A stretch of 64,000 nucleotides of DNA from Sciurus carolinensis (taxonomy: Eukaryota > Chordata > Mammalia > Rodentia > Sciuridae): contig NC_062232.1 in assembly GCF_902686445.1 (NCBI RefSeq), positions 15,111,105 through 15,175,104 of the forward strand, written 5' to 3'. Of the stretch, positions 1 to 64,000 are shown piece by piece (within the stretch, counting starts at the first letter, position 1; each line of letters begins with the position of its first letter). The translations under genes were made by a program, and so were the position numbers. The notes below the pieces were generated by a model that had not been told where the DNA came from, searched no databases, and worked only from the letters and a program-made list of their open reading frames with translations.

Positions 1-825
1 GTCATATCTCCCATGCTGTTTCCTAAACAGGAAATCAGTATTGCAAAAGCCACTACCCCATTGCCCTCATTGTCATCACTCAGGGTTCAGAAAAACCAAG
101 ACCAGTGGCCAGAGCTGAGGATGAGAAACCACAGCCATCCCCCAGGTGGTGAAGCCCCTAATGTAGACAGCCAACCCCAGATGGGTACTCAAATCCCAGA
201 GGACACCAGACTTAATTGAAAAGCCTCTGAATCAGGCACTCACTTAATGAGATAAGGCACAACCCTTATCTAGCACGACTTCTTATTAAATAAGGTCTGT
301 CAAATCAAGTTCATCTCCTCAAAAATAACTACAAGCCAGCCAGAGGCAAAAGTGGGAGGTCAGTGAAGTTTATCCTGCTTGTTTTGCTTTCCAGCCCTGG
401 ACTTAGGTTTCCATTCTCCCACTGAAGTTTTCCTTTCAGTGCCACTGCGGCTAGTCAAGTGTGGTCCCTAGACCAGCTTTACGTAGAAACTGGGTAGAAA
501 TGCACATTATAGACCCCATCCTAGGCCTGCCCAATTAGGAACTCGGGGGCTGGGACTCAGTGACCTTCGTTTTAACCAGTTCTCTGAGTGATTCTGATGC
601 AGCTAAAGTATGAAAATCACTGCTATACCTTAGCTTCTCACAACTAAGAAGGCTGCTTGGGTCATCAAATGAACTGGTTAGTCCATGGCAATGAAAATGA
701 ACTCAAGGGAGCTAGTGGTGACACACATTCCAAAGCTACCAAAACTGACTTTATGTTTTGTGAAATATATTTCTAACAGTATCATTATAGAAGTAATGCA
801 TCCTCCATATTTAAAGAAAAAAAAT
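1..825. other. intergenic, no feature recognised
   Basis: I see no exon with splice-site support and no clear repeat. The longest open frame (13-219) is short, has no recognisable domain and no coding signature, so I treat it as chance. Confidence 0.4.
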
Positions 826-1028
826 TTTAGACAGGTGCAGTGGTGCACGCCTATAATCCCAGCAGCTCAGGAGGCTGAGGCAGGAGGATCACAAGTTCAA
901 AGCCAGCCTCAGCAACTTAGCCAGGTCCTAAGCAACTCAGTGAGACTCTGTCTCTAAATAAAATACAAAATAGGGCTGGGGAGTGGTTGAGTGCCCCTGG
1001 GTTCAATCCCCATTACCCCCCCAAAAAA
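826..1028 (+). repeat. B1-ID composite SINE
   Basis: A 7SL/B1-like head (GTGCAGTGGTGCACGCC, then AGGCTGAGGCAGGAGGATC) is followed by an A-rich linker and an ID-like tail ending GGGTTCAATCCCC. This dimeric structure is characteristic of squirrel-family SINEs. The adjacent A-rich tract is its tail. Confidence 0.85.
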
Positions 1029-1321
1029 AGAATTAAAATACATAGTAAAAAATTGAAAATCTCCCATAATCTCACTATTAGCAATTATTACAGAGATCAT
1101 TGATAATCATTGTTAGCTCTTGATGAAATGTCCCTCCAGACATTTTCAAAAATGTGTAAGGGTACTAAGGTACACAATTACCCTACATATTACTGTAGTA
1201 TTCATGCTGGTAACTCCTCTTTAGTGTTCTAATGATAGAAATAGAGAACCTTAGGTAGGAGGCACTTTTTCCTTGGAGGATTCTCAAATCACCTATTCTT
1301 TTTCTCATAAATTTGATTGTG

Positions 1322-1519
1322 AACCAGGCACAGTGGCACATGTCTGTAACCCTCAGGAAGCTGAGGCAGGAATATTGCAAGTTCAAAGCCAGGCTTAACA
1401 ACTTAGTGAGGCCCTCAGCAATGTGGTGAGACCCTGTCTCAAAATAAAAAATAAAAAGATCTGGTAATGTAGTTGAGTGGTAAAGTGTCCATGGTTTCAA
1501 TCTCAAGTACCAAAAAATT
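1322..1519 (+). repeat. B1-ID composite SINE, diverged
   Basis: It has the same head-linker-tail order as the copy about 500 bp upstream but with more substitutions, for example in the polymerase III B-box region. It is probably an older copy. Confidence 0.8.
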
Positions 1520-2039
1520 GTGAAATATTAAATCTGTTCAGAATAACTTTTTAAGAACGTATTTCATAACCTTATTCTGGGAAGTAATTAGAATGTCTGA
1601 TAAAAACACTTTAGCAATTCTCTGATATTCTTTAATGAGACTAAGCCCTCCCTGCCCACCCAGACTCTCATCTGACCTAAGGTCAGAAGACTAGTAACAT
1701 TTGATCAGACGTTCTTATTCCTTATGTACAGCCTGGTTATGATCATCTAACCATTTGCTTTTCCAAAAATGTCCCAACCAGGAGGGAATTTTGAAATGAA
1801 ACTTTGATATGTATTCAGAAATAAATTTTCTAGGAAGTTTTATATATACCTGTCTCTCATAACCATAAAAAACACAAAGTAACTTATCAGATAGGGAGCA
1901 GACTTTCCCCTAGCACCTAAATAAAGCAGTGGAAAGATTTCAACTGACATAAAATTACAATGTTATGTGTCTCTGGAAAATCCTCTCATTGAGGATGATC
2001 TTAAGATAATTGCTACCATTTATGGAGGAGTGAAGGCTG

Positions 2040-2190
2040 CAATTCTCTTTCATCTTCTTTTAAATTCTCATGACAACAGGGTAAGTTAAGTGTTATTACC
2101 CCCATTGTAACAAGGGAGGGGACTCAAGTTCAAAGAGGTTGTTAGTCATGTCTAATCAATATCTCTTAGCAAGAGAGCAGGCCTGAGAAA
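2040..2190 (-). repeat. MIR fragment
   Basis: The stretch reads like the reverse complement of a MIR core: a TTCTCATGACAACAGGGTAAG-like start, then CCCCATTGTAACAAGGGAGG and a following AAGAGGTTGTTAGTCATG. It is strongly diverged, and the boundaries are approximate. Confidence 0.5.
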
Positions 2191-2544
2191 GTACAGTCAA
2201 CTGTGTCTGATGCAATTAGAAATGACGGAATTTTCGTTATGGTTTAGAATTCTTGTCCGATGGTCTTAACATGAAATTCCAATGGGTCCTTGTGGGCGTT
2301 TTGCTTGGTATGAAATCTGGATACATATTGAATGCTTATAGCATAACACTAAGTGTTAAGCTACAGACTACACATTCACACACCCTCTACACTTAGAGTT
2401 ACCTTGTACCTTAGAAAACGACATTAGAAACTTTGCAAGCAAATATTCCAAAAGGTTAAAAGGTTATCTTGGAGCCACATAGCTAAAGTCATCGTTTTTC
2501 TATTTTTCTGAACCAGCATGGCATGGGGGTGCAGTGACCGGCCT

Positions 2545-2725
2545 GAATGTGATCAATTCAGGATTGGTACTAGCTGGCATGTACCCTTGGGAGATTTCTT
2601 AATCTCTGTGCCTCACATTCCTCATCTGTAAAATAGGGAGAATAGTACCTCCCTCGCAGGGTTGTTATGAGGCTGTAATGGGTTAACACTTATAAAGTGT
2701 TTAGGATAGTGTCTGGCACTATTCT
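2545..2725 (+). repeat. MIR SINE
   Basis: The MIR core order is clear: TTTCTTAATCTCTGTGCCTCA, then CTCATCTGTAAAATAGGG, then GGGTTGTTATGAGG and a GTGTCTGGCAC-like end. This is an ancient mammal-wide SINE, not a gene. Confidence 0.75.
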
Positions 2726-2870
2726 AGATTTTCCTGAATGAGCATAATCTTAATAATGGAAAAGGTTGATTTTAAAGGTTGTTATACCTTTTCTATTTTA
2801 TGTATTTCCTTATTTGAATATCTTAGAGTAAGTAATGACTATAATTGAGCAAATATTAAAAATGATCGTG

Positions 2871-3086
2871 GGTCAGGCATGGTGGTTCACACCTATAATC
2901 CCAGCAGCTCAGGAGGCTGAGACAGGAGGATGGTGAGTTCAAAGCCAGTCTCAGCAACTTAGTGAGGTCCTAAGCAACTCAGTGAGACCCTATCTCTAAA
3001 TAAAATGCAAAAAAGGTCTAGGGATGTGACTCAGTGGTTAAGTGCCACTGGGTTCAATCTCCAATACAAAAAACAAAACAAAAAAA
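2871..3086 (+). repeat. B1-ID composite SINE with target duplication
   Basis: A full head and tail are followed by an A-rich end. The flanks share AAAAATGATC on the left and right, the expected target-site duplication of an L1-mobilised SINE. Confidence 0.85.
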
Positions 3087-4569
3087 TGATCACGGACTTT
3101 AAAGTGAGCATCTAATTTAACAATCTACAGCAAAATCCTAATGAGCACACTTCTGGTCAATCCTACCACACTATTTATGTTTATCATTTCTCCCTCTCAA
3201 AGGAGTGAAAAAGGGATTATCCTGGTTACAGAGGCAATGGGACAAGGAGAAGAGGAAAGGAAACATCAAAGGACTAAGCATTTCAAGGCAATGATAGGGT
3301 TTAAACAACATTTTAGCAGGAAGCCACCAAATTAGGATTTGCAGTAGACTCAGGAAGGAGACCCTTAACTAAGCAAACTCTAGGTGAGTCTCAAGGCTGA
3401 GATGAGGGACATGGTATCACCATCTGCACACTGAGTAGCTGGACCCTCAAATCTCTCAACAACACTCTACCAGGTAGGAGACAGGAGCCTTTTCCTCTGC
3501 AGACATTAAACACAGGAGAATTCAGTTCCCAGTACCCTAGTGATCAAGGCTCGTACATTTACCCTGCCTGCCTTCCCTGCTACAAATATGGGGTGAGAGA
3601 CACCTTCTCCAGAAAAACCAGAGTGACCTAGAGGAAAGATCCCCAGATGTGGGTGTGGGAGAAATTCCAACAAAACACTGGTTCTCCAGAGGCAGTAGAA
3701 GCCAGACGTGTGGACAGATGAGATTGGCATTGGTTTCCCATTAGGCTTTGGAACAACAATCCATTGCCTCTGTAACCAGGATAATTGGTGGGAGCTTCTT
3801 GGAGAGTCTTGAGGATTCCTGCAACTTCTATACCAGCACTGGAGCTTCAGGCCAAGGTCTCCAGAGTCAAGTCCTCTGACATTTTTGGCAGTGTTTCTGA
3901 CCTCTACCCTTACTGCCTTCTCAACTCTCCCAACTCCCATATAAACCCCAAATTCTGTGTTCAACTCTTTGTGCCTGAAACTCCTAGAGTGGCTTCTATT
4001 TCCTTGACCAAATTTTCACAGATATAGCTGTGCTGGAAGCTTCCATTCCCATACTTGGTCTTCATCCAGTCTGCTCTGCGTGCAGGAAGCACAGACAGCT
4101 TCACTTCAAGTTCATTGGAAGGAAAGTGCCTACAGAGATGGTTGGTTGGAGAAGAAGTCAGTATATTTGTTTCCTGTCTTCTCTCCTTGCTGAGACACAG
4201 ATTGGCTGTATCCTTCTACTAAAGGTCATGAGGTTTTTCAGCTTTCCCCTTCCATATGGAGATCCTTGTGGAGTTCCAAATGCTACTCCCCATTCTTGCC
4301 CTTCAGCCCTCACATAATAACAGCTTTCTGTTATTGCCACTCATGGGATATTGATCTATTCTTTGTTGTTTCCCCTAAACCCTGTTCACATTGTCATAAA
4401 TTGTCCCTTATTAAACCCTCCTCAATGACCCAGTTGATGTGTGACATATATTTCCTGCCAGGCCCTGACTTGCACATGGCTCTATCACCCCTTACCAGAG
4501 CCCCTGTCCAGGCAGGAAAGGCAAAGGCTTTTGGATGCCTCAATATCAACAAAGGTCACCAGGTAGTTA
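3087..4569. other. intergenic, no feature recognised
   Basis: Several open frames of 60-150 codons exist on both strands (for example 3506-3964 minus). They overlap one another in different frames and show no recognisable domain or splice structure. I find nothing here I can support as a gene. Confidence 0.4.
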
Positions 4570-4583
4570 AGAAATACTTCTAA

Positions 4584-5999
4584 GGGACCCAGAATAGCCA
4601 AGGCAATCCTTAGCAAGAAGAGTGAAACAGGAGGCATCACACTACCAGAACTTAAACTGTACTACAGAGCAATAGTAATAAAAATGGCATGGCATTGGCA
4701 CCAAAATAGACATGTAGACCAATGGTACAAAATAGAAGACAGAAACAAATCCACATAAATACAGTTATCTCGTACTAGATAAAAGTGCCAAAAATATACA
4801 TTGGAGAAAAGATAGCCTCTTCAACAAATGGTGCTGGGAAAACTGGAAATCCATATGTAACAAAATGAAATTAAACTTCTATCTCTCACCCTGCACAAAA
4901 CTCAACTCAAAATGGATCAAAGACTTAGACACTAAAACAGAGACCCCGTACCTAATAGGAGAAAAAGTGAACCCAAACCTTCATCATGTCAGCTTAGGAC
5001 CTGACTTCCTTAATATGACTCCTAAAGTGCAAGAAGTAAAATTAAGAATCAATTAATGGGATGGATTCAAACCAAAAAGCTTCTTCTCAGCAAAGGAAAC
5101 AATCAACAATTTGAAGAGAGAACCTACAGAATGGGAAAACATCTCTACCACACTCACCTCAGATAAAGCACTAATCTCCAAGATATATAAAGAATTCAAA
5201 ACACTAACACCAAAAAAAAAACCCAAATCATTAAATGGGCTAATGAACTGAACAGATACTTTACAGAAGAAAAAATACAATCGATCAACAAACATGAAAA
5301 AATGTTCATCATCTCTTGCAATTAGAGAAATGCAAATCAAAACTACTGTAAGATTTCATCTCACTCCAGTCAGAATGGCACTTATCAAAAATACAAGCAA
5401 TGATAAGTGTCAGTGAGGATGTGGGGAAAAAGGTACACTCATACATTGTTGGTGGGACTGAAGATTGGTGCAACCACTTTGGAAAGCAGTATGGAGATTC
5501 CTAAGAAAACTTGAAATGGAACCACCATTTGACCCAGCTATCCTACTCCATGGTTTATACCCAAAGGACTTAAAATCAGCATACTACAGTGACCAAGGCC
5601 ACATCAATATTTATAGCAGCTCAATTCACAATAGCTAGATTGTGGAACCAACCTAGATGCCTTTCTACAGATAAATGGATAAAGAAAATGTGGTACATAT
5701 ACACAATGGAATATTACTCAGCCATAAAGAAGAATGAAATTATGGCATTTGCAGGTAAATGGATGGAACTGGAGAATATCATGCTAAGTAAAATAAGCCA
5801 ATCCCAAAAAACCAAAGGGCAAATTTTTTCTCTGATAAGCAAATGCTGATCCATAGTGGGGGGTGGGTGGGGAAGAATGAAGGAACTTTGGATTTTACAG
5901 AGGGAGTGAGGGGAGTGGTGAGGCAGGAATGGGAAGGATGGTGGATGAACATTATTACCCTATATACATGTATGAATAAATTTTTTAAAAAAATAAAAG
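4584..5999 (+). mobile_element. 5'-truncated L1 (ORF2 3' end plus 3' UTR)
   Basis: The segment begins inside ORF2 (GGGACCCAGAATAGCCAAGG) and runs through the ORF2 C-terminal region and a GGAATGAAGG-rich 3' UTR to an A-rich tail. It is bounded by a perfect 14-bp target-site duplication AGAAATACTTCTAA at 4570-4583 and 6000-6013. Stops and indels break the ORF2 frame, so it cannot encode a working protein. The intact duplication suggests a fairly young insertion. Confidence 0.9.
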
Positions 6000-6013
6000 A
6001 GAAATACTTCTAA

Positions 6014-6900
6014 TGTGAAAAAAAAAAGAAAAACAGAAAAAGGAACTAAGAAAAAAAGCCTATCAGGAATAAAAGAAGACTTCAACAGCAACAAGCAAAA
6101 CACTGAAAGACTCTCAGAGTGTTAAGACAAGAAATTGCATACTTGAAATAAGGCAGGACTTAAATGAAAATGAGAGATAGATAAAGAGACAACACACACA
6201 TAGAGACAGATAATGTAGAGGGAAGAGGGAAAAGAGGAGATGAAGCTGTTACAAAGGACAAGAGAGATCTTTGAAATATAATAATTGAAATTTTAAAAAT
6301 TGAATAAAATATTGTCATATAAAACAAAGAAATTTCCAGGAGTTAGAATTAAAAAAGAAAACAAGATGGAAAACAGAACAGAAAGGAATAGGAAATATAG
6401 AGGATTGTTCCAGAAGATCTTAGGTCCAGATTACAGGCAGACACCCCCCAAAATAAACAAAGAAATGGAAGGACTGAATTTATCAAATAAGTAACACAAG
6501 AAAATGTCCCTAAACTGAAAGACAAATAAATGTCTCTATATGGCAAGAGCCCACCAAGAGCCCAGGGCAATGAATGAAAAGAGACTCACACCAAAGCACA
6601 TTATCATGAAATTCAGAACACCAGTGATAAATCCTAGAAGTTTCCAGAGAGAAAAAAGTTGCTTAGGAAAGAATTTGGAATCAGAATGGTATCATCCTTC
6701 TCAACTATACCTCTTAATGTTGGAGGTTAATGGAGCAAAACCTTCGAAATTCTGAAAATAAATGATTTTCAGCCTAGAATGCTATACTTAACCAAACCCT
6801 CAATCAAATACGAAGGTGAAATTATGGCCTCTTAAGACATAAAAGGACTCCAAATATATAACCTCCCATGTACCTTTTATATAAAATGTCAGAAGTATGT
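6014..6900 (+). repeat. ancient L1-like sequence
   Basis: The order of phrases (a TTATCATGAAATTCAGAACA segment, a TTTCCAGAGAGAAAAAAG segment, then CCTAGAATGCTATACTTAACC) resembles the internal part of ancient mammalian L1M elements. It is strongly decayed and the family is not resolved. Confidence 0.45.
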
Positions 6901-8020
6901 GCTCCAGCAAAAGAAAGGACTATGCTAAGAAAGGAGAGGACATGAGACCAAGGAAATGAGAGCTCACATAAATTAATAAGAGAAAAAAACACCTAGATGA
7001 CAGAGTATAGCAGGCCCAGAGGGCAATTAGTTAGGTTTGAAGAGAATGAACAGCCCTAGGACGGAGGTCTGCTTTAACTGAATATTTGGAGCATGTTATT
7101 AATAAGCTTTGGCAGATTTGATGGAGTAAGTGGTAGGCAGGATAATGTCCCCATCAAAGATGACCACAGTCTAATTCATGGAACTTTTGAATATATTATT
7201 TTGAACTTGAAAGACAAATTGAAGCATACCAAATATATGAGCAAAAAGTTTATTCAAGCCAAAACAAGGATGGCCACCAAATAAAAACACATATTCTAGT
7301 TACTAAGAATAAGTGTTCCCAAAGGGTATCCTAGGAGTCTGGTTTTATAGATAATAAACAAAAGAACAAGAAGGATGTTATAGCAAACCAGCTTGTTACA
7401 GTTTGCACCAGTTTACAAGAATAGCACGGGATGTTGATTTGGTCATTGGGTGCTTATGTTATACATTCCAGGTAAGAACTGCAGTAAACAGGAACAAAGG
7501 ATTCTTCAAGTTATTTATTACTCTAATGACATCAGTACATCTACAAGGATCTACGCTGAAATGGTTAAAGGTTAAAGTTAAGTAGATCATGAGACTTTGG
7601 AATCTAAGAGGGCATGACTGCTACCCCACAACAATTATCTGCCAGGCATGATAGAAGTTTGCAGATCTTCTTTCTCTTATTTATGTATTCATTGGTTTAT
7701 ATGAAAAATAGGGATTAAGGTTGCAGATGGAAATAAATTTGCTAATCAGCTGACTTTGGGATGGGGAGATTATCCTGGATTATCCAACTAGCTTCAATGT
7801 AATCACAATGGACAGAAAAGAGAGTGTGTTGGGGAGATGACACAGCATGAGAAAGACCGAATGGGCCATTATTGGCTTTGAAAATGGAAGGTGGACATCA
7901 GTCAAGGAATGTGGGCAGCCTCTCAAAACTGGACAAGTCCAGAAAATGAATTTTCCTCTAGAGATTCCAAAAGGAATACAGCCCTTCCAACACCTTGATT
8001 TTAGCCCAGTAACATCCACT

Positions 8021-8070
8021 TTGGGCCTGGGGGTTAGCTCACTGGTAGAGCACTTTCCTAGCACCACCCA
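8021..8070 (+). repeat. ID SINE fragment
   Basis: A short stretch carries the ID A-box region (GGGGGTTAGCTCACTGGTAGAGCAC) but breaks off before a normal B-box and tail. It is a truncated or decayed copy. Confidence 0.55.
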
Positions 8071-8185
8071 TACTCCCCTCACACACAGAAAGCCCCATTT
8101 TGAATTTCCATCCTTGTTATGGCAGTAATAGGAAACTAATTCAGAGGATTCGAATGAGTGTCTAAAATGAAGCAAATAAGAACAT

Positions 8186-8375
8186 TTGAGCTGGTCGTGG
8201 TAGTACATGCCTACAATCCCAGCAACTTTGGAAGCTGAGGCAGGAGGATCGCAAGTTCAAGGCCAGCCTGGGCAATTTAGCAAGACTCTGTTTCAAAATT
8301 TAAAAAAATCCAAAAAGGCTGGGAATGTTGCTCAGTGGTAGAGCTGGGTTCAACTCCCGGCAGAAAAATCAAGGC
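8186..8375 (+). repeat. B1-ID composite SINE
   Basis: The B1-like head (AGGCTGAGGCAGGAGGATCG) and the ID tail (GGGAATGTTGCTCAGTGGTA) are in normal order. The tail is shortened, and the B box reads GGTTCAACTCC. Confidence 0.85.
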
Positions 8376-8744
8376 AGTTATTAACATCAGGGCACCAGGA
8401 ATAAAAGTAAGTTGTATGTAATAAAGAAATCTACTCAGCAAAAAGTACACATAGTATTTATGAGATTGTATACTGTATAAAAATTAATATCAATTAACAA
8501 AAAGTATGATAATAAATTGGGAGACTTTGGGGTTAGAACGGGGAGGAGTAAGATAAAGAACTAAATTCTTGTCCATTACAAAGGGAAATTCAATAGATAG
8601 TGTCTTAAATTCAGTAATTAAGAAATAGCCAATGTCTATTTCTAATAGCCTGGTGAGTGGAACTGAAGAATACAAAGGGATAGAGCCAGAGACTGCTGCA
8701 GAGGGAGATAAGCCTTACTTAGGACAATTGTTTAAACTATGTGT

Positions 8745-9240
8745 GCATCAGTCCCCTGTTGCTGCTGGAACCAATTAGCACAAACTCAGTAGCCAAAAGC
8801 AGTACAAACTTAAGACCTTACAGTTCTGGAGATCAGAAGTCCAAAAGGGACTCACAGGACTGAAACTGAAGTATTGGCAGGACTGAACTCTTTTCAGAGG
8901 CTCTAGAAAAGAATCCTTTTCCCAGCCTTTCCCAGATTCTAGAAACTAGAGGCTTTCCACCTTCCTGGCCTTATGACGTTTTTTCAGCCAGCAATCACAG
9001 CATTCCAAACTCTGCTTCCATTGCCATATCTCCTTCTGTGACACCCCAGTCTCCTCATTTCCTTTATAATAAACCTTGTGAAGACATTGGGTCCACCCAG
9101 ATAATCCAGAACAATCTCCCCATCTTGAGATCCTTAATTAATCACATCTTTGGAATTCCTTTTGCCATGTAAGAGTCTGGGATTAGGATGTAGATATGTC
9201 GGGGGAGGGGCATTCTTCTGCCTTATCCCAGGGTGTCTGT
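8745..9240 (+). repeat. ancient interspersed repeat, family not assigned
   Basis: The stretch 'CTTACAGTTCTGGAGATCAGAAGTCC' followed by text about 300 bp further on ('TCCTTAATTAATCACATCTTTG') resembles a common old mammalian repeat. I cannot tell whether it is LTR-derived or a DNA element. No open frame is relevant. Confidence 0.45.
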
Positions 9241-9378
9241 ATTACTTGAATAGAAAAAAATTTAAGTACATACTCCTTGACCCAATAACTCTACTTCTAG
9301 GAATTAATTCTAATTGAATAATTATTAACATAAACGAAAATCTATGTTCATAGACATTGTTTATGAAGCTGGTAATAG

Positions 9379-9476
9379 TTTATACTATATAGTAGTAGTA
9401 TACTATACTACTACTATACTATATACTATATAGTAGTAGTATATACTATATACTATATAGTAGTAGTATAAACTAC
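9379..9476. repeat. AT-rich palindromic tandem repeat
   Basis: A unit close to TACTATATAGTAGTAGTATA occurs three times, and the inverted form TATACTACTACTATA lies between copies. Nearly the entire 98 bp can fold on itself on either strand. The pattern looks like a local expansion of a hairpin-forming microsatellite rather than part of a mobile element. Confidence 0.8.
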
Positions 9477-9549
9477 TACATTTTCATGACAAAAAGGTTT
9501 AAGGTACAGTTGCAAAAATACTACTATGAAGCAATTAAACATTTTGTTA

Positions 9550-9677
9550 TAGAGGTTTTATTTTTCCATTTTGCTCAGGCTGGCCCCAAATTCCTGGGCC
9601 TAAGTGACTCTCCTGCCTCAGCTTCCAGAGAAGATGGGACGGACTAAAGGCACATGCCACCATGCCTAGCACTAGAG
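9550..9677 (-). repeat. B1-like SINE monomer, diverged
   Basis: Read on the minus strand it gives a B1/7SL-like sequence (the plus strand shows GCTCAGGCTGGCCCC and CTCCTGCCTCAGCTTCC). No ID tail is visible, so it may be an older monomeric element. Confidence 0.6.
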
Positions 9678-9842
9678 CTTTTTGATGAACAGAAAAAGAT
9701 GTTTGCTGTATGTTAAGTGACTAAATTGAATTATAAATAATACTAAATTTACAACTATTCAGTTTTTATTATAAAAATATGTGTATAATATGTAAAAATA
9801 TCATTTTTGTACATTGTGCATATATAAATTGTGTATATAGAG

Positions 9843-9985
9843 AGAATATTTATTTTATTTTTTATTTGTTATGTTTTAATTAGTTGTACATGACAGTAGA
9901 ATGCATTTATGCATTTTGATAAGTCATACAAAAATGGAGTATAATTTTTCATTTTTCTGATTATACATGTTGTAGGATCACATGG
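9843..9985 (-). mobile_element. L1 3' end, split by the provirus
   Basis: The plus strand starts with a T-rich stretch and then GTTTTAATTAGTTGTACATGAC, the reverse complement of a rodent L1 3' UTR. The element resumes after the retroviral insertion at 16427, which shows that the provirus entered a pre-existing L1. The last six bases (9980-9985, ACATGG) are the left copy of the retroviral target duplication. Confidence 0.75.
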
Positions 9986-10081
9986 TGTCAGAATTATCAG
10001 CCAGGAGGGGGGGGGAGGGGCGCTGCTGCTTATTGTAAAGGTCAGAATGTTCTCAGAATGAGAACTTCTTGGTCCCTGACA
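9986..10081 (-). repeat. 3' LTR of the provirus, 96 bp
   Basis: It starts TGTCAGGGACC and ends TTCTGACA on the minus strand, so it has TG...CA ends. It is bounded by the target duplication on one side and directly by the polypurine tract on the other, so the short length is not a boundary error. It holds a 17-bp inverted repeat GTTCTCATTCTGAGAAC (10049-10065), one AATAAG polyadenylation-like hexamer (10029-10034) and a C-rich tract. No TATA box is visible. Differences from the other copy are at 10003, 10006 and 10021. Confidence 0.92.
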
Positions 10082-10095
10082 TTTCCCCCTTTCTT
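10082..10095 (-). other. polypurine tract
   Basis: The minus strand reads AAGAAAGGGGGAAA immediately before the 3' LTR. In retroviruses this RNase H-resistant purine run primes plus-strand DNA synthesis. Its position fixes the LTR start at 10081. Confidence 0.9.
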
Positions 10096-10194
10096 ATATA
10101 AAATTATTGACCATTTTTCGATAGCCATATTTTAAGGGGGTGATAGAGGTTATGTGGCGAGACGGGGGCACAGCTTGCCTGAACAGGTATAGGG

Positions 10195-10360
10195 CTGGAG
10201 TGACAATCCCTCGGGAACTGCGCCTGTCTTAGGTTGTCCGTGGCAGAGCAACATCCTTACCCGTCATTGGATAATGAGGCTCTGGCCCTCATTTCCTGTC
10301 TTAGGTTGGTATGAGCTCTCACGAATCTTACCCGTCATTGGCTGTCCAGTTCAGCTCACA
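10195..10360 (-). promoter_or_regulatory. constitutive transport element (CTE)-like RNA
   Basis: On the minus strand two copies of CCTAAGACAGG (plus-strand 10223-10233 and 10295-10305) alternate with two copies of CCAATGACGGGTAAG (10256-10270 and 10327-10341). This two-fold arrangement just upstream of the 3' LTR is that of the type D retrovirus CTE, where internal loops around AAGACA bind the cellular export receptor NXF1 (TAP) and let unspliced RNA leave the nucleus. The outer arms (CCCCTGTGAGCTG and CGCAGTTCCCGAGGG) sit where the terminal stem would be. I compared it by eye from knowledge of the family; folding was not computed. Confidence 0.82.
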
Positions 10361-10625
10361 GGGGTGATGGTCTTTTAAGATCACCATCACGATCCATCAT
10401 CTCCAGTCGATGGTAATGAACCTGAATAGGTTTCGCCTGTATAGCCTCAATTTGAGCTTTAAGAAAAGCCATGATCTTGTTGAATATCAAAGGACCTATA
10501 GATACAATAAGCAGCAAGCAAAGGAGGGGACCTTAGCAGGGTCCTCAAGCCCTGCATGGCTGTGGGAGAGCAGTGAACAGGCAGCCATTATCCAGAGAAG
10601 CAATGGTGTGCAGTCACAGGGTTTG
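10356..10625 (-). pseudogene. env: env remnant: transmembrane anchor and cytoplasmic tail
   Basis: After the pol stop only about 270 bp of env-like sequence remains. In one frame the minus strand gives a hydrophobic run (LLIVSIGPLIFNKI) followed by a charged amphipathic tail (AFLKAQIEAIQ) and a TGA at 10358-10356. This is the pattern of the membrane anchor and cytoplasmic tail of TM subunits from type D and RD114-like envelopes. A frameshift near 10520-10535 and a TAA slightly upstream break even this stub. The surface subunit, fusion peptide and ectodomain are absent, so no envelope can be made. Confidence 0.75.
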
Positions 10626-12410
10626 TCATTCAGGGGGTTTTTCGCATAGATTGTCGGCTGCATCTATAAGAGAGGAAGATTCATCCTCAGGGGGAAGGTT
10701 CCCGTCCCTGGGTTGTGGTAAATCATTGACCTGTTTGACCAGGCGTTCTGGTAACCATCTTGGGGCTGCTTGTTCTTGATCTAAAATACAAGCTGAGCCT
10801 CGTCCCCAAATGAGGACGGGATCTGGGCCTTTCCATTTATTTGTTAAAGGATCGCGCCACATAACAGATGGGTGAGCAGAATTAGAAGAGGGATGCCAAT
10901 GTCTGTCTGCGGTCGAATGTCCTTCATTGTCTAGGGTAAGAAAGTTAAGAGCAAATAATGCATGATTAAGGCGATCCCTGGGAGTGGTCAATGCAAGGGA
11001 AGAGGCCTTAAGGTGGGTAAGCCAGGTTTTTAAGGTGAGGTGTGCACGTTCCACAATGCCTTGACCTTGAGGGTTATATGGAATTCCAGTAGTATGAGAG
11101 ATTTGAAGAGTGGCACAAAACTGTTTGAACTTGGTACTGGTATATGCAGGGCCATTATCTGTCTTAATATGTGCTGGCTTTCCCATTATGGAAAAGGCTG
11201 AGACAAGATGAGAAATGACATCCTTGGTAGCTTCTCCGCAATGCGGTGATGCAAAAATAAAGCCACTAAAGGTATCTATGGAAACATGTATGTACTTTGT
11301 TTTCCCAAATTCAGGAAAGTGAGTAACATCCATCTGCCAAATCTGATTGGGCAGTAATCCTCGAGGGTTAACACCCAGATGTTGAATAGGAAGGGAGACA
11401 ACGCAAGCAGGACACGCTTTTACAATTTCCCTTGCTTGTTGCCTGGTAATTTTACAGAGTAACCGAAGGCTCTGAGAATTTAAGTGGTGAAGTTTGTGTA
11501 AATCTGTGGCCTCTTGGATGGATCCAATAAGAACTGGGAAAAGGGACCGAGTGGCTGCATCAGCCTGAGCATTACCCCGTGATAGGGGACCGGGAAGATC
11601 AGAATGTGCTCTAATGTGTCCTAAGAAAAATGGATGTTTTCTAGCCTGAATTAGTTGTTGAAGCTGGTTAAACAAAAAGGCTGCGTTGGAGGAAGCCTTA
11701 ATGGCGGGTGAAATCTCCAATAGGGGCACAGAATGGGCAATGTAAGCACTGTCTGTATAAATATTAATAGGTTTATCAAAAAATGTCATAAAGACTTGTG
11801 TTATAGCAAACAATTCTACAAGCTGTGCTGATGGATAAGCAGTGTCAAAGGTGGTAGGCTGATTATCAACAACAAAGGCTGCACGGCCATTGCTGGAGCC
11901 ATCTGTAAAAACAGTAAGGGCTTGTGGAATAGGAGCCTTCCGAGTAACCCGAGGAAAAATAAATGGATGTAACTGAGCAAAATGCAAAAGGGGGTCATTG
12001 GGAAGGTGGTTATCAATTATTCCCAAAAAGCCTGATAGAGCAATACCCCATTCATCCCTCGTCTGTAGCAAAAATTGGGTTTGATCCTTAGTGTATGGAA
12101 TCAGAATGTTATCAGGGTCTTTGCCAAAATGTTGTCGAGAAAGCAAGCGACCTTTAATAATGATAGAAGCTACCTGAGCAGGATAGACAGCAATAACTTT
12201 AGAGGATGTGGCGGGCAAATGAACCCAGAGCAAGGGGCAACCCTTATTTTTAAAATGTGGATCCCGCTGCCAGAATAGTCCCGTGGGTGTATGAGGGGTG
12301 TGTAATATAACCAAAACCAAAGGAAGGTTATAAGATATTTGTGTAACAAATTGTTGAGCGATGGCTTCTGTGACTTGAATTAATGCTTGCCGTGCCTCGG
12401 GAGTAAGCTC

Positions 12411-12413
12411 TCA
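12411..12413 (-). other. in-frame TGA interrupting pol
   Basis: This is the only stop in the pol frame between the frameshift site and the natural end. The first segment carries the RT fingers and palm; the second starts in the connection region and holds RNase H and integrase. Confidence 0.9.
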
Positions 12414-13291
12414 AGGAGAAGAAGGGTCAGAATCTCCCCTTAAAATATCATTAAGAGGCAAAAGCACATAGGTGGGTAGTTTTAAATATGGTCTTAGCCA
12501 TTGGATATCCCCTAGTAGTTTTTGGAAATCGTTAAGAGTGTGGAGATGGTCCACACGCAATTGTATATTAGGGATTTGAATTTGATTAGTTTGAAGTTTG
12601 AGGCCCAAGTAGGTGTAGGGGTCCTGTGTTTGAACCTTATCAGGGGCTATCTGAAGTCCCAAGGCAGTAAGGGCTTTATAGAGATCCAAATAACAATTGT
12701 TAAGATCATAGGTATTAGGTGCAGCAATTAACAAATCATCCATATAATGTAATATATAAACTTGTGGCCACCGCTCTCTCACAGGGTCTACTGCTTGAGC
12801 AACATATTTTTGGCAAAGACTAGGGCTGTTAGCCATACCCTGGGGAAGGACCTTCCATTGAAATCTTTGCATAGGGCCCTGAAAATTGATGCGGGGGAGG
12901 CTGAAAGCAAAATAGGGTCTGTCATCAGGATGTAAAGGAATAGTAAAAAAGCAATCTTTTAAGTCGATGACCATTTTATAATAGTCCCTAGGAATAGCTA
13001 CCGGTGTAGGGATGCCTGGCTGTAATGCCCCCATCGGGCGCATAACCTTATTGATAGCGCGCAAATCCTGTAAAAGGCGCCATTTGCCTGATTTCTTCTT
13101 AATAACAAAAATAGGAGTATTCCAGGGTGAGGTTGAGGGTTCCACATGGCCGGCTGTCAACTGTTCCTGTACTAACATGGAGGCAGCCTCTAATTTTTCT
13201 TGGGTAAGGGGCCACTGATCCACCCACACAGGAGTTTGAGTTTCCCAAATAATTTTGTCTGCATGGGGTACAGGAGGGTCAGGGACCGACA

Positions 13292-14245
13292 CTAAAAATC
13301 CAAATACCCAAGTCCAAATTTGTCTGTTTTTTGTATGGGCTGTACAGGCTCAACCTGTCCTTGTCCTAGCCTCCCAAGGCCTGTACCAGGGATAAAGCCC
13401 ATACGAAGCATTTGATGAGTGACTAAAGAGTCGGGACTAGCAAGAATAACTTTCATTTGGCTTAGAATGTCTCGTCCCCAAAGGTTGACAGGGAGATCAG
13501 GAACAACGAAGGGGGTAACGGTTCCTTTATTCCCTGTGTTATCTTTTGTGTCAGTCCAATTAAGCACCCTGGAGCTAACTAAGGGGTTTCTTGACTGCCC
13601 TATTCCTTTAAGGTCAGTTAGTGATGAGGTGAGGGGCCATTCTGATGGCCAATATTTTTGAGAAATAACTGTGGCGTCCGCACCAGTATCTAGGATCCCT
13701 TGGAATTTCTTTCCTTCAATAAATAAGGTAAGAGTGGGTCTTTTGTGGGAGATAGGTTGGACCCAATACACATCAGAGGAACCTAAAGAGGCTGTGTTTC
13801 CTGGTGAATTTCCTGAATTGAGGGGAAGGAGTATTAATTGTGCAATTTTTGTTCCTGCAGGGATGGCAGCTACTCCGTTAACAGCTGTGGCCAGTATTTT
13901 AATTTCTCCAGTGTAATCATCATCAATGATGCCAGGGAAGACCTGAACACCTTGTAAGGTGGTAGGAGCTCTCCCAAGAATAAGAGCACACATATGAGGT
14001 GGAGGGGGGCCTACAACCCCAGTGGGTATTATTTGGGGTCCTTGCATAGAGTCTAATATTGTATCGGTGGAGGCACAGAGGTCCAATCCTGCGCTGCCTG
14101 GGGTAGCACGTTGGAGGGAGGTGATTGTGGAGAAGGACAGGGAGCCTGGATTGGGTTGGGAGTCTGAGAGGGAACAAACCTTATTGCCCCTGGGTTTGCT
14201 CTGGGGGTGGTCGGGGCCAGGGGCTGGCCCCGAGAGGAGTTTCCC
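13292..14245 (-). CDS. pro: pro: dUTPase-protease-G-patch frame, expressed by -1 frameshift
   Basis: The frame is open from the gag-pro slip site (14245-14239) to a TAG at 13294-13292, about 316 codons. It has no ATG of its own at the start, as expected for a frameshift-expressed segment. First comes a dUTPase domain (GSAGLDLCA, DDYTGEIK, GTKIAQLILLP), which in betaretroviruses limits uracil in viral DNA. Then comes an aspartic protease with the active-site triplet in LDTGADATVI and the GRDIL motif; it would cut Gag and Pol as a dimer. The C-terminus is a glycine-rich G-patch (MGFIPGTGLGRLGQG), also typical of betaretroviruses. All visible catalytic motifs are intact and no stop or indel is seen. 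The order dUTPase-PR in this frame separates it from lentiviral and gammaretroviral layouts. Confidence 0.92.
   Translation of the reverse strand, partial: GKLLSGPAPGPDHPQSKPRGNKVCSLSDSQPNPGSLSFSTITSLQRATPGSAGLDLCASTDTILDSMQGPQIIPTGVVGPPPPHMCALILGRAPTTLQGVQVFPGIIDDDYTGEIKILATAVNGVAAIPAGTKIAQLILLPLNSGNSPGNTASLGSSDVYWVQPISHKRPTLTLFIEGKKFQGILDTGADATVISQKYWPSEWPLTSSLTDLKGIGQSRNPLVSSRVLNWTDTKDNTGNKGTVTPFVVPDLPVNLWGRDILSQMKVILASPDSLVTHQMLRMGFIPGTGLGRLGQGQVEPVQPIQKTDKFGLGYLDF
13295..13301 (-). promoter_or_regulatory. pro-pol -1 ribosomal frameshift heptamer
   Basis: The minus strand reads G GAT TTT in the pro frame, directly followed by the pro stop TAG. A -1 slip continues into the pol frame (GGA TTT TTA GTG). 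The layout is close to the GGAUUUA site known at the pro-pol junction of mouse mammary tumour virus. Confidence 0.8.
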
Positions 14246-16173
14246 GAGAAGTTAGAGGGAATAGGCTGTCCAAGGGCATTGGTCTTAGATCTACACTCCT
14301 TGGCCCAGTGGCGACCTTTACCACATTTAGGGCAAAGGGTGAGCGGAGGTGGTTTAGTCCCTGTTTGAGGAGATATGGGTCCTTGACCCAGTTTCCCTGT
14401 TGGGCAGTCTCGCGCAAAATGGCCAGGTTGTTTGCAAGTAAAGCAAGTACGTGGGCCAGGGTTGTGAAGGGCCTTGGTGAAGGCGGCACCAATGGCGAGA
14501 CCCATGGCATGGGCTGTTCCTACCCCGGCACACAGCCTAATGAAGTCAGAAAGGTCCCCTTTATCTTTGTGGGGCCGAAGAACATCTTGACATATTGGGT
14601 TGGCATTTTCAAAGGCAAGATATTTTACAAAGGAGCTCTCGTTTTCACTTGGTCCAAGTAAGCGCTCCGCAGTTAGATTAAGCCGAGCAACAAAGTCACT
14701 GTAAGGCTCGTCAGGACCCTGACGAATTTTTGCTAGGGAGGTGGTGGCCGAGCCCTTTTGAGGGAGCCGTCTCCAAGCATGCAAACCAGCAGTTTGAACC
14801 TGTGCTAGGAGCCCAGTAGGAAAGCGTGCCTGTTTAGGGTTAGTATCAAATGGCGCATTACCCACTAGTTTAACATAGGTCCAGGATTTAGAGGAAGCCT
14901 TGGTTGAATTTTTTTGGGCAGTTTCCCGACAGTATTCCCTAAAGTCTGCGTTCCACAACAGGAAGTCACCCGCACTGAGGGTGGCTCGGGCCAAAAATTT
15001 CCAATCATTAGGGGTGAGCCACTGTGTACTATGGTTCTCTAGCAAGGCCAGTGTATAAGGTGCAGTGGGGCCATACTGTGTACAAGCCTTTTTAAGTCTT
15101 TCAAGAAAGCGGAGGCTCAGCCTTTTATAAGAACCAAGGGCTCCACTCTGTCCAGAGGTGGGCTCCTCCTCATCCCCTGATTCCTGGTCCTCCTCTTGTT
15201 CCCTCTCTGGTTCTACCTCTTGTTCCTCCCCTGATTCCTCTTCCTGACTTCCTTTTAAATTCTCTGCTTCAGTTTGTGCGGGCTGATCTGCTTGACTGCG
15301 AGTGACTGGAAAGGCAAGAACAGGCTGACCACGTGGCTTCACCTTACGAGTATTGAGGGGTCTTGGGCCAGTTTGTGTTAACTCCGTGCCCAAGGCCAGT
15401 GAGCGAAGCTCGGCATCAAGGGCTTTTAGTTCTTTTAAAAGTTGGATTTGTTCCCGCCTATGTTGGAGAGACTCGCGTAAAGGGGTTAGATTAGGCAAGG
15501 GAAGTGGGGAAAAAATGTCTGGGGGGGCAGTAGGTCCCTGAAGGGCCGGAGCACGAAAGGCAGGGGGTGTATAAGTGGGAAGTGGATTTTTAAGAGGTGG
15601 CAGGTCTGGAGAATGGTGTTGAGCCGCTGCCCCCTCCAGGGTAGCCTCCTCCTCTGGGGTCACGTCATCATAGGGATTTAAAACCGGATAAATCTTAGGG
15701 GGACTTTTAGGGGACTTTTTTGGTAAGGTGGGGTCTGGGAGGTTCCCGGGGTCTGGGAGGGTCCCAGGGTCCTGAGAAGGCTGAGTAGGGGGCATATGAA
15801 TACTAACCGAAGGGCATGCCGATGGGGGGCGAGAGGTGGATTGCATTGCCTGCTCCCCAATCTTTACAAGTTTTAAAGTACCACTGTCAAAGGGTGAGCT
15901 TTTAAGAATCTCATTAATTAAATTCCAATAAGAAAAGGCAGTGACAGGCACCTTTTGAGGACCAAAAGTCTCATAATAATCTTTGAGGCAGTCTCCTACT
16001 CTGAGCCACCTTTTACCATCAATTGACCCCTCAAGGGGAAACCAAGGACACAAATCCTCTATGTATGAAAAGAATGATCTTAAATCCTTTTTCTTAACAC
16101 GCGCTCCCCGAGTCTTGAGGGCCTCCTCGAGACCCGTCAGAAACAAATCATGTGACGAAACTGCTTGTCCCAT
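14053..16173 (-). CDS. gag: gag polyprotein, 706 codons, intact
   Basis: The ATG at 16173-16171 opens a frame of 706 codons. MGQ at the N-terminus is a myristoylation signal for the matrix domain (about 1-115), which has the CPWFP signature of type D matrix proteins. A proline-rich region follows (about 116-230) with a PTAP late-domain motif at 214-217 that would recruit TSG101; no PPxY is seen. A helical, probably coiled segment (232-262) and an acidic low-complexity stretch (about 310-338, mostly E, D, Q, S) precede or enter capsid. The capsid major homology region is at about 485-504 (QGPDEPYSDFVARL). Nucleocapsid has two CCHC zinc knuckles (C577-C590, C614-C627). The -1 slip to pro lies at codons 644-645. 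The frame has no stop or visible indel, so it could encode a full Gag. Confidence 0.95.
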   Translation of the reverse strand: MGQAVSSHDLFLTGLEEALKTRGARVKKKDLRSFFSYIEDLCPWFPLEGSIDGKRWLRVGDCLKDYYETFGPQKVPVTAFSYWNLINEILKSSPFDSGTLKLVKIGEQAMQSTSRPPSACPSVSIHMPPTQPSQDPGTLPDPGNLPDPTLPKKSPKSPPKIYPVLNPYDDVTPEEEATLEGAAAQHHSPDLPPLKNPLPTYTPPAFRAPALQGPTAPPDIFSPLPLPNLTPLRESLQHRREQIQLLKELKALDAELRSLALGTELTQTGPRPLNTRKVKPRGQPVLAFPVTRSQADQPAQTEAENLKGSQEEESGEEQEVEPEREQEEDQESGDEEEPTSGQSGALGSYKRLSLRFLERLKKACTQYGPTAPYTLALLENHSTQWLTPNDWKFLARATLSAGDFLLWNADFREYCRETAQKNSTKASSKSWTYVKLVGNAPFDTNPKQARFPTGLLAQVQTAGLHAWRRLPQKGSATTSLAKIRQGPDEPYSDFVARLNLTAERLLGPSENESSFVKYLAFENANPICQDVLRPHKDKGDLSDFIRLCAGVGTAHAMGLAIGAAFTKALHNPGPRTCFTCKQPGHFARDCPTGKLGQGPISPQTGTKPPPLTLCPKCGKGRHWAKECRSKTNALGQPIPSNFSGNSSRGQPLAPTTPRANPGAIRFVPSQTPNPIQAPCPSPQSPPSNVLPQAAQDWTSVPPPIQY
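14211..14245 (-). promoter_or_regulatory. gag-pro frameshift signal: GGGAAAC plus stem
   Basis: The heptamer G GGA AAC is in gag frame at 14245-14239. After a 5-nt spacer (14238-14234) there is a perfect 10-bp stem with a 3-base loop: TCGGGGCCAG pairs with CTGGCCCCGA (14233-14211). A loop-downstream pairing to form a pseudoknot is possible with the later AGGGGC but was not computed. GGGAAAC is the usual gag-pro slip site of type D viruses. Confidence 0.9.
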
Positions 16174-16310
16174 GGTGCGTCACTCACCTTGCGCTGGCCT
16201 CAATTTCCTCCTGGATCTGACTCCCGGTCGCGTCCACCGAGGCGATCCCGAATCCCACTTGGCCAAGTCTTCCCCAGAGGGCAGCGTTCGCTTCTCAAAC
16301 AAAGGCTCGA
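16174..16310 (-). promoter_or_regulatory. provirus leader with canonical splice donor
   Basis: The leader lies between the primer-binding site and the gag ATG. A perfect 5' splice donor, AAG|GTGAGT, is located with the cut between 16188 and 16187, 14 bases before the ATG. In type D viruses such a donor makes the env mRNA. Packaging signals would also be here, but I cannot define them by eye. Confidence 0.75.
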
Positions 16311-16328
16311 GCCCCACGTTGGGCGCCA
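16311..16328 (-). other. primer-binding site for tRNA-Lys1,2
   Basis: Two bases after the LTR end the minus strand reads TGGCGCCCAACGTGGGGC, complementary to the 3' end of tRNA-Lys1,2, the primer of type D and several other betaretroviruses. It is a perfect 18-nt site as far as I can judge. Confidence 0.93.
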
Positions 16329-16330
16329 AC

Positions 16331-16426
16331 TGTCAGAATTATCAGCCGGGGGGGGGGGGGAGGGGTGCTGCTGCTTATTGTAAAGGTCAGAATGTTCTCA
16401 GAATGAGAACTTCTTGGTCCCTGACA
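16331..16426 (-). repeat. 5' LTR of the provirus, 96 bp
   Basis: This is the partner of the copy at 9986-10081, with equal length and three transitions. It has the same terminal TG...CA, the same 17-bp inverted repeat (16394-16410) and an uninterrupted run of 13 G on the plus strand (16348-16360). It directly abuts the primer-binding site region and the right target duplication. Confidence 0.92.
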
Positions 16427-16724
16427 ACATGGGTCATGCTGTCATATGTGTACATGAGGTAATAATGTCTGTTTCACTCTACTATCCTTCCTACCCCCAT
16501 ACCTCTTCCCCTCCCTTCACTCCCCTCTACCTAATCTAAAGTAACTGTATTTTTCCCTAACACCCCCCCCCCTTATTGTGAATTAGTATCCGCATAACAG
16601 AGAAAACATTTGACCTTTGGTTTTTTGGGTTTTGCTTATTTCATTTAGCATGATATTCTCCAACTCCATCCATTTACCAGCAAATGCCATAATTTCATTC
16701 TTCTTTAAAGCTGAGTAATATTCC

Positions 16725-16763
<39 letters not shown>

Positions 16764-17085
16764 CACTTTCATTCATCTGTTGAATGGCATCTAGGTTGGT
16801 TCCATAGTTTAGCTATTGTGAGTTGAGCTGCTACAAACATTGATGTGACTGCGTCACTGTAGTATGCTGATTTTAAGTCCTTTGGGTATATGCTGAGGAG
16901 TGGGATAGCTGGGTCAAATGGTGGTTCCATTCCAAGTTTTCTGAGGAATCTCCATACTGCTTTCCATAATGGTTGCACCAATTTGCAGCCCCACCAGCAA
17001 TGTATGAGTGTACCTTTTCCCCCACATCTTCACCAACATTTATTGTTGCTTGTATTCTTGATAATTGCCATTCTGATATAAATGT
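16427..17085 (-). mobile_element. L1 ORF2 3' end and 3' UTR, other side of the provirus
   Basis: The plus strand is the reverse complement of an L1 ORF2 C-terminal region (TTTGGGTATATGCTGAGGAGTGGGATAGC; TTGCACCAATTTGCAGCCCCACC) and 3' UTR. A (TA)n run of about 30 bp (near 16728-16761) has grown inside it. It joins the piece at 9843-9985 when the provirus and one target copy are discounted. Confidence 0.85.
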
Positions 17086-17100
17086 ATATGGTGTGCATAT

Positions 17101-17140
17101 ACAGAGTGTGTGTGTGTGTGTGGAGAGAGAGAGAGAAAGA
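17101..17140. repeat. (TG)n/(GA)n microsatellite
   Basis: A short GTGTGTGT run passes directly into GAGAGAGA between two L1 fragments in opposite orientation. Confidence 0.8.
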
Positions 17141-17310
17141 ACAGATAGAATCACCGAAATAGTGTAGAAATATGTGTGTCTTCCAGCAATGAAAGGATGG
17201 TTCAACATGTATAAATCACAGAATATATCACATAAATAACAGTGAAGGATAAAAATCATATGATCATCTCAATAGATGCAGAAAAAGAATTTGATAAAAT
17301 TCAACATTCT

Positions 17311-17440
17311 GGTCTGGGCTTGTGGCTCAGTGGGACAGTGCTTGCCTGGCATATGTGATGGATATACTGGGTTTGATTCTCAGCACTGCATATAATTAAG
17401 TAAAATAAAGGGCCATTGACAACTAAAAAATATTGAAAAA
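17311..17440 (+). repeat. ID SINE with 13-bp target duplication
   Basis: An ID body (GTGGCTCAGTGGGACAGTGC; GGGTTTGATTCTCAGCACTGC) has a long A-rich tail. The duplication AATTCAACATTCT at 17298-17310 and 17441-17453 is perfect. Confidence 0.9.
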
Positions 17441-17523
17441 AATTCAACATTCTTCATGATAAAAGCCATGAACAAATTTGGTATAGAAGAATCATACCTC
17501 AATATAACAAAGACTATGTGGAG

Positions 17524-17612
17524 GGCTGGGAATATAGCTCACTGGTAGAGTGGTTACCTAGCATGAGCAAGACTCAGGGTTCAATCTTCAGCACCATAGG
17601 GAAGGGGGAACA
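17524..17612 (+). repeat. ID SINE
   Basis: The body (GGGAATATAGCTCACTGGTA; GGGTTCAATCTTCAGCACC) sits inside the L1 frame and interrupts it. Confidence 0.8.
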
Positions 17613-18763
17613 AAGGCTATATATGACAAACCCATTTCCATCATCATACTGAATGAAGAAAAAGTAAAATCATTTCCTCTAAGATCAAGAATAAGACAAA
17701 GGTGTCTACTCTCACCACTCCTATTGAATACAGTACTAGAAATTTTGGTTGGCACAATTAGGTAAGAGAAAAAATTAAAAGCATACAAATAGGAGAAGTG
17801 GAAGTCAAATTATCCCTGTTTGCAGATATGATTCTATACATAGAAAATCCTAAAAAATGTCACCAAAAGTCTATTAGAACTGATAAACAACTTCAGTAAA
17901 GTATCAAGATATAAAGTCAACATACAAAAATCAGTAGTTTTCTATACACTAATAATGACTTTGCTGTGAAAGAAATCATGAAAGCAATCCCAACCAAAAT
18001 ACACCCCCACACACACACAATACCTGGGAATAAACTTAACTAAGGAAATAAAGACCTCTACAATGAAAATTGCAAAACACTGAAGAAAGAAATTAAATTA
18101 AATTAAATTAAATAAGAAACTAAATGATGGAAAGACCTTCCATGTTCATGGATTTAGAATAATTAATATTACTAAAATATCCATACTACCCAAAGCAATC
18201 TATAGATTCAATGCAGTCCCTACCATAATACCAATGACTTTCTTCACAGAATTAGAAAAAAAATCATAAATTTCATATGGAAGCTCAAAAGGTCCCAAAT
18301 AGCCAAAGCAATCCTGATCAAAAAGAGCAAAACTGTTGTCATCACCATACCTGATTTCAAGACATACTCCAGAGCCATAGTAACCAAAGCAGCATGTTAT
18401 CAGTACAAAAACCAGACACATAGACCAATGGAACAGAATAGAGGACCAAGAAATAAATCCACACATCTACAGCTAACCAAATCTTGACCAAAGTGCTAAA
18501 AACTTACATTGGAGAAAGGTTGACCTTTTCAACAAATGGCACTGGGAAAACTGGATATCCACGTGCAAAAGATTGAAACTTGACCCATATCCCTCACCCT
18601 GTACAAAAATCAACTAAAACTGAATCAAATACTTTAATATAAGACATGAAACTCTGAAACTACAACAGGAAAACATAAGGAAAACACTTCAAGATATTGG
18701 TACAGGTAATGATTTTCTGGACAGAATTCCAAAAGCACAGGAAACAAGCAGAAGTGACAAATG

Positions 18764-18935
18764 GAGCCAGAAATGTAGCACATGCTTGAAATCCCATCTT
18801 ACTTGGGAGGCCGAGGTAGGAGGATCTCAAGTTCAAAGTCAATTTAGCAAGACTCCCTCAAAAGCTGAGGGGAGGGGCTGGGGATGTAGCTCAGTGGTAG
18901 AATGAGCCCAGGTTCAATCCCAGTACCATAAAAAA
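18764..18935 (+). repeat. B1-ID composite SINE
   Basis: The head (TTGGGAGGCCGAGGTAGGAGG) and tail (GGGGATGTAGCTCAGTGG) are present, with the head shortened in the middle. Its A-rich end is part of the tandem duplication described at 18918-19055. Confidence 0.8.
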
Positions 18936-19055
18936 ATATTGATAGATTGGATTACATCAAACTAAAAAGCAATCAACAGAGTATTCCATATCCCAGTACC
19001 ATAAAAAAATATTGATAGATTGGATTACATCAAACTAAAAAGCAATCAACAGAGT
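18918..19055 (+). repeat. exact 65-bp direct duplication, period 73
   Basis: A 65-bp stretch starting TCCCAGTACC is repeated exactly from 18991 after an 8-bp spacer (ATTCCATA). The unit spans the end of a SINE and the adjacent L1, so it arose after the SINE inserted. Confidence 0.9.
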
Positions 19056-19216
19056 GAAAATACAACCTATAGAATGGGAGAAAATATGTGCCAGCTATTC
19101 TTCTCACAGAGAGCTAATATCCAGAATATATAAAGAACTCAAAACAGTAAACAACAAAAATGTAATCTAATTAAAAACTGGCAAATGATCCAAATAAATA
19201 CTTTGCAAACAAAGAA

Positions 19217-19345
19217 ATACAGAGTTGGGCATGATAGTTTGTGCCTGTAGTTCCATCACTCAGGAGGCTGAGGTGGGAGGATCACTTGAACCCAGGAGTT
19301 TGAGACTAGTCTGGGCAATGTACCAAATTTGTTAAAATTTTTTTA
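19217..19345 (+). repeat. Alu/B1-like monomer SINE
   Basis: It has a 7SL-derived body (CAGGAGGCTGAGGTGGGAGG; CCCAGGAGTTTGAGACTAG) without an ID tail. The latter phrase resembles older 7SL monomers more than the squirrel composite. Confidence 0.7.
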
Positions 19346-20896
19346 ATGAAGAAGAATACAAATGGCCAATAAATACATGAAAAATGCTCAATACCATTAG
19401 CCATCAGGGAGATGAAAATCAAAACTCTAATGAGATATCATCTCACCACAGTTACAATGGCTATCATAAAAAAATAACAAATGTTGGCAAGGATGTGGAG
19501 AAAAAGGAGCTCTAATACACTGTTGGTGTAAATGTAAATTAGCACAGCCACTATGGAAAGCAGTAGGGAGTTCCTCAAAAAATTAGAAGTAAAGCTACCA
19601 TATGATCCAGCTATACCACTTCTGGGTATATATATCCAAAGGAAATGAAATCAGAATACAAAAGAGATACCTGCAAAGCTATGCTTATTTTGGCTGTATT
19701 CATAATAACTAAGATATGGAATCAGCTAGGTGCTCAGCAAAAATAAAAGGATAAATAAAATATGGTATTTTATGCACAATGGAGTGTATTCAGCAATAAA
19801 GAACAAAGTTCTGTCGTTTTTAGCAAAATGGGGGTGGGGAGACATCATGTTACATAAAATAAACTAGACAACAGAAAGACAAATATCACATGTTCTCTCT
19901 CATAGGTGGAAATGAAGAGAAAAAAGTCAACCTGAAAATAGAATAGTGATTACTAGGACCTGGGAAGGATGCTGGGTGTGGGGGAGGGGAGGAGACAAGA
20001 AGGGTAGATAGATATGATCAATGCATACTGTATGTATGTATGTAAATATCAGAGTGAATTCCATTAACCTGTATAATTAATGTGTTATAATAACAACTTA
20101 TTAAATTTTTAAAATGAAAAATGTGTGCATGCAAATGGGTATATATGTGTTCAAAACCCACAATGGTTAAGACCAAATTGTCAACTGATTATCACTGAGT
20201 AGTAGGAGTATAGGCAATTTTATCATTCTTCTTTATACATTCTCATACTTTCTAGGATTTTTCCCATGGCGCATGCATTACTTATTATGTAACCAGGAAA
20301 AGGGTCATTTCCAGTTTGCATAAATAAAGAAATGACATTTTTAAATGAGCATCTGAAAACCTAGAGACTAACTGCAGCAACAGCTGTCACCAAAGATTAC
20401 ACATGTAGCAATTAGCACAGCTAAGAAAAGAAAATACGTCAACTACCCTTATTATTTAACACTCTCTAAATTGTGGCTTAGCTATACATGCTCTAGAAAT
20501 ATACTGAAACCCTTACTGTGGAACTACAAATCTTGTTCTCTTTAGATTCTTGTTTTGTCCTAAGGTCTATAAGGCCACGACATCTTGGTGAGTACTACAT
20601 GTCCTCCAGTTGGCTTCTAAGCAGCATTAGAAACTCAGTTCAATTCCCTTCCTTGCCCATTAGGTGGGGCAAGAAAGCTGTAGAAGAGCCTCTGCCAGCC
20701 AAAACATGAACAGGAAGAGACCAAATTGCAGAAAAAGCAGTTGGGACTCAAAAGTCATTTCAATCCACTTGGATAGAATGTATGCTAAAAATTTTCCTAG
20801 GTGAATACTGGAAACCCAGAGAGTTTTTTTTTTTAAAGAGAATACTATGTTGAAAGTCTATAAAGAGTGTTTCAAAACCAGGATATTTTTTAAACT

Positions 20897-21113
20897 TTTT
20901 TTTTTTTTTTTTTTTTTTTTTGGTGGTAGGGAGGACTGAACCCAGGGCACTTAACCACTAAGCCACATCCCAGTCCTTTTTATTTTTTAGTTTGAGACAA
21001 TGTCTCCCTAAGTTGCTTAGGGCCTCACTAAATTGCCGAGACTGACTTTGAACTTGTAATCGCCTCAGTCTCCTAAATCACTGGGATTACAGGCAAGTGC
21101 CAGCACGCCCAAC
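20897..21113 (-). repeat. B1-ID composite SINE
   Basis: On the plus strand it begins with a 20+ T run, then the reversed ID tail (GAACCCAGGGCACTTAACC) and reversed B1 head (GCCTCAGTCTCCTAAATCAC). Confidence 0.85.
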
Positions 21114-21124
21114 TCTAACATTTT

Positions 21125-21570
21125 TAAAGTAAAATTTCTCTGGTTCAAATGCAAATTAAAAGTACACCAAGGTACCATTTTTCATGGATCAGATTGGCAA
21201 AAACTTGAAAGCTGGTCAACACTTTGCTACCAGACTGTGGGGAAACTGGCACTCTAATACACTGCTAGGGGAAATGCAAACTGCTACAGAATCTAAAGGA
21301 AAGGCCTGTAACTAACAATATCCCATATACACTTAGCCCAACAATCTCATTTCTTGGAATTTACTCTGAAGGTTAACTTCCAATAATATGAAAATACATA
21401 TGCACAAGGTTATCGATTACAGCATTATTTGTAATCACAAAATATCAGAAACTACTTACACTGCCAACTATAAGAGTATGGTTGAATAAGCTTTGGTACA
21501 GTTACATAGTGAAGTACTATGAATTTATAAAGAAGAATGAGGAAAATCTCACTAACTGATATGGAGCAGT
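21125..21570 (+). repeat. ancient L1 3' fragment
   Basis: Phrases such as CACTCTAATACACTGCTAGG and TTTGTAATCACAAAATATCAG match decayed L1M ORF2-end sequence order. Stops are frequent. Confidence 0.6.
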
Positions 21571-22059
21571 TTCCAGGATTTTTAAAGTGAAAATAGCAAA
21601 GTGCAAAGGAGGATATAGAAGATACTACCTTCTGGGTAAGGAAAAAAGGGAAATAAGGACATATACATGTATCATCTTATTTTTACCAGAAGAAACAGGA
21701 AGGAGAAACCAGAATGTGGTCACATATAAGGAGTTGGAGGGAAAAGCAGGAGTAATACTTCTGAGTATATCTCCTGGTTTGTGAAAGCATGTTAATATTC
21801 TACCTATTAAAAAATCAAAGCAAATCAACAAGGATGGGGGGAAGCTAAAAGAAATTGAAAAAAATCTTGATTATTTCAAATGAATAATATAACCAAATTA
21901 TGGGGGACTGGGGATGAGGGGTAGTAATGAACACAGCATCTATGTTTTTCTGTTATCTATATACCTTCTATTTTTAAAGGCATAGGGTTAGAGAATTGGT
22001 AAAAAAAAATCCTGAACTATTTTCAGTAGATTTGTTTCTTTTTTTTCAAATATTTTTTA

Positions 22060-22175
22060 GGTGTTTATAGAACTTTATTTTATTCATTTATTTATATGTG
22101 GTATTGAGAATTGAACCCAGTGCCTCACACATGCTAGGCAAGTGCTCTACCACTGAGCCACAACCCCAGTCCAAT
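22060..22175 (-). repeat. ID SINE
   Basis: The reversed ID body is clear (GAATTGAACCCAGTGCCTC; AAGTGCTCTACCACTGAGCC). Confidence 0.8.
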
Positions 22176-22235
22176 AGTAGGCTTGTTTTTTGTAATGGGA
22201 TCAGTGAAGCAACTCTGAAACTATTATAGATGCTT

Positions 22236-22617
22236 CTATAGTCTGTATCTTGAGTGTCTCCAAAGGCTCTTGTACTAGAGGCTTAATTGTCCAGGGAGGC
22301 ACTATTTAGAGGTGGTAGAACCTTTAAGAGGTGGGGCCTAGTAGGAAGTCTTCAGGTAATTGGGGGTGTGCTTTTGAAGGGGTTTGTGGACACCAATCCT
22401 TCCCTTCTTTCTTTGCTCCCTGGCCCATGATGTAAGCAGTTTTGCTTCATCATACACTCCTGCTATGATGTGCTGCCACATCACAGGCCCAAGGGTAATG
22501 GGACCAACTGATCACAAACTGGAAACTCCAAAACTTTGAACCAAAATAAACTTGTTTTCTTTATAAATTTATTGTCTCAGGTATTTTGTCATAGTGATGG
22601 AAAGTTGTCTAATACAG
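22236..22617 (+). repeat. MaLR-type LTR
   Basis: A GGTGGGGCCTAGTAGGAAG segment, a GCTCCCTGGCCCATGATG segment, a TGTGCTGCCACATCACAGGCC segment, CCAAAATAAAC and a final TAATACAG resemble a mammalian MaLR LTR reading in plus direction. AATAAA lies at the expected place. Confidence 0.6.
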
Positions 22618-23134
22618 ATGCATTAGGTGACTGACTAAACAATGAAATGATTTACTGTTGTTTGGAACCAGGATTCTCATTGTGTAATAAGAGGCATACA
22701 AATATAAAATAGGATTAGGTAAGGAAAAATCCTATGGGAGGAGACAAGAGGTGTTAGTGTAACCTCATAATTTCTCACATGAGAAATTATGTATATATGT
22801 GTATGTTTCCTAGATAGGGTTGCTGGAAACGTTTATATAGCAAAGACACTATAGTAGCAGTGGGCACTATGGTCTTGGTCTCTAATACCAAATACACATA
22901 CAGAAAAAATGATAAATAGAAAATATTAATAGTTGAATCTGGGTAAATGTTATATGGACATTCCTTTGCTAATCTTGCAACTTCTGTACATTTGAAATTA
23001 TTTCCAAATAAAAGGTTTTCAATGAATAGATTAAAATATATGATGATGTCATTTGATTCTAACTACAGTGGAGATGGAAAATAATTTAACTATACCACCA
23101 TACTGTGTCTTCTTGAAAACAATGAGGGACTATG

Positions 23135-23518
23135 TTATAGTTTAGGTATATGACATGTCCCCCAAAAGCTCATGTGTAAGACACTAAGAATTTTCAGAAG
23201 TGAAATGATTATATTATGAAGTGTAACCTAACACTGGTTTAATCCACTGATATGGATTAACTGGGTGGTAACTGTAAGCAGGTAGAGTATGGCTGGAGGA
23301 TATGGGTCATTGGGGTATGACTTCGGGGTTTATATTTTGTCCCTGGCGAATGGAACTCTCTTCACCATGATGTTCTGCCTTACCTCAGACTCAGAGCTAT
23401 GGAGTCAGCCTACCATGGACTGAACCTCTGAAACTGGGAGCCAAAATAAACCTTTCCTCCTTTAACCTGTTCTTGTCAGTTTTTTTGGCCATAGTGACAC
23501 AAAAGCTGACTAAAATAG
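23135..23518 (+). repeat. second MaLR-type LTR, diverged
   Basis: It shares the 3' pattern of the copy about 900 bp upstream (TGGACTGAACCTCTGAAACTG, then GAGCCAAAATAAACC and GACTAAAATAG) but is only partly alignable in the 5' part. Confidence 0.55.
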
Positions 23519-23607
23519 ACTGTTTTCCCACTCCTAATATTGATCTAAGGAAAAAAGTTAATTTCTCTAGATTCCATGGCTTTAAAATTTTTTTTGGCAT
23601 CTATGAC

Positions 23608-24141
23608 TATCGCGTTCCCTCTGCCCGCAGAGAGAGACACGACAAACGTCTGAAGCTTTGGAAGTTTATTGTGCACAGTCTTCCTTTCTTTCCCTCTTTT
23701 CTATCCCCTTCTCTCTTTTCTTTCTCTCGCTCTCTTTCCCTCTGCTTAACTCTCGCCTGCTCCGGTCGCTCCGCTTCTCCCGCTCGGCTCACGCCTGCTT
23801 CGGCCGCTCCGCTTCTCCCGCTCGGCTCTCGCCCTCGCTTGCACTCTTCTTCCTCGCTTCTACTCCTACTCTCAGCTTCTTCCTACTCTCAGCTTCTTAC
23901 TTACTCTCCCACCCACCAAGCTTATATACACTTCAACCAATCAGGGGAGAGCACACGAGGTAAACGCGCGGACAGCTGCAGGCATAGAATAGGTACACGA
24001 GGGGGGCATGCTCTAATCATTTCGTTAACTAGCCAATCATTGGAATTCGCTGGTTGTTTACTGTATAGCTGGCCGCTTTAGGCTCAGCACCAGGCGCCAT
24101 CTTGACCGTGCCCAAGGCTGGGGGTCCCGGAAACCCTGACA
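23608..24141 (-). mobile_element. solo LTR of a second betaretrovirus-like family
   Basis: A 534-bp GC-rich block is flanked by the 6-bp duplication TATGAC (23602-23607; 24142-24147). The minus strand starts TGTCAGGGTTTCC. It carries a GCCATCTTG-type YY1 motif, inverted CCAAT boxes, a TATATAAG box (23928-23921) and AATAAA (23670-23665). Between the TATA box and AATAAA, the R region is enlarged by repeats, including a 38-bp tandem unit. The distal end is TA instead of CA. No gag or pol sequence is attached, which fits a solo LTR left by recombination. The long R and the TATA/AATAAA layout recall IAP-like elements. Confidence 0.85.
23768..23828 (-). repeat. 38-bp tandem duplication inside the solo LTR
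   Basis: The string GCTCCGCTTCTCCCGCTCGG occurs at 23768 and again at 23806, with few differences in the connecting part. A second, shorter duplication (TACTCTCAGCTTCTT) lies at about 23870-23900. Confidence 0.85.
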
Positions 24142-24626
24142 TATGACATTTACGAAAGACTGCTCTGTGGCTAGTATCCTCCAAGCTTAATAGTGTAAAG
24201 GAATATTACAAGATGTCTGTTCTTGAGATGTTGAGAATTAGAAGTAGGAAATGGTAGATTAAAATATTGGTGGAAATACCCATCTGGGAAAATAGGTAGA
24301 ACTTGATCTGTCAGCAAGCAGGGAAGAGGCTGGGGAGGGAAATGAAAAAGGCAATGCTTGGGGTCTGGAGAAAGCCATCAGGGACATTCACCTAGCACCT
24401 TGCCCAGAGCAGATGCAGTCTGAGGCTTCCCTTTATACTTCAATCCCTATCTTCAAGAAACTGTGAAAGAGAGGTTTCCTGGGAGATCAGCTTGATTGAG
24501 TAGTTAACCTCAAGGGCAGCCCATCCTGCCTTTCTCTTCAATTGCTAGAATTTTGACTTTTTTCTCTATATAAGAAAGCCACTATCAGGTTTTGGCTAAT
24601 ATGGAGGTCTTTAGTTATTCAGCAAG

Positions 24627-24713
24627 TTTTTTTTTTTCCAGTGCTGGGGATTGAACCCAGGGCCTTGAGCTTGAAAGGCAAGCACTCTATGAACTGAGCT
24701 ATATCCCTAGACC
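24627..24713 (-). repeat. ID SINE with target duplication
   Basis: The reversed ID body (GGGGATTGAACCCAGGGCC) is flanked by TCAGCAAGT on both sides. Confidence 0.85.
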
Positions 24714-25059
24714 TCAGCAAGTATTTTTTGAGCTACTCCAATAAGTCAGTTTTAAGATAGGTGGAGGGGAGAGAGAAATAGACTGTGGCTCCTCTTTGTT
24801 GAGCTTGGTCTTAAGGAGGAGTGTACTCAAGTACTCTGGGGCAGCTAACCCAATGAGGCCAAGTTGGGAAAGCTATCAACCTGTGTCTTAAGGGTCAGGA
24901 ATAAGGCAATTGAACAGGGAAAGGGCATTTGGGGTAATGGAAGCTGGAAATAGCATGCACAAAAGTATAAAGGCAGAAGAGTGAGGAACACTTCAGGGGA
25001 TTTCAAATGGCTTAATCCATTCTACTGGAAGGGAGGCTAGCTGAGTAAGAGTGCAGGAA

Positions 25060-26045
25060 AATAAGCACAAGAAAAGATACTCAACATCATTACTTGTTAG
25101 AGAAATGCATATAAAAACCACAAGAAGATGCCATTTCATATCTATTAGAACAGTATGCTGGCTTTTCATCTCTCTGATGAAACATCTGAGAAAGTCAACT
25201 TAAAGGAGAAAGATTTCATTTGGCTAAAGGTTTCAATTGATGGTTGTCCCAGTCATTTTTGGGCCTATGATGAGACAGAACATCATGGTGGCAGGAGCAC
25301 ATGGTGGAGGAGGCTGCTCATTTCATGGCATCCAGGAAGCAAAGAGAAAAAGGGAGAGGGAGGAAGGGGCTAGGAACAAAATATGCTCCTCAAGGGTATG
25401 TCCCCAATGAACCACTTCCTCCAACTAGGCCCTACTTCCTACAATTTCCATCACCTCCCAATAGCCTATTAAGACATGAGTTCATCCATTGATGAGGTTA
25501 GAGCCCTTGTGATCCAATCACCTTCCAAAGGCCCCACCTCTGAACACTACTGCACTGAAGACCAAGTCTTCAACACTTGAGATCTAGGAGTATATTTAAT
25601 AGCCAAATTATAACAAATGGCTAACAACAAACAAAATGACTGAAGCCAGTAAGGATATAGAGCAAATAGAATTCTCATACATTGCTGATGAGAATATAAA
25701 ATGATAAAGCTATTCAGGAAAAGAATTTGGTCATTTCTTACAAAGTTAGACACTTATTCACCATATGATCTGGCATTCTCACCTCTGGATATTTACTCAA
25801 GTAAAATAAAAAATTATGTCTAAATAAAGACCAGCAGTTTATTCATAACTGTAAAACATGGAAGCAATAAATTTTGATCAAGTGGCAAATGGATAAATAA
25901 ATTATGGTACATCCAGATAATGGAGTACTACTTAGCAAGTATTAAGTGACAGAAGTCAGATACACAGCCTACATACTGGATGATTCCTTTTATATGGAAT
26001 ACTGAAAAAGGCCAAGTTATAGGTATAGAAAACACATTGTTAAGT
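25060..26045 (+). repeat. ancient L1 fragments split by another repeat
   Basis: L1 ORF2-end phrases are found at 25070-25145 (ATACTCAACATCATTACTTG) and continue at 25616-26045 (TTCTCATACATTGCTGATG; GGAGTACTACTTAGCAAG). The middle is occupied by a different, unassigned old repeat at 25150-25615. Confidence 0.6.
25150..25615. repeat. unassigned old repeat within L1
   Basis: A block with phrases such as GAACATCATGGTGGCAGGAG and CCAATCACCTTCCAAAGGCC resembles a common mammalian interspersed repeat. I cannot name its family. The open frames inside are chance. Confidence 0.45.
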
Positions 26046-26958
26046 AACCCAATTAAAAAACTGGCAAATGATACTACCAAAAGCCATATACAGTTTTAAT
26101 GAATCCCCATCAAAATACCAATGACATTCTTCACAGAACTAAAAAAGAATCCTAAAATTCTTTTGGAAGAATAAGAGACCCAGAATAGCCAAAGTAATCC
26201 TGGGCAAGAAGGGTAATGCTAGAGGCATCACAAAACCTGATCTCAAATTATACTACAGAGCTATAGTAACAAAACCAGCACGGTATTGACATCAAAACCA
26301 TGATGGAACGTGAATGAAATAGAACAGAAGACACAGACAATCTGCATACTTAGTCATACATTTGACAAAGATGCCAAAAACATGTTAAAGAAAAGATAGC
26401 CTTTTTAACAAATGGTCCTGGGAAAACTAGATCCCTACCTCTCACCCTGCACAAAAGTCCACCTGAAGTGGATCAAAGACTTAGGAATTGGATCAGAAAC
26501 TTTGCAACTGATAGAAGAAAACATAGGGGTCAAGACTCCATTATATTACAGGCACTGACTTCCTTGATAAGACCCCTAAAGTCCAAGAAATAAAACCAAG
26601 AATCAGTAAGTGGGATGCCATCAAATTTAAAAACTTCAGAACAGCAAAGGAAATTATTAGGAGCATGAAGAGAGAGCCTATAGAATGGAAAAAAATCATT
26701 GTCAGCTACTCTTCTGATAGGGGATAAATATCCAAAGCATATAAGAACTCAAAAACTTAACACTGAAAAAATGAATAACCCAATCAATAAATGGACAAAA
26801 GAATTAAACAGACATTTCTTAAAAGAAGAAACACAAATGGCCAATAAATATATGCAAAAATATTCAACATCATTAAGAATTAGAGAAATACAAATCAAAA
26901 TTACACTAAGATTTCATATTATTCCAGTCAGAATGGCAAGAATCAAAAATACAAATAA

Positions 26959-27180
26959 TAGCCAGGTGTGGTGGTGAATGCATGTAATCCCAGCGGCTTG
27001 GGAGACTAAGGCAGAATGACAAGTTCAAAGCTAGCCTCAGCAATTTAGTGAGGCCCTAAGCAGCTCAGCAAGACCCTGTCTCTAAATCAAATGTATTTTT
27101 AAAACTATATTTTTAAAAAGGCTGGGGATGTGGCTCAGTGGTTAAGTATCTCTGGGATCAATCCTGGTACAAAAAAAAAA
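26959..27180 (+). repeat. B1-ID composite SINE
   Basis: It has a full head and tail, with an insertion of A/T-rich sequence in the linker. The L1 sequence ATACAAATAATA occurs on both sides of the SINE pair as the target duplication. Confidence 0.85.
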
Positions 27181-27183
27181 TAC

Positions 27184-27274
27184 AGGGCTGGGGATGTAGC
27201 TCAGTTGGTAGAATGCTTACCTTGCATGCACAAGGCCCTGGGTTCAATCCCCAGCACCAAAAAAAAAAAAAAAA
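27184..27274 (+). repeat. ID SINE nested in the tail of the preceding SINE
   Basis: The ID monomer is close to a consensus (GTAGCTCAGTTGGTAGAATG; GGGTTCAATCCCCAGCACC) with a pure A tail. It keeps tRNA-like A and B boxes but has a SINE tail, so it is not a functional tRNA gene. Confidence 0.85.
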
Positions 27275-28009
27275 TACAAATAATAATAAATGCTGGCAAG
27301 GATGTGGGGAAAATAACACACTCACACATTGGTGATGGGACTGCAAATTAGTACAACTACTCTGGAAAGCAGTGTGGGAATTCCTCAAAAACTAGGAATG
27401 AACCATGTGACCCTGCTATCCCATTCCTTGTAGTTATCCAAAAGAACTAAAATCAGCATACTCTAGTGATATAGCCACATTGATGTTTATAGCAGCACAA
27501 TTTATGGTAGCCAAACTATGGAACCAACCCCGATATCTGTCAACATAAGAATGGATAAAGGAAATGTGGTATATGTACACAATGGAGTTTTTACTCAATC
27601 AGAAAGAATGAAATTATATCATTTGCCAGTAGATGGATGGGACTGGAGAACATTATGCTAAGTGAAATAAGCAAGACTCAGAAAGTCAAGGGTGAATGTT
27701 TTCTCTCATATACAGAAACTATGGCAAAATAAGGGGGAAAAAAGGAGGGGATAGGATATCGTAAAGACATAGGGAAGCTCAGTGGATTAGAAGGAGATAG
27801 GGAGGGTGGAGGGACCAGAAAGGGGAAGAATGAATTTAACAAAGTCACACTATGTGCATGTATAAATATATCACAGTGAATTTCACTTTTATGTATATGT
27901 AGAAAGTACCAATCAAAATTAAACAAATGAGTGAAAGGAAGATAAACAGAGTTGAGGAATAAGAATGGGTACTGGGTATTGAAATAGAGTAAATCAAATC
28001 CCATATGCT

Positions 28010-29010
28010 CTAATAAAAAAATTAAAAAGGCAAATGGACTGAAAAGACACTTTTCAAAAGAAGAAATGCAAATGGACAACAAATGTATGGAAAAAATGCT
28101 CAATACCATGTCATCAGGGAAATGCAAATCAAAACTACAATGAGATATCATCTCCCTCCAGTTAGAATAGTAATTATTAAAAAATGAAAAAATAATAAAT
28201 ACTAGAGAGAATGTAGAGATAAAGGAACTTCTATACACAGTTGACAGGAATGTAAATTAGTATAACCATTATGGAAAACAGTATGAACATTCCTCAAAAA
28301 ACTAAAAATATATCTACTGTATGATTTAGATATCCCAAAGGATATAAAATAAAAAAAAAACAAAAGATACCTGCATAATCATATTTATTGCAGCACTACT
28401 GGCTGCAATATGGAACCAGTCCAGGTACACATCAACAGATGAATAAAGAAAATTTGGCATATACATACCCAATGGAGTAATATTCAGCCATAATGAAAAA
28501 TGAAATCCTTTCATATGCAGCAAAATGGATGGAACTAAAGATGATTTTTATGTTAAGTGAAATCAGACTGACACACACAAAAAAAACAAGTATTGCATGT
28601 TCTCCCTCAAATGCAGAAGCTAAAAAAAAAAGAGTCGAGAATATAGAATAGTGATTAATAGAGGTTGGGAAGGGTTTGTGTGTGGGGTGGATAAAAGAAG
28701 ATTGGATTTGATCAATGCACATTGTATGCATGTGTGGAAATACTACACTGAATCCCTTTAATATGTAATGTTTACAAAAATGAAAATATAAAAGAGAAAA
28801 CATTATTTGTTAGGGGATGGAGGTTGGGAGAGGGGATTGTTCAGAAAGAAACACAAAGGAAATTTTGGGGGTGATAAAGATATTCTAGATTTTGACTGTG
28901 GTATTGGATTCTTGAGGCTCTATCTTGGTCAGAACTCATTCTATCATATTCCTCAAAAATGGGTGAATGTTACTGTATATAAATTATACAACAGTAAGAC
29001 TGATTTAAAA
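28010..29010 (+). repeat. older L1 fragments
   Basis: One L1 ORF2-end copy spans about 28010-28790 (AAATGGACTGAAAAGACAC; GAATAAAGAAAATTTGGC). A second L1M-like 3' piece follows from 28800 (GGTGATAAAGATATTCTAG). Both are non-coding. Confidence 0.7.
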
Positions 29011-29018
29011 AATTAACT

Positions 29019-29104
29019 CTGGTGCTAGAGTGTGGCTAAGTGGTAGAGCTCTTGCCTCACATGATGAAGCCCTGGGTTTGATCCTCAGCACCGCACACAA
29101 AAGA
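29019..29104 (+). repeat. ID SINE
   Basis: The body (GTGTGGCTAAGTGGTAGAGC; GGGTTTGATCCTCAGCACC) is clear. Confidence 0.8.
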
Positions 29105-29109
29105 AATGA

Positions 29110-29308
29110 ACTCTGAAATCCACCTTTGGCATTTATTAGCTGGTGACCTTGGACAAGTTACTTACCTCATCTGTGCCTTAGTTTCCTCATCTGTTAAACA
29201 GAGACAATAATACTAACTACCTTGTAGGAGTTATTGTGAAGATAAAATGAGTTAATACATGGCAAGTGCTTAGACACTCCCTGGCAGAGTAGGTGCTTAA
29301 TACACGTG
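29110..29308 (+). repeat. MIR SINE
   Basis: The core phrases are in order: GCTGGTGACCTTGGACAAG, CTCATCTGTGCCTTAG, GGAGTTATTGTGAAGA, CCTGGCAGAGTAGGTGC. Confidence 0.85.
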
Positions 29309-29708
29309 ATGTTATTCTTGTGGTCAGAACAAGACCAGTCTCAGTATGGAGACTTTGCTTCCAGTTCCAACACAATTGATTATGTAACTGTGGGAGTCTA
29401 TCTTCTGGGAGCCTCTTGTAATGTCAAAGTTGGGTTAATGTTGTCTGTCACCTGCTCTGCCCACTACACAGGGTACTTAGAAAGATTAGATGGGATAAAT
29501 GTGAAATCAGGCAATAGCTAGTCATTCAAGCCTGGATTTCTTTAAAAACTGGGGAAAAAAAAAACAAACCTGAGAGGACTGTCTGGATTCTGAGTCTCTG
29601 GGTGAACTAGGCAACAATTAATTGAGATGTTGAATACAGGAAGAACACTTTTGGGATTGTCAGGTCCAGAAGGATAAGTTTGAGATGGTTGTAGGACATT
29701 TAGATGGA

Positions 29709-29906
29709 CTTTTTTTTTTTTTTTTTTGTACCAGGGATTGAACTCGGGGGCACTTAATCACTGAGCCACATCTCCAGCCCTTTTTATTTTTTATTTTGAG
29801 ACAGGGTCTCACTAAGTTGCTTAGGGACTTGCTAAATTGCTGAGGCTGGCCTTGAACTTGTGATCCTCCTGCCTCAGCCTTGCTGAGATTACAGGTGTGT
29901 GCCACC
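29709..29906 (-). repeat. B1-ID composite SINE
   Basis: The reversed tail (GGGATTGAACTCGGGGGC) and head (CCTCCTGCCTCAGCC) follow a T run. Confidence 0.85.
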
Positions 29907-29909
29907 ATC

Positions 29910-30530
29910 ATTTCTATTTGACAGATGGAAATAAATGCATAGAGATCACAGAGAGAGGTCAGAGCCAGAGAGAACTTTTAAAAACATTAATGAAAATGTG
30001 GTATCTAAGGGCAAATATAAATGAAATCATCCAGGGAAAGTATGGAAAGAGAGAAGAGAGCCAAGGACTGGGCTCCCTGTAACACCAGCAGAAAAAGGCA
30101 ATAAGCCCTCAGAGGAGATGGAGAAGGTGAGACAGGTCCAGAGGAGAAGTTAAAGTAGAAGCCAAGGGAAGAAAGAATGAAATAACAGAGTTCAACAAAC
30201 ACCAAAACAGGTTAGGGCTGTGGGAGATACAAAACATGAACATAAAATAGTAAAGGGGATGAGAAGAGTAAATAAGTGAAAAAGAGCCAAGGTAGTCAAG
30301 TGCTGCCCTGGGGCTGGACAGGTATAGGCAGTCCGTCAGAAGAGAGATTTAGTGGAAGAGAGAATGGAGAGACAGAAGTCTCCAAATACAAGAGGATCAT
30401 CAAGAGCTCAGCAAAATACATAAAAGACTTGTATCAAAGAGATAGTCACTTATCAATTTCAGAATGATCAAAGGGAAAGTCTTAAATCATTCATACATTA
30501 AAAAATAAATATTTTTAAATAGAAAAATAA
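29910..30530. other. intergenic, no feature recognised
   Basis: The sequence is purine-rich with short open frames in both directions. I see no domain, splice structure or repeat I can name. Confidence 0.35.
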
Positions 30531-30534
30531 TTAC

Positions 30535-31015
30535 CAAACTATTCTAGGTATTTCATACAACAGTAGAATCATACATTTCTCCATCTGTGTTTGATTTTTT
30601 CACTTTGCATAATGTTTAAGGTTCATCTTTTGTCATAGCGTTATCAGAACCCCATTCTTTTTTATGGCTGAATAAAATTCCGTTTTCTAGTTATACTACA
30701 TTTGGCTTATCCACTCATCTGTTGATGGACACTTGGGTTGTCTACACCTTTTGGCTATTACAATATGATGCTGCAGCTAACATTGCTGCATAAGGATTTG
30801 AGTACCCAGGAGAGATGCTTGGTCATATGGTAATTCTACATTTACTATTTTATTTTTTAATTTTTAATTTTAATATTTTTTTTTGCAGTGCAGGGGATTG
30901 AATCCAGGACCTTGTGCTTGCAAGGCAAGCACTCTACCAACTGAGCAATATCCCTAGCCCGGCTACATTTGCTTTTTGAGGAACATCTGGGCAACTCTTT
31001 TCACCACAGTTGTTT
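30535..31015 (-). repeat. ancient L1 3' fragment with nested ID SINE
   Basis: The reversed L1M phrases (TTTTTTATGGCTGAATAAAATTCC; ATCTGTTGATGGACACTTGG) are split by an ID element at 30875-30960 and resume after it (TTTGAGGAACATCTGG). Confidence 0.7.
30875..30960 (-). repeat. ID SINE
   Basis: The reversed body is GGGGATTGAATCCAGGACC, then AAGCACTCTACCAACTGAGC. Confidence 0.85.
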
Positions 31016-31876
31016 AAGGACTGTTACGTTGGTAGCATTGTGTTCCCTGCAATCCCTTGCACTAACTGTCATGAGCAAGAACTTCTCAATATTAAAATCA
31101 ATTTCTTCTTTACTAAATATTAAGTACAACTAGAAAGGATTAGAATTTGAGATAAGAATTTACTTTGGAAAATTATCTGAAGTTTAACCTGGTTTTTAAT
31201 ATCTTAAACGATGTTTCCAACAAAAACAAAACCACTTAATTTGAACACAATGATTCATAATTTCTTAAGACATGTTTAGCCTTCTGGGGATGTGATTCTA
31301 TTCCTTGTCATCTACAATAGGTGCACTTGAATGTCAAACAAACTTCAAACATGTTTGAAACATGTGTGTGACTACCTTAAAAGACGACATCAACTATAAT
31401 CTAAGCCACAGAGTAAATTAAGCAAGGCCCAGAAAAAAGTCTAATGACAAATACAAAGATGCTACAGTAAATATTTCTGAGCAGGGGGATTATGAATTTT
31501 TCCCATTTACATACCATTGTATGTACTTTGTCAAAGAACAAAATTTCAACAATGGAGTTTCAAGGATCTGAGTTACTGATTAATGAACTAGGCAGCATCC
31601 CATCTACAAAACAGAAGGGAGTTCCAATGAGTTAAACAGAGTGGGTGATTTTTATAGGCAGAAAGAAGTGAAGGAAGGTAGGGACAAGGAACAAATATCA
31701 GATTAGTCATTTCAAAGTTACTTTTCTCATAGGGATGTAAGTGAAATCTTGAAGACTAATGGGATTTTGCTATCATCTCTCCTGATTTCTTGGAAGGAAA
31801 CAAGGGACAAATACATAGGTATTGGTGTGGTGACATGTAAGAACCTTAACTTCATTTTGCAGCTGCGGTCTTTAAC

Positions 31877-31965
31877 AACTTTTTTTTGGTGGTGCTGGGG
31901 ATTGAACCCAGGGCTTTATGCACGCTAGGCAAGCACTCTGCCAACTGAGCTACATCCCCAGCCCT
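31877..31965 (-). repeat. ID SINE with target duplication
   Basis: The reversed, little-diverged ID body has the duplication TCTTTAACAACTTTT (left about 31869, right about 31967). Confidence 0.88.
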
Positions 31966-31979
31966 GTCTTTAACAACTT

Positions 31980-33495
31980 TTTATTTTCAGGGAAAGATGT
32001 TTTGTTTTTCCTTTTAAAAAACAGCAGTAAGATGAATTGAAATGTTATATACTTACGTTAAATATTGCAAATCAATAATTTTTATTAAAAACTCAATACA
32101 ATGCATACTTAAATAAGCCTACCCACTTTTTTATGATGCAAAAGGAGAAATGGCAGAGAGTAAAACTCCACTGGACTACAGTGAAGTAGGCAGTCTGAAG
32201 AGGTAAAGCTTGTTCACATTGACTTTTAGTGACAGATATCCAATGAATAGGATGTTCTACTTTCTGAAGATACAGAAGAGCACTATTACTCGTAATCTCA
32301 TCATTTAAATAGCAGTTTAACAGTGGGTTGGTAAACTTCCAGAACTATATTTATTCACATGTGGACAGGATTAATGGGATTGCTATTTTTTATTTTAAAG
32401 TTTTAAATTTAATTTTATTTGAATGCAATAGAAAAGAATTAGAAATGAAACAGAAGGGGCTGCTACACTTCATAAATGTTTCTTCATCACAGACCTACTG
32501 GTTCCTCAAAGAGCTAAATGAGGCAGTGGTTATTAAACTCAGGTATACAACAGAATCCCCTGAAGGATTTAGTCAATCACTGGTCGTTGGACCCCACCCC
32601 AGGGTTTCTGATTAAGGAAGTCTGGAATGGGGCCAAGAATCTCCATTTCTAACAAGTTCCCAGGTGATGCTGATGTTCCTGGTTTGACACCACACTTTGA
32701 GAACTCAGACTGTGCTAAGATCAAGAAAAAAAAAGACTACAAAAAAGTTAAGGTGGGTCATTTGGGTTTTTTTCCCCTATAATCTTAAAAGATGTTATGA
32801 AACATCTCCATGATAGAGATAGTAGTACCTAGTCTTTATCCCACTTTCCCTCCCCCATGTCCCAATCTGTCAATGCGTGTTAATTTTTGTCAAGATTTCT
32901 AACATTTATATGCTATTCTACCACTATGATTCCTATTTAAGCATCTTAATTCTGTACTTTAATGAACTCAAAGCTCATAAACATTCCTTTTGCTGGAACT
33001 TTGTTAGGAAATCTGGTATCCCTTCTCTTCTGAATTCTCATTAAATGTTCAAAACCAGGGTCTGTGGACCCAGTCAAAGATATACCTTATTCCTGTAGGG
33101 TTTGGCTTCCCCAGGCTGCTCTGAGGGTTGGGAAACACCTAGTTCTGGTGAACCTCCCCTTTTCCTGAGATTCTGAGATGGCAGCAAAGACTTTGGTGTC
33201 CCAAGAGTTTTCCTTGACTCTCCTGCATGTGGCCTGCATGTCACCCCATTAGTCCCTTTGTTTATACTGGGGCCCATTATTACCAAGATTTTGTCAACAT
33301 ATTTCTTTATTCAGTGCCACTTATGGGGGATATAGAAGGGATCAAAGTCATACTATACCTTATGCTATGACCATCTTCTCCCTTCCTTATTTGGTGGTTA
33401 CTGAGTTTGCTAGGTGATGGAAAAGGAAAGACTTTCTAACCCATCTTTACTTTTCCTGCTTCTGCCTAGAAGTATCCCATCCTTTAAAAAAATGA
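31980..33495. other. intergenic, no feature recognised
   Basis: I see no exon structure and no nameable repeat. Frames of up to about 95 codons (32328-32615) are not convincing as coding. Confidence 0.35.
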
Positions 33496-33497
33496 TC

Positions 33498-33622
33498 CAA
33501 GGGCTGGAAATGTAGTTCAGTGGTAAAGCATTTGCCTAGCATACACAACTCCCTAGGTTTGCACCCCAGAACCACAAACAACAACAACACAAAACAAAAC
33601 AAAAACAAAAAAACAAAAAAAG
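33498..33622 (+). repeat. ID SINE with (AAC)n-rich tail
   Basis: The body is GGGCTGGAAATGTAGTTCAG, and the tail has expanded into a CAACAACAACA/CAAAACAAAAC run. Confidence 0.8.
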
Positions 33623-34029
33623 CAAAAAATCTCATAAAAACTGATTTAAAATGAAGGCTTCATTAGGTAAAACATGATACCTTTTTACATCCACATAAAT
33701 TGTTGTAATGTAAATATAATAGTTTTTTCCCAAAGAAAGAAAAAAAGAAAATGTATCCTCCAAAATATTCATGACCATTTTCTCTGTGAGACAACCAGGG
33801 GTAGTTTTAAATTTTAATTCTGTATTGAGTTACTATAGATTAGCATGCAGCCATAAGAATAAGAAATAATATAATAATTATAAGAAATAATATAGAGAGA
33901 TTCCATGTACCCAGTTTCCTTCAATAGGTCAATTTTCAAAACCAGCAAAACCACCAATAGAATAGTACCTTCTGAGGTTAGTGAAGAATTTCAAAGAGGG
34001 GATGCTCAGCTAGGAATGTCAGTGTTTCA

Positions 34030-34180
34030 ATCTTTTGCATTTATGTCTATTATAATACTTAATATTGTATGTTCTAATTCTTTGTCAGTCTCTTCCCTGA
34101 TAGTTTGTGGGGTTCCCCACAGCAGGGACTGTGTCTTAAACTGTGTTCTTAGTGCCAGTGAAGGTCCTAGAATGCAGGGG
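34030..34180 (+). repeat. L2 3' fragment
   Basis: The phrase GCAGGGACTGTGTCTTAAACTG followed by TTCTTAGTGCCAGTG is the typical L2 3' UTR order, diverged. Confidence 0.5.
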
Positions 34181-34649
34181 GGAAGTGGAGGAAGCAATGG
34201 TAAGAATGCATCAAAAAAGTCTCAAGTCTTATTCATTCAAGAATGCAGATTCTTTCCAATTAAAAATGCTATGAATAACCTGTTTAACTTACATATGAAT
34301 ATTAGATATGTAGATCCTAATAAACAAATCCTATTCACTACTCATTCATCACCATTCAATTAATATTTATATTTAATGAGTTCCTACTAAGTGTCAAGAG
34401 ACTAACATGGTCCCTTGTTCTTATTTTATACACTAAATTATAAAGTAAGTTTTCCTATTTAGGCTTTATATCTTATACATGCAATATTTTTTGAATAGGT
34501 ATTTTGCAGATAGCATGCTTTGCATTTTGAGACAGTGACAAAGTATATCTAAATAGGACTAAATTGTGGAATGAGTAATATTAAATCGGCCATCTTATCC
34601 TTGCTACAATAAATAAAAATAGAGCTATAAAACTGATGCTGTTTAACAA

Positions 34650-34795
34650 GTCTCATTTTTATGTCTAATGTCCATTTTCCCTACTAGACTGTACTGTAAA
34701 GGCAGGGTCCATGTGTCTTCTTTATTGCCTTAGTTTAAGCACAGCATCTATGAAATACATAATCATCAAGTAAGTAATTAAATATTCATTCAAGG
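34650..34795 (+). repeat. L2 3' fragment
   Basis: CTACTAGACTGTACTGTAAAGGCAGG, then GTGTCTTCTTTATTGCC and a final AAATATTCATTCA follow the L2 3' end order. Confidence 0.6.
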
Positions 34796-35304
34796 CTCAT
34801 AACTGTCCTCTAGAACATGGAAACAAATGAGATTGATTCTTTTAAAATTTTAAGACAGATTTTATAAGTACTGATACAATACACAGTTGTCATACTGTTT
34901 GCATTCATTTCTTTTTTATCATAAGCAGAATGTTAAATACTTCTGGAAAACCTGACCTACAGAGAAGGTACAGTACAAGGCAGGCCATCTACCTAAATTT
35001 ATTATCCAGTTAGCAATGAATCAAGTGTTCTTGCCCCACCTCCCTTATCACTGACTCATTTAAAGCAAAGACTGTCTCATCTTTTCAAGATATGCAAAGA
35101 CCTAAATGTTTGTAGTAAGATTTTTCATAATCCTGTTATGAAATACCAAGTTCTTACCAAGCTTCATGTTTTGATTTAGAAAGTTCTGTCTTCACAAGTA
35201 CTGAGCATCATTAAAGATCAACAGGTCCTACCCAAAGCTATTAAGTCTCAAAAAAATTAAAATAACGTTCACACAAATCGTTCAGTAACTTCTTCAAGCA
35301 GAAA

Positions 35305-36326
35305 GAGCAACAATATTTTACTTTATTACAAATAAACATTTCACAAAAATTTAGTTGGGAATGTATATGTATTGTTAAGCAGAACATAGAAAACATAAAG
35401 AAATCAGGTACTGGGACCTAAAAATTTCACTTAAAATTCCATCGATTCTATCTTACATATAGTAGGCACACTATACATATCAACTGAACTGAAAATAAAC
35501 ACTCTATAAGATGTGCTTGCAAAACATGTAATGCTGTAGTAGTAAAGTACAATTTCAAATATGAGATTTTGTCTGTCACATTTTTAAAAGCCTTTAAAAA
35601 TATGATATGCACAAGCTTGCCCTGAGGGAAAAATAAGATGGAATATAGATTACAAAATCTTTACATTTTCCACAATAGCATTTTGAAATTGGAAAAGAGC
35701 AAATAGTTGTGGAAACAACTGAATGAACAAATTACTAAAAATTCAGTGCACTCACAACTACCTGATGGAAAATTTGAAGCACCTTTTCTCTAGCCTTCTT
35801 ATATCGTAATATGAAATGTATGAATTATATAGGCCTTAATCTTCAGAAACTTAAGAAAACTTCAAGTTATAAGCCAAAATGTCATCAGAAAAAGAAAAAT
35901 CCAGTATAAAATTAGCTACTGTAAGGCCACTGTTAAAGTTCTTTCATGTACAGACACTATACAATTCAGATACTTTTGTTTTACATAAACAAAGCTTTCA
36001 ACATATAAATGTCTGGATATAACTTGGTTAAGTTCTCTCGAAACCATGCTTAGAGAAAAATGCATCAACAAATAATGCCCTTCAAGTATTTCTATTGAGA
36101 CTTTTTGCAAAAGAAACTGTAGTTAATACAACTTTTAAACTGAATACTGTAATTTAAAAGCAATTTAAAGTGTAAAAAAGTTGCAGCATTCCACTACTGA
36201 AAAATAAAGTTATTTTATCAAGAAAGTTACAGTATTAGTGCCTTAGTGCCAATTCTAATTCCCGACAAAAACAGATGCTCCCAAATATCCTCCTGAAGTG
36301 TTGCTTCGGTTTGTAACAATTCCAGA
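35305..36326 (-). other. BCLAF3: 3' UTR of BCLAF3
   Basis: The stop codon at 36329-36327 is followed on the minus strand by about 1 kb of AT-rich sequence without SINE or L1 insertions, in contrast with the surroundings. An AATAAA signal lies at 35327-35322, so cleavage is expected near 35305. The lack of repeats supports a transcribed, constrained UTR. The exact polyadenylation site is inferred, and other sites are possible. Confidence 0.65.
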
Positions 36327-36356
36327 TTAGGTTTCTGTAGCAACGTTTGGATATTC
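36327..36356 (-). CDS. BCLAF3: BCLAF3 terminal coding exon (9 residues and stop)
   Basis: The acceptor ...ATAG|GAATAT is at 36357/36356. The exon encodes EYPNVATET and TAA, joining in phase 0 to the KKK end of the upstream exon. A short hydrophilic tail right after a basic RKKK cluster is what I know as the C-terminus of the THRAP3/BCLAF family. The intron between this exon and the previous one is about 10.4 kb. Confidence 0.85.
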   Translation of the reverse strand, partial: EYPNVATET

Positions 36357-36399
36357 CTATCAAGAGAAAACAAGAGAAATATGGACTTCAAAAGAAGAC

Positions 36400-39125
36400 T
36401 CAATCAGTTATAGAATCTGAGCTAGAGTTGACATTGCAATTTTTGACAGTTTAATTTATATAGTACTACTTGCACCTTGAGATCCCCACAAAAGTTATGT
36501 GAAACCCCAAAGACACAAAGTAATAAGAAAACACATCAAAGCAGATATCAAATGATAAGTCAATAAGACAAAAAAACATGACACTAGATAACACTGGTAT
36601 TAGTAAATTGATGAAAACAGCACTCTGCTACTTGGGTGAGTTTTGGGGAGGGAGGGCATCCCTAGTGTGAACTTGAGATCCTTAAACCTTTGTCTCTCCC
36701 GTACAGAGCCTGATAGGGCACAAGTACAACCTCAAACTACTATTTTGTCCTTCACATAATGTGGTATTTCTAATTCTAAAATTATATGGACTTTTCTAAT
36801 GACTGATAACTTCAGAGAAAGCTATTAAAGGGGAGAAAAGCTTTCTTGCTTTCAGATGGTTACCTACAATGTAAAAAGACATAAGGTTTCAATAAATACA
36901 GGTAAAGAATTCACAAGAACAGTAAGACTATGATTAAAGGGTAATGAATGTGGACTTCCTATTGTGATACTATGCAAAATATTAAATTATCAACTACAAA
37001 CTGGACATAAGACCATGCAACTAATAAAAACAAAAATGGTAGAATGACATGTTTTTCAGGGACATTAAAGAATAAAAATTTATTAATACATGTATCCTTA
37101 CCTTTTACTAGGATCTTACATTATTAAAACTGAAAGAAATTTAAAAGTTGATTTATTTTTGGCATTTATATTAGTATGGAAATGTTTAATTCCAAACAAA
37201 AACAGTGCTGATAGAAAATTCTTATTCTTCTATTTTGGTTAATGAAATGTTCAAAATACATGCAATTATATTTTGTTCAACATCATTCCTTTAAATAGAG
37301 GTAGACTGGATCATATTTTTACTTATACAATATAAAAATCATAACTTTACCTTCAAATAAAATAAATAAAATATTACCTACTAACAACTTTAAGAGGAAA
37401 TTCTACCTACAATAATTCTAAAGAAAATTCAACTAAAATATCTTTTTCATAAAAATGTTTCAACTATTTTGAATTGTGTTTACCCTGGACATAGCTTCCT
37501 CCATACCGTCTCTCAGGTTAATCCCCTACCCTTCCACTGATTTGAAAGCAGAATGCTGAACTAGATATATGAGCTTCCTCTCATCTAGGTCTTTATAAAT
37601 TGACACCTGGGTCACTACAAATGTTGCTTTACTGGTCTTCCTGCACCTCATCTTTCTTTCACAGAAACCTGCTACCAGTTGCTAACCAAGTGACCATCTT
37701 TCTCCTTCTCAGTCTAGGAAGATGTCCTCCTGTTAACACATCAAATCCTGAATATACCCAGCTTTGGAGGCTCTCTCTACTTCATACACTCCCATTTCAC
37801 TTTAACCCTATAATTTACTGCCAAAAATGGCATTAGCCTTTTCTATGTCCAGCTCTTCTCCATGCCTTAGCTTACAACCTACCTCCTCCATGAAAACAGT
37901 TATCAATAACAGTACTTACATTCCCTGACTATTCCTATCATACTGATCTTTTCCTCCTGTTAGGCATTTAACACCTATAAAATTAAGCTCTCAAAAATAT
38001 AGGTATATAGAAAAAGAGCCCTTGGAAAGGCCTGCTTACAAAGTTGGCCCTTGACCAGCATCTAGGAACTTAAATTTCAGGAGGGTTCCAACCATTAACT
38101 GGTACATGCTAAAATTATTTGTGTAAAGAATATGGTTTCTTCTGAATATGTCCTTTCCTTCTGGGAGGTTAGAATTTGTATGTGTGCCTGAAGGGGGTGC
38201 CTAAATGATCAGTACTCAGCGAAAGCCCTGGGTACTGAGTCTAGCGAGCTTTCCCAGGCTGGCAACATTTCACATGTGTCATCACAACTTGTTGCTGGGG
38301 AAATGAAGCAAGACCTGTGTGACTCCACTTGGAGAGGACCCTAAATTTGCACCTGATTTCCTCCAGATTTTGCTTCAAGAGCCTTTTCCTTTGGCTGATT
38401 TTGTTGTGTGTCCTTCCTCTGTAACACATCATGGCCATGAGTGCAATGAGATGCTGAGCCCTGGTGAACCATCAAATCAGCGGTCCCTGACACAATGGTT
38501 TTTGTTCACTTAACTTTTTAGAGCATATGCCTAGGTGTGTGTGAGTGTGTGTATATATGATAAGATTCAACTCCATTCAAAAAGCATTTTCTAAAGACTG
38601 ATCAGATGAAAGGCAACAGAAGAGGAAAGACTAATGAGACCCCTTCTGCTCTCAAGAAGTTGATAATGTATTTGGGGAAGAAGAAAGGTAAACCATAATA
38701 ATTAGAAATCAAATGAGACAAGAGTTAAAGAGGAGGCTTTGGTAAGGCTTTATAGTGGGCCTTAAAAGGAAAGTACAGCTTGATTTAAAAAAAGAATAGG
38801 GATCAGGAGGCTATTTCTAGCCAAGAGAACAGTAGGAACAAAGGTACCAGTACAGAAAAACACATGCTATGCTCTAAAAAGCAGAGGGCCATGGGGAAAT
38901 GTGGCCAGGACTAGACCTAGCTAACAAGTTTGGTCTCTTTTTTTGTAGGCAACAGAACACTTTGAAAATATTTGTGTAAGAGAACATGATACAATCTGTG
39001 TTCCAGAACAATAGCTATGCTAGTAGTAAAGAGACTGAACAGGCAAATTGCAGGAGGCAGGGATACACAACAGCTTTCAAAGCTTCCAAAAAAGAGGCCA
39101 GGAATATGTAAGAATCTAGACTATA
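36400..39125. other. last intron of BCLAF3, unique part
   Basis: The stretch is AT-rich and mostly free of recent SINEs. I see no additional exon with acceptor and donor in a compatible phase. Small open frames such as 37600-37836 look like chance. Confidence 0.4.
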
Positions 39126-39129
39126 GTAA

Positions 39130-40080
39130 AAGTGTCATTTTCAATCAGAGGGCAAAAGACAAATTCTACAATAAACAGGGTTAGAAAAACTGACTAAATC
39201 CATTGGGAAAAAATCAGATCCAACTTCACATTTTATCATATAAATAAATTCTAAATGGATTAAATATTTCTATGTTAAAAATTAACCATAAAACCACCTA
39301 AACGAAACAAAAGAATTTTTATGAGCATGATATGAAATCTAGAAAACATATGGGAAAGAACAGAAGCTCAGTGAATTAGATGAAGGGGAATGAAGGGAAG
39401 AAAGGGGGATAGGAACAGGAAAGACAGAGGAATGAATTGGACCTAAGTCTCCGATGTTCATATATGAACACACCATATCACTGAAACTCCATATCATGTA
39501 CAGTCACAAGAACGGGACTCTAATTAGAATAAGTTACACTTCATGTCTGTATAATATGTCAACATACACTCTATTACCATGTATATCTAAAAAGAACTAA
39601 TAATAATAAAAAAGAAACCATATGGGACAAACTTGACAGATTCATGACCATCTAAAAGTTCTATGATGCAAAAGCCACCATAAGGAACTGACAAACATAA
39701 ACACAAGCAAAATGTATGATAGGTAAACAGCTTCAGTAGATCACAAGCTCTTATAAACCAATAAGAAAAATCACCATCCCCTAATGGAAACACTGGCAAA
39801 GTATAACAATAAGAAAATTGAGGGAAGAAATACAAATGGCCAATGGACACATAAAAAAGATGCTCACACCATTAATAATCAAAGAAAGGCAAATAAGAAC
39901 TACTATCTGCTATTAGGTTGACAGCTGATAGAATGTGTAGTGCTATCTAGGATGTTGGTAAGTAGACCCTTCCATGTACTGCTGGTAGAAGTATAAGTAA
40001 GTAAAAGGGGCAATATGGTAAGGTACCAAAATGTCAATATGCTCAAGCAATATTACTGAAAACCTGTAAACTACACTGAC
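39130..40080 (+). repeat. composite of old L1 fragments
   Basis: L1 ORF2-end phrases at 39240-39330, an L1 3' end around 39360-39610 (TCACTGAAACTCCATATCATG), and more ORF2-like sequence to about 40080 follow one another in plus orientation. All are non-coding. Confidence 0.6.
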
Positions 40081-40084
40081 GTCA

Positions 40085-41510
40085 TCAACAGAGGTTTGGC
40101 TAAGCAAGTCAGGGATCACTGAACTGGGGCACACACACCCTTAGGAGTATATGAAGACGTTCCAAGGAGTATGTGAGTACAAATAGTTTGAAGGAATTAA
40201 TTTCCTGATCCTTGAATTCCCAGTGTTCATTTTCCAAAATTATCCTGCCTGCATAATTAGTTAAGTCTGGTTCCCTGCCTTCCACCTCACACATGAAAGA
40301 TACACCTTCTTCTTATCCTGAATCTACTATTTTGTATTACCTGGTGAACCTCAAAAATGACACTTTGAAATATTGGTGATGGTGTCAAGAAAGTGAATGA
40401 ACACTAACAACTACTAATAAATAGCATACTTTTGTACTTTAAGTCACATGGTTTTTAATTCTTTTAACTTCACTTAACAAAAACTGAAGAAGGACAAAAA
40501 TCAAGCTGTCAGTGATAGAACACTCAAAATACTTTTGGTGATAGATCACTAAGTGATTTTTTTGGCCTATAATTCAGAGTGAGTCCAAAGAACCGAGTGG
40601 CATTGCTATTATAGGAGTCCTTTCTTTCCCATCTATATAATCATATAAACAAGGTTTTCAGCACTTACATCTATAAAAAGAAAAAATAGAATTAGAATAG
40701 ATACTTGAACACTATATTATTCTACTAGCAATAAGTAATATTTATCTATGAATACACAAACTAATTGAAAAAAGAAATGTATTTCCAGTAAAACTTCTTT
40801 TGTTTAACCAATACTTAATAAAATTTGTAATATATTTATGGTATTTTATAAACTACAACATTAACTCAATCCAGAGAAAATATTTAACACCTAATAGTCA
40901 CAGAAATCTAATAACATTATGTGCCAAATTAAATTTGATGATTGATAAATACTTTAAAAAATAAATTCTATGGGGGAAGCAGAATGAAATCTAAATTTAA
41001 GGCAAAAAAAGAATGATGTACAATTTCTTAGTGGTAAAAGAATGTATTTGTATTTTTTTTTAATGAATGATGCTAGTTATCAAATTTCTGTGGTATGCAG
41101 GTCCCACTGAAGAGATTTAAAAGAATGATGTAACAGTTTTATTTAAGACTGTCAGTGTTTATAATATGCAGGAAATTATATCCTTTACAGCAACTTATGA
41201 TTGAAAAAATAAGAGATAACCTAAAAATGTTTAAGAAAGTAGATAATTTTACAAAATTTTATTGGAGTATGTGAGCAAAATGGTTTGAAAAGTGCTTAAA
41301 TAAACAATACATTCATACAGTGGAATAATATGCAGCCATTAAAACAAATGAATTGAATGGAGTTATGAATGAGTGACAGAAATAAGAAGACTTAGAACAT
41401 TAAAGCTGGAAAGAGAACTGGGACAAATGATTAGCAGGATGAGTATCTAGGTTGACTTGGCTAGCTGCAAGAGCTATGGAACATGAGGGGAAGTAATCCA
41501 TCTGGGGAGG
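40085..41510. other. intronic, no feature recognised
   Basis: AT-rich intron sequence. The end of a decayed transposon may lie near 40100-40450, but I cannot assign it. Confidence 0.35.
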
Positions 41511-41514
41511 AGAG

Positions 41515-41875
41515 TTTGATATTATTTTTAGCAGCTACAGTGAGATATAATTCACATACTATATGGTTCAGCTATTTAAAGTGTATAATTCAATGGCTTT
41601 TTAGTACATTCACAGCACTGTGCAACTAACAACCACAGTTTTAGAATATTTTTCTTACTCTGAAAATAAAACTTACATACACCCTGCCCCCAAATTTTCT
41701 CCTAATTCCTTGATCCCTGGCAATCACTACTCTATTTTCTGTCTCTAAGGATTTGCCTAGACATTTCATAAAAATGGAATCATAAAATAGGTGGTCTTTT
41801 GTGTATGGCTTCAGTCATTTAGCATCATATTTTAAAGGTCATCCATGCTGTAGCATGTTTCAATACAAGTTTGAC
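41515..41875 (-). repeat. ancient L1 3' fragment
   Basis: The reversed phrases (GAGATATAATTCACATACTAT; AAGTGTATAATTCAATGGC; GTCTCTAAGGATTTGCCTAG) match the 3' part of old L1M elements. Confidence 0.7.
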
Positions 41876-41879
41876 TTTG

Positions 41880-43395
41880 AACATACTAAATTTGAGGTGC
41901 TTTTAGGATGTCCATGTGATGGTGTCTGGGAGACAGCTGAATATCTGGAGGTCTGGGGAGCAGTCAAGATAGAAAACATTAACAAAAGTGAAAGTGAAAT
42001 CTAGGAAGAGGAGAGGGTAATCAAGGCATGTGGGAGGTGTAAGAAAGGAGAATAACAAATATCACACCAGGAAATGCTTTCATTTAAAAAGAATGTTTGG
42101 AGAAAGAGAAACCACCAAGTAAGACATGGAGGTCAGAGGGATAGGTAGTGAAACCGGAGGCTCTAGATCATAAATGTTCAAAGGCAATGATATCCTTACA
42201 CTTCCTTTGTACCCAGCACACTTTAGCTCAGATATTGGTGGATATACAATAAATCCTTGTTGATTCGTCTGATCTTGGTTCCCATCTTATCTTTGTACTC
42301 CATGACTTCTACAATATCGTTCAACCCCCAAAACCACAAATTCCAGTCTCTAACTTCCTTTCATGCCCTCTTCTCTCTTTCCTTCCTGTCCATAGGCAGA
42401 GATCTGGTAGGCACTTAGCTTATAGGTACCTGAGGCTTTCTGGATAATCTATGGTGCTTAGGCACTCTGACCAAATGCACAGGAAGGCCAAGGTGCTTAG
42501 GCCTTACTGACCAAATGCACAATTGCAGACGGTTTTTCAGAGGCAACGTTCCCAGAGGTGGCATCATGAATTCTGACTAGGTTATTTGTCCTGTTCTGAC
42601 ACATAATCAGATCCTCAAGAGTTTCTAAAAAGCCTGTCTCTGATAAGCAGATGATATTTAATGGGGGGCACTTCTGAATGCTAGTGGATAAAAGATAAGC
42701 CTTATTTCAGGCAGTAATAGATATACCCCCCATCTTCCAACCCAAGCACAGAATCCAAGAAAAAAGAAACCCAGTAAAGGGGATTCAGGTTGCCAAATGG
42801 GATTAATATGACAAGTGTGTGATGAATAAGGAAGGATTTTCTACTTCTGATTGGAAATCATACTATTTTGTTGGTGTCTGGGGAGCCAATGCAGTTTTAG
42901 GGAAGACAACATCATTCTGGGAAGTGGAAGAAGAGGACATATTAGGAAGATGTCTAGGATCCACCACCACCATTCCCCAAGGTTATTCTGTGTTGCAGAA
43001 AGGAAGAACATTGTCCTATGGCACAGAGACAAACTGTACCACAGATAAGGAATGCAAGATGTTCGAGTCATGAATGATCAGTCCAGGCATTCTAATACAG
43101 TGGGAGGATGAGGTATCCAGATAAGAACCATCTAAATATTCCTGGTGGACCTTGAGACATGTGGAAATCAGTAGATTTATATCTTATTTATATCTAATTC
43201 TAGGGTATCTCAATTAATGAATCATGCATCCTTAATTAATCTAGATGGTTGGTGTAATAACTGCCAAAACATGAACTTGACATGGCAAAAGGCCTAAGTG
43301 TGCAGAGATACTACCAAGGCTAAGATGGCTCTCTAGGGCAGGACCTTCAAAGTTCCCTATGATGCTAAAGCTTGGGATAAAAAGTGATGAAAGTG
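41880..43395. other. intronic, no feature recognised
   Basis: No exon or nameable repeat is seen, apart from a possible L2/MIR-like tail near 42190-42270. Several overlapping frames around 42819-43073 on both strands are not supported as coding. Confidence 0.35.
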
Positions 43396-43397
43396 TG

Positions 43398-43478
43398 AAC
43401 TGGGGGTGTAGTCCAGTGGTAGAGTGCTTGCTTAGCATGGATGAGGCCCTGGGTTTGATCCCTAATACCACAAAACCT
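43398..43478 (+). repeat. ID SINE
   Basis: The body (GGGGGTGTAGTCCAGTGGTAG; GGGTTTGATCCCTAATACC) is clear. Confidence 0.85.
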
Positions 43479-43479
43479 C

Positions 43480-45040
43480 ATACATAGTAATTCAATTTGA
43501 GCAAAAGTATCCCTAATTTAAGGAAAAAAGGAAGGCAACATTAGAAGACACCAAAGATTTCAGGCCTTCATCCTTTTCTTTAGAACATGGGGTAAAATGC
43601 ACTAACAGTTCTAAGCCATCAGTTTTTCTACATGGAATTGGGTTTCAGAGCAGCACAACACTACTGGGACAGCTTGAAGACCAAGTTAATCTTAAATACC
43701 TTAGCTCAGACCCTGGAGGAAATAGAGCAGCTGCAGTGCATCACTTCCTTCCCTAAAGGTTAGAAAAGTAGAGCCCAACTGTTAAGTAGGGTGCTAACAG
43801 TAGGGTACCGGATTTAGTGGTATACTCATAGAGCTGGGTTTTGCTAAAACACGAATCTGTAAAAAGGATGGTTATGGCTCGCTTGCAGGCACTGACAATA
43901 GCGAGACTGGAAAAGCCCAGGTCAAAGTAAGCTATACTACAAAGACATGTGAAGGAGGATCCAGAAAAGTAGGCCTAAGAAAAAGAGTACTAGACACTGG
44001 AATTGTAGTAGAGCCTGATTTTTTAAAATTTAGCATGTTGGGACCACTTATAAAGCATTTGGATGTCAGTGAAAGGCAACAGGAAGGCAGGGCTGTGACC
44101 CACACTGGATTCTAACCATGATGATATAAACAGTCTAGGCCTAAAGATTGAAAAACTATAACAGGTTGTAGCTCCCTCTAGAACACAATTCCTCTATTCT
44201 ATGATTATGGCCAAATTCTGATTTTTATTTGCTGGTGGGCAATGTAGCCTGAAAGAATGTGGTAGTCAGCAGGAACTGGGCAAAATGAGGCAAAGAAAAG
44301 AAGATGAACTGAAGTGAGTTCAAGAAGCATACAGAAACTACAGGTTAAAGCACAGTTAAGCAAATATTTAGGAGTCGTACGTAAGTCACCTAAAACTTGG
44401 AGGTATAAATGGAGTTAAATTAAGCTAAAACTCAAAGTTCAGCATAGAGTGACTACAAGAGAAACAGACACCATGTGCCAGAAACCCAGTCCTTCAGTTG
44501 AGGAGAAGACCGGATTCAACCTTGCCCCTCAAGTAGAAAGCAATACCAGCTTCCCTTAGAACAGCCAGGTTGCCACTCACGACTGGACACAAATGTCTAG
44601 AAGATCTGCTTCAAAGAAACCTGCCCCACAGAGCAAGAAGAAAAGCAGCATCTCTACCCAAGCCCCGGCACAGCCTGACAGAAGAAAATGACTCCAATGT
44701 CATTCATGCTTTTAAAAAAGAGGTAGTTTCCTAAAACTGTGAGTGACATACATGGTGAAATTAGAAACCTCACTTAAGGTACTCAACTAAAATTGGAGGG
44801 TGGGAGAGATTATATAAGATATTCTATTTAATTCTACAACCTAGAAAAATAATCAGTTATCAACCTACTGGTCCATCTTTTGAAAATGTAACTTTTACTA
44901 AAATCATTTAAGCAAGCTCAGTGTAAAGTGTCTATAAACATGAATATTTAAAGAAACACTTATGATTTAAATTTATAAAAGTACAGTTGGGTTATTTGAT
45001 AGCAAAATTAGAAATATGTACATTTCTCAGAAAAAAATGG
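43480..45040. other. intronic, no feature recognised
   Basis: Intron sequence without a clear repeat or exon. Confidence 0.35.
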
Positions 45041-45042
45041 CC

Positions 45043-45195
45043 TAAGAGGGGTGGCAGGGGAGGAAAAAAAATAACAGAATGAATCAAAAACTATTACCCT
45101 AGGTAAATGTATGATTACACAAATGGTAGGCCTCTACTTCATGTACAAACAGAGAAACAAGGTGTATCCCATTTGTTTACAATAAAAATAAATTT
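45043..45195 (+). mobile_element. very short L1 3' end insertion
   Basis: Only the last about 150 bp of the L1 3' UTR and an A-rich tail are present. The duplication AAAAAATGGCCTAA flanks it on both sides. Confidence 0.8.
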
Positions 45196-45780
45196 TAAAA
45201 AATGGCCTAAAATTATGAATAAAAATGAATCGAAAAATTGGCAAGCATGCCTCTCTTAATTGATTTAATACTACTGTTCTCATTTAAAATATAATTATGT
45301 GGAAGTGTATCATATATATTTATGTTGCACATTCAAATACTAACATGGTTAATTTAAATAAAATCAATCTGTAACTAAAAATATACAGTTCAAATTATCA
45401 AGAAACTTGTTATTAACATTAAAGAGTTAGTATGATGGAATCAACCTCAGTTTCCATCAATGGATGAATGGATAAATAAAATGTGATATATTTACACAAT
45501 AAAGTACTATCCAGTCTTTAAAAAGAAGGAGATTCTGTCATTTGTGATAATGTGAATGAATTTGAAGGACATTATGTTATGTGAAAAAAGCCAGGCACAG
45601 AAAAATAAACATCATATGATCTAACATTTATATGAAATATAAAAAAGTTGAACTCATAGAAGTAGAGAGTAGAATGGTAGTTACCAAGGGCTGGGGGGAT
45701 GGTGGTGGGAGGTTAGGGAGATGTTGGTCAAAGGACACAAAATTTTAGTTAGAAGGAATAAATTTAAGAAATCTATTGTA

Positions 45781-45890
45781 GCTGGGTGCAGTGGTGCATG
45801 CCTATAATTACAGCCACATGGACAGCTGAGGCAGAAGGATCAAAAGTCTGAGGCCAGTGTCAGCAACTTAGCGAGACCCTGCCTCCAAAT
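45781..45890 (+). repeat. B1-like SINE head
   Basis: The head (GGGTGCAGTGGTGCATGCC) continues to GAGACCCTGCCTCC; instead of an ID tail it passes into a (GA)n run. Confidence 0.8.
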
Positions 45891-45893
45891 AGC

Positions 45894-45949
<56 letters not shown>
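45894..45949 (+). repeat. (GA)n microsatellite
   Basis: Over 25 uninterrupted GA units directly follow a SINE. It is probably polymorphic. Confidence 0.95.
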
Positions 45950-45954
<5 letters not shown>

Positions 45955-46777
45955 GGTGGGGGAGGGGGGAATTGCACATGATGACTATAGCTAATACTAA
46001 TATATCATAAACCTATAAACTGGCGAGAGTAGATTTTAAGCGTTCTCATCACAGAAAAATAAGTACGTAAAGTAATGCATATGCTAAATAGTTTTCATTT
46101 TGCCTTCCCACAATGTATGTGTATGTGTATGTATGTGTGTGTATGTGTATTGTGTATATATATATAAACATCGTATTGTACACCACAAATACATATAATT
46201 TGTACTTGTCAATTAAAACCAAATTTTGAAAAAGAGCATGTAGTAGTAATGGTTGTATAGCACTGTGAATGTAATTAATGCCACTGAATTGTATATCATT
46301 AAAAAATCATTAAAATGAAAAATTTTACACTATACTTATTTCACCACAATTTTTAAAAAAATATATTAGTGGGGGTAAAAAGATGAGTTAGAGTATTTTG
46401 AAATTATACACCTTTTGTATAGAGTTAGTTCAATATTTTTTGGCACTCAGATCACTTATGTTGTATAAGACTAAAATGTATCAGTTAAAACTTTTTACCG
46501 AAATTACCATTTCAAAGATTAACTATACAACAGAAATTCCAAAGTAAAAATTTCAAACGGTTGGCATATTCAAAATATTTCAATTATAATAGCTAAAAGT
46601 GTTTTAAGGCTAAATAATCTCACAACTCTATTAGCGTTACTTCTTGAAGTTTTTATTCAACTATCATATAACATCTTAGAAATCTAGGTTGATTCTTAAA
46701 TCAAAACTAAATGAAAAATCCCATTTATCTAATGAACATAGATGATTCAGGAGTTCAAAAGTCACTCAACATTTTTA

Positions 46778-47044
<267 letters not shown>

Positions 47045-47202
47045 CTAGGCATTACAGATTGTAGAAGGGAAGGGGTTCATGATGGTCAAATACATTTCCC
47101 CTAACTAGTTTACTAGTTTATTCTATATACTAATTTCTTCAATAAAATCTTTGTTTTACATAAAAACAATTTTTAAAACTGATACATAAAAGAATTTGAA
47201 AT

Positions 47203-47412
47203 GACTGGGCATGGTGGTGCATGCCTGTAATTCCAGTGACTCAGGAGGCTGAGGCAGGAGGATTACAAGGTCCAAGACATTCTTGGCAACTTAGTGAGAC
47301 CCCTGTTTCAAAATTTAAAAAAAAAATAAGAAGTGCTGAAGATGCAGTTTAGAGGTAGAGTACCCCTGGGTTCAATGCCCAGTGACACCATAAATAAATA
47401 AATAAATAAATA
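47203..47412 (+). repeat. B1-ID composite SINE with (AAAT)n tail
   Basis: The head (GGGCATGGTGGTGCATGCC) and tail (GGGTTCAATGCCCAGTGAC) are followed by an AAATAAATAAAT run. Confidence 0.85.
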
Positions 47413-47514
47413 AGAAATTTGAAATGAATTCTTTAACTTCACCATGCTAAAAAAATACAATTTTTCAAAACCCCCAAAGAGCTAAAATTATTATTATTAA
47501 TTATTATTATTATT

Positions 47515-47714
47515 ATTTTGGTACTAGGGATTGAACTCTGGGGCATTTGATCACTGAGTCACATCCCCAGTCCTATTTTGTATTTTATTTAGAGACAGGG
47601 TCTCACTGAGTGCTTAGCACCTTGCTTTTACTGAGGCTGGCTTTGAACTCATGATTCTCCTGCCTCAGCCTCCCAAGATGCTAGGATTATAGGTGTGTGC
47701 CATGGTGCCCAGCT
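47515..47714 (-). repeat. B1-ID composite SINE
   Basis: The reversed tail (GGGATTGAACTCTGGGGC) and head (CTCCTGCCTCAGCCTCCC) are present. An ATT-rich run precedes it. Confidence 0.85.
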
Positions 47715-48320
47715 AAAATTATTCTTCTGATTCATAGTGACTATATCAAATATCAATGAGGGAGGAAAGACATTAAGAATCAATATTTAAGAATCAAAAA
47801 TTTGGTTTTTGAAGGTTTCCTGTTGAAATCTTCAAATCGATCTTTCTTTACCACAAAAAAACCATTATAGCAATATGGATTATAAAGACAAATTCCTAGC
47901 CTGCATACTGTCCAGTACTATAATAGGCATAAGAGGACAATGAATGTTTGCGTGTTCCCATGTGGCCAATAAGAGGAACTGGTATCGTAATTTAGTGCTA
48001 GGGGAGTTTGGTTACTCACGAACCTATCCTCTCCAAATCTTCTGAAACAATTCTCTATATCTCCTTCCCTCACTCCCCCTACCATGTACTCCTCATGGCC
48101 TCCTGCGTTTCCAGCATCCTCCTAGAATAGTCTAAAACAGAAGGGAGAAGTAGCCCAATTGTTTACCTCTGCCTTATTAAGTCTTAAAACCTTGACTACT
48201 TGTTAACTCACTGGAAGAGGCTGCATTAAGTAAGCTCTTGACTATAAAAGGATTTCTCCCTCAAATTATCCAACTAAATTCTCCTGCAAAAAAAAAAAAA
48301 AATATATATATATATATGTA

Positions 48321-48405
48321 GGCCCAGGGTTGTAACTCAGTGGTAGAGTGCTTACCTGTTGTGCATGAAGCCCTGAGTTTGATCCCCAGCACTGGAAAAA
48401 ATTTT
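48321..48405 (+). repeat. ID SINE
   Basis: The body (GGGTTGTAACTCAGTGGTAG; GAGTTTGATCCCCAGCACTGG) follows an A/TA microsatellite at about 48285-48318. Confidence 0.85.
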
Positions 48406-49109
48406 TAAATTAAAGAATAAATGTGAAGCCATATGAAGCAAAACTCTAGGCAAATTTAAAAACGTAATAGAACAAGTTCAACATAAAGTGAATATCGGGA
48501 AGCCTAATTCCAGGAAGTCAGGAGAAGATATGGTAGAAAAGATAAGATTTTGGTGACCCAACATGCTCTCTCAGGCAGTTAACTATAAAATTGTTCTGAA
48601 TTTACTTAACAAAACCTGTATCTAATACTTTATGCAAGGGAAAGACTAAACAGACACACCCTTTTTTCTGTAGGGGTGGGCAATTTAGTGGAGTTGCCAA
48701 TCTGAGCACCTGACAGGCAGCTAATCTTAACTGATTTTGCCAATAGGAGTCTCTATGGATATACAAGACAAGGGCTGTCCAAGCTTGAAGAATAAAAAAC
48801 GGCATTCAGTTCTACTGGTACAAATAGGAAGTTGTATTCTTCCATCTCTTCTTACCACTCACGAATTAAGGATTCAACCAGTGTTCACTTATTGGGCACA
48901 GACAAAGGTCAGATTAAAAGTTGCAGACTCTCAACTTTAAAATAGCAGGCACTGCATACCAATTCATTCCCAAATTCGTTCTTTTTTTTTAAAGTAAAAT
49001 CAGAATTCTACTCAGATTAGTATTTATCAGGAATAAACTTTATTTTCTGCTAATTTGCTTTCACCTTCTCAATTTCTCAAGCAAATGCTCACATAAAAAG
49101 GAAATCCCA

Positions 49110-49325
49110 GCTGGGCGTGGTGGCACATGTCTGTGATCCCAACAGCTTGGGAGACTGAGGGAGGAGGATTACAAGTTCAAGTTCAAAGCCAGCCTTAGCA
49201 ACTTAGCAAGGTCCTAAGTAACTCAGTGAGAGCCTGTCTCTAAAATAAAATATAAAAAATAGCTGGGGATGTGGCTCAGTGGTTAAGTGCCCCTGGGTTC
49301 AATTCCTGGTACCAAAAAAGAAAAA
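49110..49325 (+). repeat. B1-ID composite SINE with target duplication
   Basis: A full head (GGGCGTGGTGGCACATGTC) and tail (GGGTTCAATTCCTGG) are present. The duplication AAATCCCAG lies on both sides, and the tail carries a G run (49331-49340). Confidence 0.88.
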
Positions 49326-49696
49326 AAAAGGGGGGGGGGGAAATCCCAGCCACTTTAAAGGTGATCACTGGAGTCCAGGAGCTGGTTATTCAACACAGCA
49401 AGGCACCATTTCAAAATAAAACAAAAACAAAAAAAGAGAAACACTATCTAATTATATGTAAACATTTGATGACAAAGTTGCATGGAGAGGGTTTTATCTT
49501 TAAATCAAATTCTTTCTTTTTTCTTAATTTAAAACACCATGAGTTATATTTCAACTATTACATGACCAGGGTCCCAGTCAATAGTTACTCCTTTTGGAAT
49601 GCCTGGGTAAGAGTTTACTACTGATAAACTACTAAGGCTTAAAACAAGCTACAATTATTTAAAAAATAGGGACACATTTGCTTTGTAGAAATTTAA

Positions 49697-50105
49697 GATC
49701 TGTGAAGGTGAAGATCCATCTTCTGTGCTGTTTCAGGCTGGCAAGATTAAGGGATCAAAGTCTCAGGGCAATGGGCAGGATGAGATAGGCATTTAGGATA
49801 AGGAGAGAGAAATAAGGAATCATAAGGCAAACAACCTCAAGCCACTGAAACGCAGAAATCATGTCACTGAGATGCAGAAAACATAGTTGCAAACTTGGCC
49901 CATGCCTTTGTAAAAGGAGAGAAATATACAAGGGTAGGAAAACTGGGGATTAAATTGTGCAGCTCCACCTTGAATGCACTTCCAGTCCAGCTCTTCTATA
50001 AATATTGGACCCCCAGCTCAAGTCAGCGCTGCTTCTCACTCTCCAGACAGACCGCAACTGTCCCTTGAATGTGGATCTACCTTCCTAAATAAACCTTTCT
50101 ATGAC
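49697..50105 (+). repeat. probable solo LTR of an endogenous retrovirus
   Basis: The stretch has a TATA-like box (TTCTATAAATATTGG near 49994-50008), a C-rich downstream part and AATAAA near 50089 spaced like an LTR U3-R-U5. Ends and target duplication are not clear, and I cannot name the family. Confidence 0.5.
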
Positions 50106-50410
50106 TTTAAAAGAAACAAAGTTTATGTCTGAATAAGCCTGTAAACCCCTAAATAGATAGCAAAGAGATTTCTTCAACATGAAGAGTTAACCAATAACTC
50201 TTAAATAAACTAAGATTAAACATACTACGCTATTAAAGAAACCAATACTATTGTTCACAAATACTATAATCACTGCATTAAATGAAAAGCCTCTTCAAAC
50301 ACTACTTGTTTACCCTCTGACAATAAAATTCAGTTTAAGCAGCAACTAAGGCAATGCCAGAAAGAAAAGATACTGGGGCTTAGTAGCTGAGTTGCCATTG
50401 ATGGAGCAGC

Positions 50411-50520
50411 TGTTTTTTTTTTTTTTTTTTTCTTTTTTCTTTTTGATGATACTAGAGATTGAACCCAGGGCCTCGCAAGTATAAGGAAAGCATTCTACCA
50501 CTGAGCTACAACCCCAGTCC
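50411..50520 (-). repeat. ID SINE
   Basis: A T-rich run is followed by the reversed body (GATTGAACCCAGGGCCTCG; CTACCACTGAGCTACAACC). Confidence 0.85.
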
Positions 50521-50549
50521 TGCTCCTGCTATTTAAAGGGGAGACAGAA

Positions 50550-50760
50550 GCTGGGTGCAGTGGTGCACATCTGTAATCCCATTGACTCAGGAGGCCCAGA
50601 TGGGAGGATTGCCAAATTTAAGGCCAATCTTGGCAATTTAGCAAGACCCTCAGCAACTTATTGAGACTGTGTCTCAAAATAAAAAATAAAAAGGAATGGG
50701 GATGTAGCTCAGTGGCAAAATGCCACTGGGTTCACATTCCAGTACCAAAATATAAAAAAT
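50550..50760 (+). repeat. B1-ID composite SINE with target duplication
   Basis: The head (GGGTGCAGTGGTGCACATC) and tail (GGGGATGTAGCTCAGTGGC) are flanked by AAAGGGGAGA on both sides. Confidence 0.85.
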
Positions 50761-51384
50761 AACTAAAGGGGAGATAGATACTTGCAAGGCTATGAAAGGG
50801 GAGCACTGGTTACAAGACTCCCAGCATTAAAAAGACTAAGCTAGTTCTTCAGTGAAAGTCATAACAATGTGTTAGGCTGAATTACAGCTTTACAATTATG
50901 GCCTGAATAATATTTAGGCATGCAGACAGAGTAATTAGAATGTAGGTTCTATAATAATTTTCAAAAACTTGGTCACTAGAAATAGATTTTAATCTTTTTA
51001 AAATTTGGATTTTGGTTTATGTTCCATCCTCAGAGTACTTAGTAAAAGGAAACAGATAATAGAAATTATTGGCAAAACAACTGTACAGATGGTATATTAT
51101 AGCAGAGTAATTAAAATAACTAAGTAGATTCCTCTTTTTGCTCTTTTAGAAATGGGGATGTCATACATGATGAAACAAACATTATTTATTCTAGGCTCAT
51201 TTTCCAACTATTAAAGTTACAGAAAATTTCAGATGAGAGAATTATAATCAGACAATATAATTTCATTAAGACTATATGAACGAACTTGATATCTCAGCTA
51301 ATCCTGAGATTTACATGGTTCATTTTTGTTTACTATATCTTTGAATTAATCTAATTAATGTAAAAAGTAAATTTTAGGAAATTT

Positions 51385-51560
51385 ATTTTTTCTTTTTTTG
51401 TGGCACTGGAGATTGAACCCAGATGTGCCATACAATAGAGCTATATCCTCAGACCTTTTTAATTCTGAGACAGGGCCTTGCTAAGTTGCCCAAACTGACC
51501 TCGAACTTGCTATCCTCCTGAGTAGCTGGGATTATGGGCATGAGCCACTGAGTCTGGTTA
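51385..51560 (-). repeat. B1-ID composite SINE
   Basis: The reversed tail (GGAGATTGAACCCAGATG) and head (CTCCTGAGTAGCTGGGATTA) are present, with the tail diverged. Confidence 0.8.
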
Positions 51561-52885
51561 GTATTTTCTTTTCTTAGGAAGGACTATCTCCTCACACTAT
51601 ATACTATATTACTATGAAAAAATTATTGACTTCTAAGTAATCATAACATTATGCAACTTTAAATTATTGGTCAAGAGGAAAGATCGTTGCATATGTTTTG
51701 AAAAATACCTAACAATTAATGATAAAGAATCTTCCCTTAAAAAGGTAACAAGAAATAAATCGTGATGATCTTACAAAAATACATTCAACTATATCTGAGT
51801 AATGAGAAGAACAACTTGTAGAAGCACTGAGATCTGTAAATCCATCTACACTGCCTCTAGGTGATGCAGACATCACAATTTCAGTTGATTTGATGCCTCA
51901 TTACTCAAGAGATTAACAGATGGTATAAAACATTTATATCTCTATAGCTGTAGCTATTATTGAAAACTCAATGTCATACATGTTTTAGGTATATAAAGCA
52001 CTGGATAAAAATGTAATCTTGTAATGCCTACAAATTATGCTATTCCTAGTGGGAAAAAAAAATCCTTTTAACATCTAGAAACTTTGTCAAGAAGCCAAGT
52101 ATTTATAGATCACTCAACCACCCTCCTAAGTCTATGTTAGGATAGTTTATACTACACCTTTCTGTTCATACTAATTTCTTCTTAATCAGCTAAGTACTCT
52201 GTCAAGCCTGCCTGGTATTTTCACAAAAAAAAAGCTTGAATTCTTTCCTTTTTTGTGGGGAGGGGTGGAGACAACACAGTGAAAAAAACGAACAAAGTAC
52301 CTGTCATAAACAAGAAATTCAGTCAAAATGGATTTTAAAAACACAGCTTTTGAGAGCAAGGAGAGAAATATAATACTTTGGACTATTGCTTTTACTCCAT
52401 TTGGGGGGATGAGTGTTTTAGATAATCAAACATGTTGGTTGATTAAATACTATCATCTGTCTTAGATATAGATGTAGAAATGATTAGAATGTGACAAAAT
52501 ACACTTTAAAAAATTTGTCTGGACCAGAATCTTTCTCTGATGAACAAGAAGGCCTCTCTGGTGGTTGCATGTCTATCTGTGGGCAGGGCTTTTCAATCAG
52601 TAATTCTTGGGAAGTGTGAGAGCTCTGCATTTAACACCTTAGAGGTTTAAGGACAGGCTTAACAGGAGGGCCTGGGACCTTGCCTGCATCCCCGCCTAGA
52701 GCCACTCCACCTGTATCTGTCTTGTGCATTTGTATTTCCAGGTAATATTTGAAAAAAAAGGGTTCACTGGTTAAAAAAGAATTGAAATCAAGTCCTGAGG
52801 AACAGGTGATCAATAAACTGATTATAGTTAACTGTAAATACTAGAAATAAGCATATAAACCAGATACACTAGTTTATAGCTACTA

Positions 52886-53101
<216 letters not shown>

Positions 53102-53168
53102 TTAGTATGGGTTAATATACTTAAAGACTGATTTTAAAAACTAGTTTTACCATTTAAAAGACACATAT

Positions 53169-53357
53169 TACTTTGGATGGTGTAGAGGAAAATGGGGCAG
53201 AAGGGGTGGGGGATAGTAGACTGAGACAGACATTATTACCCTATGTACATGTATGATTACATGGTGTGAATCTACATAGTGTACAACCATAGAAATGAAA
53301 AGTTGTACCCCATTTGTGTACAATGAATCAAAATGCAGTCTATAAAAATAAAAGTTA
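53169..53357 (+). mobile_element. short L1 3' end insertion with target duplication
   Basis: Only the 3' UTR end is present (ACATTATTACCCTATGTACATG) with an A-rich tail. AAAAGACACAT is found on both sides. It lies about 80 bp from an exon, in the intron. Confidence 0.85.
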
Positions 53358-53399
53358 AAAAAGACACATTTAAATTTATAGGATTAAGAACTCAAGGCA

Positions 53400-53592
53400 G
53401 CAGGGAATGGTGGCTCACTCCTGCAAACCCAGCAATTTGGAGGCTGAGGTAGGAGTCCAAATTCAAAGCCAGACTGGGCAACTGAGAGAGACATTGTCTC
53501 AAAACATAAAAACAGCTAGGGATGTTGCTCAGTGGTAGAGCACCCCTGAGTTCAAACACCAGTATCACAAAGCAAAACAAAACAAAGCAAAA
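53400..53592 (+). repeat. B1-ID composite SINE
   Basis: The head (GGGAATGGTGGCTCACTCC) and tail (GGGATGTTGCTCAGTGG) end in an AAAACAAAACAAAG run. Confidence 0.8.
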
Positions 53593-54119
53593 CAAACACC
53601 CAAAGCTGGGATCATGGAGCTTAGGTGTGGAGCTGTGGAAACACATGTTTCTCCTTCTTTGATATGACCCATGTTAGTTTGTGAGAGGCCAATTTCATCT
53701 ATGCCTGTGATAAGTGTCAAAAAAAAAAAACCCAAACAAATAAAAAAAAACTAGTACTCCTATTTAATGTAATGGGTAACTTTTTAAAAAATAGGCTATG
53801 AATCTAGCATTTATTTACACAGGCCTCCAGGAGAGCAAGATAAACTTATTACTATCAGAAATTGCTAAACGAACGCAAATCCCCAATACTGCAGGAGGCA
53901 GGTTTTGCTGACTCAGATAACCGATTTGAGGTGATGTTCCTGCCATGGCTTGGAAAGTACCAGAAATAAGAGAAACAACTACATTAGTAAATCTGTAACC
54001 ACAAAGAACCTGAATCCTCTGTCAGGGATTTTAAAAAGGTAGAGTCCATTCTGAAGACAGTTTCTTATTTCTAAAATCAACAATCTTATAACCTTCTATA
54101 TACTCCATTTTCTGTGGAG

Positions 54120-54600
54120 TCTGGTCAGAGGGAGGATTGCAGGCAGATGCTGACATGACTCCTGATGATCCCCACCAATGATCCTTCCCTTTGAGTGTGG
54201 GTAGGACCTAGTAACTTGGTTCTTGCAATTATAATATGGTACAGTAATGGGATGTTACTTCTGAAATTAGGTTACAGACACAGATTCTGGCTTCCATCTT
54301 TCCAGTCATTTCTTATGGAAGGTAGTCAGCTGCCATTCTGTAAGCTGCCCTATAAAAAGGCAAATCTTTAAAACAGAAAGGAGATTAGTGGTTGGCTGGG
54401 GTGGGAACAGGGGATAATTAAACAGGCATGAGGGTTCTTATTGGATAATGAAAATATTCTAAAACTAGATTGTGTTGATAGTGACACATCACCATAAATT
54501 TACTAAAAGTCACTAATTTTACAACTAAAATGGGTGAATTTTACAGTAAGTACATTATATTTTAATGAAATTATTCCCAAAAAATTCTTAAGAAAGTTAG
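54120..54600 (+). repeat. MaLR-like LTR fragment followed by L1M fragment
   Basis: 54120-54365 has phrases of an MLT1-type LTR (GTGTGGGTAGGACCTAGTAAC; TCAGCTGCCATTCTGTAAGC). From about 54375 an old L1 3' piece follows (GGGTTCTTATTGGATAATG; AATTTTACAGTAAGTACATTA). Confidence 0.55.
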
Positions 54601-54707
54601 TACTGTAACAAATCCAATAAAATGCTACTAAATCAGAGATTAATATTTCTTTTGTTATAATAACTATAAACCTCAACAGAATCTTCTACATACTTAATCC
54701 ACCATTA

Positions 54708-54932
<225 letters not shown>

Positions 54933-55439
54933 TTACTTTTATTCAACAAATAAACAAAAAATTTTAAAAAGCCCCTTTAGAGGCAATTAAATTAACACAA
55001 CAGTAAACTCAATGGTATTTCACTACTAAAATTACAAATGTTAGTTTTTAGGGCTAACATCCTCATTTAAAAAAACCCCATTATTTAGTTAAGTTGGAAG
55101 TTATCAATGGGGGAAAAACAATACTCCTTGTAGTAGGGTTCCCAACCTGAGGTCCAAGGACAGGCTTCCTCAAGGCTGTAACTAATGTGAAATGTGTGTT
55201 TTCTGAGTAAAGACTGTCACTTCTCTAGAATTTGGTGGCACTGCCCCCACACTGCCCTTGTTGACTCCCCTTTCCAAAAGCACTAATGACTCATGACTTG
55301 GCCCATTTGTCAGAGGTGAGGTATGGGACTGACCCAGGGTCACCTCACTCTAATACTACTAGGCCATGGGATTAAAAGGAAGCCTCCCCTCTCTTGATAT
55401 TGAAAGTTCCTGAGACCATCAAGTGCTTTTTCCAGGGAG

Positions 55440-56135
55440 CCCTATCAGGGAGGGAGGTCCTCCTTTAGGCTTTTCCTCTGATCCTGGAAGCCTCAATTCC
55501 ATAGCCCTTGGGGAATCCTCTTCCTTGTCACATCCCACATCTCTCAATGCTGCTCCCAAGACCCTTCCTATGTCTTCTGCAGGCCTTGCTCCATGGTAAA
55601 CTAGCTTTTCACTACCTCAGCCCTACTTCAGTCCCTCCATGCATTCCCCACTGCATCAGAATAAAATCCATACTCCTCATCAGGACCTCCAAGGTCCTCC
55701 ATGCTCTGGCCCTTGATGCATTGCCATCTGCCTTACTGCACCCTCCCCAACACACACAATGAGTTTCTGGGACATTTAACTTCATGTGGTTTCCAGCACA
55801 CACCACAATCTCTCCTGCCTCCACACCTCTGCACCTGCAGTTCCTTCTGTGATTATTTCCTTCCACTTAGATGAACTTTGAAATTTAGCTCCATTTGTAC
55901 CTCTTCCAAGGAAGGCTTTCCTAATCCCCTCTCTGGTAAACTCGGTACCACATAAAGCTACATGTGCATAATGTATTTTGGGGTGATAACACCTAGCTCT
56001 CCATGTTTGTTAACTACTGGTGCACCTGTGAGTTTAATGGAACAAGCTGCGATTCCTTCAGAGAAGGCACTTCAGTGGATGGTTCATTTTGTGGCCCCAG
56101 CTCTGACCCCCAAACCTGACATGAAGTAGACACTT
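55440..56135 (+). repeat. L2 fragment
   Basis: The phrases CATCAGAATAAAATCCATACTCC, GGACCTCCAAGGTCCTCCATG and CTTCCAAGGAAGGCTTTCC are in L2 3' end order. The frame at 55508-55762 is part of this fossil and not a gene. Confidence 0.65.
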
Positions 56136-56466
56136 GGGTCTTTTAAAATGTTTAAAAAAAAAACCCACGTCCTGTTAAAATGTTTGTGACAAGAGAGTAA
56201 GTCAAAACAATAGGGTGCCAAGTTATATACTGAGGTTAATTTCAGTTACTTAAAATATACACATATGCTGAGAAAAAATTGATAGGAAATGTGCTAAATA
56301 TTAACAGCGGTCATCTCTAACTGGTAGAATTAAGACTGCCTTATATTTCTATACTTAATTATATTTTTTCCAAATGATTACCGTTAGCATATATGAATAT
56401 TTCTATAAACAAAGAAATGGACTTTTAAAAACCCTCTTTGCAAGGCACATATTGGATAAAGGAGTA

Positions 56467-56794
56467 CAGGTTGAACATCCCTAATCTGAAAATCCAAAAT
56501 CAGAAATGCTCCAAAATCTGAAACTTTCTGAGCACCAACATAACACCACAAATGGAAAATCCCACACCTGACCTCATGTGACCAGTTACAATCAAAACAT
56601 AGGCATACTAAAGACATTGTGTAAATTAACTTCAGGCTATATGCGTAAGGCATATAGGAAACATAAATGCATTTAATGTTTAGACTGGGTCCCATATCCA
56701 AGATATTACATATATGAAAATATTCCAAAATTTAAAAAATCCTAAATCTAAACCACTTATGGTCTAACGTTTCAGATAAGGGATACTCAACCTG
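56467..56794. mobile_element. Tc1/mariner-type (Tigger-like) MITE
   Basis: A 328-bp element starts CAGGTTGAACATCCC and ends with the inverted partner GGGATACTCAACCTG. TA dinucleotides flank it on both sides (56465-56466, 56795-56796). There is no transposase frame. It is a non-autonomous DNA transposon fossil of a common mammalian type. Confidence 0.8.
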
Positions 56795-56799
56795 TAGTA

Positions 56800-57520
56800 C
56801 CTAGAATATATAAAGAACTCTTATACCTCAACAATAAAAAGACAATAACCAGATTTTTAAATGGGCAAAGGATTTGAATAGAAATTTCTTCAGGGAAGAC
56901 ATACAAATGGCCAATTAATATATGAAAAGATGCTCAACATCATAGTCATTGCAGAAATGCAAATCAAAACCACAATGAAATACCACTTTACACCCACTAG
57001 GATGGTTATAATAAAAAAGATGACAACACCAATGTTCATAACAGCACTACTTAAAATAGCCAAAAGGTGGAAATGACACAAATGTCCATAAACAGAAGAA
57101 CAGATAAATAAAATGTGGTATATTCATACAGTAGAATATTATTCAGCAAAGGAATTTTTTGAAAAAGGAAGGAAATTTTGACACGATATAACATGGATGA
57201 ATTGTGAAAACATGATATTAAGAAGTCAGACACAAAAGGACAATTTGTATGATTCTACTTATATGAGGTATCTAGAATAGGCAAATTTATAGAGATAATA
57301 AGAAAGGAGGTTACCAAGGACTGGAAGGGAGCGAGGAATGGGGAGTTATCATTTAATTGGTACAGAGTTTCTGTTTCTGAAGATGAAAATGTTCTGGAAA
57401 TGCATAGTAGTGATGGTTCCACAACACTGCAGTTATACTTAATGCCAATGAATTGTACACTCAAAACAATTAAAACGGTAAATTTATGATATATTTTGCC
57501 ACAATAAAAAATCAAAAAAA
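56800..57520 (+). repeat. ancient L1 ORF2 end
   Basis: The order AAATGGGCAAAGGATTTGAATAG, AATATATGAAAAGATGCTCAAC, AATATTATTCAGCAAAGG and a final AATTGTACACTCAAAACAATT is that of an L1M 3' region. Confidence 0.75.
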
Positions 57521-57879
57521 CATTTGTTGATATTTGATTTTTGAGTAGGCAAAAACACCCTGATTAAAGATTCTATTTCCCATCCTCCCTACAACTAGGC
57601 ATGGCCTTGGGACTAAAATTTGGCCAACAGTGCTAAAGTGTTATGTTTAAATTTCAGGGAAAAACTAGAATGCAGACATGATAGCTAGAGCACAACCAAC
57701 CATCTTGAAACATGAGGCACATGCTATGTGCGAAGGGTAGAGGAGGAGAAACGTCTAAGGAGCCTGGTTCCTTGATGGGTTCCATCTACTACGTCACCTT
57801 ATCTTGCAGACTTCCTACCTCCAATATTTTTTTGTTTTAACTTGAGAAGAATTTTTTTCTCCAGTTTTTACAGTTCACT

Positions 57880-58435
57880 CTCTACCTAGCAACCACAGTG
57901 ATCCTTTTAAAGTTTAATTGCCATTATATCTCTTCTCTGGTTAGAACCTCGAATGTTTTCTAATTTCACTAACAGTAATACAGAATCTCCATGTCTCTCA
58001 GCCCTTCAAAGTTCTTCATGCTTTGACCTCATCTACTCTCTTTTTCCTTTTCCTCATTTTGCAACTCACCAGCTTCCTTTCTAGTTCTTAAACAAGAGCA
58101 ACCATGCTCCAGACTCAAGGTCTTTGAATTTACTGTTCCCTCTCTTGAAATACTACTCCTGCCAGGTAAACTTGTGGCCAACTCCCTCAATTCACATCCC
58201 TGCTAAATTTTTAAAATCATATCATACATCACTCTTTTCTATTTTCCTCTTCTGCCTTATTTTTCATCTATCACTTCACTAACATGCATTTATTTATTTA
58301 TTTTCTTTCTTCCACCATTAAATTGAAAATGCCACAAAGGCAAAGGCTTTGTGTATACTTTTATCACTGCATCCCCAGTGCTTAAAACGATAACTGTAGA
58401 ACAGAGAAATATCTGTTGAACATATGAATAAAAGA
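57880..58435 (+). repeat. L2 fragment
   Basis: Phrases such as TTAGAACCTCGAATGTTTTC, CTTCAAAGTTCTTCATGC, ATCCCCAGTGCTTAAAACG and a final ATATGAATAAA follow the L2 3' end. It is strongly decayed. Confidence 0.65.
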
Positions 58436-58680
58436 TCTGCATGAAGTTCACTCTAGTTCAGTACAGATTATTACAACAGCAAGAATAAAAACTGATGTTT
58501 TCCTATAAACTGACTAGCTAAAAAGTAAGTCTTGGCATTCGATGTTCTTTTGAAGTATACTGACATTATTTTGAAGCACACATAGCCCATATTTACATAA
58601 CACAACTTAATTACATTGTGGAGAACTTAGTAACACTTGTTAGAGGAAGGAGAAATAGTGTGTCAGAAGACATGGAGGGC

Positions 58681-58812
58681 CTGGGGCTGTAGCTCAGTGG
58701 CAGAGTGCTTGCCTCACACATTTGAGGCACTGGGTTCAATCCCCAGCTCCACATAAAAATAAAAAAATAAAGATATCATGTTCATCTACAACTAAAAAAA
58801 AATTAAAAAAAA
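58681..58812 (+). repeat. ID SINE with target duplication
   Basis: The low-divergence body (GGGGCTGTAGCTCAGTGGC; GGGTTCAATCCCCAGCTCC) has a long A-rich tail. AAGACATGGAG is on both sides. Confidence 0.9.
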
Positions 58813-59089
58813 AGACATGGAGACATCAGGGTAAGAGACTGACCAGAAGGGAGAGCAATGGAGAACAGCAGTGTCTTGGAAACTAGATGAAATCCCTGAG
58901 ATTCAGGTTTGTTAATGAAGCATCCTAAGGTATCAGTGAATAGGAATCCAGGTAGATATACATTCTAATTTAAGTATTTTTGGCCCTGTCTGGTGCTTTG
59001 GAAAGTCTTCATTCATTCAACAAATATGAACTGAGCTCAAGGCAATGGGGATACAATGGTGAGCCAAGAGACATGTAGCCCATACACAA

Positions 59090-59283
59090 TGTTTTTTGTG
59101 GTACAGGGGATTGAACCTAGGGACACTCTACCTCTGAGCTACAGCACCAGCCCTTTTAAATTTTCTTTTTATTTTTGAGACAGGGTCTTGCTAAGTTCCT
59201 AGGCTGGCCTTGAACTTGCAATCCTCCTGCCTTTGCCTCCTGAGTTTCTGGAATTACAAACGTGTGCCACCATGCCTCGCGAC
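59090..59283 (-). repeat. B1-ID composite SINE
   Basis: The reversed tail (GGGGATTGAACCTAGGGAC) and head (CCTCCTGCCTTTGCCTCC) are present. Confidence 0.85.
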
Positions 59284-59539
59284 CTGCATACAACTTTTTA
59301 AGGAAAAACCACACAGGTGGGAAATCACTACTTCCTATGATTTATGATGCTATTATGTTTCATTATTCTGAATTTCTATGGAAACTATACACTGACTTGA
59401 TTAAAAAGGTTTATGTAAAAACACAATGAGATCAATTTTGAGAAACTGAATTTCTAAGATAAAAAGATGAAGTGTCTTTTATTTTAATAAGGAAATTGAA
59501 TTAGGACAAAGTGAGAGATTAAAGGTTCTATATCATCTT

Positions 59540-60185
59540 TTGAAAGAAAACAATGACAAGTGCTGACAAGGATGTGGAGAAATTGCTGGTGGAATGTAAA
59601 ATGATGCAGTCACTTTGGAAAACCATCTGGAAGTTCCTCAAAAAGTTAAATATAGAGTCACCACCTAATTGATCAATTCTACTTGTAGGTATATACCAAA
59701 GAGAAATGAAAACAAATGTCCACAAAAAACTTACACAAAATGTTCACAGCATCATTATTCATGACAGCCAAAAAATGGAAACAATCCAAATACTCATCAA
59801 CTGATGAATGGATAAACGACATATGGCATATCCATCCAATGAAATATTATTCAGCCATAAAAAGCATCCTCATGCTACAAAGTTGGATGAACACCAAAAA
59901 CATTACGCCACATGAAAGAATCAGTCACAAAAGCCATATATAATATGATTACATTTATATGGAATGTTAAGAATAGGCAAATTCATAGAGACAGAAAGTA
60001 AAAGAGTGGTTGCCAGGGGTTGGGGGAAGGAGAAATGGGGTACAGTGTTTCCTTCTGAGCTGATAAAATGTTTTGGAATTAAATAGTGGTGATGGTTGTA
60101 GAACCCTGTGAATATACTAAAAACTAGTGAATTGTTTACTTCCAAAGGGGGAATTTTATGGTAGGTAATATCTCAATTTTTAAAA
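59540..60185 (+). repeat. ancient L1 3' fragment
   Basis: The phrases GACAAGGATGTGGAGAAATTG, GAATGGATAAACGACATATGG, GAATATTATTCAGCC-like text and AGTGGTGATGGTTGTAGAACC follow L1M order. It is non-coding. Confidence 0.75.
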
Positions 60186-60329
60186 ACTCTCATGGCTCTA
60201 TATGCCACATCAACTATCCAATAGGAATTAAATAATCCAGCAAAAGACACCTTATAGGAAGACATCTTTGCATGCTACAATACTGTTTTCAAAGTGTTTA
60301 ACATTAATAAACTTAACGTTAACCAGCTA

Positions 60330-60485
60330 CTATACTTTATACTCATCCCTTTACTTAATTTTAACTACCACTATAAGGCAAGTATAAATCTTATTCCTAT
60401 TTTACACTTGATGAAACTGAGACTATGTAACATGCCAAGAGTCAGTCACATAGCTAGGAGTCTAAGAGCAGGAATTTGAACTCAA
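60330..60485 (-). repeat. MIR fragment
   Basis: The reversed core (TTTTACACTTGATGAAACTGAG; AGTCACATAGCTAGGAG) is visible. A second, weaker reversed MIR-like stretch lies at 61020-61165. Confidence 0.6.
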
Positions 60486-61605
60486 CTCTAATTCCCGTAC
60501 TCAAGTTCTAATCATCTCAAAGGGTAAAGATATATCCTGAAGCACTACACAGTCTGTACAATATGCTGATCATCTTAAATCGGTTTGAAAAATCCTATTT
60601 CTTGGGACACTGGGTTTCTTAAACTTGCTGTGTCAAGAAAAATATGACAGTTTGTGTCATTATAGAGCCTAGTCATGCCATGCATTAACCACATCGTATT
60701 AGGAGACTGGTGATTTTTACCCAGCAAGGGAAAAGATTTTTACTATTTTACTTTCAATTTTTTCATATACCACAACACACAGTTTGACTTTCTTTTAATT
60801 AGTCCCAAACTTATTGTTAGAATCAAATCCAATTTTAAAAAAGCTCCATGTATTTCAACTAAGACCTAGTTAGGCATAGACTTGACTTAAAAGTCTAGTC
60901 AAATATTTCAGTAATTTGATACTACAGACTACAGAAAAAACTATTAGCACTGACCTTTCCTATTCCCACTTTCTGGAAGATCTATTGATGATCTATTGCC
61001 ATGCATGGCATCAGTTCTTTAAATGTGCCAGTCATTCAATATGCATAGCATAATAAGTTGGTTTTATCATCATTTTATAGGTAAAGGCTATAGAGACTCA
61101 GCAAATGTGTGCAAGATCAAACATAAACTGGGAAGAGATGAGATTCAAATTTAGGTCTCTGCATTTTCTACTACACCTGGCATTTCATGGATAAACATCC
61201 ATGAAGAGTTCTGAAACAGAACTGTACTAACCTCAGGAAATTTTGTACTATTCATACTATCCCAGAATTTAGGGGTAGAATGTATAAGTTTTAACCAGCT
61301 TAAGTCAAACAGTCCATAACCTTGCTGGTCTTGGTTTCTGCTAATATTGAAAAATCTCTTATACTCATCTCTAGAATTATGAAGTCCTCAAATATCCACC
61401 TACCCCGTAATTTTTGTTGTTTAAATCAAGATGCATAGAATGATTACTGAATAATTTCAAAACATTTTAATAGATTTCATTAACCATATAAAATGGATTT
61501 GACAGATCAAATCCCTACACTAAAATTATCATCACACAAAAAAAACTGGAAAAATGCTTAAACCAAAAGCTCCCTGATAACAGTATGTTTTTCATCTACT
61601 GATTA

Positions 61606-63218
<1,613 letters not shown>

Positions 63219-63220
63219 AC

Positions 63221-63284
63221 CTGATCTGGTTCATATACCATATTTTGTTTACTGTGAAGGTCGGCCAAAGACATATCTATTCTC
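63221..63284 (-). CDS. BCLAF3: BCLAF3 internal exon (64 bp)
   Basis: The acceptor TTATAG|G and donor CAG|GTAAGTG are both strong. The first base completes the split arginine codon of the previous exon; 21 codons follow (RIDMSLADLHSKQ and VYEPDQ) and it ends in phase 0. The RIDMS start resembles the RIDIS stretch found upstream of the basic motif in the family. Confidence 0.85.
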
Positions 63285-63960
63285 CTATAATAATAAAGGC
63301 ATATTACAATTAAATAATTAGGTTATACACTGATACCTTGATTCTACTACTACAGAATGGAATTTGAAATAAAGCAGGTATGTCTTGAAAAAGGCAAAAG
63401 AAACCTGCTACCAGGTAATTTTTCACCTCTATGGCAGTCTCCTAGGAATCTATATCCTGTGAAGCACATTTCAGGGAAGTTTTAGTGGTTCTCAGATAAC
63501 TAGTGTCTGTGTAATTTCAAACTTCATTCTAACACTGATTCAACTCAGTTCACAAGACAGGGTGCACCACCTGCTCAGACAAGTGCCAGCAGAAGACATG
63601 TTCTCATCTGGCTGCCCTCAGAACAGCCACTTGTGATCACATGATTTCAATGGCTTGACAACTGCCTTACATTCTTCCAGTGATAACTTCAGTAGGCAAC
63701 TACTATAGACATAGCAGAATCAAAGATAGGGAGGTAAATATTTTCAAAGTCCTATACATTTAAACAATGCTAGTCAATGGTTTCAATGCAATCTATTCCA
63801 ATGATATGTACTGGCACAGTACCTGCTTGGGTAGGTTCTATTTTTATGTCAGAAACACATTCCTAGAGTCTATAGCAAGCCCAGTTGTGCAAGCTTAGGA
63901 AACAGCAGTTCTGAGGTTTATTCTCATGAGTTAAATGGGAATACAGTAATCAATCATTAC

Positions 63961-64000
63961 CTGTGAATTTCTGGATCTGAATTCAATTTAATTTCTTTTG
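63961..64000 (-). CDS. BCLAF3: BCLAF3 exon, cut by the window edge
   Basis: Only the last 40 bases of the exon are in the window. They encode KEIKLNSDPEIH and two bases of an arginine codon, ending CACAG|GTAATG at 63961. The rest of the gene, including the promoter and N-terminal RS-rich part, lies beyond position 64000. Confidence 0.75.

What the first reader, a model, noticed from the sequence alone, without database searches (positions are those of the whole stretch)
9986..16426. 96-bp LTRs on an otherwise well-organised betaretroviral provirus
Both LTRs are 96 bp. The ends are fixed independently by TG...CA termini, a perfect 6-bp target duplication, the Lys1,2 primer-binding site at one side and the polypurine tract at the other. 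Known betaretroviral LTRs are several hundred bases to over 1 kb. Because reverse transcription regenerates both LTRs from one RNA, the short form was already present in the RNA that integrated, or it arose in that cycle. There is no TATA box and only an AATAAG hexamer. Either a minimal LTR is transcribed and processed in an unusual way, or this copy was mobilised once from a template with an internally deleted U3.
Basis: partly seen in the sequence, partly recalled or inferred. Interest (0 to 1): 0.78.

Follow-up and report, generated by a model that had tools for sequence, protein, structure and literature searches.

The report
Proviruses with promoter-less stub LTRs
This endogenous retrovirus copy has very short ends most likely because, while it was being copied into DNA, the copying enzyme jumped too early to a look-alike site and left ends without a promoter; the same slip left at least seven such copies in this one rodent genome.

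Summary
In detail: an env-less, type-D-like endogenous betaretrovirus lies on the minus strand between two 96-bp LTRs and a 6-bp target duplication. The window's own genome could be searched and settles what the LTRs are. The family's ordinary LTR is about 393 bp with a TATA-like box and AATAAA. The 96 bp are only its first quarter, the 5' part of U3.

The cut lies where U3 carries a look-alike of the U5-end/primer-site joint (U3: CTGACAGT-A-TGGCGCC; true joint: GGGACAGT-TGGCGCCC). Two joint queries each returned the same seven proviruses of this form. All seven have two stub LTRs and a target duplication; six have the joint GACAGT|TGGCGCCC, one GACAGTA|TGGCGCCC. A tree of 43 leader/gag pieces scatters them among long-LTR copies (6 changes; one clade rejected, p=3e-5).

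Best reading: a recurrent reverse-transcription slip. Minus-strand DNA about six bases long moved from the true primer site to the U3 look-alike, bypassing R; in one copy the tRNA probably primed on the look-alike itself. Integrase accepted the look-alike end. The products are natural self-inactivated, probably dead-end proviruses, not a minimal working LTR.

The parts
16331..16426 (-). 5' stub LTR, 96 bp; equals the first ~94 bp of the family's ~393-bp LTR (U3 only)
9986..10081 (-). 3' stub LTR, 96 bp, 3 mismatches to the 5' one
9980..9985 (.). target-site duplication ACATGG
   Evidence: empty site shown by the joined flanks matching the repeat copy at 53337-53203
16427..16432 (.). target-site duplication ACATGG
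16329..16334 (-). GACAGT, the six bases shared by U3 (look-alike) and the true U5 end; the joint lies in or at the end of them
16311..16328 (-). primer-binding site, Lys1,2 type (tRNA name recalled)
16181..16190 (-). splice-donor-like AAGGTGAGTG before gag (by eye)
14056..16173 (-). gag, 706 codons, open; Gag_p10, Gag_p24, zinc knuckles
13295..14251 (-). pro frame: dUTPase, aspartyl protease, G-patch
12414..13349 (-). pol, first part (reverse transcriptase); a stop codon follows at 12411-12413
10629..12410 (-). pol, second part (RNase H, integrase)
10356..10532 (-). env remnant: open stretch of 58 codons like the C-terminal end of the gammaretroviral-type Env in P0194 (compared by eye)
10208..10349 (-). 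CTE-like element: two repeats that fold into a hairpin with two matching internal loops
   Evidence: not tested for function; covariation uninformative
10082..10095 (-). polypurine tract
   Evidence: the same tract precedes the 3' LTRs of relatives

Best explanation
The 96-bp LTRs are stubs made during reverse transcription of an ordinary long-LTR member of a multicopy env-less betaretroviral family. About 94 bp into U3 the family carries a look-alike of the U5-end/primer-site joint: CTGACAGT, one A, then TGGCGCC. Steps: (1) tRNA-Lys primes at the true primer site and about six bases of the U5 end are copied (inferred). (2) This tiny minus strand moves too early to GACAGT in the 3' U3 instead of moving at R (inferred from the joint). 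(3) The minus strand runs through U3 nt 94-1 and the body; plus-strand DNA from the polypurine tract copies the stub plus the tRNA part and transfers to the true primer site, so both LTRs are the same stub (follows from the standard scheme). (4) The end CTGACAGT is a normal-looking CA+2 end; integrase uses it and a 6-bp duplication forms (sequence shown). (5) The product has no TATA-like box, R, AATAAA or U5 and should not be able to repeat the cycle from its own promoter (content shown, effect inferred). The slip happened several times independently; in one copy (C11) the tRNA probably primed on the U3 look-alike itself.
For: 36 of 40 LTR places examined carry a full LTR of 348-403 bp that begins with the stub sequence. 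True joint and U3 look-alike share GACAGT and TGGCGCC; 35 of 35 long LTRs with a readable motif have an A between them in U3, none reads GTTGGCGCC, so the common stub joint is not a plain copy of U3 but U3 up to GACAGT plus the true primer site. Two joint queries (40 scored of 213 and 40 of 256 candidates) returned the same 7 stub copies. 7 of 7 have two stubs of 92-97 bp and a duplication at their outer ends, which excludes deletion after integration and plus-strand switching. Stub copies are scattered: nearest neighbours of the window and of C1 are different long-LTR copies in two regions; 6 changes on a 43-row tree, bootstrap 6-7, at least 3 forced; one clade rejected at p 3.1e-5. GACAGT with TGGCGCC within 3 nt arose in 2 of 200,000 Markov samples of U3 (pattern chosen after the fact).
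Against: No intermediate, RNA or read was seen. One of seven joints (C11) keeps the A and its 3' LTR ends at GT or GTA, so more than one route, or a different single route, is needed. The tree has few strong branches (6 of 36 starred) and recombination between packaged RNAs could scatter the label. Counts come from capped lists (40 scored). The query asking for joints at the second look-alike did not complete, nor was a separate query for the A-type joint.
Confidence: 0.76

Rival explanations
1. All stub LTRs come from tRNA-Lys priming directly on the U3 look-alike TGGCGCC, with no first strand transfer; the A between GACAGT and TGGCGCC is lost in most copies.
For: Fits the C11 copy exactly: joint GACAGTA|TGGCGCCC and a 3' end not trimmed to CA. 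U3 has two TGGCGCC copies in tandem.
Against: Six of seven copies lack the A, and 35 of 35 long LTRs with a readable motif have it.
Confidence: 0.12
2. A heritable short-LTR lineage: stub proviruses are copied again through read-through transcripts from host promoters, using the 94-bp stub as the repeat for the first transfer.
For: Read-through RNA would carry the stub at both ends (reasoning only). Three stub copies (C1, C11, C10a) fall in one 5-row group of the tree with two long ones.
Against: One clade rejected, p 3.1e-5; label as scattered as shuffled labels (6 changes against a mean of 6.6); each of the seven has a long-LTR copy as near as or nearer than any stub copy over 900 nt, with two ties, C11 and C10a.
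Confidence: 0.07
3. Assembly artefact: LTR sequence was lost in the C-rich tract.
For: A C-tract of variable length lies in the stub and reads could not be seen.
Against: The cut follows CTGACA, not the C-tract; 36 of 40 examined relatives with the same tract are assembled at full length; seven copies have duplications directly at the stub ends.
Confidence: 0.02
4. A minimal but working LTR with an initiator and a variant poly(A) signal.
For: An initiator-like TCATTCT at nt 21-27 and AATAAG are present (initiator consensus TCAKTY in PMC3601003, passages).
Against: The same bases are U3 sequence upstream of the TATA-like box and AATAAA in the full LTRs; the initiator consensus is short enough to occur by chance.
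Confidence: 0.02

Closest known systems
ERV-PDRV.1-Cynomys ludovicianus (PMC7354474; abstract, passages, sections 17 and 25 seen)
   Same: Sciurid env-less gag-pro-pol betaretroviral family of similar size (6132 nt contig; here 6249 bp between LTRs), hundreds of near-full copies in prairie dog
   Different: Its LTRs were not definitively identified; its pro-pol PCR primers do not match the window with up to 3 mismatches, so the relation is open
[quoted passage not shown]
   Same: Type D betaretrovirus of a sciurid; 403-bp LTR with TATATAA and AATAAA, like the full LTR of this family in length and order
   Different: Has env, a tRNA-Gln primer site as reported, and a full LTR
MPMV/SRV, prosimian retrovirus 1 and Desmodus rotundus ERV
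   Same: Pol second part 54-61% identical; dUTPase and G-patch in pro; CTE-like element before the polypurine tract (CTE likeness recalled; description in PMC7551171, passages)
   Different: Full LTRs and env in these viruses (recalled); here env is a remnant and the LTRs are stubs
SERV-K/MER11 proviruses with U3 deletions (PMC11379458, passages)
   Same: Shortened U3 in a betaretrovirus-like ERV with a CTE
   Different: Inherited deletions inside U3 of 588-968-bp LTRs, R and U5 kept; here R, U5 and the promoter are gone and the form recurs
Self-inactivating (SIN) retroviral vectors (recalled)
   Same: Proviruses whose LTRs lose their promoter in reverse transcription
   Different: Engineered U3 deletion that keeps R and U5; here natural, U3's 5' part is kept and the rest is lost

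Membership tests
Endogenous betaretrovirus, type D-like | gag-pro-pol domains of betaretroviruses with dUTPase and G-patch in pro | tested here: met
Endogenous betaretrovirus, type D-like | Pol groups with MPMV/SRV-type viruses | tested here: inconclusive
   best named hits are Desmodus ERV, prosimian and simian retroviruses; no tree was made
Endogenous betaretrovirus, type D-like | lysine tRNA primer site | tested here: met
   sequence; match to tRNA-Lys1,2 is recalled, not computed
Endogenous betaretrovirus, type D-like | LTR of about 300-500 bp | tested here: not met
   96 bp in this copy; met by the family, 36 of 40 places 348-403 bp; LTR range from PMC3621094, passages
Endogenous betaretrovirus, type D-like | env | tested here: not met
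   only a 58-codon remnant; three LTR pairs 6.6 kb apart suggest env-less is common in the family
CTE of MPMV type | hairpin with two matching internal loops from a repeated motif, between env and 3' LTR | tested here: met
   but over 207 nt 10 of 200 shuffles fold as well and 11 relatives give 0 compensatory, 3 one-sided and 3 broken cells of 462
CTE of MPMV type | NXF1 binding and export activity | not testable with these tools
   none
Heritable short-LTR lineage | stub-LTR copies form one clade | tested here: not met
   6 changes on the tree, p-AU 3.1e-5
ERV-PDRV.1 | pro-pol primer sequences of the published family | tested here: not met
   no match with up to 3 mismatches; best ungapped matches no better inside the provirus than elsewhere in the window

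The most novel reading that the evidence does not exclude
The family's U3 carries a decoy of the LTR end plus primer site (CTGACA-GT-A-TGGCGCC-TA-TGGCGCCCA) that makes reverse transcription bypass R at a measurable rate (at least 7 germ-line copies, against 213-256 first-look candidates for the joint). The decoy may be the imprint of an older event of the same kind that became fixed in the LTR, and may matter by shedding promoter-less, hence silent and tolerated, copies.
Probability: 0.3. Interest if true: 0.75.

Novelty: new variant of a known kind. Interest (0 to 1): 0.62.

Why it matters
Minus-strand initiation and the first strand transfer are normally studied in test tubes and cell lines. 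Seven genomic products with base-exact joints would be a natural record of a transfer made after about six bases, of tRNA priming away from the primer site, and of which ends integrase accepts (CA+2 in six, GT or GTA in one). They also show that a provirus can have matching ends and a target duplication and still lack R, a poly(A) signal, U5 and a promoter. Such copies may escape LTR finders and copy counts (inference); the sciurid family ERV-PDRV.1 was published without identified LTRs.

Tried and rejected
Relatives were sought in viral contigs by LTR pattern and by integrase and in genome contigs: none. An antisense frame across LTR and leader was searched in the protein database, hoping for other copies' LTRs: none. 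A second promoter was considered: TATATAA just upstream of the polypurine tract (0.9% in Markov samples) might drive a neighbour in tandem; dropped when the full LTR with its own TATA-like box was found. A 14-nt inverted match to the LTR at 10503-10516 lies in the env remnant and was taken as chance. Dating by the LTRs (3 of 96; 3.5-7 My, interval 0.7-21, at assumed rates) is unreliable on 96 bp; with no frameshift in 5.8 kb of frames (expected 8 at that divergence under an assumed indel rate) and 0 of 449 differences to L035 the copy is probably younger. Rfam gave no match in the provirus at the families' thresholds and two weak ones below them. A premature plus-strand transfer was rejected because it would leave the 3' LTR long, and a deletion after integration because the duplications abut the stub ends. 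L024 and L044, whose LTR match stops at about 160 bp, are rearranged copies, not stubs.

Ten paper searches listed nothing on R-less stub-LTR proviruses; the library holds only open-licence PMC papers and my terms were few, so this does not show that it is unpublished.
Full report
What was claimed and what is there. The finding describes a betaretroviral provirus with 96-bp LTRs. It is there, on the minus strand. Both LTRs are 96 bp, differ at 3 positions without gaps, begin TGTCAG and end CTGACA, and are flanked by ACATGG. The joined flanks match another copy of the same host repeat at 53337-53203, 75% over 141 bp across the junction. Between the LTRs lie a Lys-type primer site, an open gag, pro with dUTPase, protease and G-patch, a pol with one in-frame stop, 58 codons of the end of env, a CTE-like element and a polypurine tract. 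BLAST of nine pieces and four protein frames found no other piece of the family in the window.

Relatives by protein. The second part of Pol is 85% identical to an unnamed metagenomic protein, 61% to Desmodus rotundus ERV, 54% to prosimian retrovirus 1 and 55% to simian retrovirus 1. The nearest named Gag is from Marmota flaviventris, 77%.

The family's real LTR. After seven unanswered tries the window's own assembly (2.8 Gb) was searched. The first 60 bases of the LTR gave 40 scored matches, all 100%, out of 1068 first-look candidates. I fetched all 40 with their surroundings. At 36 of 40 the LTR runs on to 348-403 bp and ends in CGGGACA or a variant; 16 of these are solo copies, each with a repeat of 5-7 bp at its ends by the script's count, 12 of them exactly 6. 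2 of 40 (L024, L044) are rearranged after about 160 bp. 2 of 40 are the two ends of one further provirus with 93-bp LTRs (L028/L029). The full LTR has AATAAA at nt 275 of 393 (L017) and a TATA-like box shortly before it (CATATAAATA in L039/L040; CATAAATA in L017). The window's 96 bp correspond to its first ~94 bp. So the short LTR is a piece of U3 only; R and U5 borders were not mapped and are inferred from the order of signals.

The joint. In the full LTR the stub is followed by GTATGGCGCC. Of 40 places, 3 had no readable motif and 2 were the short provirus; in the other 35 an A precedes TGG and none reads GTTGGCGCC. The true LTR end and primer site read GGGACAGT-TGGCGCCCAACG. The two stretches share GACAGT and TGGCGCC. 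In Markov samples of U3 such a pair turned up in 2 of 200,000 (pattern chosen after the fact). The window reads CTGACAGT-TGGCGCCCAACG: U3 up to GACAGT, then the primer site.

How many. A 60-base query across the stub joint gave 7 full matches and 33 that begin exactly at GACAGT, that is, ordinary joints (40 scored of 213). A second query with the other primer-site variant gave the same 7 and 33 ordinary joints (40 scored of 256). All 7 were examined: both LTRs are stubs of 92-97 bp up to CTGACA, with duplications ACATGG (window), GATTTT (C1), CTTGTA (C159), TCTCTC (C10a) and AGTTTG (C11), GAAAAC (C4) and GCATAT (C10b); all but the window's were read by eye from printed flanks. Six have GACAGT|TGGCGCCC. 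C11 has GACAGTA|TGGCGCCC, and its 3' LTR ends in CTGACAGT before AGTTTG (or in GTA before a 5-bp GTTTG), not at CA. The 36 ordinary joints fetched for the tree end in the normal U5 end, two with one changed base. These were chosen from the best-scoring rows, so other odd joints may exist among unscored candidates.

One origin or several. Over 245 nt of leader and gag start, the window is nearest to long-LTR L020 (0.4%) and the C1 stub copy to long-LTR L047 (0.4%). Over the 449 nt before the 3' LTR, the window equals long-LTR L035, and C1 shares three changes with long-LTR L039 that the window lacks. A tree of 900 nt from 7 stub and 36 long rows needs 6 changes of the label (bootstrap range 6-7, at least 3 forced by starred branches, mean 6.6 for shuffled labels); one clade is rejected at p = 3.1e-5, and at 2.7e-41 for the six with the common joint. 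Against this: only 6 of 36 inner branches are starred, three stub copies (C1, C11, C10a) sit in one 5-row group with two long ones, and recombination between co-packaged RNAs can scatter labels. A stub provirus has no R and should not pass on its stub, so scatter is what the mechanism predicts.

Mechanism. In the standard scheme (established knowledge) minus-strand DNA starts at the tRNA, copies U5 and R, moves to the 3' R, and copies U3. If it moves after about six bases to GACAGT in the 3' U3, the minus strand starts tRNA-ACTGTC and runs on into U3 nt 94-1. Plus-strand DNA from the polypurine tract then copies the stub plus the tRNA part and transfers to the true primer site. Both LTRs are the stub, the left one is followed by the true primer site without the A, and the right end is CA+GT, which integrase trims as usual. 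This predicts the six common joints exactly. Switching on the plus strand would shorten only the left LTR, and a deletion after integration would not put the duplication against CTGACA; both are excluded by the pairs. The C11 copy has the A, as expected if the tRNA primed on the look-alike itself. I place 0.76 on recurrent early transfer as the main route.

What it is not. It is not a minimal working LTR: the TATA-like box, AATAAA and U5 lie in the missing part. As far as the tree can say it is not a spreading short-LTR lineage. It is not a plain U3 deletion like those of SERV-K/MER11 (PMC11379458, passages), which keep R and U5 and are inherited.

The rest of the element. The CTE-like element was recognised from memory of MPMV. 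Its two repeats fold so that each half of one pairs with the other, giving two matching internal loops; a long stem-loop with two internal loops is how PMC7551171 (passages) describes CTEs. Against it: over 207 nt 10 of 200 shuffles fold as well, and 11 relatives are too alike to test it (0 compensatory, 3 one-sided, 3 broken of 462 cells). Three LTR pairs lie 6.6 kb apart, giving about 6.23-6.26 kb between LTRs against 6,249 bp here, so the env-less form is common in the family.

Known context. Type D betaretroviral LTRs are about 300 nt and type B about 1200, bat ones 300-500 with one exception (PMC3621094, passages). The prairie dog paper (PMC7354474; abstract, passages, sections 17 and 25) describes a virus with a 403-bp LTR and an env-less endogenous family of 6132 nt whose LTRs were not definitively identified; its primers do not match here. 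PMC3601003 (passages) finds AATAAA well conserved in retroviral LTRs. Ten searches of an open-licence library listed no report of R-less stub-LTR proviruses.

Limits. No reads, RNA or second species were available. Copy counts come from capped lists and are lower bounds. The query for joints at the second look-alike did not complete.

Noticed in passing
P0194: A metagenomic protein of 510 aa, cluster of 28 members, joins 110 residues 85% identical to the start of this Gag directly to a gammaretroviral-type Env: probably a related, internally deleted multicopy element.
   Followed up: partly
U3 of the full LTR, about nt 92-120, in L009-L048: U3 holds two PBS-like words in tandem (TGGCGCC-TA-TGGCGCCCA in the commonest form, 14 of 40 places), as if an LTR end plus primer site had once been copied into it. 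Origin unexplained.
   Followed up: partly
L009-L048, L060-L095: Two primer-site types occur in the family, CAACGTGGGGC and CAACGTGGTTG; the second does not match the tRNA end as I recall it, so the tRNA copy is not always the strand that is kept.
   Followed up: no
L049: The second stub provirus (C1) has the first 894 nt of gag joined to the last ~640 nt of pol, env remnant and CTE intact.
   Followed up: yes
L024, L044: Two LTR copies whose match breaks at about 155-166 bp; L044 seems to run into gag-like sequence (by eye).
   Followed up: partly
window 16331-16426, LTR nt 29-43: AGAACATTCTGACCT matches 10 of 12 positions of a glucocorticoid-response-like palindrome (consensus recalled); 5 of 2000 letter shuffles do as well. 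It is U3 sequence present in the full LTRs too.
   Followed up: no
window 18917-19055: A 73-bp unit duplicated in tandem with 100% identity.
   Followed up: no
window 23371-24078, + strand: A 708-bp open stretch, the longest outside the provirus, containing a GC-rich 38-bp repeat at 23750-23833.
   Followed up: no
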